From: Umbilicaria muhlenbergii
Lineage: Eukaryota > Ascomycota > Lecanoromycetes > Umbilicariales > Umbilicariaceae
Direction: 5' to 3'
Assembly: GCA_000611775.1 (NCBI GenBank)
Contig: KK106983.1
Location: 155,607 to 219,606 of the forward strand
DNA length: 64,000 bases
Part shown: piece after piece, positions 1 through 64,000 of the stretch
Layout: the number at the start of each line of letters is the position of its first letter
How positions within the stretch are numbered: position 1 is the stretch's first letter
Notes under the pieces: generated by a model
What the model was told of the DNA's origin: nothing
Database searches by the model: none
What the model saw: only the letters and a program-made list of their open reading frames with translations
Made by a program: the position numbers and the translations under genes

Positions 1-1303
1 AGTTAACAGCACTGCTGCTTCCCACAAAGATGCCGTCCTTCTCCACAAGCCATCTAGCAAGGGCAATAGCTTCGTTGTCGTCGATCTTGAAAGCATCGTC
101 CACAAGTTCGCGTCCAGCTTCAAAATTTGTGGTGACTCGATTAATCCCTATACCTTCAACAATCGTATCGACCTGATGTCTTCTTCTCGTTCCCTCCTTT
201 TCCTTGGGGTCAAACATCACACCGTATTTGATTCGATTAAAGAGGCCACTTCCCTGCGGATCTGCTAATACAATCTTGACATTCGGTAATCTGGGCTTCA
301 AATATCGTGCAACGCCGGCGATTGTGCCGCCTGTCCCAGCTCCGGCGACAAAGGCATCGAGTTCGCCACCACACTGACGGAGGATCTCCGGGCCAGTGCC
401 TTCGAAATGGGCTTGCCAGTTATACTCGATTTCGAACTGATCTGCAAAGAATCCTCGACCAGGTCGGTCGGGATCAGCTGTATGTTCGGCAGCAAGTGTG
501 CGAGCTCGATTGACAAAGTGCATTGGGTCGATTATCGGGGCAGGAGGAACTCGCGCAACAACTGCGCCGAGTTTAAGGAGAAGATCTGACTTCTCGGTGG
601 CCTGGTCGGAAGGCATGCAACTATTGTCAGAGTTAGCTTATATACTACGTTTTCTCTATTGCAGAATATAAGGTCATACATATATGCTAGATACCCTCTT
701 GCTCGGCATATTGTGGCAAGTGATATTCCAGTGGACCCTACGGTGCCTTCATAGATCATATCCCCTGAATTGGGTGTCAACAGACCTTGTTCTTCTGCCT
801 ACAACTCATTTAGACTGGTATCATGGCATTAGATTGCGCTAATACCGTATTGATGATATTTAGGGCTACACGATCTTTAGGACTGCCTCCGCCACCATTG
901 AGAAACTACAAACCATTAGGCCTCGATGTCATCAGCAATGAAAGGAGATTCCAGAAAGTACCTCGGCCTTTGCAAGTATCTCACATCCTGTGGCATCTGA
1001 CAACGATTTGATCTTAAACAATGGAGTATTCCCAATGCACCCCTCAATGCCTAGTGGTATATCCGATTTGATGGTATCAGCAGCACCTCTCGTCGTATGG
1101 TCTTGCAAATCAACCTTGTCTCCACGCTCTAGTCCGGCTCCGGCAACAGTATTGACAACGTCTCCCCTGCGCCGCCGTCGGAAACGGCGTTCTAGATCTG
1201 GATAGAAATCTTTGAAGCCAAGGGTTACGAGTACGCCAGCAACGAACGCTATCGTGATATAAACACGAGGCCGATTTTCCATCTCTGCCCTAATCTCATA
1301 CAT
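1..1303 (-). CDS. Cysteine synthase-like PLP enzyme (partial, C-terminus outside window)
   Basis: This is a PLP-dependent cysteine synthase of the fungal membrane-anchored type, which makes cysteine from an activated serine and sulfide. The start ATG is at 1303 (a second in-frame ATG is at 1282). A hydrophobic segment near residues 15-30 (YITIAFVAGVLVTLGF) suggests a membrane or mitochondrial anchor. The substrate-site motif GIEGCIGNTPL follows, then GGGGSPKDR carrying the PLP lysine, the EGTVGSTGIS loop, CMPSDQA, and the glycine-rich phosphate cup AGAGTGGTIAG. Exons read as 962-1303, 846-905, 680-798 and 1-620, with introns 906-961, 799-845 and 621-679. The reading frame is still open at base 1 after a GSSSAVN-type motif, so the last part of the protein is missing. 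It is divergent from the NDUFAF7 gene. The family is certain; whether it acts on O-acetylserine or another donor is not. Confidence 0.93.
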
Positions 1304-1446
1304 TCAAAAGCATTTGTAGTCCCTACCAGCTCAGAGGTGAGCACAAGCTGCCGCGGTAGATAGAGCTTCAAGGAGCTTGGGCCACATCGACCTACATCTA
1401 GACGCCGTTTGATGCTCCCCACCTCCAAACCTCCAACCCCGCAAGC
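1304..1446. promoter_or_regulatory. Divergent promoter between cysteine synthase and NDUFAF7
   Basis: Only 143 bases separate the start codons of the leftward cysteine synthase and the rightward NDUFAF7 gene. Both promoters and both 5' leaders must lie here or overlap the neighbouring gene. No clear TATA box was seen. Confidence 0.6.
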
Positions 1447-3095
1447 ATGGATTCTCCGATTGTCTCGCAGCTTTTCCGGCAACTATTCAGTCACCGGACA
1501 TGCTCGCGATTACGCTTCCGTTCATCACTCCCCTTCCGAACAGCTGGCGCACAACGAACGCAACAGTGCCGGAAGTTCTCCAGTGGAGGAGTCCGCTATG
1601 AGGATAATGCTCGACGAGAGAGCCATTGGCAGCAGCGGACGGACTGGTTTCCCTTGGACAAGTCGAACGACTTCGACAAGTATCCAATGGTCACCGCAAA
1701 TGGGCTAAGAAGTCGGAAAGAAAGACCGAAGAGGGTCAAGATGCTCTTGCGCGACTTCATAGAAGGTAGCGGCCCCTACGTCCCATTTGTTTCGATACTG
1801 AGCCATGCAAGACAGCCTATACAACCCTAACTACGGCTACTTCTCCAAACAAGTCGTCATCTTCACCCCTGGTGACCCCTTCGACTTCAACAGCATGCGC
1901 GACGAACCCGAATTCTATAGGTTATTAGGGCAACGCTACACCGCCTTTGAAGACTCTCTCGACGCCAAACAACCCAACGACGCCCGCCAGCTCTGGCATA
2001 CGCCCACCGAGCTCTTCCGTCCCTACTACGGCGAAGCAATTGCCCTTTACCTCGTCACGAACTACAAACTGTCGCATCACCCTTACCACGATCTCATAAT
2101 CTACGAAATGGGCGCCGGCAATGGCACACTGATGTTGAACATCCTCGACTACATCCGGGACCTCTACCCGGACGTGTATGAACGAACGAAGTTCAAAGTC
2201 ATCGAAATCTCCTCCTCTCTCGCCTCTTTACAGATCTCGCAACTCAGCCGCTCGGCCTCCTCGCGCGGCCACACCGACCATGTGGAGATCATCAACCGCT
2301 CCATCTTCGACTGGACCACTTACGATCCCTCGCCCTGCTACTTCCTCGCCCTCGAAGTCTTCGACAATTTCGCCCACGACAGTATCCGCTACGATCCCTT
2401 CACCGAAGAACCCCTTCAAGGAACCGTCCTCATCGACAACCACGGCGATTTCTACGAGTTCTATACACCGACTCTCGATCCGGTCGCATCGCGCTTCTTG
2501 CGGCTTCGCAACGCAGCGTGTTCGCGCCCTTTCAATCACCCGCTGAAATCATCGCGGCTAATGCGGAATATAAAATCCCGGTTACCGTTTGCCGGTAACT
2601 TGACGATGCCGGAATATATACCTACGAGATTGATGCAGTTTTTCGACATTTTGCATACTTATTTCCCCATGCATCGTCTTTTGACGAGTGATTTCCACTC
2701 GTTGCCCGATACCATCAAAGGCATTAATGCGCCTGTGGTGCAGACGCGGTACCAGCGGCGGACTGTGCCGGTCACGACGCCCCTTGTAAGTCGCATCTCC
2801 TCCCCTCACGTTTTCTCCTTCTACTAAGACCTCCTCCGCACTTACCTTCCCTCTCTTTGACCCGATATTCATAATTCTGCAGGTCCAACAAGGTTACTTC
2901 GACATCCTCTTCCCCACCGACTTCGCCGTCATCGAAGACATCTACCGCGCCATGACGGGCAAATTGACGCGGGTACTCTCACATGAAGACTTTCTGCGCT
3001 CATGGGCTTACGTCGAGGATACGCAGACGAGAAGTGGAGAGAATCCGTTGCTGAACTGGTATAAGAATGCGAGCGTTATGACGACTGTTTCATAG
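1447..3095 (+). CDS. NDUFAF7: NDUFAF7/MidA family arginine methyltransferase, mitochondrial complex I assembly
   Basis: This protein belongs to the MidA/NDUFAF7 family, mitochondrial SAM-dependent methyltransferases that dimethylate an arginine of a complex I subunit during assembly. The N-terminus is Arg- and Ser-rich without acidic residues for about 45 residues, as in a mitochondrial presequence. LLRDFIE joins [13 protein letters not shown] across the first intron, giving the family signature. The SAM-binding loop [11 protein letters not shown] and the [11 protein letters not shown] motif follow. Exons are 1447-1765, 1812-2785 and 2883-3095, which sum to 1506 bases and encode 501 residues. 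Introns are 1766-1811 (GTAGCG..AAG) and 2786-2882 (GTAAGT..CAG). The last exon encodes the conserved [11 protein letters not shown] and ends with TAG at 3093-3095. Family and splice sites are both well supported. Confidence 0.93.
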
Positions 3096-4526
3096 TCTTT
3101 GGGCAGGAAAAGGGGGAGATAGAGGCCTGAAGTTGAGCATTGCATGGTGGCGGTCTGGCAGCAGGAGGATTGTCAGATATTTGAGTATGTTGTATAGCCC
3201 AGAGATAGTAGCGATAGGTCATCGGTTTGTTGGTACTGAGACTAGTACTACACACATACCACGACGTCCGATGAATATATTGATAAACCCTGATTCGGAC
3301 AAGGTCACATGTCCTCTTATGTCATGTTCACAGTTCAAGGGACCCTCGAGCCAGAATCTCAGGTGCCGAGAAGCTCCCAACGACGTCCGATGACCATCTC
3401 CAAAAACCCGATTTGGCCAAGATCGCATGTCCTCTCATGTCATGTTCAGTGTCCAAGGTTCAAGAGACTCTTGAGCGCAAATTTCCAAGCCAAGTGCCGA
3501 GAGAACTCCAGCGACGTCCAACGACTAAGTCGAGTAGCCCTAACCCGGACACCCGGGTGAACACACTTTGAGCACACGGGCCGGATTTCGTCACGACGTC
3601 CAACGGTCAAGTCCAAAAACCCCGATTAGGAAGTCTGCAGTATGTTTACTTCCTTACCTTACTTCCTTACCTAACTTTACTTCATTCCTCACAGTGTGTC
3701 TCTGTATCCCATGTCAGATCTAGAGCATCCATTCCTCAGCAGGGGCTTTCTGAACCGTGCCGAGATCTCAACGACGTCCGAGGGCAAAGTCGAGAAACCC
3801 TAATTCGGATACCGGTGCCGTGATCTTTGAATTGCCTTACTGTGGTTGGTGTAGATACGCACAAAACAGATGCGCCGTTTTTCGCCACGACGTCCAACGC
3901 TCAAGTCGCGAAAGCCCGATTATGGGTATAGAGTTGATCTAGAGCCCCGGGGAATTCTGTTCGTGCCGAGCTATCAAACAACGTCCAACGATCAAGACGA
4001 CAAAACCCCGGTTCGGACATGCGTCTAGTTTAGTATCTCCCACGCGTGTAAAGGAAAACATCCGGACCAAGGTGGTTTCTCGTTGCTGATAATGCCAAAC
4101 GACGTCCGACGATCAAGTCGCTCGACCCGAATTGGGAAATGGGGCATCAGTGAAATGCTCCAGCAAAAGCACAGGGCATCCGAGTCAACAAGTACAGCGT
4201 TCCAATCCTCGATGGAAAATGAACGAGGCCTCAACACCGCATTGTATTCCACTAGTCTACAAATCACACAATGGCCCGTCTGCTATCTTTTCAACCCCCA
4301 ACGCCACTGAATGAGCCTTAAACCCCCCCACCCCCCCACCCAAAACAAAGGTCGTCATCTGACGCTGACGCCCCATTGACATCCCATAAGGGAAAAAAAC
4401 GCCTGGATTTTGCTGCCACCTACCTGCCGCAAACCGGGCACTGAAATTGACGCGACTTGTAGAGCTGTAGAATGGGAGCTTGTAGACGGGCATTGATTGC
4501 CATCCGAAAAGACAAAGGCCGTCGGA
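3096..4526. other. Convergent 3'-3' intergenic region holding a repeat array
   Basis: This stretch lies between the ends of NDUFAF7 (+) and TFIIS (-). It has no convincing gene. It is dominated by the degenerate repeat array listed separately, with a pyrimidine-rich patch at about 3645-3695 and a C-run at about 4323-4340. Part of it must serve as 3' untranslated sequence for both genes. Confidence 0.6.
3261..4139 (+). repeat. Eight-copy degenerate direct repeat array
   Basis: Eight same-orientation copies of a core begin near 3261, 3380, 3511, 3593, 3771, 3887, 3980 and 4099. The core reads roughly ACGACGTCCAACGATCAAGT followed a few bases later by AAACCCTAATTCGGA. Spacing is 82-178 bases, with a favoured period near 119. 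Most copies are preceded by TGCCGAGA-CTC. After copies 1 and 2, a longer shared tail (CATGTCCTCTYATGTCATGT, then CAAGRGACYCTYGAG) shows that the original unit was about 120 bases, now diverged. No reading frame runs through it. Confidence 0.85.
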
Positions 4527-5560
4527 TCAAGAGAACTTCCACCGCCTAGTAGCGTTTCGTCAGTGCGTCCAAACACACAAGCAAAAGGATGTGTAAGGGA
4601 TAACTAACTTCCCACAAACCGTACACTCGCAAAACGTCGTCATCGGTTCTACCACCCCCCACCCATCCGTCAGCACTTCCCTTTTCCCCCCTTCTCAACC
4701 CATTAATCAAAAAGAAAATGGGGGGACGACTCACCATCCGCACTCCTCGTCTGCGCCTGACTATAGCTAACCTTCCTCTGCCCACACTTCCCACAAGTCA
4801 AACTCGTACTAATACTCCTCTCCGCCTGCGGCGCCATCGCGCTATTCATATTATCCTGAATGATCTTATCGTCCTTGGCCCGCCTCTCCGCGCTCTTCAG
4901 CTCCTCGTGCGACATCACGACGAACCGTTCCGGGCTGATTTCGCCACCGAGGATGCGCGTGCGGAGTTTGGGGTTGGATTTGTTCTTGAGGTTCTGGTAG
5001 AGGGAGCGGATCTTCGACTTGTAGGTTTCGTTGTTTTCCGGGCCGTATTCGGCGAAGGCGGCGCGTTCGATCGAGGCCGCGACGCTGATGACGGTGGAGG
5101 GGGCGACGGTCGAGTGTTGGCAGAGGCCGTCGTAGATGAGGCCGATGCAGTTGTCGCGGGTGGATTGGCCGGTGCGGGCGCAGTCGACGCCGTCTTTTTT
5201 CCATGTGCGTTCGGCGGGGGGGACGGAGCTTTTGGACTTGTCATCGGCGCTGGAGGAGGGTGGGCTGACTTTGGGTGAGGCGCCGTTGGTGCTCTTACTG
5301 GGGGTGCTGGCTTTTTGTTTGTTGATGTCGTCACGCCATTTCTTGACGATCTCGTTGGCTAAGCGGGCGACTTCTGGATTCTTGTGTTGCTTTGATCTGT
5401 TGACGATGACACCGATCTTTGTGGAGCGTAGGAGATCTTCTGTTGGGACGACTCCAGTCTTAAGGTCGTTGAGGATCTTAACAATGTTTTCTGGTGATTC
5501 TCCGGCTGCTGTTGCTTTCTGTAGTGCCTTGGACTTCTCGTTTACTTCTTTCGTCTCCAT
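4527..5560 (-). CDS. DST1: Transcription elongation factor TFIIS
   Basis: TFIIS binds stalled RNA polymerase II and stimulates cleavage of the nascent transcript in the nucleus. The protein has an N-terminal LW-type helical domain (about residues 1-80, with LLRSTKIGVIVNR and ARLANEIVKKWR), a Ser/Pro linker, and the central TFIIS domain (RDNCIGLIYDGL, LRTRILGGEISPERFVVMS). It ends in the zinc ribbon CGKCGQRKVSY...CECTVCGKRWKFS. The start is ATG at 5560; upstream in-frame codons are not ATG. Exons are 4735-5560, 4609-4648 (40 bases) and 4527-4545 (19 bases), with introns 4649-4734 and 4546-4608, giving 294 residues. The last two tiny exons carry half of the zinc ribbon, and the ribbon's completeness confirms the splicing. 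Without them the frame would run into an intron and end wrongly. Confidence 0.95.
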
Positions 5561-6988
5561 GTTGGCAGTTGAGAGTGGGTCGCTTAACAAGAGGTGGCGG
5601 AGGTGTGACCAGGTGCAGAAATGTTTGCTGACAAGCGCTCCGTTTGCTTAAGATGCTTCTGGCGTTAAAACCGGTGGTGACGATCTGCACTTAGAAACCA
5701 TAGCATTTCTGCTCAGTTACTTGACGGAGGATAATGAAAACCTAGAAAAAGATTATTAGCATGATTTGTCCATGTAGTAAATCCTCAAACAGAATCCACA
5801 GCGACAACATGAACCACAAGGGAAGAGACACAATGGAGGTTAGACTGCCTTTGAATGGCAGCAATGCTTCTAAGGCGTAACTGGCCGTAGGAGGGCCTAA
5901 TTTCTTATGGAACCATCTCTTATGGAACCTTGGTGCCTGTAGCCATCATGGTATGTACAGCCGCAGAGGTAGCCAATAGGTCCGCTAGGGAGTCTCTCTA
6001 CCACTTCCTCTTTGCAAGATACGGCGCACCAGTTTGTATCCCAGCTCTGAGAAAGCTTCCAGCCATCTTCCCTCTCTTCAGGAACGGTCCTCTCCATCAA
6101 CCGAAGGTGAGCTCGTGGTCGCGTGCCACCACGTTTTGGATTGGCCTGTCGTAGACGGTATATCTACCATACCCATGTATAGGTGTCTCCATCGCAGGCC
6201 ATGAGGGCTACCCAGTCCCTCATAGAGGTTGGAATCCCCTCGATCCAAAGCACGGCGCATTCGAATGCTCGATTCAGACGACCGACGTCCACAAGAATGC
6301 CATCAAGACCGCTCGAAGCACCGCAGCGACGACGAACAAGTGAGAACAGGGTCACTCACTCTAAGTAATCTAGCCCGCGACAGCGAGTTAGATAGACCGG
6401 AGGGCGAATGAGGTATCGATGAGCGAGTGAGGTTGGATTTCACAGGCACGAGAGCCCCCATCTGAAGTCCATGATTAGGCTGAAGCTATCGTACTAGCCG
6501 AAAGCTTATCTGGTGTCAACTTCAGCCTCCTTTGCCTTATTATTAAAGCTGGGGAAATCCTATGTCACACTTCGCTGTTAGAGAAGTTCGAAAATTCGAC
6601 AGCAGAGTGTATGAAATGTAGGTCCAGCTACGCCATCTTGTGCTTGATATCAAGTGCTTTTCAATGCCTCCCAGACTGGCACTGGGATAATTCGAGATCC
6701 CCCAAGCGACAATAAACACCCAGGCCCCAGACCCCAACGTAGAGCCCTGAACTCTCAAATGCCATAAGCGTAGCGCTGCGTATCCTATCCCAACCCCAGA
6801 ACGCGACGCTAGCGAGCCATCTTAACCAACGTAAGAGGCCTGTTGCCCTCCCATAACGCCTCATGATGCATATATATACTGTGCACTTGCCCAAGCGCCA
6901 CCACCGCCGCCCCAAACGTGAGCATCAAAGTAGGCCTCCCTAACCCCAACCAGCCCCTTATCTGTCCCCTCCCAATCCTCTCCACCGA
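5561..6988. other. Intergenic, no gene recognised
   Basis: This holds the TFIIS promoter and the 3' flank of the histidine kinase gene. Short open frames on both strands show no recognisable motif or splice continuation. No repeat or RNA gene was seen. Confidence 0.5.
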
Positions 6989-9900
6989 CTATCTCATCGA
7001 CCTCGGCGTAACAGTCAACTGGCTCCTATCACTATCATTCCTGCTCAACCTGCTCTCCCGGTGCTTCTTCCCCTTGACGTGCCGCCGCAGACTAGCTACC
7101 GGGCTCCCCTCCCCACCAATCTCCACCTCCATATCCTCGTTGCCCCCAAATTCGAACTGGTCAGGATCGACATCCTTGGGCGCATGAATCCAGATCTGCC
7201 CCGCCTCTTGCTCTCTCCCCAATTTCCCCACATTTTCTACCGTGAGTGCCGCGAGTGGCGGTCCCGACCTCGCCGGTCCCTGCACCGAGACCGGCGGCCG
7301 GTGGTACGGGTCCGACGACACGCTGGCCGCAAGCAACTTATCGTCGCGAAGGGCCGTGGCTTTCTCCTCAGCCTCGACCCTCCGCATGCCTCTATCTCCT
7401 TCCGAATCCGTGCCAGGTAGGCGGGTAGAGGCGGCGATGGTCCGAGAGTGTCCGCTACCGTCGGACTTGACGACGGCCGAGTCCAGCGATCGCAGGTCCG
7501 GGCTCGACCCGTCGGCGCAGTTGGAGTCGTGGTCGGTGTGCTGGGAATCGCAAATAGCGTTCGTGCGCGATTTCGTAGCCCACTTGACCAACATCTTCTC
7601 GAGTGTTTTGCCTTTCACCGGTTTGGCAAGGTAGTCGTCCATGCCGGCTCGTCTGCATTTTTCGCGATCACCTTGGATGGCGGAAGCAGTCATCGCAACG
7701 ATGGGTGTCGCACGAATGCCAGGAAGATTGGAGTAGGGGGTGTGGTGGCGGATGAAGTGGGTCGCCCGGTAGCCGTCAAGGATGGGCATTTGCACATCCA
7801 TGAGGATGACGTCGGGTTTGGGGTGGGCTTCTGAGGGCTCTTGTACCAGATAGTCCAAGGCTTCTTTGCCGTTCCAGACAGCGTTAACAGAAAAGCCCAG
7901 CTTTTTAATTCTTTTTAACGCAATCTGTTGGTTTATCGCGCTAGGCCATACGTTAGCAAGTGCCAATGCTAAGGTAGAGTAATGTCTTACTTGTCCTCGA
8001 CGACGAGTACGTGGATCTTACTCCGCTCGGCATCAGGTAAGCCCATGTCGTGGTCGAAAGCCGCAGGGCTTACTGGTGTCCCTGGAGCCGTTGCTGACGG
8101 CATGTCTGAACGATACTCGGCAGGACTTTGCGGAGGGGGGGTTCCATTTTGGCGATCTTCATTGGATCCACAGCCAGAGACGGACATCTCGCTTTGCAGA
8201 CGATCGGGGATTGATTCAAGACCGACTAATGGAGTACCCGCGCCGCTTTGAAATTGCGGCTTGTTGAATGGAATCGAAAAGGCTGCTGTCGTGCCGCTAC
8301 CGAGCGTCGATACTAGGCTAATTTTGCCATGCATCAAATCCACAAGCTGGCCCAAGTCAGCAATCACCCAATCCTGTCAAACGGCAGAGTACTTACATTC
8401 TTACTAATGGTTAAGCCTAACCCTGTACCCCCAAAGCGCCGTGCAGTAGAAGAGTCTGCTTGACTAAAAGGTTTGAACAAACGCTTGCGCACTTCCTCTT
8501 CGATGCCGATGCCAGTGTCCTCCACCGAGAACATGACCTCAATCGTTTCGTCGGTTTCCTTCGTCACCATTACGGCAAGTTTGACGTAGCCCTCTGTGGT
8601 GAATTTGATACTGTTTGTTAAAAGATTGGTAAGGATTTGTCGCACACGTCTAACAACGCCCGTTAGTGTTAGGCCTGCTCACGGCGCAAAAGAGGTGGAA
8701 TATACCCAGGATCCCCCATTACTATAAGATCACGTTCCATACCAATCCTTATGTCACTTTCAAAACGAAGGTTCTTCCTATCTGCAGCAAAGGACAACAT
8801 CTTACTGACATCGCTAATAACGAGAGACAAGCTGAATTGGACCTCTTCGATATCAAGCCTTCCGGATTCCACCTTGGACAGGTCGAGGATGTCATTGATA
8901 ACGGTTAAAAGGCCATTGGCAGATCTCTGGATATTTTCGGCACATTCTCTCTGTTCAGGATCGAGGTCTGTGTCGATCAAAAGCTCTGACATTCCGATAA
9001 CGCCAGCAATAGGCGTCCGGATTTCATGGCTCATGTTCGCCAAGAACTGACTCTTCAAACTACTGGCCTCCTTTGCTGCTGCTTCTTGGGACAGCAACCG
9101 TATGTTCTGTTTTTCCTTATTTTGCAGGTCGAATTCTTGTTCTTTGAGTTCCGTAACATCCATCGAGACTCCGTACACGCCATCGACATATGCTTCATCG
9201 CCATCCTCGCCGCCTGCGCGTATCGGCACAAATCTGGTTCGAAACCACCGCCCGCTACCTTCGATGTGATGCTCGGAAATCTCTTCGGTAACTTTGCCCT
9301 TGAGGATGGCCTCGATGGGACCCTTGTAGAGAGGCAAGTCCTTCTCGCCGGTGTGCCTACCGAACACTGAATTTACATTAATACAGAAGCTCGAATCAAC
9401 AGCTCAAGGGCTAGGGAAAGGAGTAGCGTACCATCGTAGATATTCTGACCAAGGTTTTCGTACGTAATATCCTGCTCTCCCTCGTCCCACATGAGTTTGC
9501 CTTCAAGAAAGGTCAACCTTCTCTCCTTGTCAATCGCCCAGACGGTCACGTGGGCGTGGGCGATGACGTTCAGCAGCTGTTCTCTTGTACGCCTTGCGGC
9601 TTGACGGGCTTCGACCAATTCATGAATATCGGTACATGTTCCGAACCATTTCAGTATCTTGCCGCTCTTCTGATCCCTCAACGGCAGGGCTCGACCCAAC
9701 ATCCATCTCCATGCCCCATCATGTCGCTTACAACGATACTCTATAGAAAATTCTTCGCCAGTTTCGAGGCAGTGTTGCCACTTCCGGGCCGTCTCAGGGA
9801 CTTCATCCGGATGAAAAGATGATTCCCATCCTTCTGTCATTGATTCTTGCACAGACCTGCCGGTGTAATCATACCAACGGCGTGAAAACCAATCGTTTCG

Positions 9901-11560
9901 CCCCGTCGCTGTCGTTGTCCAGAGCAGCTGTGGCATGGTTTCACAGATCAACTGAAACTGTTGGTCATTTTGTTCATCTTTCGCAGCCAGCTCAGAAGTA
10001 TATTCAGTAACGTCTTTCAGCACAACTATGCCAGCCAAGAATTCACCCGTCTTTTCATCAAATATCCCCTCACCGCTGACATCGTAGTTCACCCGCTTCA
10101 TATCTGAGTCTATCACACCGATCTTCCAGCCGGTGAAGGGCTTCTGACTCCTGCAAAGTTCCGCAATAGGATACTCCTCGGGCCGCAATTGGCGGTCGAA
10201 GTTCTGCGAGTACACCTTGAAACGTTCGAGAATGTCCTGCTGGTCGTCCGTGTCAGGATCCACCGTCGCATGCATCAAATGGGCTGCTGCTTTGTTCGGG
10301 AATGCCAGACTCTGGTCCTTCCACATTGCGAATATAGGGAGCTCCATTGAATTGAGAATAGCATCCTTCATTCTTGTGATTTTCTGTAGAATGGATGGTG
10401 CAGCCGCGACACTTGCCCTCGACGGGCCTCCGAGAGGAAGCAACGGAGCTGCTGCCGTTGCCAATACCTTAGGCGAGCTTATTACAGAAGCAGGAGATGA
10501 CCCGACATTGGAGCCACTCCTCGAGCCATTGGAAGACGCTGGACTGGGCTCAGATGAAGGGGAAAGTGTTGATGGAGGCGGATATCGAGAAACCGGTCGG
10601 GATTGGGCCTTTGGGGCGGTTGTGGATGGAGCAGAAGTGCTGGTGAATGTCAAGGTAAAATACCGGTGATTTTCCAAGTTCCAAATAGAGACGATCATGT
10701 TGGCCTGTATCTGGTCTTCTGATAGAGAGGGTTTAAATTCGTTACTTGAAGACGTATTTGCCGATGTAATGGACTTGGGCGAAAGTACAACACCGACGAC
10801 AGCATCATGTACGAAAGCGGGGCCTTTCCTCCTTCCCGTGGGACGCTCTTTTGATTGTAAGGGATCTATTCTTGAACGTGCTTGATTCTCCGAGGCTATC
10901 GTTGGCGTCGTGTCCTCACTCTGTAGGACGTCCTGCGGCTCAGGCGTATGCTCTCTTAAGGTTTTCTGGTCCATATCGTCGGCTAGGCCATCAAGAAACT
11001 TCTGTTATCTCATTAGCAACATGGCCAACAACAAACAACTGTATCATCTCAGCATAACCGACCTCCCAGCTGACCCATACTGGATGGCCATCTTGCAGCA
11101 AGTCGATACCAATCTGTGATAATGACTGTCCATACAAGATGGCGGCCGCAGAAACCTCCTGCCCGTCACCATCTCCATCTTCATCGTCCAAGTCCCCGCC
11201 CGCATCAAGTCCTAACAATCTTCCCATTGCTTCGTTCGCCAAAATGACGGTCTTCAGGCTCGAGAGAACCAGCAGAGGCGTTGGGAGATATTGCAGCGCC
11301 GTCAGCGCCGTCAGCGCCATCGTGGGCAGGGTAGGAATGTCGACGAAGAGGGACGGGCTGTCGCGGTTTGACCGGGGCGATAGTGGGCCGTCGCCGTTGT
11401 CGATGCTGAAATAGCCATCGCGGTCAATGGAAGCTGCCTGTGGTGCATCGAACAAGGTGGCAGATAAGGATTGCTTCAGCGTCGGATACTCGGTGACGCC
11501 CAGTCGATGCGGCGGCGGTGTCTCGCTGCCATTGTGTCGCGCTGCCGATGGACTTGTCAT
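6989..11560 (-). CDS. PAS-domain hybrid histidine kinase with C-terminal receiver
   Basis: This is a fungal hybrid histidine kinase, which senses a signal through PAS domains and passes phosphate His to Asp towards an Hpt protein. About 1429 residues are encoded in six exons: 11063-11560, 9432-11001, 8706-9366, 8397-8649, 7991-8346 and 6989-7940. PAS/PAC regions include WFSRRWYDYTGRSV and GAWRWMLGRALP. The H-box is SQFLANMSHEIRTPIAG. N- and G-box motifs follow: GDPGRVRQILTNLLTNS, then FGGTGLGLTISKN. The receiver has the acidic LVVEDN, the phospho-acceptor VILMDVQMPILDG, MTAS, and the conserved lysine in DYLAKPVKG. There is no HAMP or clear transmembrane segment, so it is probably cytoplasmic. 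A low-complexity tail of about 180 residues follows the receiver. I did not assign a fungal HHK group. Confidence 0.94.
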
Positions 11561-13552
11561 GGTACTCGGTCGCTCTGGGCCTCACGCGGCTCCCGGGGAA
11601 GCTGGTCGACAAGCCCACCGCCTCCAATGTCAGGGTGTCGAAAGAAGAGGGGACCCCGCTGCGAGAAGGTCGACGTGCTGTGTACCTTCCCGTCGGATCT
11701 ATGGGAACTGCATGGTAACACAAATCGACGACATGATACAAAGTACAAAGCTGTGATGGGTTGAGAATGGAAGCCCCAGGGCGTCGAAGGCTTGTCCCTC
11801 AGCAAGCACTAGTACCAACGAGGCGAGACAGGTGGATAAGGTTTCGAGTGCCCCTGTGCTGCTGTGCTGCTGCTGGTCGAGACCCTTCACGGCCGGGGGT
11901 TCCGCACCACGCCTGCCAATCAATCATGTCGGTATTCCGCGTTCAACACACATCACCCATTATAATTCCGTCGATCAAATCACAGGACATGAGCAGAATA
12001 TCAATTTCATATTTCCCATGTGTGCCTTGATCCTCCAATCCCATCATCGTGCTCGCCTTGTGCCGTTCCCCAATCTCGAGTACCGAGACCGACCAGCTTC
12101 ACTACGAGTGAATACCTTCGCGAAGGATGGGCTGCATGCTGGAGTCTCGGCACCACCCGACGCCACTGAGGTCAGCTCAGTCAGTTCGACCCCCGCAATG
12201 CGCGCTTTCTCGAAGCCGCAATTGGCATCACAGTAAGATGTCACACCTCCAAGGTCTCCATTGACTCATTATTGATTGGGACCGTTTCCGTGTCTTGATC
12301 TCCATTCCCCAGCCGACGAATTCTTTCACGGAAACACCGGTGGACGAATTCTTAGCGATGCGGAGATCTAGACCCCATCTGCGGTGTCACGCTGCAGATC
12401 GCCCGCTAGCCAACTCGCGTCTTGCAGGGTCCCAGTGCACTACGGGGTAAGGCTCCGATGTGCAATGGGCGGGCGCATCAATTCAAATACGCACCGCTCC
12501 GCTCCGCTGCCACCGCTGTCGACAATCTGTGCAGAGAAAGAGAAGAGCATGCTCGCCATCACGAAGACCAGATCAAGTGAATGCACATACAGTGGGAAGA
12601 ATCATCTCCATCGAAGCACTGGGAATGACCTTCATCGTTATCGTCTCCCTGGCCCTGGATCCAACGAAAGCGGCGATCCTCTGTGGGGTAATCGCCGTGA
12701 CCACTCACCGACGAGACCCACGTGAAGATCTCGACTAGTACTCGTATCCTGCGATAAATGCCCGGCTCCTCTCCAAGGGTTCTGGAGATCCCTATGTTAT
12801 CGAGAAAACCTCGAGGAGCATTCAGTGATAAGAGTGTAAGCCTACAGCTGTCCTTCAAGGATACTGCATGTCCCTTGCAAGGACATGTTATCGAAAGGAT
12901 CTAGAAGGAGCATCCAGTTATCAATCTACCAACATCCTCCAAGGCTTCTACTTCCTCTTTAAGACAGGTTGTGGAGAGGATCTTGAGGAGCATCCAGTGA
13001 AAGATGTACCACCGTCCACCAAGGATTCTGGTACTGTAGCGTGCAAGTGCCTGTCTTTCTTCCGTGACTTTCTTTTCCTTTTATCTTGCCCCCGGGTTTG
13101 GAGAGAGTGGGAAGCTGCCCTCGGGCATAAGGCTAAGCTAAACCAACAAAGTCCTGAAGCTCAAGGTGCACTACAAGTAGCAAATAGTGCTAGACTCCAT
13201 TGTTATTTCCGCCGCTAATAGGCCTCGGTGGATGAACTGACCGTCCATTGACTTTCTGCTTGATGTTTCACGGGACGAAGGTGCTGTTCCCCCGCCTTGC
13301 TTTCCAGGGCTCTTACTTGTACCTGATCTGCTGGCCTAGCTCCGCGAAGAACGGAAGACCACGGCATCCTCTGCTATGATCCTTCAGGTGAACAGCCAAG
13401 CTGACATACCCCGCCTCCTGGGCGCCTGGGCGACCCTCCGTGGTACTTCTTAAGACCGGACGTATCTTTCTTTACATGGCATTGCTCCAAGTCGCTCTAT
13501 ACTGTTACTTCAAACCTATTCATTTCACAATTAACCTTCACAGCCCGCCGAC
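11561..13552. other. Intergenic, about 2 kb, no gene recognised
   Basis: This is the upstream region of the histidine kinase and of the hydrolase pseudogene. Open frames here (for example 11427-11756 and 12384-12738) have no recognisable domain. Apart from the short tandem repeat at 12796-13035, nothing could be assigned. Confidence 0.5.
12796..13035 (+). repeat. Three-copy imperfect tandem repeat of 81-91 bases
   Basis: Three diverged copies start at about 12796, 12887 and 12968. Each begins GTTRTSGARA, continues to GAGGAGCATYCAGT, and ends with a CCAAGGATTCTGG-like block. An open frame from 12868 to 13218 passes through copies 2 and 3, but its product resembles nothing I recognise. Confidence 0.6.
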
Positions 13553-14498
13553 ATGACTTCGGAAGACGGCTACAACCCTGAATGGCTCGAGGTAACATAC
13601 TCCTCCCATCCTCTGCCCTCTCCAGCAACACCGCCGTCCACTAACCTCCCTACACAGCTCGAAAAGCCCTCGGCACGCGCCCCCTCCTCCACGGCACAGC
13701 CTCGGGAATAATCCAACAATACAACGGCCTCGGCGCAATGCTAGCCTCCCAGATGCCACCCCCCGACCCCTCCGTCACCGCGCGCGACGAGAAGATCGAC
13801 GACAACGTCACGGTGCGCATCTACACCCCCAAGGAAGCCACGGACCGGGAACTGCCCCTCGGCGTCTTCATCCACGGCGGCGGCTACATCTGCGGCAATC
13901 TCGACTCCGAAGACCCCGTCTGCCGCGCCTTCGCCCACCACGTCCCCCCGGCCCGCTCACACAACCCCTGCGCTTCCCTCCAGCATCCCGCACCACTGGC
14001 CCCCCCTCCCAGGCCTGGCACCACGCCCCCTCCCTCAACGCCACCCAGTCGCAAGTCTTCGTGAGCGGCGGCCTCGCCCTCGCCGTCGCCGACGCCACCA
14101 TCATCACAGCCGGCCACCGCGCCCCCATCCAAGGCGTCGTGGCCCTCACGCCCGTCCCCGCGCACCCAGCCTCCGTCCCCGCCGCGTACGCGCACCTGTA
14201 CCAATCCTCCAACGAAAACCGCGGCGGGGGTGCCGATCATCGACGCCACATCCATGCGAAACGCTCCTGGCAGCCGTGGACGCGCGGCCCGACGACGCGA
14301 GCACGTTCGTGACCGCTGTCGGAGCGGCTGGGCGAGTTTCCGCCCACGTGGGTGGCGGGGTGTGGGAAGGATTTGTTAAGGGATGATGGCGTGCTGGTGG
14401 AGGCGATGTTGAGGGATAAGGGGGTGAGGACAAGGTTGGAGAGGTGGGAGGGGTGGCCGCATTGTTTTGGGAGCTTTCCGGGTCTGCGGGGGGATTGA
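13553..14498 (+). pseudogene. Broken alpha/beta-hydrolase (fold-3, HSL-like) gene
   Basis: Recognisable pieces of an HSL-type alpha/beta hydrolase lie in order but in different frames. They are the N-terminal YNPEWLE (13553-13591, then an intron to 13657), ALGTRPLLHGTASG, the oxyanion motif GVFIHGGGYICGN, VFVSGGLALAVAD, a GVPIIDATS block, and LSERLGEFPPTWVAGCGKDLL ending near WEGWPHCFGSF. At least four frame changes separate them: near 13666, 13945, 14225 and 14270. There is also a TGA at 14310-14312. The stretch that should read GDSAGG with the catalytic serine is only SGG, and the region before it (YRLAPEHPFP in relatives) is missing. Introns cannot explain all of these breaks. The locus is very GC-rich, so assembly errors could add to the damage, but loss of the nucleophile motif argues for a real pseudogene. 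Confidence 0.8.
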
Positions 14499-15221
14499 GG
14501 CGGACGAGGTTGAGGTGGGGGAGGTTTTGTCGGTTGCGGGTTTGGTGTATGCGCCGGTGGGTAGTAGGCGCATTTTGTTAGATCAAGTAGCGCTTTTGAG
14601 TGGAAAAGATGGAGGGGAGCCTCGGTGGTAGATCGGTAAAGAGAAATGACGTTCTGTACTTTTTAGTAAGCAGATCATAGCTCAATGACTACCAGCATCT
14701 GTATACTTGATCGTTGCGAAGGGATGGTTCGCCAGGAGTGACTATTTGATGTAGTCGTTCGCCTGACGGTGAGTGAAGGATCAGAATTGTTGGTTGGACC
14801 TCTTTCTTCCTCGACACTTTGTCACAAAGGGGCGGATATCAAGAATCCTTGGATCACGGCTGAAGATTTCTCACCGGACAATCGTCAAAGTCTTCTCGAC
14901 AATTTATCTAAGAAGCGGTGCCAGAATCCTTGGTGGTCAGTTGTCAATCAAAGATTTGTAGCGATCCGGAGTGACAGTCCATAAAACCCTAAGGATCCCG
15001 CTGTACAAGACCAACCCATTGCAATTAATACTCGTCATATCGCGCCAGAAATTATCAACTCCGCCATAGCATAGCACGCTTTTGCTCCTGGAACCCGTGA
15101 TGCCCTTCGCTCCGATCCGGTCCCATTCATGCCCATCCACCGCCCATTCTACATAGATCCCTAATAATACTGCGACTGACAGTAATCCCGGCCCTTTTTG
15201 TACAAAATGCAGCGAGACGAA
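14499..15221. other. Intergenic, no gene recognised
   Basis: This lies between the hydrolase pseudogene and the end of the chitin synthase regulator gene. Frames at 14520-14630 (+) are open but short and without motif. Nothing else was seen. Confidence 0.45.
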
Positions 15222-17542
15222 TTAGAATAACAACCATCGTTTTGATCTCCCCTTCTCCCCATCCTCCTTCCCAATTCCGTCAGGTGAGTTGGGCTTCTTC
15301 CCATTCTTCGAGCTATCTGACACAGGCGTCATGGAGGTCCCCCCCGAGGCGGCTGCTCGAATCGCGGCCATTCGGTGTTTGGCCCGTTCATCGCCATGGT
15401 CGGCAGCCTTGACATACCAGACATTCGCCTCGAGCGGATCACGGCGGCAGCCAATGCCTGTCTCAGTGAAGTATCCTACAGCATATTCCGCCTTTGGAAG
15501 ACCTGGTTGATATGATTAGCGAAAAGCTGGATCCTTACGACAAATGAACAAAACGTACCACACTCTGCCGCTTTCCGTGCCCATTCGTATGCTTCGTTTT
15601 CATCCTTGTCGAGAACCGGCTCCGCCCCAATCATGTACCATGCGCACAGCGCCATCATGGCTACTGGATGTCCTCGTTGCGCAGCGCCGGTGTAGAAGTG
15701 TACACTCAAGGCAGGATCGCGAGGACAGTTCAGTTTGCCATGCTCATACGCATCGCCGAGTCTGTAGTTGGCTTCGGCATGCCCGAGATCGGCAGACTGA
15801 GTGAAAAGCTGCGCTGCATACGACTCGTCCTGGAAAACATCGTCTCCATACCCTGTCTCATGCAGAAGACCGAGATCATAGGGCGCGGAATTGTATTGGA
15901 AGTCTGCTGATTCAGCAGCTCTTTTGAGCCACTTCAAGCCCTCACGATACCGGTTGCCGAGACCCATGTCTCCTGCTAAACAAGCTTTCCCAAGTCTCAA
16001 CATCGCCCCAGGGTGGTTCTTCGAAGCTGATTGCCTGTAGAATTGAACTGCTTTCTGGGGGTCTTTGCGAGTACCCCAGCCAAACTCATAGCACAATGCG
16101 GCGCGATAGCCAGCTTCAGCGTGACCGTGCTTGCTGGCCGCGACAAACAGTGGGAATGCCCGTTCATAGTCTTCTTTGCCTTTGCTAAACAAGCCAGACG
16201 AGTAGCCGTCGGCAAGGTAGTATTGCGCAAACGGATAGCTCCTATCTGCCAACTTCTGAAGGATCTGCCTTGCTTCCCGCAGCAGGTCCGCGTTGCCAGT
16301 GGCCGCAGTAGTATTGTCCACGTAGGGACCGTCAAGGTCTCTCGCGGTTTGGGGACTCGGCTGTCGTAAAACCCCATCATCAAGACCATTGGCCGCTGCC
16401 TCCTGAGCCGCATTGACCATGAATACCGCAAATTCGTATTGTATGGCAGGATCGTTGGTCTTCTTCACGTTTGCGCGGTACATCTCAAGGGTCTGCTTGG
16501 TACTTAACAAAGAAGCATTGGAGCCGACTGCTGTTCGAAGGTGAGTGTTGTCGAGGCTTGCAGGTGCTGGAGGCGGCTGGGGATAGGGGACATTTAGCAG
16601 GTCAATGTACGATAGAGGACGGCTATCAGGGGAATGTCCACAGCCCGGACTGATGGACTGTGCACGGGCATATTGATTGGGCGACAACTGTGGGGAACGA
16701 GTGCGACCCCTTGCACCATGATCGGAGATCACAGAATATGCCGATGGTGGTCGAGGGAGTGTTGGCAAGGGGTGGTGGTTCCATGTGGTAGGTGCTAGAT
16801 GTTGATTGGACGGGGCTGGAGTTTCACCAGTAGAAGATGGTGGAGAGTCTGATTTCGATGTCTGCACTGTACTATGTGATGCGCGGTTGTCGACCAGCCG
16901 TAGTCCACCACCGTCTGAATTTTGTTGATGATGATACTGTAACGGCGTGACTATTTCTGGTGTCCGTGTTGGCATTGGAGGGCTACCGCGGGACATAGGC
17001 CGCGACCTAGCTTCGCCATCCTCCGAGCCATCAAGTCTAGATGAAATCGACCGCTGACTTGCGGAGGAGAGCAATGCCATCTGCGGTTGTTGTAAAGTGA
17101 ATGGAAGCTCAGTCGTGGATCTCTGCCTGTACGGAATCGACTGTGTAACAGGCATTGGCCCACTGGATTGCCGGAGGTGCTCGGGCTCAGCGAGCTCCGT
17201 CTCCCAGGTCCCAGCGGATACTGACCTTGAAGGGCCCACATCGTCGGCAGAATACGACGGGAGACGCGCAGGTAAAGGTGGCGGATAGATTGAATCGGAG
17301 CTGTTGTTGATGTGTACTGGCGACAATGGAGACCCTGGTCCCCGTGTTGTGCGGTTGATGGCTGTCGCCGGTAAAGGCTTTCTTGGGGGCGACCGAGTCA
17401 AGTCTTGTACCGCATTCTCCTTGGAAGACTCTCTGGTAGGGAATTGTATTGGAGAGCCTGTTCGGGAAGATGAGGTCTGCTCATATGATTGCATAGGAGA
17501 TAAGGTAGGCCGAGGGCCTTCTGCCTCGCCATAGCTGGCCAT
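15222..17542 (-). CDS. SEL1-repeat chitin synthase regulator (Skt5/Chs4 family)
   Basis: Skt5/Chs4 proteins bind and activate chitin synthase III at the plasma membrane and bud neck. The first 320 residues or so are Ser/Pro-rich and disordered. A conserved block then starts at SYIDLLNVPYP, with the family helix MYRANVKKTNDPAIQYEFAVF. At least seven SEL1 repeats follow (for example HGHAEAGYRAALCYEFGWG, NHPGAMLRLGKAC, GHAEANYRLGDAYEHG, LPKAEYAVGYFTETGIG). Exons are 15559-17542 and 15222-15502, intron 15503-15558, 754 residues. The C-terminus ends SKRWLLF and lacks the CaaX prenylation box of yeast Skt5, so this is probably one of the non-prenylated paralogues. It is divergent from the class IV chitin synthase gene 2.2 kb away, its likely functional partner. 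The partnership is inference. Confidence 0.88.
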
Positions 17543-19716
17543 TCCACTGCCCTGTCCGACCAGGAAATACCTTTTCCACGCACAAACCTCAAGATGGCCA
17601 GCTGAAGTATCCTAGATTCCTCCTCTTCTAAGCACGCGGGCCGTTCCAACGATCTGGGGAAGCCTAGAGAGCAGCTCAAGGATGTCAGCAAGCTCCTGCC
17701 GAAAAGAAAATTACCATCAGGAGGGTAAGGTTTGCAAGCCGGCCGTATGCCGAGTTGTTTCGCATTGGCTTCAAGACGCCCAGTCGGGTGGATCGAATAG
17801 AGTGGAGCTTACAAGGTGATTCTTTGTCTCTGACCTCATGGCCCTGCCGGAAACTTCAGACGGAGTGACGGACACCAACGAGAGCTGGCTTGCCACAATT
17901 ATATATTATGAGGAAGCCCGAGCTGACGAGGCTGACGGCAGCAAAATAAAGGTGTAAAGCATGTGGTGAGGTTGCACTGTTCGACCAACTGGAAAGTACA
18001 GTACTGTACCGTCTCTGAGAAGCTTCGATGGTTAGTCTAGCGCAACGGCGCTGGCGAAGGAGAAGGGGCTGCGACTGGGGAGTTGGACAGCAACAGATCT
18101 AATTTGAGACGAGTGTCCAACTGCGCGGTCCAACGGGCACCTGGGCAGAAAAAGGGCGGCGAAAAGGGACGAAGCCTCGTCTCTGTTATGAGCTAGGGAG
18201 TTTGGGATGACTGCTATTAGTCAAAGCCTCGACCGGCTCCACTCCGCGGATTCGGATGGTTCCAATAAACGCACGTCCGAAAGCCGAAGTAGAGGTACCT
18301 TACCAATGCAAATACCAATACGAGAGGATCAGACGAATTCACTCATCACTCATCACGCTTCACTCTTCACCCTTCACTTGTTCAAGGTCACTGGTCCAGG
18401 AGTCGGACCATCCGAAAACAATATTACCCCTGATTCACAGACCGAACACATGACCCCATCCTCTGCGGCCTGCAGCCCCGTGGCCCTTCCAAGCCCCCCT
18501 CAGCAGCCTTAGCAGTGTTAGGGATTACCTTACATGTAATGAATTAACGAATTAACGAATTAACGAATTAATGGATTCATGTTGACAGAAAGCGATTGCG
18601 GAGTGGACAATGCATTCTTGGCGTGGATCGGCGGCAGGGGTGGTCACTCCGTACAGGGGTGGTGCCGCCCAAATGCCACCTGAAGTGCATAAGAGTGCAC
18701 CTGAGTGGCGGCCTTGTGCTTCGCGGACCAGTTGCACTGGGGAAAACGTGGGTTTCAGGCTGAGGACGATTGGAAATTGGGAACACTGCGCGTCTCGAAC
18801 ATGTACGAGTACGGCTACCGGTACTCGGACACCTATGAGTAAATGCGAGCTGGGGGAAACGTATCAATGCGTAGATACATCACCATGTCAAGATATCAAT
18901 ATTTCATGCACATGTCAGCCTGAGCAATCCGCCCTGATTATTCACCCCTCCTTCACCACGGGAACAGACGAACACGATGGAAGATTCGGAGTGGGATGGA
19001 AAGGGTTGCCCATGGCGATGTTCCGTGACCCGTCCCAAGAACCGGCATATTAATAGCATCATTTGTTTTGCACTTTGCATTTTGCATCTGGGATGACTGC
19101 AATCCTGGCTCCGCCCTAAAGCCCGCGCTAGACCGGATTGGCACTTCGGCAGCAAAGGGGCAGGCTTGAGTGGCCCCGCTTACTGGCAGCGCGGCAGCCT
19201 TGGTCGTGTTGCAGACCGGGGGGCGACGCAAGCCAGAAGATCGGAAGGGAGAGCCTCCACACACGCCTTTTGCTTGCTGCACTGTGCGACCAAACTTCCG
19301 CCTCTGCGACTGCGACTGCGACCACTTTCTTTCAGCTTGGCGACTTGCACGCCCATCATCAGCCTTTCGTTTCGTGGGAACCTCCCCCAAGTCATCCTTG
19401 GTGCTCCCTCCATTCGCTATTCTTGTCCCGTCTTTGTTGTTTTTCCGGCCGCCCATTCGTTTGCCCGAGGCACGCCTCCGTGCAACTCAAAGTCCTGCCG
19501 TAGCCTTGCAGATCTCGCTGCGTGAGAGGTGTCCAGACTACACATACCCAAGACCTTCTGACAGACTTGGGAGCTGGGACGATTCAAGTAGTCCTGCTGG
19601 TCTACAGATGCCCCGTATAATTAGCTTTCTCTTCTAGGGCTTCTGTTTTCGTAAGTACGGATGCCGGGGCATAAAACTCCTGGAATGCTGCTGACATTCC
19701 TTACGCGTCCAGCGCC
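17543..19716. promoter_or_regulatory. Divergent promoter region of chitin synthase regulator and chitin synthase
   Basis: These 2.17 kb separate the starts of the Skt5-like gene (-) and the class IV chitin synthase (+). The region has no convincing gene. It includes an 8-base tandem repeat at 18541-18572, a run of CTTCAC/CATCAC units near 18345-18380, and a pyrimidine-rich stretch from about 19260 to 19520, as expected for a long 5' leader of the chitin synthase. Confidence 0.55.
18541..18572 (+). repeat. Four tandem copies of GAATTAAC
   Basis: Three perfect 8-base units and a fourth ending in T instead of C lie in the divergent promoter region. The function is unknown. Confidence 0.9.
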
Positions 19717-22700
19717 ATGCCACTCCCGCAAAGACCACCGAACGTCTCTCCTAAGCGAGAGCGTAGGCATAGGTCATCGAAACATCGAGATTCTCCATCA
19801 CGACATTCTCCGTCCCGGAGGACTCGTCCTCAGGATGTCGAAACCGGCGGATACTTTGACCGTTTAGCCGCACCGAGTACGCCATCAAGAAGGCCCAAAC
19901 AAGAAGCATATATCCAAGATTCGTCGGCCCCTGCGACACCCACTGGTGACCGAGTACCCATAATGAATCCTCTGGGAGTTCCAAAAGATCTTGGCCGGAA
20001 GCGAAGCCTCATTCGGCCAGAGCGAAGACCGGTGGACAGGGAGGATCCGAACTACTATTACCGTCAACATGCCCAGAACATGAACGTCTTGCCTTCCACA
20101 ACGGGCAATGATCCCCTGCTTGAGGATCATGGGGAAGCGGAGACTTTAAGCTCGGGGAGCGTGGATGTGAAGGACCAGACTGGGCCTGGTGGCATGGCAT
20201 ATTCTGACAGCTCACCTCCCCGGGGGCGAGACCGATATGGTGGAGCCAGGGTTGAGGACAACGGCAAACGGTTGCAGAAGAAATTGACGCGGATGGATAC
20301 CAGGCAATTGGCCGCAGAAGAGAAGCAGCGACAGAAGGAGCGTGATGCACTCCGGCCACCGAGCTTCTGGAACGTCTATTGTGCAATCGTCACTTTCTGG
20401 TGTCCAGGCTTTATTCTCTCATGCTTTGGAAAACCGGCAAAGGCACAGCAGCGCGCTTGGCGGGAAAAGATGGGTCTCATCAGTATCATCATACTGATCT
20501 GTGCTTTCGTGGGATTCCTGACGTTCGGATTCACAGAAGCCGTTTGTGGCCAGCCCGGGCTCAGACTGCAGATCAATAAGGTTGACGGAGGGTATATGAT
20601 TTTCCACGGGGCTGCTTATAACCTGGACGGGTCGAAGCATCCAGCCGCCAGAGGTATTCCGCTTAACTCGGATGTTCTCTACGATCTCCCTCACCGTTAC
20701 GGAGGACAAGATGGGAGTTTCTTTTTCCAGAACGTCAACGGAGCATGCAAAGGACTTATCACTTTGGCGCCCGGGTCTGATGTCCCGACCAACGCAGACG
20801 GTGATTTAGCGTGGTACTTTCCTTGCACCGCCTTCAACCAAGACGGATCTAGCCAACCCAACTTTACTGAGCCATACTATCTTGGCTACGCATGCCACAC
20901 AACATTACAAGGCAGGAAGGACTTTTACGGTCTGCGAAGCTCGGGGGATGTATACTTTACTTGGGCCGATGTTAAGAACTCGAGTAGGAATCTCACGGTT
21001 TATTCTGGCAACGTTCTAGACCTGAATCTCCTCGATTGGTTCAATACTTCCGAGGTCACCTATCCGGCCCAATTTGATGACCTTCGACACAACCCTGCTG
21101 TCAGGGGCGTCGACATCACTCTCGCTTTCCAGTCAGGACCGAATAAACGCTTGGGTCAGTGCCTCTCAGAGATTATAAAAGTTGGCAACATCGATACCGA
21201 AACCGTGGGCTGCATCGCGTCTAAGGTCGTACTCTATGTCTCCCTTACCTTCATTCTGTCCATTGTCCTGGTCAAATTCTTCCTGGCATTGACCTTCCAG
21301 TGGTTCTTCAGCCGTCGGTTTGCAGCGGCGAAGTCATCGATGGGTGGCAATTCCAAGAAGCGGAACCAACAGATCGAGGATTGGAGCGACGATATTTATC
21401 GCCCACCGCCAAAGCTGACCGATCCTGCCATGGGCTTTTCGGACCGATCCAGTAAACGAACCAGCGCTTTTCTTCCTACAACTTCGAGATTCACAAGTCC
21501 ATATGCTACAGAGCGAGCGGCGAAGAAGAACCGACCCACACCTACCACCATGGCCAGCCAAACCTCCAGTTCCAAATTGGTTCCACCTGCACCCCTTTTC
21601 GGGCATGGCAATGGAAGCGAGGGTTCGTTCCCAAGCATAGAACCAAGCTCGGGCCAGAGTGTGACTGCCAGTCGTACATCTCTCATGATGTCCGCACAAG
21701 ATCAGAGATACTCTAGCGTCGTAGCCGAGGTTGACGGGCCAGGACCGGCTGGTTTCATTCACGCAGCGGTTGTGCCGCAGCCGCCACCAGAGTGGCAACC
21801 TTTTGGCTATCCACTGGCTCACGCCATATGTCTAGTTACTGCATATTCCGAAGGCGAGGAGGGTTTGCGAACCACTCTGGACTCTATTGCCACCACGGAA
21901 TACCCCAACAGTCACAAGACCATCTTGGTGGTTTGTGATGGTTTAATCAAGGGTCATGGCGAAACTTTGACCACTCCAGAAATTGCCCTAGGAATGATGG
22001 GAGACCATGCCGTTCTACCAGACGAGGTTCAGGCTTTCTCTTACGTAGCTGTTGCTAGCGGTTCGAAGAGACACAACATGGCGAAGATCTACGCCGGCTT
22101 TTACGACTATGGAGAGAACTCGGTGATTCCTCCAGAAAAGCAACAACGAGTACCGATGATGGTTGTTGTCAAATGTGGAACGCCCGATGAAGCTGCAAAG
22201 AGCAAGCCTGGAAACCGTGGAAAGCGAGACAGCCAAATCATCTTGATGTCCTTTTTGCAAAAGGTCATGTTCGACGAGCGCATGACTGAGCTAGAGTTCG
22301 AGATGTTTAACGGTCTCTGGAAGATTACAGGGATTTCACCCGACTTTTATGAAATCGTGCTCATGGTAGACGCCGATACCAAAGTCTTCCCGGACAGCTT
22401 GACACACATGATCTCAGCCATGGTCAAGGATCCCGAGATCATGGGACTCTGTGGAGAAACGAAGATTGCAAACAAGCGCGATAGTTGGGTATCAATGATT
22501 CAAGTGTTTGAGTAGGTTTGCAAATGAGATTTCAACGCATGTTACTGACTCATCTAGATACTTCATTTCCCATCACCTATCAAAGTCATTCGAGTCTGTC
22601 TTTGGTGGCGTAACCTGTCTACCCGGCTGTTTCTGCATGTACCGCATCAAGGCACCCAAAGGTGGCCAGAATTACTGGGTACCTATACTGGCCAATCCCG

Positions 22701-23535
22701 ACGTCGTTGAACACTACTCCGAGAATGTGGTTGATACGCTGCACAAGAAGAATTTGCTGCTCCTGGGCGAGGATCGATACCTCTCCACACTCATGTTGAA
22801 GACATTCCCGAAGCGCAAACAGGTCTTTGTCCCTCAAGCAATTTGTAAGACCACTGTGCCCGACAAGTTCTCTGTCTTGCTGTCACAAAGACGTCGATGG
22901 ATCAACAGTACAGTTCACAACCTGATGGAGCTTGTACTTGTTCGGGATCTTTGCGGCACGTTCTGTTTCAGCATGCAGTTCGTCGTCTTCATCGAACTTG
23001 TCGGAACGTTGGTCTTACCGGCAGCTATCAGCTTCACCGTCTACCTCATCATTATTTCGATAGTGAAGAAACCGGTTCCTGTCATTCCGCTGGTACTGCT
23101 GGCTCTGATCCTCGGCTTACCAGCTGTGCTTATCGTGCTGACGGCACATCGGTGGTCGTATGTTTTGTGGATGGGCATCTACCTCCTCTCCCTTCCCATC
23201 TGGAACTTGGTACTGCCGTCGTACGCATTCTGGAAATTCGATGATTTCAGCTGGGGTGACACTAGAAAGACAGCAGGAGAAAAGACCAAGAAGGCTGGAA
23301 TTGAGTATGAGGGCGAGTTCGACAGCAGCAAGATCACAATGAAGAGGTGGGGTGACTTTGAGAAAGGTATGGCCAGCACTTCCCAACATCCTTCCGGCAG
23401 CACACCTATTGACACATGGCAGAACGTCGCATGAAAGCTCCCAGTGCCGGGTGGTCTAGCCAGCAGTCGACCGCAGCAGCTAGTGGCTGGCGGTCCCAAC
23501 AACACCAAGGCTACGATGAGTACTCGGATCTGTAG
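19717..23535 (+). CDS. Class IV chitin synthase
   Basis: This is an integral-membrane glycosyltransferase (GT2) that polymerises UDP-GlcNAc into cell-wall chitin. About 1238 residues are encoded. A basic disordered N-terminus of about 215 residues precedes two transmembrane segments ([17 protein letters not shown] and [17 protein letters not shown]), an extracytoplasmic domain, and a third membrane span. The catalytic domain has VMVDADT-type acidic residues ([13 protein letters not shown]), GEDRYLST and [13 protein letters not shown]-terminal membrane helices complete the protein. Exons are 19717-22511, 22558-23366 and 23423-23535, with introns 22512-22557 and 23367-23422. The third exon is easily missed because the frame stays open into the second intron and meets a stop at 23432. 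With splicing the sum is 3717 bases in frame, and the tail ends GYDEYSDL. Domain order and length fit class IV (ChsF/Chs3 type). It is divergent from an Skt5-like regulator. Confidence 0.95.
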
Positions 23536-24888
23536 TCGCTTCAACATCCTTCCTCAGCATTGGGGGTGGGCGGCAATGTGGGATTTTGCATTGGGGGCCA
23601 GGCTTGGCTAATGGCAGCATGTGCATTCTGGTGTTCCTGTATACATGATTGTTTTCACCGGTGTGGTACAAAGTATCTTGAACGGGTGTTGGCGTGTTGG
23701 CGGGAACGCTGCCGCTGCATCAGGTTCGATCCTGCATAGACCAACCTCGGGCCGGGAGAAGGTGAGAGGTGCCGCCGCCTCCCACGTGTATATAGCAGCA
23801 AAGAGATTACAGAGGTCACGCTCCCAACAAACAGCGGGCTTTTCACACTTTCCGTTCTGCATGCCTATCTCTAAAGCTTCCAGCACTCCACTTATGTACA
23901 TACCTTGTGCTCATCACGCCTAGGCCACAGGGAGTTGTGGAAGTGCAGCAGAGCCATTCGAGAAATTCCTTGGTGCAAATGTGTGCAGCTCCTTTCACAA
24001 AAGTTAATTCAAATCCCGTCTGGCACAAAAAGACCCCAGTCGTATCTCCACTGTGTCAAAACCGTAGTGGTCACAGAGCGGTCGGAGTTGGGGTCGTCGT
24101 AATCAATGCACGAACAAGGCCCGTCCACGCAGCCGCCGGGCACAAAGCCGATTCCCTGCGCGAAGCGCCAGGACCAACGAGAACCTCATCCTTTGATCGT
24201 GTGTCAAAGAAAGCCCCCACAGGCAAGATGAAACGCGGGCCGGCATGACATGGCAGACAAGTCACAAATCCTTGAACCAAGGCAACGGAGAAGGTGGTTG
24301 AATAAAGCTATTCTGCAACGTGGTGGTTGATGGACGCCGCGGTCAATGGGGATTGGTTGGAGCCTGATCCTGGCACCTGCTGCGACGGGCGGGCCCAGGC
24401 ACGGCGGTATCAAAGGAGCCCTACCTCGTTGGAGACAACCCAACTTCGCACAAGCAACAATGGGGGATTCATATACGCCGCGTCAGCTGTCGGGGGGGTT
24501 CTGATTTTATTTCCTCACGGTTTCTGCACTTTCAGAAAGTTCATCTCATCTCATCGATAACCCGTTACGGTCGTTGCTTCAATTCATCAGTTTCATAGTC
24601 GCTCTTTTCACTCGCATTCATTGTCAGTAGGACCCGGTTGTGCCTACCACATTCATTTTACAATTCACTTCGAAACAGCTCAACTGGACAGGAACCATCT
24701 CACTCGCGCCTCGAAGACGGAAGTCACAATCACACATCAACAAAATTAACGCTGCCACCCACGTTTCATCCACGTTTTTCGAGACCAATTAGACTCGCGT
24801 GACTCTCTCATAAGACCGACATCTCAACACACACCACCACCACCACCTTCTTCCTTTTTCCCGGCCCGGGGCCTATGATTATATCAGT
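23536..24888. other. Intergenic, no gene recognised
   Basis: This is the 3' flank of the chitin synthase and the promoter of the Tos1-like gene. A pyrimidine- and CA-rich stretch from about 24510 to 24860, including a CAC run near 24830-24848, looks like a long 5' leader. No coding motif was seen. Confidence 0.5.
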
Positions 24889-26486
24889 ATGCATTACAGA
24901 ATCGTTGCTGGAGCGGTGATCGCTGCTTGCGTCACGGGCGCTGCAGGACAGTGTCCGGACGGCTCGACGCCTCAGGTGATCGATCAGATGTCGTATTGTA
25001 CGGCGGTCCAGGCGGTCACCTATCAGAAGTTTTCCGGGGCTGGTACCTACAACCGAATCACAAATATGGATCCGCAGACCGGAGCTTGCGAGAGCACGCC
25101 GGTGGGGTATAGTGGGCCATTGACGCCGTTGGATGAGGAGGTAGGTGTTGATGCTCGAGAGCGAGGATGTTTGTGGTAGCAAGCTAATCGAGTGCCATAG
25201 GTGTCATTGCATTTTCGTGGGCCTCTCGTGTTGAAACAATTCGCTGTGTATATTCCGGGGACTGGCTCCAGTAAGAAACGCAGTGTTAGGCAAACTAGCC
25301 ATGACCGCCGGCATGGTCATCAGAAGTTTCATGGACACAATAAAGAGGTTCGCGAGGCTGAGGACCATGCTGAGGAAGCGAAGCGTGGGATCGGCTCTCT
25401 GGTAACAGCGACGATGGCCAATGGTGCAGTGATAACCTTCACGAACCAATATGGGGCCGCAGCGGCTACTACCTCGACTGCCACTACTTCAACAGCTACC
25501 GTGGTTGCAGTCGCATCAAGCATAGCAACTTCGAGCTCGGCAGCCGCAGCAAGCGAACAAATGGGCAGTGCAACTCCAGTCGCCGCAAGCAGCTCATCGT
25601 CCAGCTCGGCCGCTGCGTCCCCTGCGGCGAGTGCGTACGCTAGCAGTGGCAGCTGGACACGTCAAGCGTACTACAGCTCTGATCAAGGAACTGCTGACGG
25701 TCTTGTCTTTTTAAACAATATGGGCGGAGGAGCTTCGGGAGTCTTCGATATGTATGCCATTCTTCTATTGTCTTATCATTCCGAGCTGCCCATTGCTAAC
25801 AGATCCATAGGAATACTTTCGGAAATTCGCTCTCGTACGCCTCTTGTGACGCTACCAGCTCAGCCGCATCTGCCCAAGTATTGAACGGAACCATACCTGA
25901 TAACAACGAGATCATTATCATGACCAACACTCCCTGCGTCAACGGTGATTGCGGGTACACCCGTCCAGGCACAATTCCATATCGTAAGTTACTCAGACAG
26001 TCCAAACATTGATCGACACGCTGACATTGCACAGATGGCTTTGGTGGCGCTCAAAAGGCCTTCCTTATGGAGTTCTCCATGCCCATGAGCGGCTGCACGA
26101 CTGGGGGGGCGCCGGATATGCCAGCCATCTGGATGTTGAACGCGCAGATCCCTCGCACACTCCAATACGGGTTCCCCAACTGTTCGTGCTGGACGTCTGG
26201 CTGTGGCGAGCTCGATCTCTTCGAAATCCTCAGTATGGGCAACACCTATGCCACAACGACGTTGCACTTGACTTCCGGTAGCGGTGGAGGCACGCCCAAC
26301 TATTTCAGTCGCCCGACCAGCAAAACCATCAAGGCGGCCGTTGTGTTCAAAGGCGACAACCAGACGGCCAATATTCGGATCCTCGACGACAGTCAGACCT
26401 TTGATAGCGCGTTGGATGCGTCGACGATCGAGTGGTTCTGCAGCGATGCTAACGCGTCTACCATTACGCCTGTATACCCGTCTTAG
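24889..26486 (+). CDS. Secreted Tos1/YJL171C-type cell wall protein
   Basis: The protein belongs to the fungal Tos1/YJL171C family (DUF2403 then DUF2401), secreted wall proteins linked to beta-glucan. Residues 1-20 (start MHYRIVAGAVIAACVTGAAG) form a signal peptide. The N-terminal module has CPDG and VTYQKFSGAGTYNRIT. A basic His-rich segment and an Ala/Ser/Thr-rich linker (about residues 170-230) follow. The C-terminal module has GFGGAQKAFLMEFSMPMSG, DMPAIWMLNAQIPRT, SCWTSGCGELDLFEIL and paired cysteines. Exons are 24889-25140, 25201-25751, 25811-25983 and 26035-26486, total 1428 bases, 475 residues. Introns are 25141-25200, 25752-25810 and 25984-26034. The GELDLFE acidic motif resembles glycosidase active sites, but catalysis is not shown. 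It follows the chitin synthase in the same direction. Confidence 0.9.
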
Positions 26487-27206
26487 CTTCGTACATTGAT
26501 TGTTTATGGGAGGCGGCTTTGATTGAATGGTGAAAAATGCATCACCAGGGCATGTAGCGTTGAACGCCGGCTATGGGAGTTATGTAGCATGCATGGGAAT
26601 TGGATGCTGGCTGGAGTCACTGCGTGACGGTGCCTACCCACGATAGAGGATTGAACAGAACTTATCGTTAGATATTCTTACAATGCATGTCCCTGGCGGG
26701 CAGGATATATCTGAAATACGTCTCGATGTAGGAGGTGGTCCACAGTGACTTATGGCAGTGTATGATTCTCGAGCGATACAACTTTCTGAGCCAGCATCGA
26801 TCTGTCGTCGCCGCTGACCGTCGAGGGCCGAGGTTGATCCGGGCTTTCTTCCGAACAAGGCAGTCTTCACGAGCGACGGAAACAAGCAGCTCCCGGCAAG
26901 TCATGGCAAAAACCTCCACCTTATGATATCGGCATCTTCGAGTAATCAGTCGCACTCGACAGGACCATTGATTGTAGAGTACGGAGTACAAAGGCACAGT
27001 TTCGCAGGTTGTGACGCTTGCTTTGATCGTGCAATGTGCTGCCAAACATCCAAGTTCCTCCCCGCACGCCACTTCGGCTAGAAAACCCCCGGCCATCGCT
27101 TTCGGCCTCAACCCGCCATCCACGGCTCCTTGCCTAACCTCTCGACAACCATCATCGCACCAGGAGCAAACACGAGGGCAGGTCTGTGGTGGTACAGGGC
27201 TCGAGG
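26487..27206. other. Intergenic, no gene recognised
   Basis: This is the 3' flank of the Tos1-like gene and the promoter of PEX13. A leftward frame at 26668-27258 overlaps the PEX13 start and has no recognisable domain. Confidence 0.5.
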
Positions 27207-28735
27207 ATGGCTTCAGTTTCGCCACCGAAGCCGTGGGAGAGAGCGGGAGCCGGCGCAACCGGTAGGTGTCCTGGTAAGCCGTGATTGCGATACTCGGGAC
27301 AGACGACAGACGTCTCGAGTCTACGGTGGAATGTCCTGGTACTGACTATATCGACAGCTGCAGGCGCAACATCATCGTTAGGTGTTAATCCACACACGAC
27401 TTCTACACCCACGACTACGACTTCCACATCTACCTCACAAGCGCCTTCGCTCCCTCCAAAACCTTCGACCCTTTCCCAACCAACATCAGCCCTCAATTCC
27501 GTCGTCAACCGCACCGCTTCGAATTACTCTCCCTATGGCGCCGCGTCCCGTCTGGGAACCTCGCCCTATGGTGGCTATGGCGGCCTCAACAGTTATTCAT
27601 CGCCCTACTCGCGCTTCGGCGGCATGGGTTCCTCAATGTACGGAGGCATGGGCGGGTACGGGTCCATGTACGGCGGAGTGGGCGGTATGGGAGGCATGTA
27701 CGGAGGGATGGGAGGGATGGGGATGCAGCCCGGAATGGACCCGAACGATCCCAATAGTCTGACGAACAGTTTCAGTCAGAGCACGCAAGCGACGTTCCAG
27801 ATCATCGAGAGTATCGTCGGTGCATTTGGGGGTTTCGCCCAAATGTTGGATAGCACATATATGGCCACTCACTCCAGTTTCTTCGGTACGTTCCCTCCCC
27901 CCCCCAATCATCCCTCTGGTTCTCCCTCTCCCTCCCTTTTCCACAACTAACCTCCACCCCCACAGCCATGGTCTCCGTAGCCGAACAATTCTCCTCCCTC
28001 CGGCAAACCCTCGGCTCCATCCTCGGCATCTTCACCCTCCTCCGCTGGGCGCGCACTCTCCTCGCGCGCCTAACCGGCCGCCCCCCCCCCGCAGACGCCA
28101 CCTCGCTCACCCGCCCCTCCAAAAAACCCTTCCTCGTCTTCCTCCTCGCCGTCTTCGGTCTCCCCTACCTAATGGGCAAACTCATCCGCGCCCTCGCCCG
28201 CTCCCAAGAAGAAGACTCCCTCCGCCGGCACCAAGAAAGCGGCCCCCTCCTCCTCGGTCCCGACGGCCGCCCTCTGCCCCCCGATCAGCAACCCGCGCCC
28301 GCGCCCATCGACCCCAGCAAACTCGATTTCTGCCGCGTGCTGTACGACTACACGCCCGCCCCGGCTGCCACGGGGGGTGCAGTGACAGAGGGTGTCGATC
28401 TGGCCGTCTCGAAGGGTGATCTGGTGGCCGTGCTGTCGAAGACTGATCCTGTGGGGCAGCCGAGCCAGTGGTGGCGGTGTAGGGCGCGCAATGGGAAGGT
28501 CGGGTATTTGCCGGGGGTTTGGCTGGAGCCGATTAGGCGGAACCAGGGACAGATTATGGGGGCGGGGAACGGAGGGAGTGAGGGGGGGAGTCGGGCGGGG
28601 ACGATGACGACGGTGACGGCGGTGGGGAGCGAGAGTTTGAAGGGGGAGGGGCCGGGGGTGCAGGGGTTGCAGGGGTTGGGGAAGGTGGGGGATATTAGTG
28701 CGGAGAGCTTTCAGAAGAGTCAGTTCTATTCTTGA
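27207..28735 (+). CDS. PEX13: Peroxin-13, peroxisomal docking complex
   Basis: Pex13 is a peroxisomal membrane protein that docks the import receptors Pex5 and Pex7. The N-terminus reads MASVSPPKPWERAG, followed by a Thr/Ser/Pro stretch and a Gly/Tyr/Met-rich region (repeats such as MYGGMGGY). The central helices contain STQATFQIIESIVGAFGGFA and AEQFSSLRQTLGS. A membrane segment FLVFLLAVFGLPYLMGKLI precedes a C-terminal SH3 domain (RVLYDYTP, LAVSKGDLVAVL, WWRCRARNGKVGYLPGVWLE). Exons are 27207-27261, 27358-27885 and 27966-28735, giving 450 residues. Introns are 27262-27357 and 27886-27965. It converges on the Ted1-like gene. Confidence 0.95.
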
Positions 28736-29108
28736 ATGAGGTGGAGGGTGGGGTGGGTATAGCAGGTCCGTGGCTTTCTTTCTGTTTTGGGTCCGGGATG
28801 GGGCGAGCGCGTCGCTTTCTTGTTTGGTTGGGGTTGGGGGTTTTGAAGAGCGGTCAGGGCTGGATGTGATGTTAATGTAAATCGTTGATTGGGTATATAT
28901 CCCAAAAAAAAAGATGGATCACGGAACATTTTCTTTTTGAGAGGCCGCGTGAGTAGTGCTTGTTGTCTTCTACGTCGGAATCGAAAATCCAGAATCTCTT
29001 TTCCCATAGAGTTACTTCACCATCAAATAGTCCAGACAACGAATTAAGTGATTATCTATACGTCTACGACCCCCCTCCCCCCTCCCCCGGTGTTCCCATC
29101 ACTCCCCA
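28736..29108. other. Short convergent intergenic region
   Basis: This contains the 3' ends of PEX13 (+) and the Ted1-like gene (-). There is an A-run at 28901-28911 and a C-rich patch near 29070-29092. No gene was seen. Confidence 0.5.
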
Positions 29109-31362
29109 TCACTCCCACCACAACAACCAAAGATACCACCCCCCCACCACCCACCCCACCCTCCAAACCGACCACCGCACCTCCACCCACACCCTCCCGC
29201 CCCTGCCCCTCCGTTTCCGCTTCGAGCGATCATCATCATCGAACTCCCCATCCCCATCTCCACCCCTTCTCTTCCGGCCGACATACCCCTCGCCGAACCG
29301 ATCGAATTGATCGACCAGCGGATTCGCCGACGCCAACGGGTGCGGTTTGGGATCCGATGGGGTGGCGTGGCTGTAGCCGAGGGGCGCGGGACTGGTGGTG
29401 CGCGGTCGGCCGGCCGTGGGGCGCACGAGGAGGAGGTTGTTGCTGCTGTTGCTACTGCTGTTATTGTTGTTATTATTATAGTGATAGTAGTAGGAAGGGA
29501 TGGTAGCCGGGGAAGCTCTGGCCGAGGCGGCGGAGGAAGAATCCGCTTTAGCGGGGTGGGTGATGCGATCCTGGTGGTTCGCGGGGGGGTTGGAGAGAGG
29601 GAGGAGAGGTTGAGGGATGGGATGGCCATCGGTGGCAGAAGTAGGCGTGGTAGTGGTAGCCCCGAACGCAACGGCCACGGCCCGCACAACCAACACCGCG
29701 AGGGTGAACGCGAGCAGCAGGGCGTACCGCATGAAGATTGCCAACTGGTCCGGCAGCAGACAAAGCCTTGTCTGGATCGTCTCCGCCCCCCCACTAGCAC
29801 CCTCGCTGGTGAGGAGCGGCATCCCCGCCGCATCGACCGGATTCCACAACCCCAGCATCACAACTCCCGGCCGCCGAACCCCCATCGCCCAACTCGCACT
29901 CTTGACCGTGATCTCGCGCACCCCGCCCCCCCTAGCCGTATACCCCCGATGCACAACCTCGCAATAGTCGTGATCGTCGCCGGAGAAAACGTGGTGCACG
30001 TTTCCGATTTTGTCGATGAGTTCGGCGGAGAGGGCGGGCGTGAGGACGTTTTGGTACTGGTAGCCGGATTGGATGGGGATGGCGTTGGCGTCATCGCTTG
30101 GGAGGGGTTCGTTGCCGGCCGGGTGGGCGGAGGGGGGTGAGTGCTCGCGGAGGGGGCCGCACGGGGTGCCGGGGGGGCGGTAGAGGGGGATATGGGTGAG
30201 GAGGATGGAGGGGAGGTCGGCGGAAGCGGGGGCGGGGGGTTCTTGTGGGGTGGAGGCGGAGGAGGCGGTGGAGAGGTCGACGGCGGTGCGGGCTTGGGGG
30301 GGGTATTCGGGTTCGTGGGCTCGGAAGCGGAGTTCGCGGGCCAGGAGGCGGGCTTTTCTTGCTTTGGCGGTGTCGAGGAATTCGGAGACGGGGAACCAGA
30401 TGTCGGCGTTTGGGTCGTCAGTGGCGCTGATGCCTTGACGGCCGGTGGAGGGGTCGAGTTGGCCTTTGGCACTTAGGGAGACGGTGTCGACCGATATGAA
30501 GGTGTGGTTGCCGATTATGTTGATGGCGTTTCCTTCGCCGAAGTAGGCGTTGAAGCGCGCTCGTACGGGCCGTTGGATGCCGATTCCTAACCCTAAGTCG
30601 TGGTTGCCTGGTAAGCCCGTGATGATCTTTCGATTCTGCTGTGACTGTCTCTGGTGATCGCTACGTTGCGCCCAATTCGTGAAGAATGTGCGACCAAATC
30701 GATCGTACTCTCGTAGCCAAAAACCTCCCCCATATTTTCTATACCGCGGTTCAGGGCTTTCACTGCTTCGTGTCCCCCACTCCCGTCCTCCGTCGAAAAG
30801 ATCTCCAAGAAAGAAAACAGTATCAGGATGCAACGCTTTATTCAGTAACGAGAATGACCGGCGAAGGTAGAGATCAGTATAGCGGACAGTGAGGGTTGAA
30901 AGGGGCCATGGTCGACCAGGGTAGGTATGGGGGTCGACGAGTTGTGGGTCGGCGATGAGGACAACATGATGGGGTATTGCATCTTCGTGCTATGGATGTA
31001 TCTGTCAGTCAATGCTAGTTTCGTGTAGAGAGCGCTTGAGTGTCTCTTACCCATCTCTCCCAATTGTCCCAATCGCATGCCGCGATGCTATTCCTAAATA
31101 CGCTCCTCTCGCCCCACCATAGTACAATCACCCATAGAACGATCAGAGCCAGAGGGACCTTTGCAACATATCTCAAGCCCCATGCCCCGCGCGTACTACC
31201 CGTTCGGTCACGGCGCTGATGTACCTTGGGACGAAAACTTAAGGCGGAGTGGAAAGCGTGCCAAGGGATTGCGTCTACGAGACGCTGCATCAGGCCCGCA
31301 GGCTGCTCAAAGTGATTGCGTGAAGAGTGTATTCGAGCATAACGAGGGCTGGTCATTATCAT
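29109..31362 (-). CDS. Ted1/Cdc1-type metallophosphoesterase
   Basis: This is an ER membrane metallophosphoesterase like yeast Ted1 and Cdc1 and animal PGAP5, which remodel ethanolamine phosphate on GPI anchors. Exon 1 (31051-31362) encodes a basic N-terminus and a membrane segment VAKVPLALIVLWVIVLWW. Exon 2 (29109-30989) carries the metal-binding motifs VVLIADPQLVD, FFLGDLFDGGREW, GLPGNHDLGLG, ILLTHIPLYRP and FSGDDHDYCEV. A second membrane segment, MRYALLLAFTLAVLVVRAVA, follows. The tail includes an Asn/Ser run encoded by AAT/AAC/AGC triplets near 29440-29500 and ends in a Trp-rich stretch. Intron 30990-31050; 730 residues. The start is the first ATG in the frame; the more upstream open codons begin with GTG. 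The last 40 residues are unusual and could reflect a missed 3' intron. Confidence 0.88.
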
Positions 31363-31386
31363 CTGCCCTTCAAATGGATAAGGGTT

Positions 31387-31473
31387 GCTTGCATGATGCT
31401 GGTTGCGAAGCCGTGCACCCTGCACCCCGGTATTAGTTATTGTTGTGCTATAATACGCAATATCAGGGCTGAG
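31387..31473 (+). repeat. Compact copy of a two-part repeat
   Basis: Part one (31387-31432, GCTTGCATGATGC...CTGCACCC) and part two (31436-31473, ending GCAATATCAGGGCTGAG) match 32911-32955 and 33296-33333 at most positions. Here the parts are 4 bases apart. The copy ends 25 bases upstream of the Ted1-like start codon. Confidence 0.75.
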
Positions 31474-31699
31474 TTGGACAAGATGGATTTTCGATGATGA
31501 ATCGCAGAGATATCTAAAATCGAAGAGCGGGTTTGTGCAGGCTTTAAAGTAGTGAAAATCGGTGAATTATATATATGGATTGGACTATGAACTACGATTC
31601 CCCCATTCTACTCCTAGCAGCTCCCCAAGCGTAACAAAGCCCACGCCGCAGCTACTCTGCGCCACCATCTGTATCATACCCAAACCACCATTTGTGCAA

Positions 31700-31811
31700 G
31701 GTAGGTAAGTACGCCTATACCGAAGCCGCGGAGGGTGGTGCTCGTCCTGCAAAAGTTTAGCATAGGGTAGGTACGCCTGTACCGACGCCACGGAGGGTGG
31801 TGCTCGCCCTG
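31700..31811 (+). repeat. Imperfect direct duplication, unit about 66 bases
   Basis: The copies start at 31700 and 31766. Both contain GGTAGGTA, TACGCCTRTACCGA and GGAGGGTGGTGCTCG. The first copy carries a 4-base insertion. Confidence 0.8.
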
Positions 31812-32910
31812 TAGTAAAGTATTAGCAGAAGATATCCGTTCAGGCAGGAACGATTCTCGGGGAGTGGTAGACAGTTGCGGGTCGGAAGTAGCTGCAGTTA
31901 TCATGGCGAACTTGTCGAGTCCCTCTCTCCTCGATATGGAAGGAACGACCACGTAGACCCACGGTATATATAGTCGTCCGTTCACCCCATTCTTCTTCTT
32001 CTTCTCTCCATCCTCATCTTCTTCTGCTTCCAACGCAAAGACTCTACTCACTCAACTCCTCCCAGCCTCTACCACTCTCTTCTCCTCTTCCTCTTCCTCT
32101 CCTCCCTCGCACCATTGCACTGCCCAACGTCTCGTCCAACCCACAGAGCCGGCCTCGTCGACAGTGCTCCGTCCCATCCTCGCGGTCGCCCGCCTTGTGT
32201 CTTCGATGCCGCCCTCCCACTGCTGCAGCATCTCATGAGCGCTGTGGTCAATCCCGAACACTGAGATAATTATACCCCTCCTTGCCAAATCCTTGTAAAG
32301 GGGGTCTGACATATTCTTTCGGCAGGTGAAGCTTCGTCGACTTCAGAGATATGCCATATGCCAACTACGATCGGTCCTGAAGCCCAGAAGGCCCGGCCGG
32401 TAGAGGCGTTTCAACATATAGTTCATCATCAGTCCTAGGTAAAGTCATCCTGCCTTTCGGAAAGGTGCTGTGCCATCCGACTCTCCAAGAGGCTGCTATC
32501 TCGCACTCACCACGCATCGACGGAGCGAGCTGCTAGGATGCGGACAACGCGCTCTCTTATTGAAGGGCGGTGCACAAGGTGGGGACCCTTGCGAGGATTC
32601 CCCTATGAAGATGCGATCACTGCCGATATGGAACTGTATCCCATAAATGAGGAAAAATTGTCATCCTTCGGAGGGTAATACCTCAGCGAGGGTCGGGCTC
32701 TTTTTTATCTGCCTTAGCGCGATTTTTCTTGCCGCACCCCACTTAGCTCTGGCTAACCAAAAGAAATTGTCCCCACTTAGGCACCCTCGGCACCCTCGGC
32801 ACCCCATCAACCGCCGGCTCCTCCGCTTTCGCCACAATGATGGCAACAGTGGGGTCGAATCGAGGGGGACTTGTTACGACGCAAGCCGGTCAGACAGAAG
32901 GATAAAGCTG

Positions 32911-33333
32911 GCTTGCATGATGCAGGTTGGACAGCCGTGCACTCTGCACCCAGTACCATTTGGGGGGTTTAGCAATATCTGTAATGTAGTGCTACGTGCC
33001 TAGCAGGCCTGGAATATTTGATTGTCCGGTCCAAGACGCGATCAGTCAGCACAGAACTCAGCTCTGTTTAGCCCTCTATTTGGCTTGGTGGCGTCCGGCA
33101 AACCGCGGGATGACTCCATAGAGGAGTCCAAGTGGCTCACTATTGCTTAAGGTAGTTGGGACTACATAGCTCATGTGTAGCCTACACATGAGCTACGCAG
33201 GACTAGCACGATTGAATTTTCGTTATCAATTCTTACTGGTTGCTATTCTATATATGGCTAGCACTACACTACAAAGAAACTGCTAAAACCCCCCATTATT
33301 ATTATGCTATAATGGGCAATCTCAGGGCTGAGG
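32911..33333 (+). repeat. Expanded copy of the two-part repeat
   Basis: The two parts found side by side at 31387-31473 lie here 340 bases apart, at 32911-32955 and 33296-33333. The right part sits in an 8-base inverted repeat (CCCATTAT...ATAATGGG). The DNA between them includes the perfect hairpin at 33167-33195. Confidence 0.65.
33167..33195. repeat. Perfect inverted repeat, 14-base arms
   Basis: TAGCTCATGTGTAG, one C, then its exact reverse complement. It lies inside the expanded repeat and may be a relic of transposon ends or a hairpin. Confidence 0.85.
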
Positions 33334-33801
33334 AGATGTTGATCGGCAACCTTGTTTGATTGAAAGGGTGCAGTCCTAACTCCTTTTCCTTTTGACGAAG
33401 CGCTGCCCTCACACTGCTTCGGGCGCAGTGTACGCCTCTCTACTCCGTACAACCCAACAAGCAACAAGGGTCTTGATAGAACCAAGGAATGTGTAAGTAC
33501 TAGATAGAAGCCATTGATCTCTAGAATCTCCACTCCAAGATCTTGGAACTTCGCGTTTGCTATTGTGCTATTGAGTCCGTTCTCAGCTGCAAGGTACCAC
33601 TATCTTCCCGTGTTCCTCGCGCCTCTTGTTCGTGTTGTGCTCGACTACTGCGAGGTGGTCGAGGGCGGCTAGCCCTCCGGAAACTTGGAGACGAGTGGCA
33701 GCCTGATTTCAACAAGGAGCCTCTCCCAAAAGTGTCAAGCTTTGTTGCCGTTTCTCTCTGTTCACCGCGTGCTGCAGAATAAAAGGACGAGAACAAGGAA
33801 C

Positions 33802-35153
33802 ATGGCGGAGCCCATGGAAGTGGGCTGGTACTCAGCGCCCAACCTGCGATCTACGATGGATCTTGTATGGGGCTGCGCTTTCACCATCTTCATCTGTACA
33901 TGGACAGCGCTCCATCTGAACGTACCGCCCTACCGGAGCACTTTCGGCTGGCGCCTCTGGTATAAGTTTAGACTGATGCTCGTTGCCATTCTTGCTCCGG
34001 AATACATGGCTGGGATCGCGTTGACAGAGCTACGCTCCGCCGTAGCCCTGACCAGACACATGCGTCGGTATGGCTTCGAATCTTGGACTGTCAAGCAAAG
34101 TTTCTTCGTTGCCATGGGTGGATATATGATCGTGTGTGAGGATCGCTACTGTCCGCTAGAAGTGGACACTTTGATTTCGCTACTGTCCCTTGGCCTTGTC
34201 AGAATCGCCGAGCCAGACGACAAAAGCAGCGGAGGCTCAGTGGATGCCTCAATCACAGTACCAAACGACGAGAAGCCACTAGGCCTCACCAGAAGCCGAG
34301 CCCTGCACACCGTCCAAAGCTCCGACGACATCATCCTCCTCCCGTGGATCACCTCCGAAGACATCGACGACCGCAGCAAAGCCGACTACATGCTCAAAGC
34401 GATCTCCTGCGGTCAAATCACCTGGCTAATCGTGCAAGCCATCGGCCGCTGCATCCAATCCCTCGCGCTCTCCCCCCTCGAAGCCACCACGATCGCCTAC
34501 GTGGCCTGCGCCCTCTTCGCCTACGTCGCATGGTGGAAAAAGCCCTACGAGCTGCAATCCCCCACCATCGTGGCCATCAAGCCCGACCACCCCGTCACCC
34601 ACCACCTGCGCGACGTGCCCCCGCATGTGCCGTTCAACAACGACCCGGCTGTCGATCTCGACAAGCAGGTCTATTGGACGTACGTGGGCGCCTCGAGCGT
34701 TATGTTTCTCACCTACAGCGGGCTGCACTTCTTAGCCTGGAACCTGCACTTCGCAACAGGCGTGGAACGGCAATTATGGCGCTGGCTGACGCTACCGCTC
34801 ATATCCCTACACACGTTCTTCATCGTGTTATCGCTGCTGACGGAAGCGCGGATCTCGACCCCCGGGGTACCGACATGTGTACGGCGACATGGCTGTGGCT
34901 GTTTGACCGGGTGGTCAAGCGGGTGATTCCACGTGGTGCCTACCCGTTTTTGCAGTCGGTGTACCTGTTGGGGAATGTGAGGGAGGAGAAAGTGCCGCGG
35001 TGGCCGCTGATTCTTCCGATCCTCTTCTTGACGTTTCTGTATACGATGATTCGGGTGTATTTGCTTGTGGAGGCTTTTGTGGGACTGAGGTCGGTGCCGA
35101 TGAGTCTTTATGTGACGGTTAATTGGAATAAGTTCTTCCCGCATATCGGGTGA
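33802..35153 (+). CDS. Fungal multispanning membrane protein, frame-shifted near 34865
   Basis: This is a fungus-specific integral membrane protein of unknown function. The start MAEPMEVGWYS at 33802 is the first ATG in the frame. About seven hydrophobic segments are visible (for example LVWGCAFTIFICTWTALHL, ATTIAYVACALFAYVAWW, MFLTYSGLHFLAW, ISLHTFFIVLSLLTEA, PLILPILFLTFLYTMIRVY). The frame used up to LLTEARISTPG closes at 34926. The adjacent frame carries the natural continuation TDMCTATWLWLFDRVVKRV to VNWNKFFPHIG, with stop at 35151-35153. The switch falls in a CCCCCGGGG run (about 34859-34867). A one-base loss there would explain it, and no intron of normal size fits. Either a sequencing error or a recent null mutation is possible. 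The joined product would be about 450 residues. Confidence 0.75.
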
Positions 35154-35573
35154 TGTAGGCTGGGGAGTTGGTAATATGAATTAAATGAATCGTTGATTTC
35201 TAATCCGTAGTCCTACATACGCACATGCAACATCTTATCAGTCCGTAGAATATGTAAAAATCCTCACCACTATGAAAGCGCCTGTGCTTCATCGGTCGAG
35301 GCACTGCAGCCTAAGAACCTTTACAAACACCAGGTGGCAAGAAATCAACAACACAATCGTGTTTCACATATCTTCTATTAATGCATAACCTTACGTTGTT
35401 GACACACATATCCAGCAACCGAAACCGTTTCAATCATCTGCCAATGTCATTCCTACTAAGTCCTTCCAGCCTAAGCGCTCAATTCCTCATTCAATACCCC
35501 AAAGTACTCCAGTCTAGCGATCCATTTCTCAATGGGCGAGACTCCCAAGCCAACCGGGAGATGTGTACCCAGC
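35154..35573. other. Convergent intergenic region
   Basis: This lies between the ends of the membrane-protein gene (+) and the zinc transporter gene (-). It is AT-rich 3' flanking sequence with no gene or repeat seen. Confidence 0.5.
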
Positions 35574-37500
35574 TCAATGACTGTGCCCACCACCCTCACG
35601 AGAATCTGACTCTGGGTTGTTTGGGACGCAGCATTGACTTGTATCACCACACGCATCCTCGCATTCGAGCAAGCAAGCATCAGGTTCGCTCCGCATGCTT
35701 GCAGCCCTGCTAGCACCTTTGCTCGCTGTCTTTGCCTTGGACGTAGCATCGCCTGAAGCGCTCTGGTCTGACCCATCATCAGTGTGCCGATGTTCACTGT
35801 TCAAACAAAACTCCGGTTGTATCGTGGAAGAGTGAATGCCGTATTCATGGAGACAATGCCGTATTTGTCGAGCAAGATCCATATAACGGGCCGACCCCTC
35901 CCCTTTGAAGTCGTATTCAACCTGAACATGAAGAGATGCCACAAGCTTTGTATCGCTGAGTTGCCATACATGGACGTGGTGACAGCTCAGTATACCTGGG
36001 AGCTCTGCGATATCCGCCTTAATATCGTCAACGCTGATACCCGCGGGGACAGCTTGGAGCAAGATTCTCGAGGCTGCTTTGCAGAGAGGTATGGCGGATC
36101 CAAGAATGATCAAGGTGATGATGAGTGAAATAGCTGGATCAGCGTAAAACCTCCACGAATATGATGTAAGCCATATTATCAGAGCTGATCCAATCACGCC
36201 AATGTTACCCAGTGCATCACCCATGACGTGCAGGAAGACACCACGCATGTTGAGGTCTCCGTGTGAATGGCCTCCCTGATCGGTCTCAGCCTTGGGTTGG
36301 TTATGCTTGTGAAGGACGTGCCAGGAATCGTGACGATTATCTGCATGGCCTTTGTGAGCAGGACTCCCGTTATTGTTTGCTTTGCCTAGTAGAGGAGAGT
36401 CTTCGGTAGCTTGCTGGTCGTCGTCTTCGATTGCTTCTTCTCCTTCAGACTCGCTACCGGTCCCTGATTCGATATTCTCTAGCCTACTGGCGGCTATAAT
36501 CTCGTTTCTGAAGCTGGCGGGATGTATGTGAATATCATCAACACTTGCAAATCTCGACCTTGAGCCACTGGTCCGGCGGCGGTGACGTCGGTGAGGGTTG
36601 CCCGTTGAGTATTTTCTGACCGACATGGGTGAGCTACCAGCTGCCGTAGAGTCGTCTTCATCACTCTTCGAAAATCCACGCGAGCCTGAGCGCCGCTGTC
36701 CTTGTGAACTTTCCTTTTGACCAGTGCTGGCGGATGTGGTTTTCGGCCAACCCGCAATCGTACTCTGAGGCAGTACATCTGCTATGTTCCCACCTTCGTC
36801 CGCGATATGTTGTGTGTGTTCATCAACCCCCGATATCGGTCCGTGACTGTGGCCCTCTTCAGCAGCACCGATGTCATTACTCTCGCCGCCTGAATGGCTG
36901 TGACCACCTGACCCATGGCTATGCCCGTGCTCGTGGAAAAGAAACAGCCCAAGTATGTTCGACAGGAGTCCGAAGCAGCCGACTATGAGGACAAGTCTTG
37001 GGTTTGAGACGGTTTGTGGTTCAACGAAACGTTGGATAGCCTCGAGAAAGATCGACAGACACAGTGCAACCAGGAATACCCCATTGACCAACGCACCAAG
37101 TGTCTCCGCACGTTGCCACTAAAGTAATAGTCAGCGTTTGTTGGGCTGGTCTAGTAGAACGGCGTATGCAACCGTACCCCATAAGTATACATCTTAGAGC
37201 TTGTTTTCTGATTCGCAACTTTCACAGCCCATAATCCGACGCATAGAGAGAGGACATCGTTAAGCTGGATTTCCCTATTAGTAACTTCGGATCCTTGGCC
37301 GCACAGATGGACTGACCATATGAAAGGAATCGGCGACGAGCGCCAAGGAGTGGACGGCATAGCCTGTCAGAAGATTAGCCCATGAACGAAGCTAGGTCGT
37401 GAGTTCCTGATCTATACGTACCAACGATCAATTCCAGAAGGAAGAACGCCGAGTCTATTGCGAGTAGTATAATGATTCGTGTAGATTTAGAGAGGCCCAT
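35574..37500 (-). CDS. Cation diffusion facilitator zinc transporter (Zrc1/Cot1 type)
   Basis: This CDF transporter moves zinc (and perhaps cobalt or cadmium) from the cytosol into the vacuole or ER in exchange for protons. Exons are 37422-37500, 37317-37363, 37178-37264 and 35574-37118; introns 37364-37421, 37265-37316 and 37119-37177. They sum to 1758 bases, 585 residues. TM1 is IIILLAIDSAFFLLELIVG. TM2 carries the HSLALVADSFHMLND site. TM3 and TM4 follow YTYGWQRAE. A long His-rich loop has HEHGHSHGSGGHSHS and an acidic Ser-rich stretch. TM5 carries FLHVMGDALGNIGV, matching the second HxxxD zinc site. The cytosolic C-terminal domain includes CHHVHVWQL, and the protein ends GGGHSH. The short first exons are confirmed by conserved residues across junctions. 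Confidence 0.94.
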
Positions 37501-38209
37501 GTCGTTTGCTTGTGGCCCCTGAGGAGCGTGCCCTTGCAATGGCGAAACGACGACAATGTTAGACACTAATAGATGAAGCTTCCTGGCCAGTGGCACAGAC
37601 GCGTTAACGCGAAGAGACGAGAAAGGTCAGTGGACTTCCTGTGGAGTTGATCTCGTGGTGGGCGTGGATGCTTAACAATGTCGTGGAAGCTTCTTTGCAT
37701 CTGGCGAATGAGGAGGTGATGCGGTCAATGGCCGTTTCGGGTAAGCGCGGCACTCCTCTGCGGGTGCCGAGTCCCGACGTCTGGAGTAAATTCACTAGGG
37801 CTCACTTGACTCTTAAGTTACTTCACTCACAGTCTGTTGATTTCTTGTTTCCTTTCGGACTCACCTCCAGGCTGACATCAAGCCTCTCAAGCCTCTCAAG
37901 CCTGAGTACCTTAGTTCTCATTCTATCTATCTATGCTTTCTGGTGCGCTTCTGGCATTATAGCTCTACACCTGCTCTCAACCCTAGAATCTGCATGATAC
38001 CAGTCAATCCGCTGTTTCATGCACAGCTTTGAAGCCTTAATCTTCCAGTCCTTGCTATATCTAGGCATCTCATTGTCGGAATGATGTCGCTATGTTGTGC
38101 CCGTCTCTTGGGTGGCGACGAGCTGGATGTACGAGGTGCGCACGCCACCAATCAGATACTGATTTGCCTGCCATTGAGCTCTTTCGGTCCTCGTTATTCT
38201 GCGACTCTA
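37501..38209. other. Intergenic, no gene recognised
   Basis: This is the promoter of the zinc transporter gene and the 3' flank of the DUF202 gene. AAGCCTCTC is repeated about 2.5 times at 37880-37904. No coding motif was seen. Confidence 0.5.
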
Positions 38210-39103
38210 CTATATCTGTGGCTCTGGTAGTATAGGAGGCAGGTTGGATCCACGATCCTGATCGACGTTTACGGCGATAATGAGCGCGAACATGACTATG
38301 GTGACCTGGTTCAGAGGTTCAGCGGGCTGGGTGCAAGCACACCACGATTTGTACTCACGCTGAACGCCGTTACTGCGATAGCGGTCATCTCCCAACCCCA
38401 GACGTGGACCTTCCCCCGCAGCATGGCGCTCTGCTGCCTCCAAAACCTATAAGCCCCCAGAACTGCGATTACGATGGCTGCACCAGTACAGGTGCATGCT
38501 AGTGGAATGCCGAGCATGAAGAAACCAAAGCCGGCCCCTGAGTCGAACATATGCTGGATTCTGAATAACTGGGCGATGTAAATCCCGAGCATTGCAAAGG
38601 CCAAGGAGGTTCTCATGTACGCAAGGAACGTACGTTCAAGAGCTGCGTCGATGTGGTAAGCACATGGAAACCAGATACATCGACTACGAATCGCCGATGA
38701 TATTATAGCTGGCCTTCGAGGCAGGATGGTGAGAAACCTCACTTCCAAAATCAGGGCCAAAGAAAGAAAGAAAGCAGATCTTACCATAGTGATCTCTACA
38801 CTCGTCTTGACCGATGTGGACAACAATCTGTTCCCGCCAGAACTCTTTAACGGAAGCCCTTATACTCTGAGAGTGGTCCCATGGTCGATTACTCCAGTTG
38901 ATGTCCTCCGCAACGATCGTGCTGGAGCTCTCACTGGGGTGAAACTCTCCACTGTAGTCATGGAGATCGAGGACTTGACGCTCAGCACCGCCTGAGCCAA
39001 CGTCAAGTCGTCTCATCAGCTCTTCCAGCCAAGCTTGATATTCTGGTTTATGCAGTGATGATATCGGTGAGCATGAGCTCTTGTGGAAGGTCGGTGATAT
39101 CAT
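38210..39103 (-). CDS. DUF202 (YidH-type) membrane protein
   Basis: This small membrane protein of the DUF202 family has unknown biochemical role. Exons are 38785-39103, 38359-38642 and 38210-38305, with introns 38643-38784 (142 bases) and 38306-38358, giving 232 residues. The start ATG at 39103 is the first in the frame. A soluble N-terminal half (EYQAWLEELMRRLDVG) leads to the family motif ALERTFLAYMRTSLAFAMLG, which spans the first junction. Three hydrophobic segments follow: LAFAMLGIYIAQLF, FGFFMLGIPLACTCTGAAIVIAVLG and VTIVMFALIIAVNV. The acidic residues before the ERT motif and the three-helix layout fit the family. The first intron contains a CTTT repeat. The length of that intron is the least certain part of the model. 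Confidence 0.85.
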
Positions 39104-39846
39104 TTTGTTTTCGGGTGTTTGCAGGTTGAGAGGAGTCAGCACCCGAGTCAGAGAAGTGAATGCGAAGCAACAAGGCCCAATGGCACCCGAAAGAAGCGGT
39201 CCCAGAAAAGTGACCAAGACATTGCTGGAGGTCGAAAATTTTCAACAATAAAGAACACATTCCGATTCCACAGACACTGGTGCCAATGGGAGCGCATCAA
39301 TGCGTTATTTGGAGAACTGGAACTTAATAGCATTTACCACGTGTGCACTGACGTACGCTTGCGGGTATCTTCACGTATGCGACAGCCGTTCCCCAGGTTT
39401 TCCAATCCATATTATTCCGGGGCTCATGTCTTGCTGGGGATGTCGGAGACCAGGTAGGTTAGGGCAATCCAATAGACTGGCCAATCACTGGATACCATTG
39501 AGTAGCGGTTACACTGCATGAGGATCACGACATCGTCTGTTCGAATCTCGGGACACAGGGGAATCCTGGCCGCAGTTGAGAAATTCTGAGTCTTGCGAAG
39601 GTACCATGCTTGAGAATATTTGAGAATAAAGTATCCTTTATCTTCATATCTGAACCTCACGAGTTGTCTTGATACATGCCGAACAATGAATATAAAGTTG
39701 GGACCTGTAGACCATTTTGTCGTAGAACGTCAACCCCACATCAACGCCATGACGAAACATCAACATTACTGCAGATCGTCCACGATCATCTTACACGGGT
39801 ACCTTAACTTCAAAGCACAAAAGGAAATCACTTGCGCCCCTTGACG
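39104..39846. other. Divergent intergenic region
   Basis: These 743 bases separate the starts of the DUF202 gene (-) and the metallo-beta-lactamase gene (+) and should hold both promoters. No gene was recognised. Confidence 0.5.
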
Positions 39847-41084
39847 ATGTCTGCGGGTTTGGATCTGTTGATCTGCACTGCCTGCGGAACCCAATTCAGC
39901 GAAGCCGCCGGCTCTAATAAAGGAAGCTGCCGAATATGCGACGTAAGTCCTAAGACAGCATTGTCTCCATTGCCTATCCATCGATCGCCATCTTTACCTT
40001 GATTGCTGACTGAAATTCCTATCGAACATGACTGCAGGACCCTCGTCAGTTCATTCCGCCTTCGGGGCAACAATTTACTACACTCCGGGAGATGCAAGGA
40101 GAGAAGTATGAAAACAAGTGGGAACAGGATAGGGTGGACAAGCGGGTGTGGTCAGTTTATACAGAACCGAAGGTAGACCTATGTATCTATGGACAGGCTA
40201 GGTGGACGTACGATGCTCATAAGGGAAGTTCGCAATAGGCCAGAGAGCATTCCTGATCCAAACGGGCAAGGGCAATGTGCTGTGGGATTTGATCGCATAC
40301 CTAGACGATGCGACGGTCGAGAAGGTGTGTTCCACACTGAGTCATTCTTTCCCGCATTGCCCAGGCTGTCAGTCAGTTACTGATTCGGTGCGAGTATAGA
40401 TAAACTCGTTAGGCGGAATCGATGCCATTGTCATCTCCCATCCCCACTACTACACCACGCACGTGGAATGGGCGCGGAAGTTCACATGCCCCGTTTATCT
40501 ATCCGTTGAAGACTCGAAGTGGCTTGAAAGAACCGACGTGAAAGACGTACGGAAGATGATACATGGGGCGACTGAGACAATTTCAGAAGGAGTTACCGCC
40601 GTCAAAACCGGAGGACACTTTGATGGGAGCTTGGTTTTGCATTGGGACGACAAGCTCTTCATCGCGGACAGTTTGGTCACGGTTCCGGTATGGACGACTC
40701 TTGATCATGCACGGTCACTCGGACCGAAACATACAATTCACTAACTGGCTGGGGTCCAATTAGGCCGCGCTATACCACGTCGACCGTCTTCCAGGTACTT
40801 TATCTTTTGCTTTTATGTATTCACCTCCGAATATGATTCCTCTCCCACCAGATGAGATATTGAAGATATGGAGAGCACTGCGACCCTATGAGTTCAGCAC
40901 GACGCATGGGGCTTTCAGGGGAATGGATGTAAGGGATGCAAATGTAAAGAGAAGGATCCTGGAGAGTGCCAAGATCCAAACCATGCATGAGGGGCATCAA
41001 AGCCACCAGCTTTTCGAGGAGAAGTGGCCGAGATCACGTGAAGATGGGTTAGCAAATTTATACAGTATGACCACGTCACCATAA
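39847..41084 (+). CDS. Metallo-beta-lactamase-fold protein with N-terminal zinc-finger-like motif
   Basis: This is a metallo-beta-lactamase-like hydrolase of unknown substrate. Exons are 39847-39942, 40038-40172, 40229-40324, 40400-40687 and 40764-41084, total 936 bases, 311 residues. The N-terminus has two Cys pairs (CTACG and CRICD), resembling a small zinc ribbon. The metal motif is ISHPHYYTTHVEWA, an HxHxxxxH variant in which the usual Asp is not in its normal place. A later TGGHFDGSLVLHW and KLFIADSLV fit the beta-lactamase fold. All four junctions keep frame and motif continuity. Fungal relatives share the HPH-YTTH-EW motif, so the altered site looks like a family trait and not damage here. 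The gene is probably cytosolic; no signal peptide is present. Confidence 0.87.
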
Positions 41085-42269
41085 GTATTGAATTTCGAAT
41101 CTCACTTTCATTTCGCTATCGTTTGTATATCTATCTCTGTGATGGACCCGAGGCTTGAGCAACGTCACAACCTCGAATGCCGAAGTGGTCCGGCCCCGTC
41201 GGCCGGATCATTGGAGAGCCTCCCCGACTCCCATGAACTCGTCGTCTTCCATGGTCTCTGAAGTTCGAGGTCAAACCGTCAGTAGATACACCAATCCGAG
41301 ATGTATCCAACCACAGCGGAGGTACTATGGTGCGCTACCGTCCAAGCAAATGCAATCGCACCAGCGCTAGCGACAGGTATGATTCCTACAATGCAGCGCT
41401 TACCAGAGCCTCTGCGAAACTCGTTCACGTGTACCCTCTCATCTTTTACACCTACCGCTTTAGACGTGGGGCCTCAATCATGATTTTCAAAGAGATAAGG
41501 ACTTGCGCACATAACAGCGCGGACGGATAGAGCGGCTTGAACACCGAGCGCTCTTGAGAATTACAACAATAGGAGTACACTTCCGTTGTATGTTATACCA
41601 CACAGTCCTTGCGTGACGAATTGGCGATTTATCTTTCCTGGCTAGTAAGATCTGTGTCACTCCGCCGAGCTTGTGTGAATTAGGATACCTCAGACTAATA
41701 CGAAGACGGTTCTCATCTAACTGAGGTCACCAGTACAATGGGTCATCTGTTTGCCCGTACCACGGCAACATTACCAACTTCAAGATTCATGATGCTTTGG
41801 CGTTCCCATTATCTCCACGGCACCGCTTGGGTAGCTGCATAAGACAGCCGACACAAATGGAACAACACAAGTTGATCTGCTTCGTCAGGATGTAATGTAG
41901 CATCTGTTTTCATCGGATACTAACCTATTTGATTGACGTTACATCGCACCTTACTGTCTCCAGTTGTATGCGCGCGCCAATTGCTCAGGCTTTTCTCGAG
42001 GTGGTGAGGCAATTCCGGATTTCGTAATGAGCGACCAGTTCTCGTATCCTGTGTCTTTACGGGGTTGTATCGTTCTTGGGATCATTGGATGCAGGCCGCC
42101 ATGTTGTAGTTCTAGCTGGGGAGATGATGTTCTTAGGGTCAAAAGTGCGGACTTCCCTTACCGTCCCGCAAATATAAGGGCTAATCTAATCCAAAGAGAC
42201 TCTCGTACTTATCCACCACAACCGCAACTCCTTGCTCCTGTCACCCAACGCAGCAAACCATTCCAGAAC
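41085..42269. other. Intergenic, no gene recognised
   Basis: This is the 3' flank of the metallo-beta-lactamase gene and the promoter of the tyrosinase gene. Frames at 41155-41530 and 41951-42142 are open but show no motif. Confidence 0.5.
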
Positions 42270-44548
42270 ATGGCGTATTGCAGCTCCATCGTCCTTTTAG
42301 TGATCTGGATCCTGGCAGTTCTGACGAACGCGTTTTCAATTACTGGCATTCACGTCGGTGTTAACTTGTCAACAGGGCAAAGGCCATTTCGCCAAAACTT
42401 TTTGGCATTTCAGAACTCTGGTGCTCCCTTTGATCTCTACATTCAATCTCTTCAATATTTCATGCAGCTAAACCAATCTCTCCCTACGTCTTACTATCAG
42501 GTGGCCGGTGAGCTGCAGTGTCTGATCCATGATTACAGAGACTAATGCTGACTTAGTTTATTGAGGGATCCATGGGCACCCGTACACCTCATGGGATGGT
42601 GTCGATGGAGATTATAATGCTGGATATTGTCCGCATGCCTCAATCCTGTTTCCCTCTTGGCATAGGCCTTATATGGCTTTGTTTGAGGTATCCTCGCTGT
42701 CATCCACATGTTTAGACAGTCGTGGCGACTAATAAATCTACAGCAACTTCTATGGAACCACGCTCAAGTAATCGCGGGGTGGTACCCTGCAGCCACGAAG
42801 TCTCAGTATCAAGCAGCTGCTCAGACGTTCAGAATACCCTATTGGGATTGGGCAAGCAGTGCAGAGATGCCTGCAATATTAAGCCAGCCTACGATCACCA
42901 TCACAAGCCCGCAAGGCCCCAAAGCCACCCCCAATCCATTGTACAATTACACCTTCCACCCACAACCTTCAGTGTTGGACTTTCCTCGAGGCGATTCAGT
43001 AAGTAGCACGATCCTCCATCTTCAGACTTGGTGCCATCTCTCCCCAGAGCAAGCTTAATGCTGTATCATATTACCGTCCAGTGCCATTCGCGTCCAAGAT
43101 GTACACACTAACAGGAGTCTAGGTAGCGGCGTACCACAGTACCGTCCGATATCCAAATGCTGCTGGCCAGAGTCAACCGGATCTGATAAACCAACAGCTT
43201 TCAGCCAATGCTCAAGCGTAAGCTTTCATACTGTTATAGCAAGAGTTTCAACTAACAACGTCAGCCTTCGATCGATGACCTATCAGTTACTCGCACAACA
43301 ACCAAACTATGGACCATTCTCAAACACAGCTTACAGCAATGCCAATGGGCAAGTATTTAACAGCTTGGAGAACATGCACAATGAGATTCATGGCTTGGTG
43401 GGGAATGGAGGTCACAGTATTCTCTCTTGCTCCTTTTGTTACTGAGACCATTGTTATAACTATTGGTATTTGTTTGTTGATTGGTGCTATGGCTAAAGTT
43501 TCTTCAGTGGGTGACGTACCCTATGCAGGGTTTGACCCGATCTTCTGGTTACACCACGCGTATGCAAGATCTCTGTCGATAGACGGCGCAAATGCTTACA
43601 CACCAAAGGAATGTCGACCGCTTATTCGCTATATGGCAAGCAATATATCCGGATTCATATACGATCCAAGAATCAGACGCTTATGGCACTTTTACCAATC
43701 CGCCCGGAGGAACCGAGGATGTAAACACACGTATGTACACTGACGCATACTGTGACTCTCAACTGACTTGTGCAGCCCTTACTCCATTTCGTGCCGACAA
43801 TTCCGGGACGCTATACACCTCAGCAACTGCGCGTTCCATACGTTCGTTTGGTTACAGCTACCCCGAAATCCAGGACTGGGGCGTAAATGCTAGCCAGCTC
43901 TCAGCAAACGTCAGAAAAGCGATCAACACCCTCTACAGTCCTCCCAGCAGTACATCAAAACGAGACAGCAACAGCGGTACTGCCGTATCTGCTCCCACTT
44001 TGATGGATTATCAATGGTTCGTCAACATCCGTGTAGACAGGTGAGCTTTCCCTCTTATCTTGAAAGTGCAGGGAGCCAGCCTGACTTCGCTCTGCCGCAG
44101 AAATGTACTTCCATCCGGCTACTTCATCCACTTCTTCCTTGGCAGCCCTCCGGCCTCCCCAGAGACCTGGTCTTTCGCCTCCAACCTTATCGCCTCCCAC
44201 ACCGTCCTCTTCTCATACACCGTCTCCGCCAACCCTTCCCCAGCCGTCTCCGGCCAAATCCCGCTAACTCACGCTCTCGCCGCATTGGTATCGTCGGGCA
44301 TCATATCAGACCTATCACCAGCCTCGGTAACGCCCCTACTCACATCCCAGCTCTTGTGGCGCATACAGTCATTCGACGACAGCGCTGTGAACGTGGATGC
44401 AGTTTCGGGATTGAAGATCTATGTTGTCGGCCAAGAAGTCCAACAGAGTGCGAGTGCCAGCGACTTCCCGAGCTATGGGCAATTGGTCCCGTATAAGGGA
44501 GTGACGTCGGGAAAAGCCGGGGGCTTGGGCGAGGGGGAGGAGGTGTAG
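42270..44548 (+). CDS. Secreted tyrosinase
   Basis: Tyrosinase is a type 3 copper enzyme that oxidises phenols to quinones, often in melanin formation. Nine exons give 582 residues: 42270-42507, 42566-42687, 42744-42998, 43123-43217, 43265-43416, 43508-43559, 43609-43730, 43776-44040 and 44101-44548. A signal peptide covers about residues 1-22 ([20 protein letters not shown]). The CuA site is formed by [32 protein letters not shown] and the helix to LLWNHAQ. The CuB site is [15 protein letters not shown] and [18 protein letters not shown]. All six expected copper-ligand histidines are present, as is the Cys before the second CuA histidine. A C-terminal domain of about 230 residues follows, perhaps cleaved on activation as in known fungal tyrosinases. 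Every junction preserves frame. Confidence 0.92.
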
Positions 44549-45124
44549 ATGGAAGGAAGGACTTAGGCCTACTACAAAGGCTTTGTTGTCGAGATTTGTC
44601 GTTGCTCGTTGTTAGGATGGATCTGATTTGGCTAGTACCGATGGTTATCGCACCCAGTGCAGATAAATATCGCAACCGCAAGAACGTATGTTTCTGTTTT
44701 GAGCGCTTGGACCTAAATTCTCATGATCTTTCATTTCATTAGCAACACCAAACTCCGCGGTTACCCAGATATCGCCTCACTATTCAATCTGCTTTGTCCT
44801 ACCTTCTGCTTCATGCGCTCGGACCGGAAAAAAGACCTGTCAAATCTGTGACCAGCATACATACGCGACGACGGCAGTCATTGCGCTGCGCTTCTAGCCT
44901 GCAGACTCGCTGTTTTATCAAAGCTTGTTATCCGTGCTCACACGCAGGGCCGACTCGACATATAAAATGTTCAACGGTACCGCAGAAGGTGACCGGGAGA
45001 TTTCTCATTATGAGATTTTGCAGTCGGTGGTACGTAACCTTTGTTCGCTTGAGGGGATCGGAACCTTAGGTCGAAGACCATTATACGGGAGAATCAGTTC
45101 ACACCTCATTGACCTAACTTCACC
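44549..45124. other. Intergenic, no gene recognised
   Basis: This is the 3' flank of tyrosinase and the upstream region of the gap-broken gene. No repeat or motif was seen. Confidence 0.5.
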
Positions 45125-45353
45125 ATGCGCGCTCCAAATCACTCATTCCTCGCGCTCCTCGCCTACCTCTCAGCCCTAACGTCCGCGCTCCCCCTCTCCA
45201 CGACCTCGTTGGCCCGCTCGCTATTCTGCTATAACGCACCGACCACAATCGCGGGAACGTAAGCACCCCCTCCATGTTCCGCTCCCCCGCCCATCTTTTC
45301 CACCTCAGGCTTCCCACCCCGCTAACCTTCCCCTGCCCTAGCTTCCTCTCCCG
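45125..45353 (+). CDS. 5' part of a secreted-protein gene, broken by assembly gap
   Basis: ATG at 45125 opens a frame with a typical signal peptide: MRAPNHSFLALLAYLSALTS, then an Ala-Leu-Pro cleavage region. It continues ARSLFCYNAPTTIAGT. A GTAAGC donor near 45259 probably starts the first intron, and a CCCTAG acceptor near 45341 could end it. The run of N begins at 45354. After the gap, 45710-45780 can be read as a C-terminus (VRFRIFDGGNEVGGGSIG, stop TAG at 45778), possibly of the same gene. The family cannot be named from the visible part. Confidence 0.6.
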
Positions 45354-45709
45354 NNNNNNNNNNNNNNNNNNNNNNNNNNNNNNNNNNNNNNNNNNNNNNN
45401 NNNNNNNNNNNNNNNNNNNNNNNNNNNNNNNNNNNNNNNNNNNNNNNNNNNNNNNNNNNNNNNNNNNNNNNNNNNNNNNNNNNNNNNNNNNNNNNNNNNN
45501 NNNNNNNNNNNNNNNNNNNNNNNNNNNNNNNNNNNNNNNNNNNNNNNNNNNNNNNNNNNNNNNNNNNNNNNNNNNNNNNNNNNNNNNNNNNNNNNNNNNN
45601 NNNNNNNNNNNNNNNNNNNNNNNNNNNNNNNNNNNNNNNNNNNNNNNNNNNNNNNNNNNNNNNNNNNNNNNNNNNNNNNNNNNNNNNNNNNNNNNNNNNN
45701 NNNNNNNNN
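45354..45709. other. Assembly gap (356 N)
   Basis: An unbroken run of N joins two scaffolded contigs. It is flanked by a C-rich left edge and a G-rich right edge, which may explain the gap. Confidence 0.99.
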
Positions 45710-46484
45710 CGGGGGTGGGCACGGTGCGGTTTCGGATTTTTGATGGGGGGAATGAGGTTGGGGGGGGGAGTATTGGGTAGGGGAGGTGGGGGTGAGCTCG
45801 GGGAGAGGGGAGAGGGGAGGGCTATTGGTGGTGGTGATGGTCGTCGTCGTCAGTGGGGTCTGGGAAGGTGGTGTTGTTGTGTTTAGGTCTAAAGATTGCG
45901 GTGAGGTAACGGTTGTTGGAGTGGCCTTTGTGCCGTGTCAGGAGAGCGAGGGGAATGCCATGTTTATTTTGGAGCCAAGAATTTTAAAGGCGGAATTGTG
46001 AATCGTTCTTCTCTGTTTTCTTTACACAACACTTATCTTTATTCATAACTTATGCTACTTATTCTTACTAAAGACTAACAATCCAACTAACGTATTCTGT
46101 AGTTCCTCATGCTTCTTAGCTAGAAATACGTAAGATGGTTTTAATGATGGCTTTGATCTTGCTATGATATAGCGCTACCTTTCAACACAGGACGTGAAGA
46201 ATACGATCAAGTCATCATGATTGGGGGTACAGTGACAGCATTGACCGCAGAGATCACAGCTTCCGCAAAATATGACGCAGGCTAACTCAATTAATAAGCC
46301 AGGTTGAACAATGACAATGTTGGGATAATTCTAGTCGTGTACTGCATATGGTTTCATGCTCACTCCCTGTACAAGAATCTCGACGACAGAGCTCGCAGCA
46401 CACAGACCGAACCATGCAACCAATATGAATTCAACTAACGCCCTATCACCTCCATCCTGCCCCCCCAGACTGACGACTATGTTA
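45710..46484. other. G-rich gap flank and intergenic region
   Basis: The first 250 bases are very G-rich (possible end of the gap-broken gene). The rest is AT-rich 3' flank of the fumarate reductase gene. A short frame near 46195-46285 reads EEYDQVIMIGGTVTALTAE, faintly like the start of an FAD-binding domain, but it ends after about 30 codons. Confidence 0.5.
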
Positions 46485-48658
46485 CTATATTTCCAAAGTT
46501 ACTTTTTGGCCCTTGACGCGTCCGATGACAATGTCCGCGGCGTATTTGGGGATGACCTCGTCGTCGTGGAGCATTTCGAATTCTGAGCAGCGTCAATGAG
46601 GTCTGATCATCCATAGGTTTATGATGGGAAAACATACCTTCTGTGGCGTCCCTGCCCATATGCGAGAAGAGAGCCTGAGGTCCTCCTGGGTGCTCATCCA
46701 GCCAGTTGGTCACATCAAGTACGATACCCTTAACGGCAATCCAGAGATCATCCTTCTTATTGTGCTTGGCCACTTCTTCCAGCGAGAACTCCTTCTCGGG
46801 GATCTTGAACTCGCTCGGCTCATTTGGTTTGGACACCTTTCCGGGGTCTTTGCTGTCGGCATCCTTACTCATGACGGGACCAGCTGAATGCTGCTTTTGC
46901 TGGTCGACTTTGCTCTCACCGCTGGAACTTGAGGAAGCGCTGCCTTCGCCATTGCCCCACTCCACAGAGATCTTGCCAGGATTGGAAGGGTCGATGTGGA
47001 GCGAGATTTGTCCTAATCGCTGTGCTGCCGATGAGACGCCACCAGTGAGGACCTTCTGGAAGAGATACTGGCTGGCAGATTCACCGGCAACGCGACCGTA
47101 GACAACACAGCCAAGCAGTGACGAGCCACCTAACCTGTTGGCACCGTGGACGCCACCAGCAAGCTCACCACAAGCATACAGACCGTCAAAAGGCTTGCCG
47201 TCAGCGTTGAGAACCTGGGCTTTGTCGTTGATCTCAATACCACCCATCGTGAAATGAAGGACCGGCTCCATGAGTGCTACGTGGAAGGTGTCGTTGATGT
47301 CGAATGGCATATTGTGGAAGAATCTCTTGCCGAATGGGTCTTTCTGCTTTCCATCGGCAATCTCGTTGTAGTTGTGAAAGGTCTTCTTCAATTCTTCTTC
47401 GCTGCAGCCGATCTCCTTTACGAGCTCTTTGCCGCTCATCTTCTTCATCAAGCCACGGCCAGAGTAGTGACGAGTGTGGAAATCGAGGACATTCGAGGCC
47501 TTTGAGTTCAGAACAAGGCGGATGGGCCAATTCTTTGCCTCTTTTTGCTTCCACATCTCACCCGAAACGTAGTCGCGGTGACCGAGCTCATCTGCGAAAC
47601 GCTGACCCTTGGAATTGAGGAGGAGACCACCCTCGCCACGAAGAGCTACTTAATGTCAGTTTTTAATAGCAGTGGTTACAAGAAAATGAGGTTCACCTTC
47701 AGCAGCCAAGAACTTCCATTTGGAGCCTGGGTCTTTCGGATCAATCAACCCTGTTGGGTGCACCTGGACTTTGTCGAGGTCGATCCCTTGACCGCCAATT
47801 GCCATCAACATCTTCAGCCCATCTCCAGTGGCATGTGTACCATTCGTGCTAGCCAAGTCATATGTGTCTGGCCTGTATTTCTTGAGAAGAGAGGTCTCGC
47901 CAAAGTCTGCGGCATAGCCTCCAGTGGCTAGAACGACGACACCATCCACAGTGTTCTTCTCGCCATTGAACTCGTATGTTACACCGGTAACCTGGTTGCC
48001 TTCCTTGTTGACTGCTGTAACCTTGGCCTTCTTGATGACCTTTACACGCTCCGGCTCAGCCTCTGTCAACTCTTCCAGGCGCTGCATCAAGGCGTAGGTA
48101 ATGGCCATGCCTGGGAATTTGGCATCGTGGCCTCGGTGCGTTCGGGGGAATGAGTGACCACTATCGAACTATTAGATTTTAAAACCGGTATTTACAACTT
48201 TGAACCTACCCAAGCCGTGACACGAGCGTCAAATCCAGATTGAAAACATCTTGTAGCCATTCTACAGCAGCAGCAGATTTGTATGTGAGGACTTTGATTA
48301 GATCTGGGCGGGCCTTGTCTCTTGCAGACTTGAGGGTATCTTCGTAGAATTGCTTGACGCTGTCGCCAATCTTCTCATCGACTTGCGTTCTTGTCAGAGC
48401 ACCGTTGATACCAGACGTAGCTTTGGTAGAGTTCCCGCCGAAGAAGTCTGGAAATGTGGTCAATGCAATGTTCTGGGGAACGATGTCTGCTGGCGCATAC
48501 TGTTCTTGTCCAATAGAATAACGTTACCGCCAGCGAGGTAGATGGTATGCGCGGCACTCAAGCCAGAGACTGGATTGATGTGGTCAGCTTTCGGATCAAG
48601 GGACTTTGGCTACGACATGCTTACGGCCACCACCAACAACAATAACGCTCGGTGCCAT
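46485..48658 (-). CDS. Fumarate reductase (Osm1-type flavoprotein) with C-terminal cytochrome b5 domain
   Basis: This soluble FAD-dependent fumarate reductase, like yeast Osm1/Frd1, reduces fumarate to succinate and reoxidises flavins. Six exons give 636 residues: 48625-48658, 48501-48569, 48210-48447, 47697-48160, 46638-47645 and 46485-46582. The FAD dinucleotide motif is at the extreme N-terminus (SVIVVGGGLSGLSAAH), followed by GGNSTKATSGINGA. The active-site region has LATGGYA, HPTGL, GLLLNSKGQRFADE, FTMGGIEIN and CGELAGGVHGANRLGGSSL. A Ser/Lys linker leads to a cytochrome b5-like heme domain: FSLEEVAKHNKKDDLWIAV, then LDEHPGGPQAL. The second heme histidine is probably the one in FSHMGRD or in the last exon. 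No N-terminal targeting sequence is visible, so a cytosolic location is likely. Confidence 0.93.
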
Positions 48659-49899
48659 GGGGACTGTGGGAGGTAGTGTGAGGGACTCGGTGAAGTGAAG
48701 TGATGTGTTCGAAAAGAATGAGGATTACACAGTGCCAGAAGTCGAGGTCGAGGGAGGTCAGTTCAAATACAGCGTGGCGGTAAGAATCCGAAGTGGCATG
48801 TGCCGAGTGCCTCGGCGTGAAAGTGAAAGTGAAAGTCTGGGGTTTAGTGGATCTCAGCCTCCCGAGGGTGCCAGCTGCTGAGCACTCTTTTACGAACCGC
48901 TGATTGGCAGATCTCTCTGGTTAAGATTCAGATGAGTAGAGACTCGAAAGCCAAATAGACCAAGACAGAGATGGAGACGGAGACTGAGGCGGAGACTGAG
49001 GCGGAGCCTTTTAACTGAGAATTCTCACAGAAGAGCGCTCCGGAGTATTGTGTATCTCAGATCCGAAGGACGGTAGCAGCAAGCATGTGAAAGCCGAACA
49101 CGCTCGTGAAGTCGCCCACTCCGGGGAGAAGACTGCTAACCCCACAGACACGAGACACCAATCATCTGACCATTTCGGTCAGCGAACCATTATCATGCCA
49201 TCCTGTGCATACTATTATTGACTTCGTCCCCTGCTCGACCTTGTCGCTGGGAACGAGCCATCTACCATCCTGCGAGTAGAGTCAAGAACAACAATTATGA
49301 GTGGCGGGGGCTTCTTTTCTTAGTGGCCGACCGCGCACAGGAACGGCAATTCTGCTGTCTTGGGCAAGTTCATGCTCTGTGCATCCGGGGGCAGCATTCC
49401 CAGTACAGTAATTGAGCATAGTTGATACCAAACTCTTGCTTGGTGGTTTTCATATTCCCGGGAGAACATAACAGATAATCAGAGACCAAAGCTACTAAGT
49501 AGAGTAGTGCTCGTAGTTATAATTACTATAGTTTTGCCCCAGGCCTATGCCCAAAATAAGTGGCAGCCTCCAGCTGGGGCCCCTCTCGATACTACAACAG
49601 CGAAAGCGATATATCTAAATCATTGAAGTGAATGGTGTAGGCATCCACGGCTTCTACCATCTCTGCATTGATGGGTCCTCAAAATCTGTCTTAGTTGTTG
49701 AGTGGTTGGGGGGATCCCCAGCAGAAGACTGCCATTTGGTATGTGCACAAGCCTAGTCCCCAATAAAGGGAATTATACTCAGCCCTGGCAAAGCAGCTGA
49801 CTAAGCTGAAAGGAACGCTTGAAACGTCATTCGCTCAACTTGCGTCTCACCGAACGAGGACCTGAGAATGCATCCAACGTCTATCGACAGAAATACGAA
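48659..49899. other. Divergent intergenic region
   Basis: These 1.24 kb hold the promoters of fumarate reductase (-) and the FAS1 gene (+). GTGAAA is repeated near 48818-48834 and a GGAGACTGAGGC unit is doubled at about 48978-49003. No gene was recognised. Confidence 0.5.
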
Positions 49900-50610
49900 A
49901 TGAAGTCTTCAATATTAATCTATACTCTTCTCTCTACCGCTTATGCTTCACCAGTCGTCTCTCAGCTTGTCCTTCCAAATTTCTTCAAGCAGCGGAGCAT
50001 CTCAGTGAAGCCCGCCTCCGACCAACAGTCGCCCATCATGAACGAGCCCAACGTCGCCCTACCACCCTCAAACAGGGGAGACGCGCCTTCTGGCGGCGCT
50101 GGCGATATCAGAATTTCTGATGTTATCGGGAAAGAACGTGCGATTAACATCTTCGCTGGATTCACTCGGGACATTGAGACTATCTCGCGCCGGTTGGATG
50201 ACACGGCACAAAACACCACAGTCATCGCACCGCTCAACTCGGAAATCCAGAAGCTACCCCGGAAGCCTTGGGAGGATCCCAGAGACTATGACGCTCTTGG
50301 GGCGACGGCTTATGATGGTCCAGAAGGGGAGGACCGGGCGCACAGAAACATGAGGAGGTTTGTCGAGGCACACGTGATACCTGTGAGTCCCTGGAAAGAA
50401 GGGGAAAAAGTCGAGTCGATAGGTGGAGGGAAGGTCTGGTGGGAGAGCAAAGATGGGAAGAAGATGGTAAGAGACGTTTCTCTACGTTAGTTTCGCAGCA
50501 AGGCTAACGAAGACCAGGTCCAACCGGGAAACATCGAGGTCTCGAGCGTCGCGAGTCGGGTATCTAACGGAGAGGTGTGGATCGTCAAAGGTGTTTTGAA
50601 TTACGCATGA
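49900..50610 (+). CDS. Secretory FAS1 (fasciclin) domain protein
   Basis: This is a small FAS1-domain protein similar to yeast YDR262W and fungal relatives, which enter the secretory pathway and may reach the vacuole. The start ATG at 49900 gives a signal peptide, MKSSILIYTLLSTAYASPVV. A further 27 upstream codons are open but begin with TTG. The FAS1 core has DVIGKERAINIFAGFTRDI, NTTVIAPLNSEIQKLPRKPW and NMRRFVEAHVIPVSPWKEG. The second exon adds VSNGEVWIVKGVLNYA. Exons are 49900-50466 and 50518-50610, intron 50467-50517, 219 residues. Only one FAS1 module is present and there is no GPI-anchor signal. Confidence 0.9.
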
Positions 50611-51359
50611 TATGCCGGCTGACGCTTCGACGACTTTTGGATGAGGCCTCACCGCGGCATGGATTGACCTGGGGTGAATTGGGCGTTACGGTAAGGAGTC
50701 GGCTTCTGTTGGAAGGTTTGATGCACGGGGTAGACAACACAACACTCGGGGTGTTGAAGTGCTCTAGATATTATGATTCACACTCACATCCGATTCTTCG
50801 TTGAATATTGGCGGATTGCCAATGAGGCTGCTCACTGTGAATGTGACCGAATACGCACTAGTGCAATTCGGCCTCCTCGGCCTCCGGCCCCGTTCGGCTA
50901 AAGCCGCAGAGTTCAGGGAGGTATGACGATTGCTAGCGTGCATGTGCCCCTGTCCACTGCACGCAGAACGGAGCACAACTCAGATCGTTCGACAGCGACA
51001 GCAACAGCTTCGGACGCGATCATCTTCTCCACCACTACTTGCACAAGTCAACTTCCTGAAGCATGTAATCCTTATCGCCATCAGTAATCGCAAAAACTGT
51101 TACAACGACTTACCTGGACCTCATTCCACGCGTTCACGACGGGCGCTCAAGCAACGGGTCTTGTTCTCTAAAGTCCGGCATCGCAAATAGGTGCTACTCG
51201 TTCAGCGTCAACTTGCGCAAAGCTTTGAACACTTCATGCAATCTCAAGAGCTGAGATTCTGATTCTGTGAGTATCTTGTTTATACTCGTTCATCATGGAT
51301 GCTGATAATATTCAACTGCTAGCTTGATCTCTTCCACGCCCGCACCAAAGCTGCACACA
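50611..51359. other. Intergenic, SIN3 promoter
   Basis: This region lies upstream of SIN3 and downstream of the FAS1 gene. No gene, repeat or clear element was seen. A SIN3 leader intron could lie near 51266-51323 but is unproven. Confidence 0.45.
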
Positions 51360-54300
51360 ATGAATGGGCCGAATAGCAACGGCTGGCCGCCGTCATCCGG
51401 AGCTGGCGCGTCTGCCCTAAACGCGGAACAACATGCTCAGGCACAGCAGAGATCACTAGGTAGCTTCGGGTGAGTTGGACTGAGAACACTGCAAATTTGC
51501 TGCACACACTAGCATGGAAGAAACCCTTAATGAGCTGTTGAATATGGCGGTTTTCGAGAACAGAAGACTGATGCTACTTGTCTGCCCAGGCCGAGTCACC
51601 CTCTGCAACAAGGACCACCGAGCCAGATAGGTGGTCCGGTCCTACCTCCACCGCCAGGTAAGTTCCCATATTAAGCTGGCCCCTGCGACCGATCCTCCTT
51701 TCAGGAATGGCGATACTAACATCGGCCCTTTAGGTCCTTTCTACTCTACTCAGCCAAACGGGCATGCTTTGCCAAATCTTGCTGGTCTATCGCAAGCTTC
51801 CCCCCTGCAGCCAGCCCGCGTGCCGTCTTCTTCACAACAACAGCAGTCTCCCCCAAACATTCAGCATCATCATTCTCAGGCGCCCCCACCTCCTCAAAGT
51901 CAGGGCTACGCATTACCAGCGCTAGGGCAAGCAATGCAGCAACAGTCACCGCAATCTGTAATGAACACAGAACGAGAGCGCGAATATCGTGAACAGGAAT
52001 TACGAGAAATGGAAAATAGGGAGCGACGACACCAAGAGGCGATGTTACAACGCGAGCATGAACTCGAGCGAGAACGTGAGCGAGAGCTGAGGGAACAGCA
52101 GCAGCGTGAGCAGCACCAACCTCCGCACGAGAATCATACAGGATCTATCCCCCTTCAGCAACCGGTAGCGTCGCGCATTCCATCTACTCTTCATGGACCG
52201 AATGGCATTCTTTCGAATCTTGGTGCTGGCGCTGGACCCAATCCGCCTTCTGCGCCGCTAGGAGCGCCGAGTGGACCTGGCAATGTCTTCAGTAACAATA
52301 TGCAGCCAGCTCCTGAAGCGGCGCCTCGCCCATTTCTACAACAGCCGGGGCAGAACATACCACCGCAACAGTTACTGGGGTTCAACGGAGCAGGCACGTC
52401 ACAGCAAATCCAGGGAGGGATGGCTGCGCTGTCCCAAGGTCAACAACCAATATTGAATGTAAGTGATCCAACATCTTGCGGCTCGCACATACTGCATGGA
52501 GTTTGGCATCCCGCTACCTTATCGAGTTCTGGGTGGCTGGGGATTGTATTCGCCGGAGCCGTAGTTGCTATTCACCATTCACTAGCGCGGATATTGTACA
52601 CCGTTCAATGGCTGACCATTCGCAATAGGACGCACTAAGCTATCTCGACCAGGTGAAAGTGCGCTTTGTCGAGCATCCCGACGTCTACAATCGTTTTCTG
52701 GACATTATGAAAGACTTCAAAAGCCAAGCGTAAGTTTTGCGTGTTCGCCATGGAGTGGGCCTTGTCTGACTCTGTGGCCTCAGCATTGATACCCCTGGCG
52801 TTATTGATCGAGTTTCGAATCTTTTTACCGGCCATCCGGAGCTCATCCAAGGCTTCAATACCTTTCTTCCTCCGGGTTACAGGATTGAATGCGGCACACG
52901 CGACAACCCAAATGCAATTCGAGTAACAACGCCTATGGGTACAACCGTTTCACAAATGCCGACAGTCCACGATCGTCAACTAGGGGGGCCAAACGGTATA
53001 CATACAGCTGACAACATGGGTTCAGTAGTTCGGCAAGGCCTTTTCGAGAATGGCTCCCAGCCAGCCAATGGCACTTGGCAACAACCACAACCAGCGCAAA
53101 TAGCAGTCACTTCTGAGCGTCCATTTAGTCCCAGTGGGCGATCTGGTCCACCGCCAATGTTCGGACAGCAGCCACATACAGGACAGGTTCACAACGCGCA
53201 CTATGACACGCCGGAAGAGCAAGCTGCTGCTGCGAACGCCGCAGCCATTGCGCATCAACAAGAACAGAGGGGTGTCTCGCAATTGCAGAATGCGGTCTCT
53301 GTGGCTGCGAATGGTGTCCAGGGCCGGCACTCATTGATGCAAGTTTCGCCCGGTGGAGGGCAAGGGACACCGCTTGGCCAGGCAGTAGCAGGACTGAACA
53401 ACGTTGGGGCGGGGTTTCCTCCGGGAAACCAGTTGGGAATGGAGAAGCGAGGCCCTGTCGAGTTCAATCATGCTATTAGTTATGTGAACAAGATCAAGGT
53501 AAGGTAGTCCTTATGGAAGTCCTTGGATACCGCAACTAACATATGGCATAGAACCGTTTTGCTTCGCAACCGGAGATCTACAAGCAATTCCTTGAGATCT
53601 TGCAAACCTACCAGCGGGAGTCGAAGCCGATTCAGGATGTCTATGCGCAAGTCACCCAATTGTTCAGTTCGGCGCCTGATCTTCTTGAAGACTTCAAACA
53701 GTTCCTTCCAGAATCGGCGGCACAAGCCAAAGCTCAGGCTGCGGCAAGGCAAGCCACGGAAGACGCAGCAATGTTGAGTAACGTTCGCGGCGATCCAAAC
53801 TATATCGCCGGAGCACAAAGCATGCAAGCGCAAACCCCGAGGCCGGAGATGAAGATGCCACCAGTAGGCAATTTCGCACCGCCGCCGAGCGTAGGCAAAG
53901 AGAATAAGAAACGTCGTGGAGGTCCAGGGTCTCAGATCACTGGTGGAGCCGCTTCTACTATGACGCTTGACAATGGCTCTGTCGTAGGTACTCAAGCTAA
54001 TCGGACTGGAAGTGTCCAAATTGGTAATGCAAATAAGGTCAGTGATTCTGATGTTTAGTTTGGACTCAACATGGCGGGCAATTTTGGTTTTAACCAGCCT
54101 CATGATTATTTCACCCTCGGTCATGTCATTGTTTTCTTTATCCTCCATTGCTCGTGCACAGTATTTACAAGCTCTTGCTCCGATGGCCCCCTTTGGCACA
54201 TTGCGCCGTTGCCAGCGCCACTTCACCGATGATGAAGCGACAGAAGAAGAAGATTTGGCTAACTCGTCCTTGAAGCGTACCAAGGTACAGCCAACAAAAC

Positions 54301-57013
54301 CGCCAATTCCCGAAGTACCGGCGCTCTCTCCTACTCTGGTCCCTGCGCTACCGCAGCCAATGCCACCCAGCACTCCAGGGTCTGCTGGCTCTGCCGAGGA
54401 AATCGCATTCTTCGATCGAGTGAAGAAATTCGTCGCAAACCGGCAAACATTCAACGAGTTCCTGAAGCTCTGCAACTTGTTCTCGCAGGATTTAATCGAC
54501 AAAAATGTTCTAATACACAAGTCTGCCAGTTTCATCGGAGGTAATCCGGACCTGATGACTTGGTTCAAGAATTTCGTTCGATACGATGGCCGCGACGAGA
54601 TCATCGAGAACAAGCCAAAGCTGGCTACTGGCAAAGTCGTCCTAAGCAATTGCCGTGGCCTAGGCCCCAGCTACCGATTGCTACCAAAACGAGAACGACT
54701 TCGTGTCTGCAGTGGACGCGATGAAATGTGCATGGCAGTTCTGAACGACGAGTGGGCTTCCCATCCGACTTGGGCTTCTGAAGATTCTGGTTTTGTCGCC
54801 CATCGCAAGAACACTTTCGAAGAAGGCCTTCACCGCGTTGAGGAGGAACGACACGACTATGACTTCAATATCGAGGCATGCCTGAGGACAATTCAACTTT
54901 TCGAACCCATCGTCCAGCAAATCAAACTAATGCCAGAGGAAGAACGGAGCACGTACGTACTGCCTCGTGGCATTGGCGGCCAAAGCGAGACCATCTATCA
55001 ACGGGTCATCAAGAAAATATACGATAGAGAACGCGGCCAGAAGGTTATTGACGACATGTTCCTGAGACCGACAGCTGTCATCCCGATACTACTAGCAAGG
55101 CTGAAACAGAAGGTCGAGGAATGGAAAGCAAGCCAGCGAGAGTGGGAAAAGGTTTGGCGGGAACAGACTCAGAAGATGTTCTGGAAAAGCCTTGATCACC
55201 AGGGCATTAACGCAAAGAACGTGGACAAACGGCAGTTCCAGACGAAGACCATTCAAACCGAGATACAAGCCAAGTATGAGGAGCAGAAGCGTCAGCGAAC
55301 GATATCATGGAACAACGTACCAAAGTATCAATTCGAGTATATTCTCGACGATGTGGATGTAATTCAAGATGCATGTCACCTGCTGTTAACCTATCTGCAT
55401 CATTTTCATCCTGGCAATGCTGGAGACCAGTCCCGTCTGGAGAGTTTTATCAAAACGTTCATCCCAGTCTTCTTCGATCTTGATCGAGAGACCTTTGAAC
55501 GAAGAATGAGCGATTTCTTCGACGCTTCACCACCAAATGAAGAAGTGGACGATGGTTCGCCAAATCCAGAGGACTCAAGCGTGAGTCGAGGTCGTCGAGC
55601 TCTAAATGGGAGGAAGACGGACCTATTGAGAGGCGTTCTCGAGAAGGGAAAGCATGGCAGGGGTGGCAGGAAAGGAAACGACGGCAGCAGGGAGTCTACG
55701 CCTGGTGTCGGTTCCGCAATGGACGAGGACATGAGCATGACGTACGATACTCCGAACGAACACAACGCGCAAGTCGATCCGGCGGAACATAGGTGGATGG
55801 AGCACCCAGTGGGTGGCAACGGACGGAACCGACAGAATCCCAACGAACCCTTCGTACGGGAGACATTCAATCTCTACTGTAACCTGCCCATATATTGCTT
55901 CTTCAGAACTTTCCAGATCTTATGCGAGCGGTTCGCCCATATCAAAGCGAATGAGAAACAAGTGCACGACGATGTGCGCAGGGCCAAAGCACCAAAGGCT
56001 GCTCATGATTTGAAGATGGTGGACAAACTACCTTCGGATTTCTTTGCCGATACGAGCGTCCACGCCAACTATTACCAACAAGTTCTGAGGATGTGTGAAG
56101 ATCATCTGAAGGGCGAAATTGACATCAATCACATCGAGGAAACTCTGCGGCGGTTCTACTTGCAGAACGGGTGGCAGCTATATACTTTCGACAAGATGCT
56201 TGGCGCCATCATCAGGTTTGCTCTAGCCATTCTGACTAATGACAATAAGGAGAAGAGCAGCGATATCGTCAACCTCTTTTATAAGGATCGTAAAGACAAC
56301 GAGACAACTCATCGGACCGAGCTAGACTACCGGAAACAGGTTGAAAAACTCGTTAGAGAAGGAGACGTGTATCGAATCGCATTCGTAGGTACATCTAAAC
56401 CATAGAATTTACTAAAGAGACTAATGGCTTGCCACAGACCAAAGCCACAAAGCGCGTTACGGTGCAAATCTTCAAAAAGGAGGACAAAACGTTCGAAGCC
56501 GACGAATTGACCGGTCAATCAAGGTGGTCTTACTACGTCTCGACCTACATCATGCGCGACCAAACCGAAGGCGTCCCTTTAAGCAGTATCCGCTGGCCCT
56601 TCCTGAAACGCAATCTGCCTCCAGCGCTCGAGACGGCTGAAGACTACAACCGCATCTTCACCCCTCAATGGAATGAGGACGGCCTCTCCATCCGCATCTC
56701 CCCGAGTAACTACCACATCACGTACGACGAGGGCTCGAAGGATTGGTGGGTCCATGACAAGCAAGTCCGACGACGCGGGCTGAGGGCTATGGACGAGGTG
56801 AGGGAAGAAAGGCGAGGGAAATTCCAGGAGAAATTCGTGATGAATGTGCAGTGGATGGCCGGGATGAGTAAAGACGAGGTGGATCGGCGGAACGAGTCGT
56901 TTCGGAAATGGGTTAAAGAGGGCCCCGCGGCGATTGCGAATGATGAGGGGGAGGGAAAGGCTGACGAGGAGAAGGTCAAGGCGGATGGGGATGAGGTCAT
57001 GGATGGGACTTGA
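51360..57013 (+). CDS. SIN3: Transcriptional corepressor Sin3
   Basis: Sin3 is the scaffold of the Rpd3 histone deacetylase complexes in the nucleus. The start is at 51360 ([18 protein letters not shown]). The N-terminal 300 residues are Gln/Pro-rich, with a charged helix rich in Glu and Arg at about 51960-52110. PAH1 is [13 protein letters not shown]...[13 protein letters not shown]2 is [15 protein letters not shown]...FKQFLPES, and PAH3 is [12 protein letters not shown]...WFKNFVRYD. The HDAC-interaction domain ([31 protein letters not shown]) and the Sin3a C-terminal domain ([20 protein letters not shown]) follow. From PAH1 on, exons are 52629-52729, 52784-53498, 53552-54037, 54162-56384 and 56438-57013, in frame. 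An acceptor ending near 51704 and the exon ending 52458 are clear. The joins between 51470 and about 51592 are less certain; one candidate intron there is only about 42 bases with a weak donor. Confidence 0.94.
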
Positions 57014-57366
57014 TTGGTGTACTGTGCTTCTCCGGCAATTGTCCCGCGTGCATTTTCATGGCGTATGCGAGGGACTGGGTTATGTCTCGGGGTTGTAGGA
57101 TGGGCTCTGGGGATGTTGGTTCGTGGAGCTTGCTGTTCTGGATCGGATCGGGCGAGTCATGTGTTTTGTGGTTCTTGAGTATGTGTAACGGTCTTCGATA
57201 GTGGCAGGTGCGTATCTAAATTCAGATCGTTATTCTACCATTCACATATGAGTATGCGGAAGCTGATGATGCGTGGAACGTGTGGAGGTCGGCTTGCTAG
57301 AAGCTCCATTCACAAAAAAGAGCGCACTCAACAAGGTTGAGAAACAACTTGTACATTCAGTAGTAG
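57014..57366. other. SIN3 3' flank with outlying element motifs
   Basis: There is no gene here. Two copies of the motif seen inside the neighbouring mobile element (CCATTCACAnA) lie here too, near 57239 and 57306, outside its apparent left end. Confidence 0.55.
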
Positions 57367-58388
57367 GGTGTTACATCCCATTCGGAAATTATCCGATTGA
57401 TCAATTGGACGGTCCCATTCACAAATGCTCAAATAGATCATCCGGTTGATCAATCAAGCGTCCCATTCATAAACATGTGACTGTTTGTGACTCATACGGC
57501 TCATTGATCAATCTGCTCAGATGTTTATGAATCGGGCGTCTCACATATAATATTTAAGGTACATGTCAATATCTAACTACACATCTTCAAGTTTTTACTG
57601 TTGAGCCCCCTTCATCAGCTGGCATAAAGCCAGATATCAAATAGAGACCACTGCACAAGTATGACGATTGTGCTTTGATGATGAAGGCGGAGGTGAAGGG
57701 GAGAGGGAGGAGGAATTCAAATTCAACCAATCAAAACATTTATAAGACATAGTTAGCAAGCAACAGACCTGTCACGTATGAAGGAAGAACTATATGTGAA
57801 GAACCACCCCCTATTCAGCTCCTAAGCGAGCAGACCAGGGCTTAACCTCGCATCGAGGCCGCACACCCATTGACTAGGATATTAAGTGGAGACCCTTATA
57901 TATTGATCAGTGGCCCCCTTTAGATCGGCCACTGGTCAACTACTATTAGATATCAACACTTAGTATAGTACACGGCTACTCCTATAATCCTACTCCTCTA
58001 TTGATACCTGATCTCCACCTGGAGCCTTACATTGATCCACACGTGAGGCCAGTATTAAGGTCACTCACTTAATGCATTCAGTGAATACAGCCATTACCTC
58101 CTGCTACATTGTTTTAGTCTATTAGCTATTTGATGTAAACTATGTAGAAACTTGTGAATGATCCGTACGGCCTACAAACATCTATGTGTTTATGAATGGG
58201 GCGACCGAGTCACAAATTACTAAGTGTTTACGAACGGGGCGACCCAGTCACGAACGAATTATGAAAGCTACATTTGTGGATGGGGTGAGTTTGTCAATGG
58301 GCCGTACGAGTCTTGAACATTTGCCATGTTTTTGAATGGGGCGCCTGATTGATCAATCAGGCGTCATTTCCGAATGGGACGTAACACC
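57367..58388. mobile_element. Non-autonomous DNA transposon (MITE-like) with terminal inverted repeats
   Basis: The left end reads GGTGTTACATCCCATTCGGA. The right end, reverse-complemented, reads GGTGTTACGTCCCATTCGGA. Similarity continues with indels for about 60 bases, through a GATTGATCAATY block and a second CCCATTCA block. The interior (about 1 kb, AT-rich) has no transposase frame. Inside each end, a motif like TTTATGAATGGGGCG recurs in inverted orientation between the two halves: left near 57373, 57412, 57459 and 57520; right near 58182, 58221, 58271, 58327 and 58364. A perfect 22-base palindrome lies at 58342-58363. No clear target-site duplication flanks the repeats, so the superfamily is undecided. 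Confidence 0.8.
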
Positions 58389-58634
58389 ACGCTGTCATCG
58401 TGCAGGCAGCAAAATGGCTGTCCAAAAAGACTCACCACTGATAGCCTGACATGCCTCACAGCTCACCTGTGCGGCTATGCTTGCATCTCTGCCACCAAGA
58501 CTGCAATTTCCTCGATAGTAACAGTATATCTTTTCCATTTCTCACGTTTCCAGTCGCCACCGATTCAAGGACTGTTCGTCTCTATCCGTCTCTCACGCTT
58601 GCTGCAGAGGATCCGATCATCTGTTACTGTTGCA

Positions 58635-59717
58635 ATGCTCGAGTTTCCCACCACTCGCAGTGGCTGGCGTCTGGACATTGTCGGCCTGCTCGCCGTTCTG
58701 GGCGAGTCGGCCATGGTCGGCCACAAGCAGCCCATCACGTCGTCCTGGCTGTGTCTCCTCCCACGACTGATCCCCGCCCCGCAGGCGATGCTGGGGTTCA
58801 AACGACCGATCCGCCTCCCGCCGCAGCAAACGCTGGTGCACACGGTCGGCGCGCATTCGGGCTGGCACCAGGGCGAGCTCAAATACTTTGCCAATCTGCT
58901 GCAACCGATTGCGGGACTGCGGGCGTTTGAGATTCAGGAAATCAGCATCGGCCGCGTGGAGGAAACCACCCTGCCTCGGGCCAAAACGTATTCGCCGCTT
59001 GCTTTTCTGACGGTGGGGACGTCCCTTCTGACTCTCGGCCTGTTGGTGTGGTCGATCGTCATTCATGATGGAGCTGCTTGTCTTGCCATCTGTTTCTTGA
59101 GTCTGACATCCTCCGTCGCCGGGCTCGGGTCGTTCTGGACCCCCGAGCTCATCGTCCGTCGCAGAAACACCGACACGCCGCCTGGAGATGTGATTGTCCA
59201 CGGCCGGAACGGATCTTTCATTATTGTCCGTTGCGAGGAACACGTGGCACGAGAACTCTACGCCGCGACAGATTCATGCAACTACCGATGCGGCCCTCAA
59301 GTGTTTAGGGTCTGCGTCGGAATGAGCACCTTTCTGCTGATGGTAGCCGTGCTGCTATTAGGCAACTGTATCTGGGTGATGCAAGCCGCAATTGGGGTTT
59401 CTTACATCTTGCTCAACGGCCTCTATCAGATAGCTGCGCTGTTGCCGACGCATTGGCACTGGGATCTGTCGCGGTATGTCGTTACGAAACAGCCATCCAG
59501 ACAGCACAACCACTTTCAGGAAGCCTTGTGGGACGTGATGAAGACAACAAGAGTTGTTCAATGGGCGAGGATAAGCCGGGCAGTACCGGAGTCGAAAGCC
59601 TGGGATGACTGGATGGCCTTGGCTGAGCAACATATAGTGGACGGGACTGAATGGGACCCAAACGTCGGTTGGGATCAGTGTTGGCAGAATCGCAAGGTTG
59701 AAGAGGGTATCATGTGA
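58635..59717 (+). CDS. Fungal four-helix membrane protein of unknown function
   Basis: I do not recognise a named family. ATG at 58635 (MLEFPTTRSGWRLDIVGLL) gives 360 residues in one exon. Two hydrophobic hairpins are visible: LAFLTVGTSLLTLGLLVWSI with AACLAICFLSLTSSVAGLGS, and VGMSTFLLMVAVLLLGNCIW with GVSYILLNGLYQIAALLP. Between them is a soluble stretch with a conserved-looking GRNGSFIIVRCEEH. The C-terminal 90 residues are soluble, with a Trp-rich DWMALAEQH segment. The frame is open further upstream to an ATG at 58374, inside the mobile element's right terminal repeat, but the added 87 residues are low-complexity and are probably leader. The gene converges on the HET-domain gene. Confidence 0.7.
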   Translation: MLEFPTTRSGWRLDIVGLLAVLGESAMVGHKQPITSSWLCLLPRLIPAPQAMLGFKRPIRLPPQQTLVHTVGAHSGWHQGELKYFANLLQPIAGLRAFEIQEISIGRVEETTLPRAKTYSPLAFLTVGTSLLTLGLLVWSIVIHDGAACLAICFLSLTSSVAGLGSFWTPELIVRRRNTDTPPGDVIVHGRNGSFIIVRCEEHVARELYAATDSCNYRCGPQVFRVCVGMSTFLLMVAVLLLGNCIWVMQAAIGVSYILLNGLYQIAALLPTHWHWDLSRYVVTKQPSRQHNHFQEALWDVMKTTRVVQWARISRAVPESKAWDDWMALAEQHIVDGTEWDPNVGWDQCWQNRKVEEGIM

Positions 59718-60054
59718 TGCAGCAGAGGGATGTCATTGAAGGTGACAAGTTCATTATTCCGTGAAAACACTCCAACCTGAGAGTGGTAGACACTCCTCAG
59801 GAACTGCTTGCTTGTGGAGTGTTCTTGTTGGTGACTGATTTACAGAGTCTCCGTCATATTTGCGTTTGGCTAGCGTGGGTCTAGGAAGCAAGATATAATT
59901 TTAAATTCATGTATATAGCAGTCGAACTAAATTAGCTCCTGCCCCCTGGTCCCACGTGCTCATACGTCTCGAAACGCTGGTCAGAGCGAGGAAGGCTGTC
60001 AATTCCGTCTGCACTAGCGCTGGCGGCCTGAAAACATCAACATCCAATTCTCTG
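59718..60054. other. Convergent intergenic region
   Basis: This is 3' flank of the membrane-protein gene and the HET gene. The leftward frame stays open in parts but no motif was seen. Confidence 0.5.
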
Positions 60055-61344
60055 CTAGCCTTGAAGAGTTTGGAATACGAGCGTGCCGTTTGCGACTTCA
60101 CCAACCGATGTAGACTGTACAACCCCCGCCAACAGGCTCCCAGCTGGCATGCTGGACGACGACGGAGCAGGAAGCAATAAACCACGTGCAAGAGACCTTG
60201 CAACCACACCCACAAGCTGAGGCAAACCAGGTAATAGAAGACCGGCAACCCGGCTCCCTAAGGTTACCCCATCCTGACTCTCACTGGGATGCACAAAGTC
60301 CCTTGCAATGAGCAGACCCTGATATTCCCGAGATGAGAACTTGATGAAGCGATGCGGGTTTGTGACCAAGTTCTCTTCAGTCTGCAAATTCACGAGTACG
60401 CGGCAATTTGAGATCTCCAGATAATCTCCGCCTTGATCCCTCTCCATCTCGAGCTGTACATCCTCATCAGGAACCCTCACCAGATTCATAAGAGGATACC
60501 TCGTCTTGCCCACCAGCTTCATATCAGGGAACCAACCTCCGCGCGGATTATTCTCATCCCGATTCCTGTGCGTGGAAGCAAGGAAGATGATCTGCTCAAC
60601 TTTATCAAGCTCGGGCCACAGCTGCTTGATAGCTGGCATGTAGCCTTCGCCATGGCTCAGAAGAGGTGAACCCGCCATGGCCGTGAAGGCATAGACCTTT
60701 TCTTGCTCATACTTTGCGTCTTTGCTACTTCCCAGGATCAACGTGTCCGGTAAGTGCCAATCATACCCCGTCAGACGGCCATATTCGAGGATATCCTTCT
60801 GAAAGATCGGCTCGTATAACCGTCCGATGGTGTCAGGGGTTAACTCTCGAAGATCGTAGTCAAGAATCACGGTATTTCGATTCGCCACACCCTCCTGAGC
60901 GGTCCACGAGCGCGACGCCAAATGAGTGCCCATTCGAACCTTGTCGATCTCTCCCCAAGTGAGCCACGGGACGATGAGCACCGAGTCCGCGTTTTTGTAG
61001 AACGACCAACTGCGTGGTAACTCGGTGGCCCGGTCGTCGTCGGTGATACAGCGCTGGTCCAGCCAGACTTGGGCCTTGCCCGTCTTCCTGCACTAGGCGA
61101 GGAGTTTTGGCCACTCGGCCGGTACGGTGTCTCCCTTCCACATGTAACTGATGGCATGGTAAGGAGTACCCTGGATGTGATCCTTCACTTGGTCGGTGTC
61201 GGTTGCGATGATTCTCTTGGGGTGCGCGTGGCGATCAACGGGATTCCGTCTGTCTCGGTAGGTGCGCACGATGGTCATGGAGAATCCGTCATACTCATCC
61301 ACCTCCGGCTCCAGGACTTGGAATCGATTTCTCCACGCTGTCAT
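60055..61344 (-). pseudogene. HET-domain (heterokaryon incompatibility) gene with in-frame stop
   Basis: HET proteins trigger cell death when genetically different hyphae fuse. From ATG 61344 the frame encodes the HET start motif TPYHAISYMWKGDTV, then meets TAG at 61093-61095. The same frame resumes directly with CRKTGKAQVWLDQRCITDDD, the counterpart of the usual W-D-x-x-CINQ motif. It continues SWSFYKNADSVLIVPWL and SRSWTAQEGV through to a stop at 60055. The total is 430 codons with one internal stop. The C-terminal 80 residues contain a glycine- and leucine-rich hydrophobic stretch (VTLGSRVAGLLLPGLPQLVG), possibly a membrane segment. An intron over the stop is unlikely because conserved residues flank it closely. 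The rest of the frame is intact, so the lesion is recent, or is a sequencing error. The start could lie in an unseen upstream exon. Confidence 0.8.
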
Positions 61345-62217
61345 GATGCCCTGCAGCTGGGGGAAGATAGTATGTTGAACAGGGGGCAATCAATGGCTGC
61401 GTAGAGAAATGCAGCTAAGCAAAGGATTTCCGACGAAATGTAAGCTCCGGTTGGGCTCTTGGGGAAGAACGAAAGGAATTGGTTGGGGAAAAACGCTGAG
61501 TGAACAGCAGGGTGGAATATGGGTCCTTGTAGAACGACACCCCCTTTCACCGAAAGTCAGCATCCTCAATTAAGTTCCTACCCACAGTATTCAACCAAAT
61601 ATTTACCACTTAACATCTAATACTTAACCGCTTAACTCCTTACTATCCGGACCTTCATCTGGACCTTCATCAACGCCCTTTATTGGTCAAGTCTTGCGGT
61701 ATAGGGGTTAGGATTAGGGGCGAGTACAGCGAGCGGTTAGGTATTATAGGTTAGAGATATATAGTTTAATATAAAAAGATGGAGTGTGTTATCTTAAGAA
61801 GTAGGGGGTGTCTTTCCCCGAGAACTCGCTAAATCATTTCCAAAAGGGTTTGACCAACGTCTACTAGAGAAAGTCATTGAAGTAATCAGTTTCTCATCGT
61901 CAGAAGCTCAGCTTAAAGCGCTTCACATAATTTCTAGCACTGAACGACCTTGATTCCGAACCTTATTACTCCTTAGTAAACTTTATAGTCGGACGCACTT
62001 TTACATTGCCGATAAGCTTTTCCCCCGATTTCCGTAGTCTACCTGATTGTAAACATGCCCCAACCGGGTACAGCCACCGGCTACCTCTTCCATCTCCCAC
62101 CACACCCACAAGCTCCCCACATATCCCACTCCAATCCCCTCCACAAGAACCCCCGGTCTCGATCTCCGCAAAACTAAACCTTCCCGAACCCATCACCCAC
62201 TTGAGCCCCACCCCCCC
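61345..62217. other. Intergenic, AT-rich, no gene recognised
   Basis: This lies between the HET gene start and the CFT1 end. Degenerate TTAGG-like runs occur near 61700-61720 and again near 61737-61755, and a GGACCTTCATC unit is doubled at about 61650-61672. Nothing coding was seen. Confidence 0.5.
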
Positions 62218-64000
62218 TTACAGAAACCCCAACCCCGCCCCCCCCACCCCCTCCAAATCCCCCCTAACACCCCACTCTCCCTCCTCCCCACTCCCCCAAC
62301 TAACCCTCCCCACCCCCTCCGCGCGCCTCCAACTCCCCAACTCCATCCACCTCCTCACGAGCCCCCCATCGACCACTCCCCTGCTGCCGCCTCCGCCCAT
62401 ACCCGCCCCCGCACCATCCGCTATCGTGCCCGCACTGTCGACGGCCGCGCGGTGGGCGCGCGGGTTGAGACCCAGCGGGTGCGGGAGGGCGGTGAGGAGG
62501 TAAGTCGAGAGGGCAGAGAGGCGGCGGTAGGAGGGTTCGGAGAGGGGGGTGAGGAGGGCGAGGGCGCCGGAGTGGGTGGTGAGGAGGAGGTGGTGGGGTG
62601 CGGGGCCCGTGCCGTCGGAAGAGGAGGAGGTATCCCTAGCGTCGGCGGGCCCATGTGCAGAAGAGGGGAGAGCGAGGGATTCGTAAGAAGTGGGTGTGCG
62701 GGGGAGGAGAGTCGTAGTCGAGGGGAAGTGGCCGGTGTGAAACGTGTGTAGGTGGAGGAGGCGCTGGCCGGAGAGGGATTTGGGGTGTTCGGGGTTGAAT
62801 TGCAGGAGGTGGAGATTGGTGTCTGCGTCGACGAGGGCGATGAAGAGGGATTTGCCGCTGGGGAGGAAGTCGCCGGTCAGGACTTCGATGGCTTTGGGGG
62901 TCTTGGAGAAGAGGCGGAGTTGATAGGGCTCTTCGGTGTAGCCGGTGAACCAGGCGCCTTTGATGGCGTCGCCCATGATGCAGAGACCGGTGCCTTTGAG
63001 TTCTTTGGCCACGCTGACGTAGCATTGCATGTCCATGAATGCGACGGGGAGGAGGGTGCCGTCTTCTTTTAGCCCGCGGACCATGCATTTTTGGCCTTGG
63101 GCTGCGAGCAGGAAGCCCTGGGTTCCGATTTCTGATAGTGCGGTTACGGCGCCTTTGACCTCTTCTTTGGCGACGAGCTTCAGCTTACGGTCGGTTTCGG
63201 GGCGGTCGGGCTCGGGAACGACGTTGATGATGTCGAAAATGTAGATGCGACCCTGAGAGGGGAGATCCTCGCCGCGAATGAGGGCCGTTCCGACGGCTAC
63301 GAGTTCACGCCGTTCATGGGTATTTTCGGAGACTTCGAGACTCATTGTTTTGATGCACATGACAGCTTCTGCGGGATCTAGCACGTGCCTGGAATCCGAA
63401 GGTTAGAAAATATCTCCCAGTGGTCTCTCTTTCGAACTTACGTATCAACGATAGTCCAGGTCTTGTGGTGCAATAGTTTGACTGATCCTTGGTCAATCTG
63501 TGGCTTGAGCAAGACATCTGATGCGAAACAAATTAGCTACTCAAGTGGTAGTTTACCAGAGACGGTGAGTTTACCTTCATTGCTCCACTCATAATGAAAT
63601 TCATCCTCTGGTAGCTGGAAATCCAGCTTCTGACTTGTGCCAAGTACATAGCAGTCCATCCTGTCATGGTAATCGAATGATTGAATCTCCTCGCCCAGTG
63701 GAGTCTTGTGAGTCACCCAGCCTGTCCCGTAATGGCGGTCTGGAGGTAATTGTGATGTATATACAGTGCCCTATGTGAGTCAGCATGGTCGCCCAGAAAG
63801 CATGTGTTTCAAGAGACCTGGCTTACATCAGAGTCAATATGCACGAAGCCCCGCTCACAGCTTGGGGCATGCAATCCCGTCAGAGTCTTTATCGGCCCGG
63901 TCCCAAGTCCAATTACCCTTGGTATACTCGACGCAGATTTGAGTACGAAACTAGGAGATGCGCCAGGTAGGAATACAGTGCTGTAGCCCTGCACATCTTG
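62218..64000 (-). CDS. CFT1: CFT1/CPSF160, mRNA 3'-end processing subunit (partial, N-terminus outside window)
   Basis: Cft1 is the largest beta-propeller scaffold of the cleavage and polyadenylation factor and helps recognise the poly(A) signal in the nucleus. Only the C-terminal third is in the window. Exons seen are 62218-63388, 63442-63517, 63575 to about 63768, and about 63827 to the window end, with introns 63389-63441, 63518-63574 and near 63769-63826. Family motifs include GLHAPSCERGFVHIDSD, FDYHDRMDCYVLGTS, KLVAKEEVKGAVTALSEI, FLLAAQGQKCMVRGL, IMGDAIKGAWFTGY and DFLPSGKSLFIALVDAD. The C-terminus ends GLVRRWMELGSWRRAEGVGR and then a GDLEGVGG helix, as in CPSF-A proteins. A variable Ser/Gly insert (SSSSDGTGPAPHH) lies near 62600. 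Confidence 0.9.

Follow-up and report, generated by a model that had tools for sequence, protein, structure and literature searches.

The window, the whole 64,000-nucleotide stretch of Umbilicaria muhlenbergii DNA analysed here, corresponds to C3:155607-219606 of a 34.8-Mb assembly in seven contigs. Situated between genes within it is a non-coding element bounded by 21-bp terminal inverted repeats (TIRs) with the consensus TGTTAC(A/G)TCCCATTCGGAAAT. Comparison with other ends of the same multi-copy family set its limits at 57369..58386 (1018 bp), with the left TIR, TGTTACATCCCATTCGGAAAT, at 57369..57389 on the forward strand and the right TIR, TGTTACGTCCCATTCGGAAAT, at 58366..58386 on the reverse strand. 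A sequence-only reading had described an inverted-repeat element at 57367..58388; the element is real, but its true limits lie two bases inward on each side, since the outermost GG is absent from the ends of other family copies. Positions 57367-57389 and the reverse complement of 58366-58388 were identical at 22 of 23 bases, compared with a maximum of 14 in 500 dinucleotide shuffles. Beyond these 23 bases the match requires a gap (33/60 bases ungapped, 80-81% over about 59 bp gapped), in keeping with the earlier description of a 20-base match with one mismatch that becomes looser over about 60 bases.

The longest stop-to-stop stretch lying wholly within the element was 57 aa, and the three stretches scanned, among the four of at least 40 aa in the window copy, gave no Pfam match above the cut-off, which agrees with the proposed absence of an internal gene. 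Since no Rfam family reached its gathering score in 56800-59000, a known structured RNA was rejected. A mechanical 447-aa reading frame (58374-59717) begins inside the right TIR; should it be a real gene, the insertion would lie in its 5' region or immediately before it. A Sin3-like gene, together with genome size and the presence of AT-rich blocks, points to a filamentous ascomycete.

Inward from an end, the TIR is followed after a few bases by a TGATCA-centred palindrome of up to 22-24 bases and then by CCCATTCAYAAAY, giving an ordered subterminal arrangement of GATTGATCAATC palindrome and CCCATTCAYAAAY-type motifs with a frequent spacing of 37-38 bp. We scanned for motif A as CCCATTCATAAAC with up to three mismatches and for motif B as GATTGATCAATC with up to one. 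Motif A was found at 12 sites in the window element, 10 of which point inward for their half and two in the opposite direction, against a mean of 0.43 and a maximum of 4 in shuffles (n=500) and a maximum of 3 in other 1022-bp segments of the window (n=243). Motif B was found at four sites (eight strand-hits), against a shuffle mean of 0.012 and maximum of two strand-hits, and none in the other segments. At least nine copies of the first motif, mainly inverted between the halves, and four of the palindrome had been claimed from the sequence, and both arrays stand far above chance.

The palindrome copies lie at 57395..57406 (GATTGATCAATT), 57444..57455 (GGTTGATCAATC), 57502..57513 (CATTGATCAATC) and 58342..58363, the last being perfect over 22 bases, as had been stated. 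The left motif A array has its first unit inside the TIR, its second (CCCATTCACAAAT) at 57414..57426 and a further unit (CCCATTCATAAAC) at 57462..57474, all on the forward strand, and a site of opposite orientation lies at 57523..57535 on the reverse strand. The right array spans 58188..58340 on the reverse strand, with starts at 58188, 58226, 58272, 58289 and 58328 and the last unit in the TIR at 58366; two of its sites fall in a 38-bp tandem repeat of 2.2 copies at 58174..58255. Measured from the end, the CCCATT motif starts at 9, 46 and 94 in the window left end, at 9, 47, 86 and 103 in the window right end, and at 9, 46 and 84 in the left ends of both the C1 and the C4a copies (see below). 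Steps of 37-38 bp between units are common; two ends include one of 17 bp, and two include one of 48-49 bp.

Genome-wide, exact GATTGATCAATC occurred at eight sites, all eight inside family copies, whereas the reversed control pattern had a single site. Across nine ends, 93.9% of cells in the palindrome arms were paired, and 4 of 11 pairs had changed on both sides, versus 0-1 when the partner was slid by 1-3 columns. The observed paired percentage and covariation score were each reached in 1 of 500 shuffles and the number of pairs in 16 of 500; another of the five measures, further pair types (7, shuffled mean 7.6), supports nothing, because 479 of 500 shuffles reach its value. CpG decay on both strands could mimic part of these symmetric changes, and the changes in the C4a copy are, by eye, mostly of the C-to-T type.

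Among the matches listed, we found at least 13 ends (including a duplicated C1 right end) at a minimum of nine loci in the assembly, and a tenth locus with interior sequence only; the counts of copies and ends are lower bounds. Multiple copies with the same ends had been named as a check of the mobile-family interpretation, and the window sequence is indeed not single-copy. Three loci are two-ended: the window copy (C3:212975-213992, 1018 bp), the C1 copy (C1:10228038-10228918, 881 bp), of which a second right end lies 325 bp beyond the first, and the C4a copy (C4:1497159-1498052, 894 bp). Three are truncated, with one end and adjacent family sequence (C3:2284792, C5:2346467 and C4b at C4:867717), and three are isolated ends (C7:669647-669667, C4:1511662 and C1:10388560-10388580). 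The C2 copy (C2:4141351-4141908) is interior only. An end profile built without the C7 and C4:1511662 ends scored them at 18.4 bits (E 1.9e-4) and 19.1 bits (E 1.1e-4), respectively, over 147 kb. The end at C1:10388560-10388580 (L052) was counted because it agrees with the left-end type over 17 bases and in the TTATCCGA that comes next, and is the weakest of the 13 because the profile does not report it.

The ends start with TGTTAC in 12 of 13 cases and with TATTAC in one. Alignments between copies stop at the TIR, and the 12 flanking bases differ between ends, except for the two tandem-duplicated C1 right ends. Within one element the two ends are inverted copies over about 57-62 bp (81-89% identity), with the arrays pointing inward. 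The interiors are shared only in part: window positions 57510..57794 align in blocks with the C2 copy (77-94%), the C1 interior is shared with C4b (89%) and over a short block with C4a (80%), and C4a shares a block with the window element (82%) near the right array. Such a combination of common ends with mostly unlike interiors is the pattern of an internally rearranged family mobilised in trans. A 325-bp tandem duplication (L017:5260-5750) copies the C1 right end and its flank, and a 13-bp tandem array (CTCTCTAGGCACG) adjoins it.

The 13 ends were taken from 31 matches to the TIR pattern at up to three mismatches, compared with nine for the reversed control. We inspected and rejected 10 of the other 18 sites, none of which the end profile reports: L054 has neither module, three belong to one other repeat, three to a second repeat, and three are mutually unlike and unlike the family. 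At the last eight, the 21 bases are identical to those in members of the second repeat. A sequence, TATGACATCTCATTCAAACAT, recurs at 10 places (C1:1059770, C1:1263924 and C2:5216974, for example) with a variant at C1:2614572, and by the end profile it is unrelated to the family in three copies (L071, L072, L078).

The left flank of the C4a copy belongs to an interspersed repeat for which at least 14 other places were listed. In all 10 of these that were fetched (L060-L069), the repeat runs continuously through the insertion point, which identifies C4a as an insertion. An empty site, another check that had been proposed, is thus available in paralogous form for the C4a copy, although the target is incomplete: the repeat resumes to the right of C4a only after a gap of about 150-190 bp relative to the other copies, and the exact join is ambiguous. 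We aligned nine of the ten uninterrupted repeats, omitting L064 for its identity with L063 across 672 bases. AATG flanks C4a on both sides; on the left, seven of the nine aligned copies have AATG natively, and on the right all nine have its ATG (as CATG or TATG). Given the missing sequence and these native bases, the 4-bp duplication is not clean, and in the simplest order of events this copy of the repeat would first have suffered a deletion and then received the element, 4 bp of target being duplicated. The host repeat (L060-L069 and C4:1496683-1497158) contains CTGAACA-type short tandem units. C4a itself lies in AT-rich DNA (31-42% G+C); the stretches C4:1492500-1502400 and 1511600-1518600 have this composition, compared with 52% in the window, and an excess of CA/TG dinucleotides that resembles the outcome of CpG decay more than that of classic CpA-directed RIP.

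A 26-bp remnant on C7 (TGTTA-...-TAACA), in which one TIR is complete and only TGTTA survives from the opposite end, has CGTG on either side. With lengths of 2-11 bp checked, neither the window copy nor the C1 copy showed a target duplication, which leaves one of three two-ended copies (AATG, ambiguous) and one remnant with a duplication. Four-base repeats near C5, C4b and the isolated C1 end, noted by eye, were dropped as uninterpretable because the second end is missing. The C1 copy is not recent, since it has itself been entered by a 203-bp TG...CA insert, which is flanked by a separate 5-bp duplication (GTCTA) and is related to a repeat at several other loci. That repeat (C1:10228253-10228455 and L056-L059) is 203-224 bp long and LTR-like (TGTGAGCGG...GCCTGACA), with 5-bp duplications in two of four measured copies (GTCTA and AAGCT).

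A longer copy with a transposase gene had also been suggested as support, and none emerged in this assembly from TIR pairs or from the genome-wide domain search, which covered the rve family alone. The TIR pattern search of the genome gave no further closely spaced inverted pair at up to three mismatches. The 41 rve matches listed all fall more than 10 kb from any family locus; the nearest is separated by 15.5 kb from the end-less C2 copy. Six stop-to-stop stretches reach 75 aa in the 7 kb behind the C4:1511662 end, and none had a Pfam match above the cut-off; one is faintly zinc-finger-like (17.2 bits, cut-off 28). A decayed partner at this place was dropped, as these stretches gave no transposase domain. 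Many MITE-like families have no known autonomous partner, and the missing partner therefore does not exclude an element of this kind.

Taken together, ends and subterminal arrays common to separate loci, interiors that differ in part and the one insertion into a repeat define a family that is real and of an ordinary kind. The window element very probably belongs to a family of non-autonomous, MITE-like TIR DNA transposons of about 0.9-1.0 kb that is present in few copies, now mostly truncated or decayed, and is probably inactive. Like MITEs and other non-autonomous TIR transposons, these elements are short and gene-less (the window copy has no coding capacity), have inverted ends common to several copies at unrelated places, differ in their interiors and are inserted in other sequence; unlike MITEs in general, they are few and 0.9-1.0 kb long. 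Against this assignment stand the missing transposase partner, the low copy number, a target duplication at only one in three two-ended copies, and the loss of target sequence at C4a.

The kind of enzyme that moved the family is a separate matter. The TGT...ACA ends and the 4-bp duplications hint at an integrase-type (Ginger-like) enzyme: excerpts of PMC2836005 and PMC10045372 give Ginger1 and Ginger2 TGTNR...YNACA ends and 4-bp (sometimes 5-bp) duplications, a pattern matched by the TGTTAC starts of 12 of 13 ends (the other being TATTAC) and by the lengths of AATG and CGTG, and Ginger1 and Ginger2/Tdd also resemble the family in having TIRs of tens of bases (PMC2836005). However, Ginger1 targets CCGG/CCGT and Ginger2 targets RTATAY according to the same source, and AATG and CGTG, two sites only, fit neither preference. 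There is no transposase to place, and no rve match listed lies near a family end. As these two defining features, an integrase near the ends and the target sequence, were tested and did not hold, we did not file the family as Ginger, and we consider membership possible but unlikely. Duplication length alone cannot decide the enzyme, because about 4 bp is also given, in the portions of PMC10045372 consulted, for IS256/MuDR (4-10 bp), AcademX (3-4 bp) and Harbinger kin (0-4 bp). More specifically, the ends might belong to an undescribed fungal integrase-type group whose enzyme reads a combination of TIR, symmetric palindrome and motif, recurring about every 37-38 bp (about 3.5 helical turns), the paired changes preserving the symmetry because two subunits bind the palindrome; this we regard as improbable.

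Repeated subterminal motifs are known transposase-binding sites in hAT and Mutator-like elements, and those elements, like CACTA, carry arrays of short motifs, of either orientation, beside the TIR, as here. The likeness to hAT and Mutator is one of analogy only. The target duplication is 8 bp in hAT, 2-3 bp in CACTA and usually 8-11 bp in Mutator-like elements, whereas the duplications observed stop at 4 bp and none of 8-11 bp was seen at the three two-ended copies (lengths 2-11 checked). We set hAT membership aside on the absence of the 8-bp duplication, and the TIR sequence differs from those of hAT, Mutator-like and CACTA elements. Only 4-bp duplications were seen. A Mutator-like enzyme has low odds too; the IS256/MuDR range reaches 4 bp in PMC10045372, as excerpted, and length alone does not separate the family from that type. 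Mobilisation by a hAT or Mutator-like transposase is thus doubtful. Solo LTRs of a retrotransposon would share the TG...CA termini, and LTR elements are given 3-6-bp duplications (PMC10045372, in part); on C4, family ends at 1497159 and 1511662 have the same direction, with 14.5 kb between them. Against this stand the long inverted ends with inward arrays and the differing interiors. The whole C4a copy as query gave no match at C4:1511662, where only about 36 bases match, and the other same-orientation neighbours are the C1 tandem duplication. We found no full-length direct-orientation pair around a retrotransposon body among the family copies, and an LTR-type TG...CA repeat of this genome has 5-bp duplications in two of four measured copies. 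Solo LTRs were rejected on end structure and are very improbable. Least credible of all is host regulatory or structural DNA, a palindromic protein-binding array spread by segmental duplication: the element lies between genes and its palindromes are kept symmetrical, but the flanks differ between ends (bar the duplicated C1 pair), alignments stop at the TIR and one copy interrupts a repeat.

For the non-autonomous transposon family, we infer mobilisation in trans by a transposase reading the TIR and the array. Such a transposase, made elsewhere and perhaps since lost or decayed, would bind the TIR and the subterminal palindromes and motifs, probably sitting as dimers on the palindromes. It would then cut the element out or copy it, and joining to staggered target DNA would leave a 4-bp duplication.

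The 21-base TIR string was not found in the literature text searched, and keyword searches of listings and abstract openings returned nothing recognised as this family; no name was found there, and the sequence-only reading had matched the combination to no family that it could name. Exact TIR matches were likewise absent from IMG/VR and from the prokaryote collection, which says little about a fungal element. The analysis adds a compactly defined transposon family and of itself changes little. If the enzyme is integrase-type, the family would extend a superfamily with one fungal vestige, in Malassezia globosa, named in the part of a 2010 survey consulted (PMC2836005). Since one 12-mer marks most well-kept copies genome-wide, the ends are specific enough to trace the family in other fungi and to find its enzyme.
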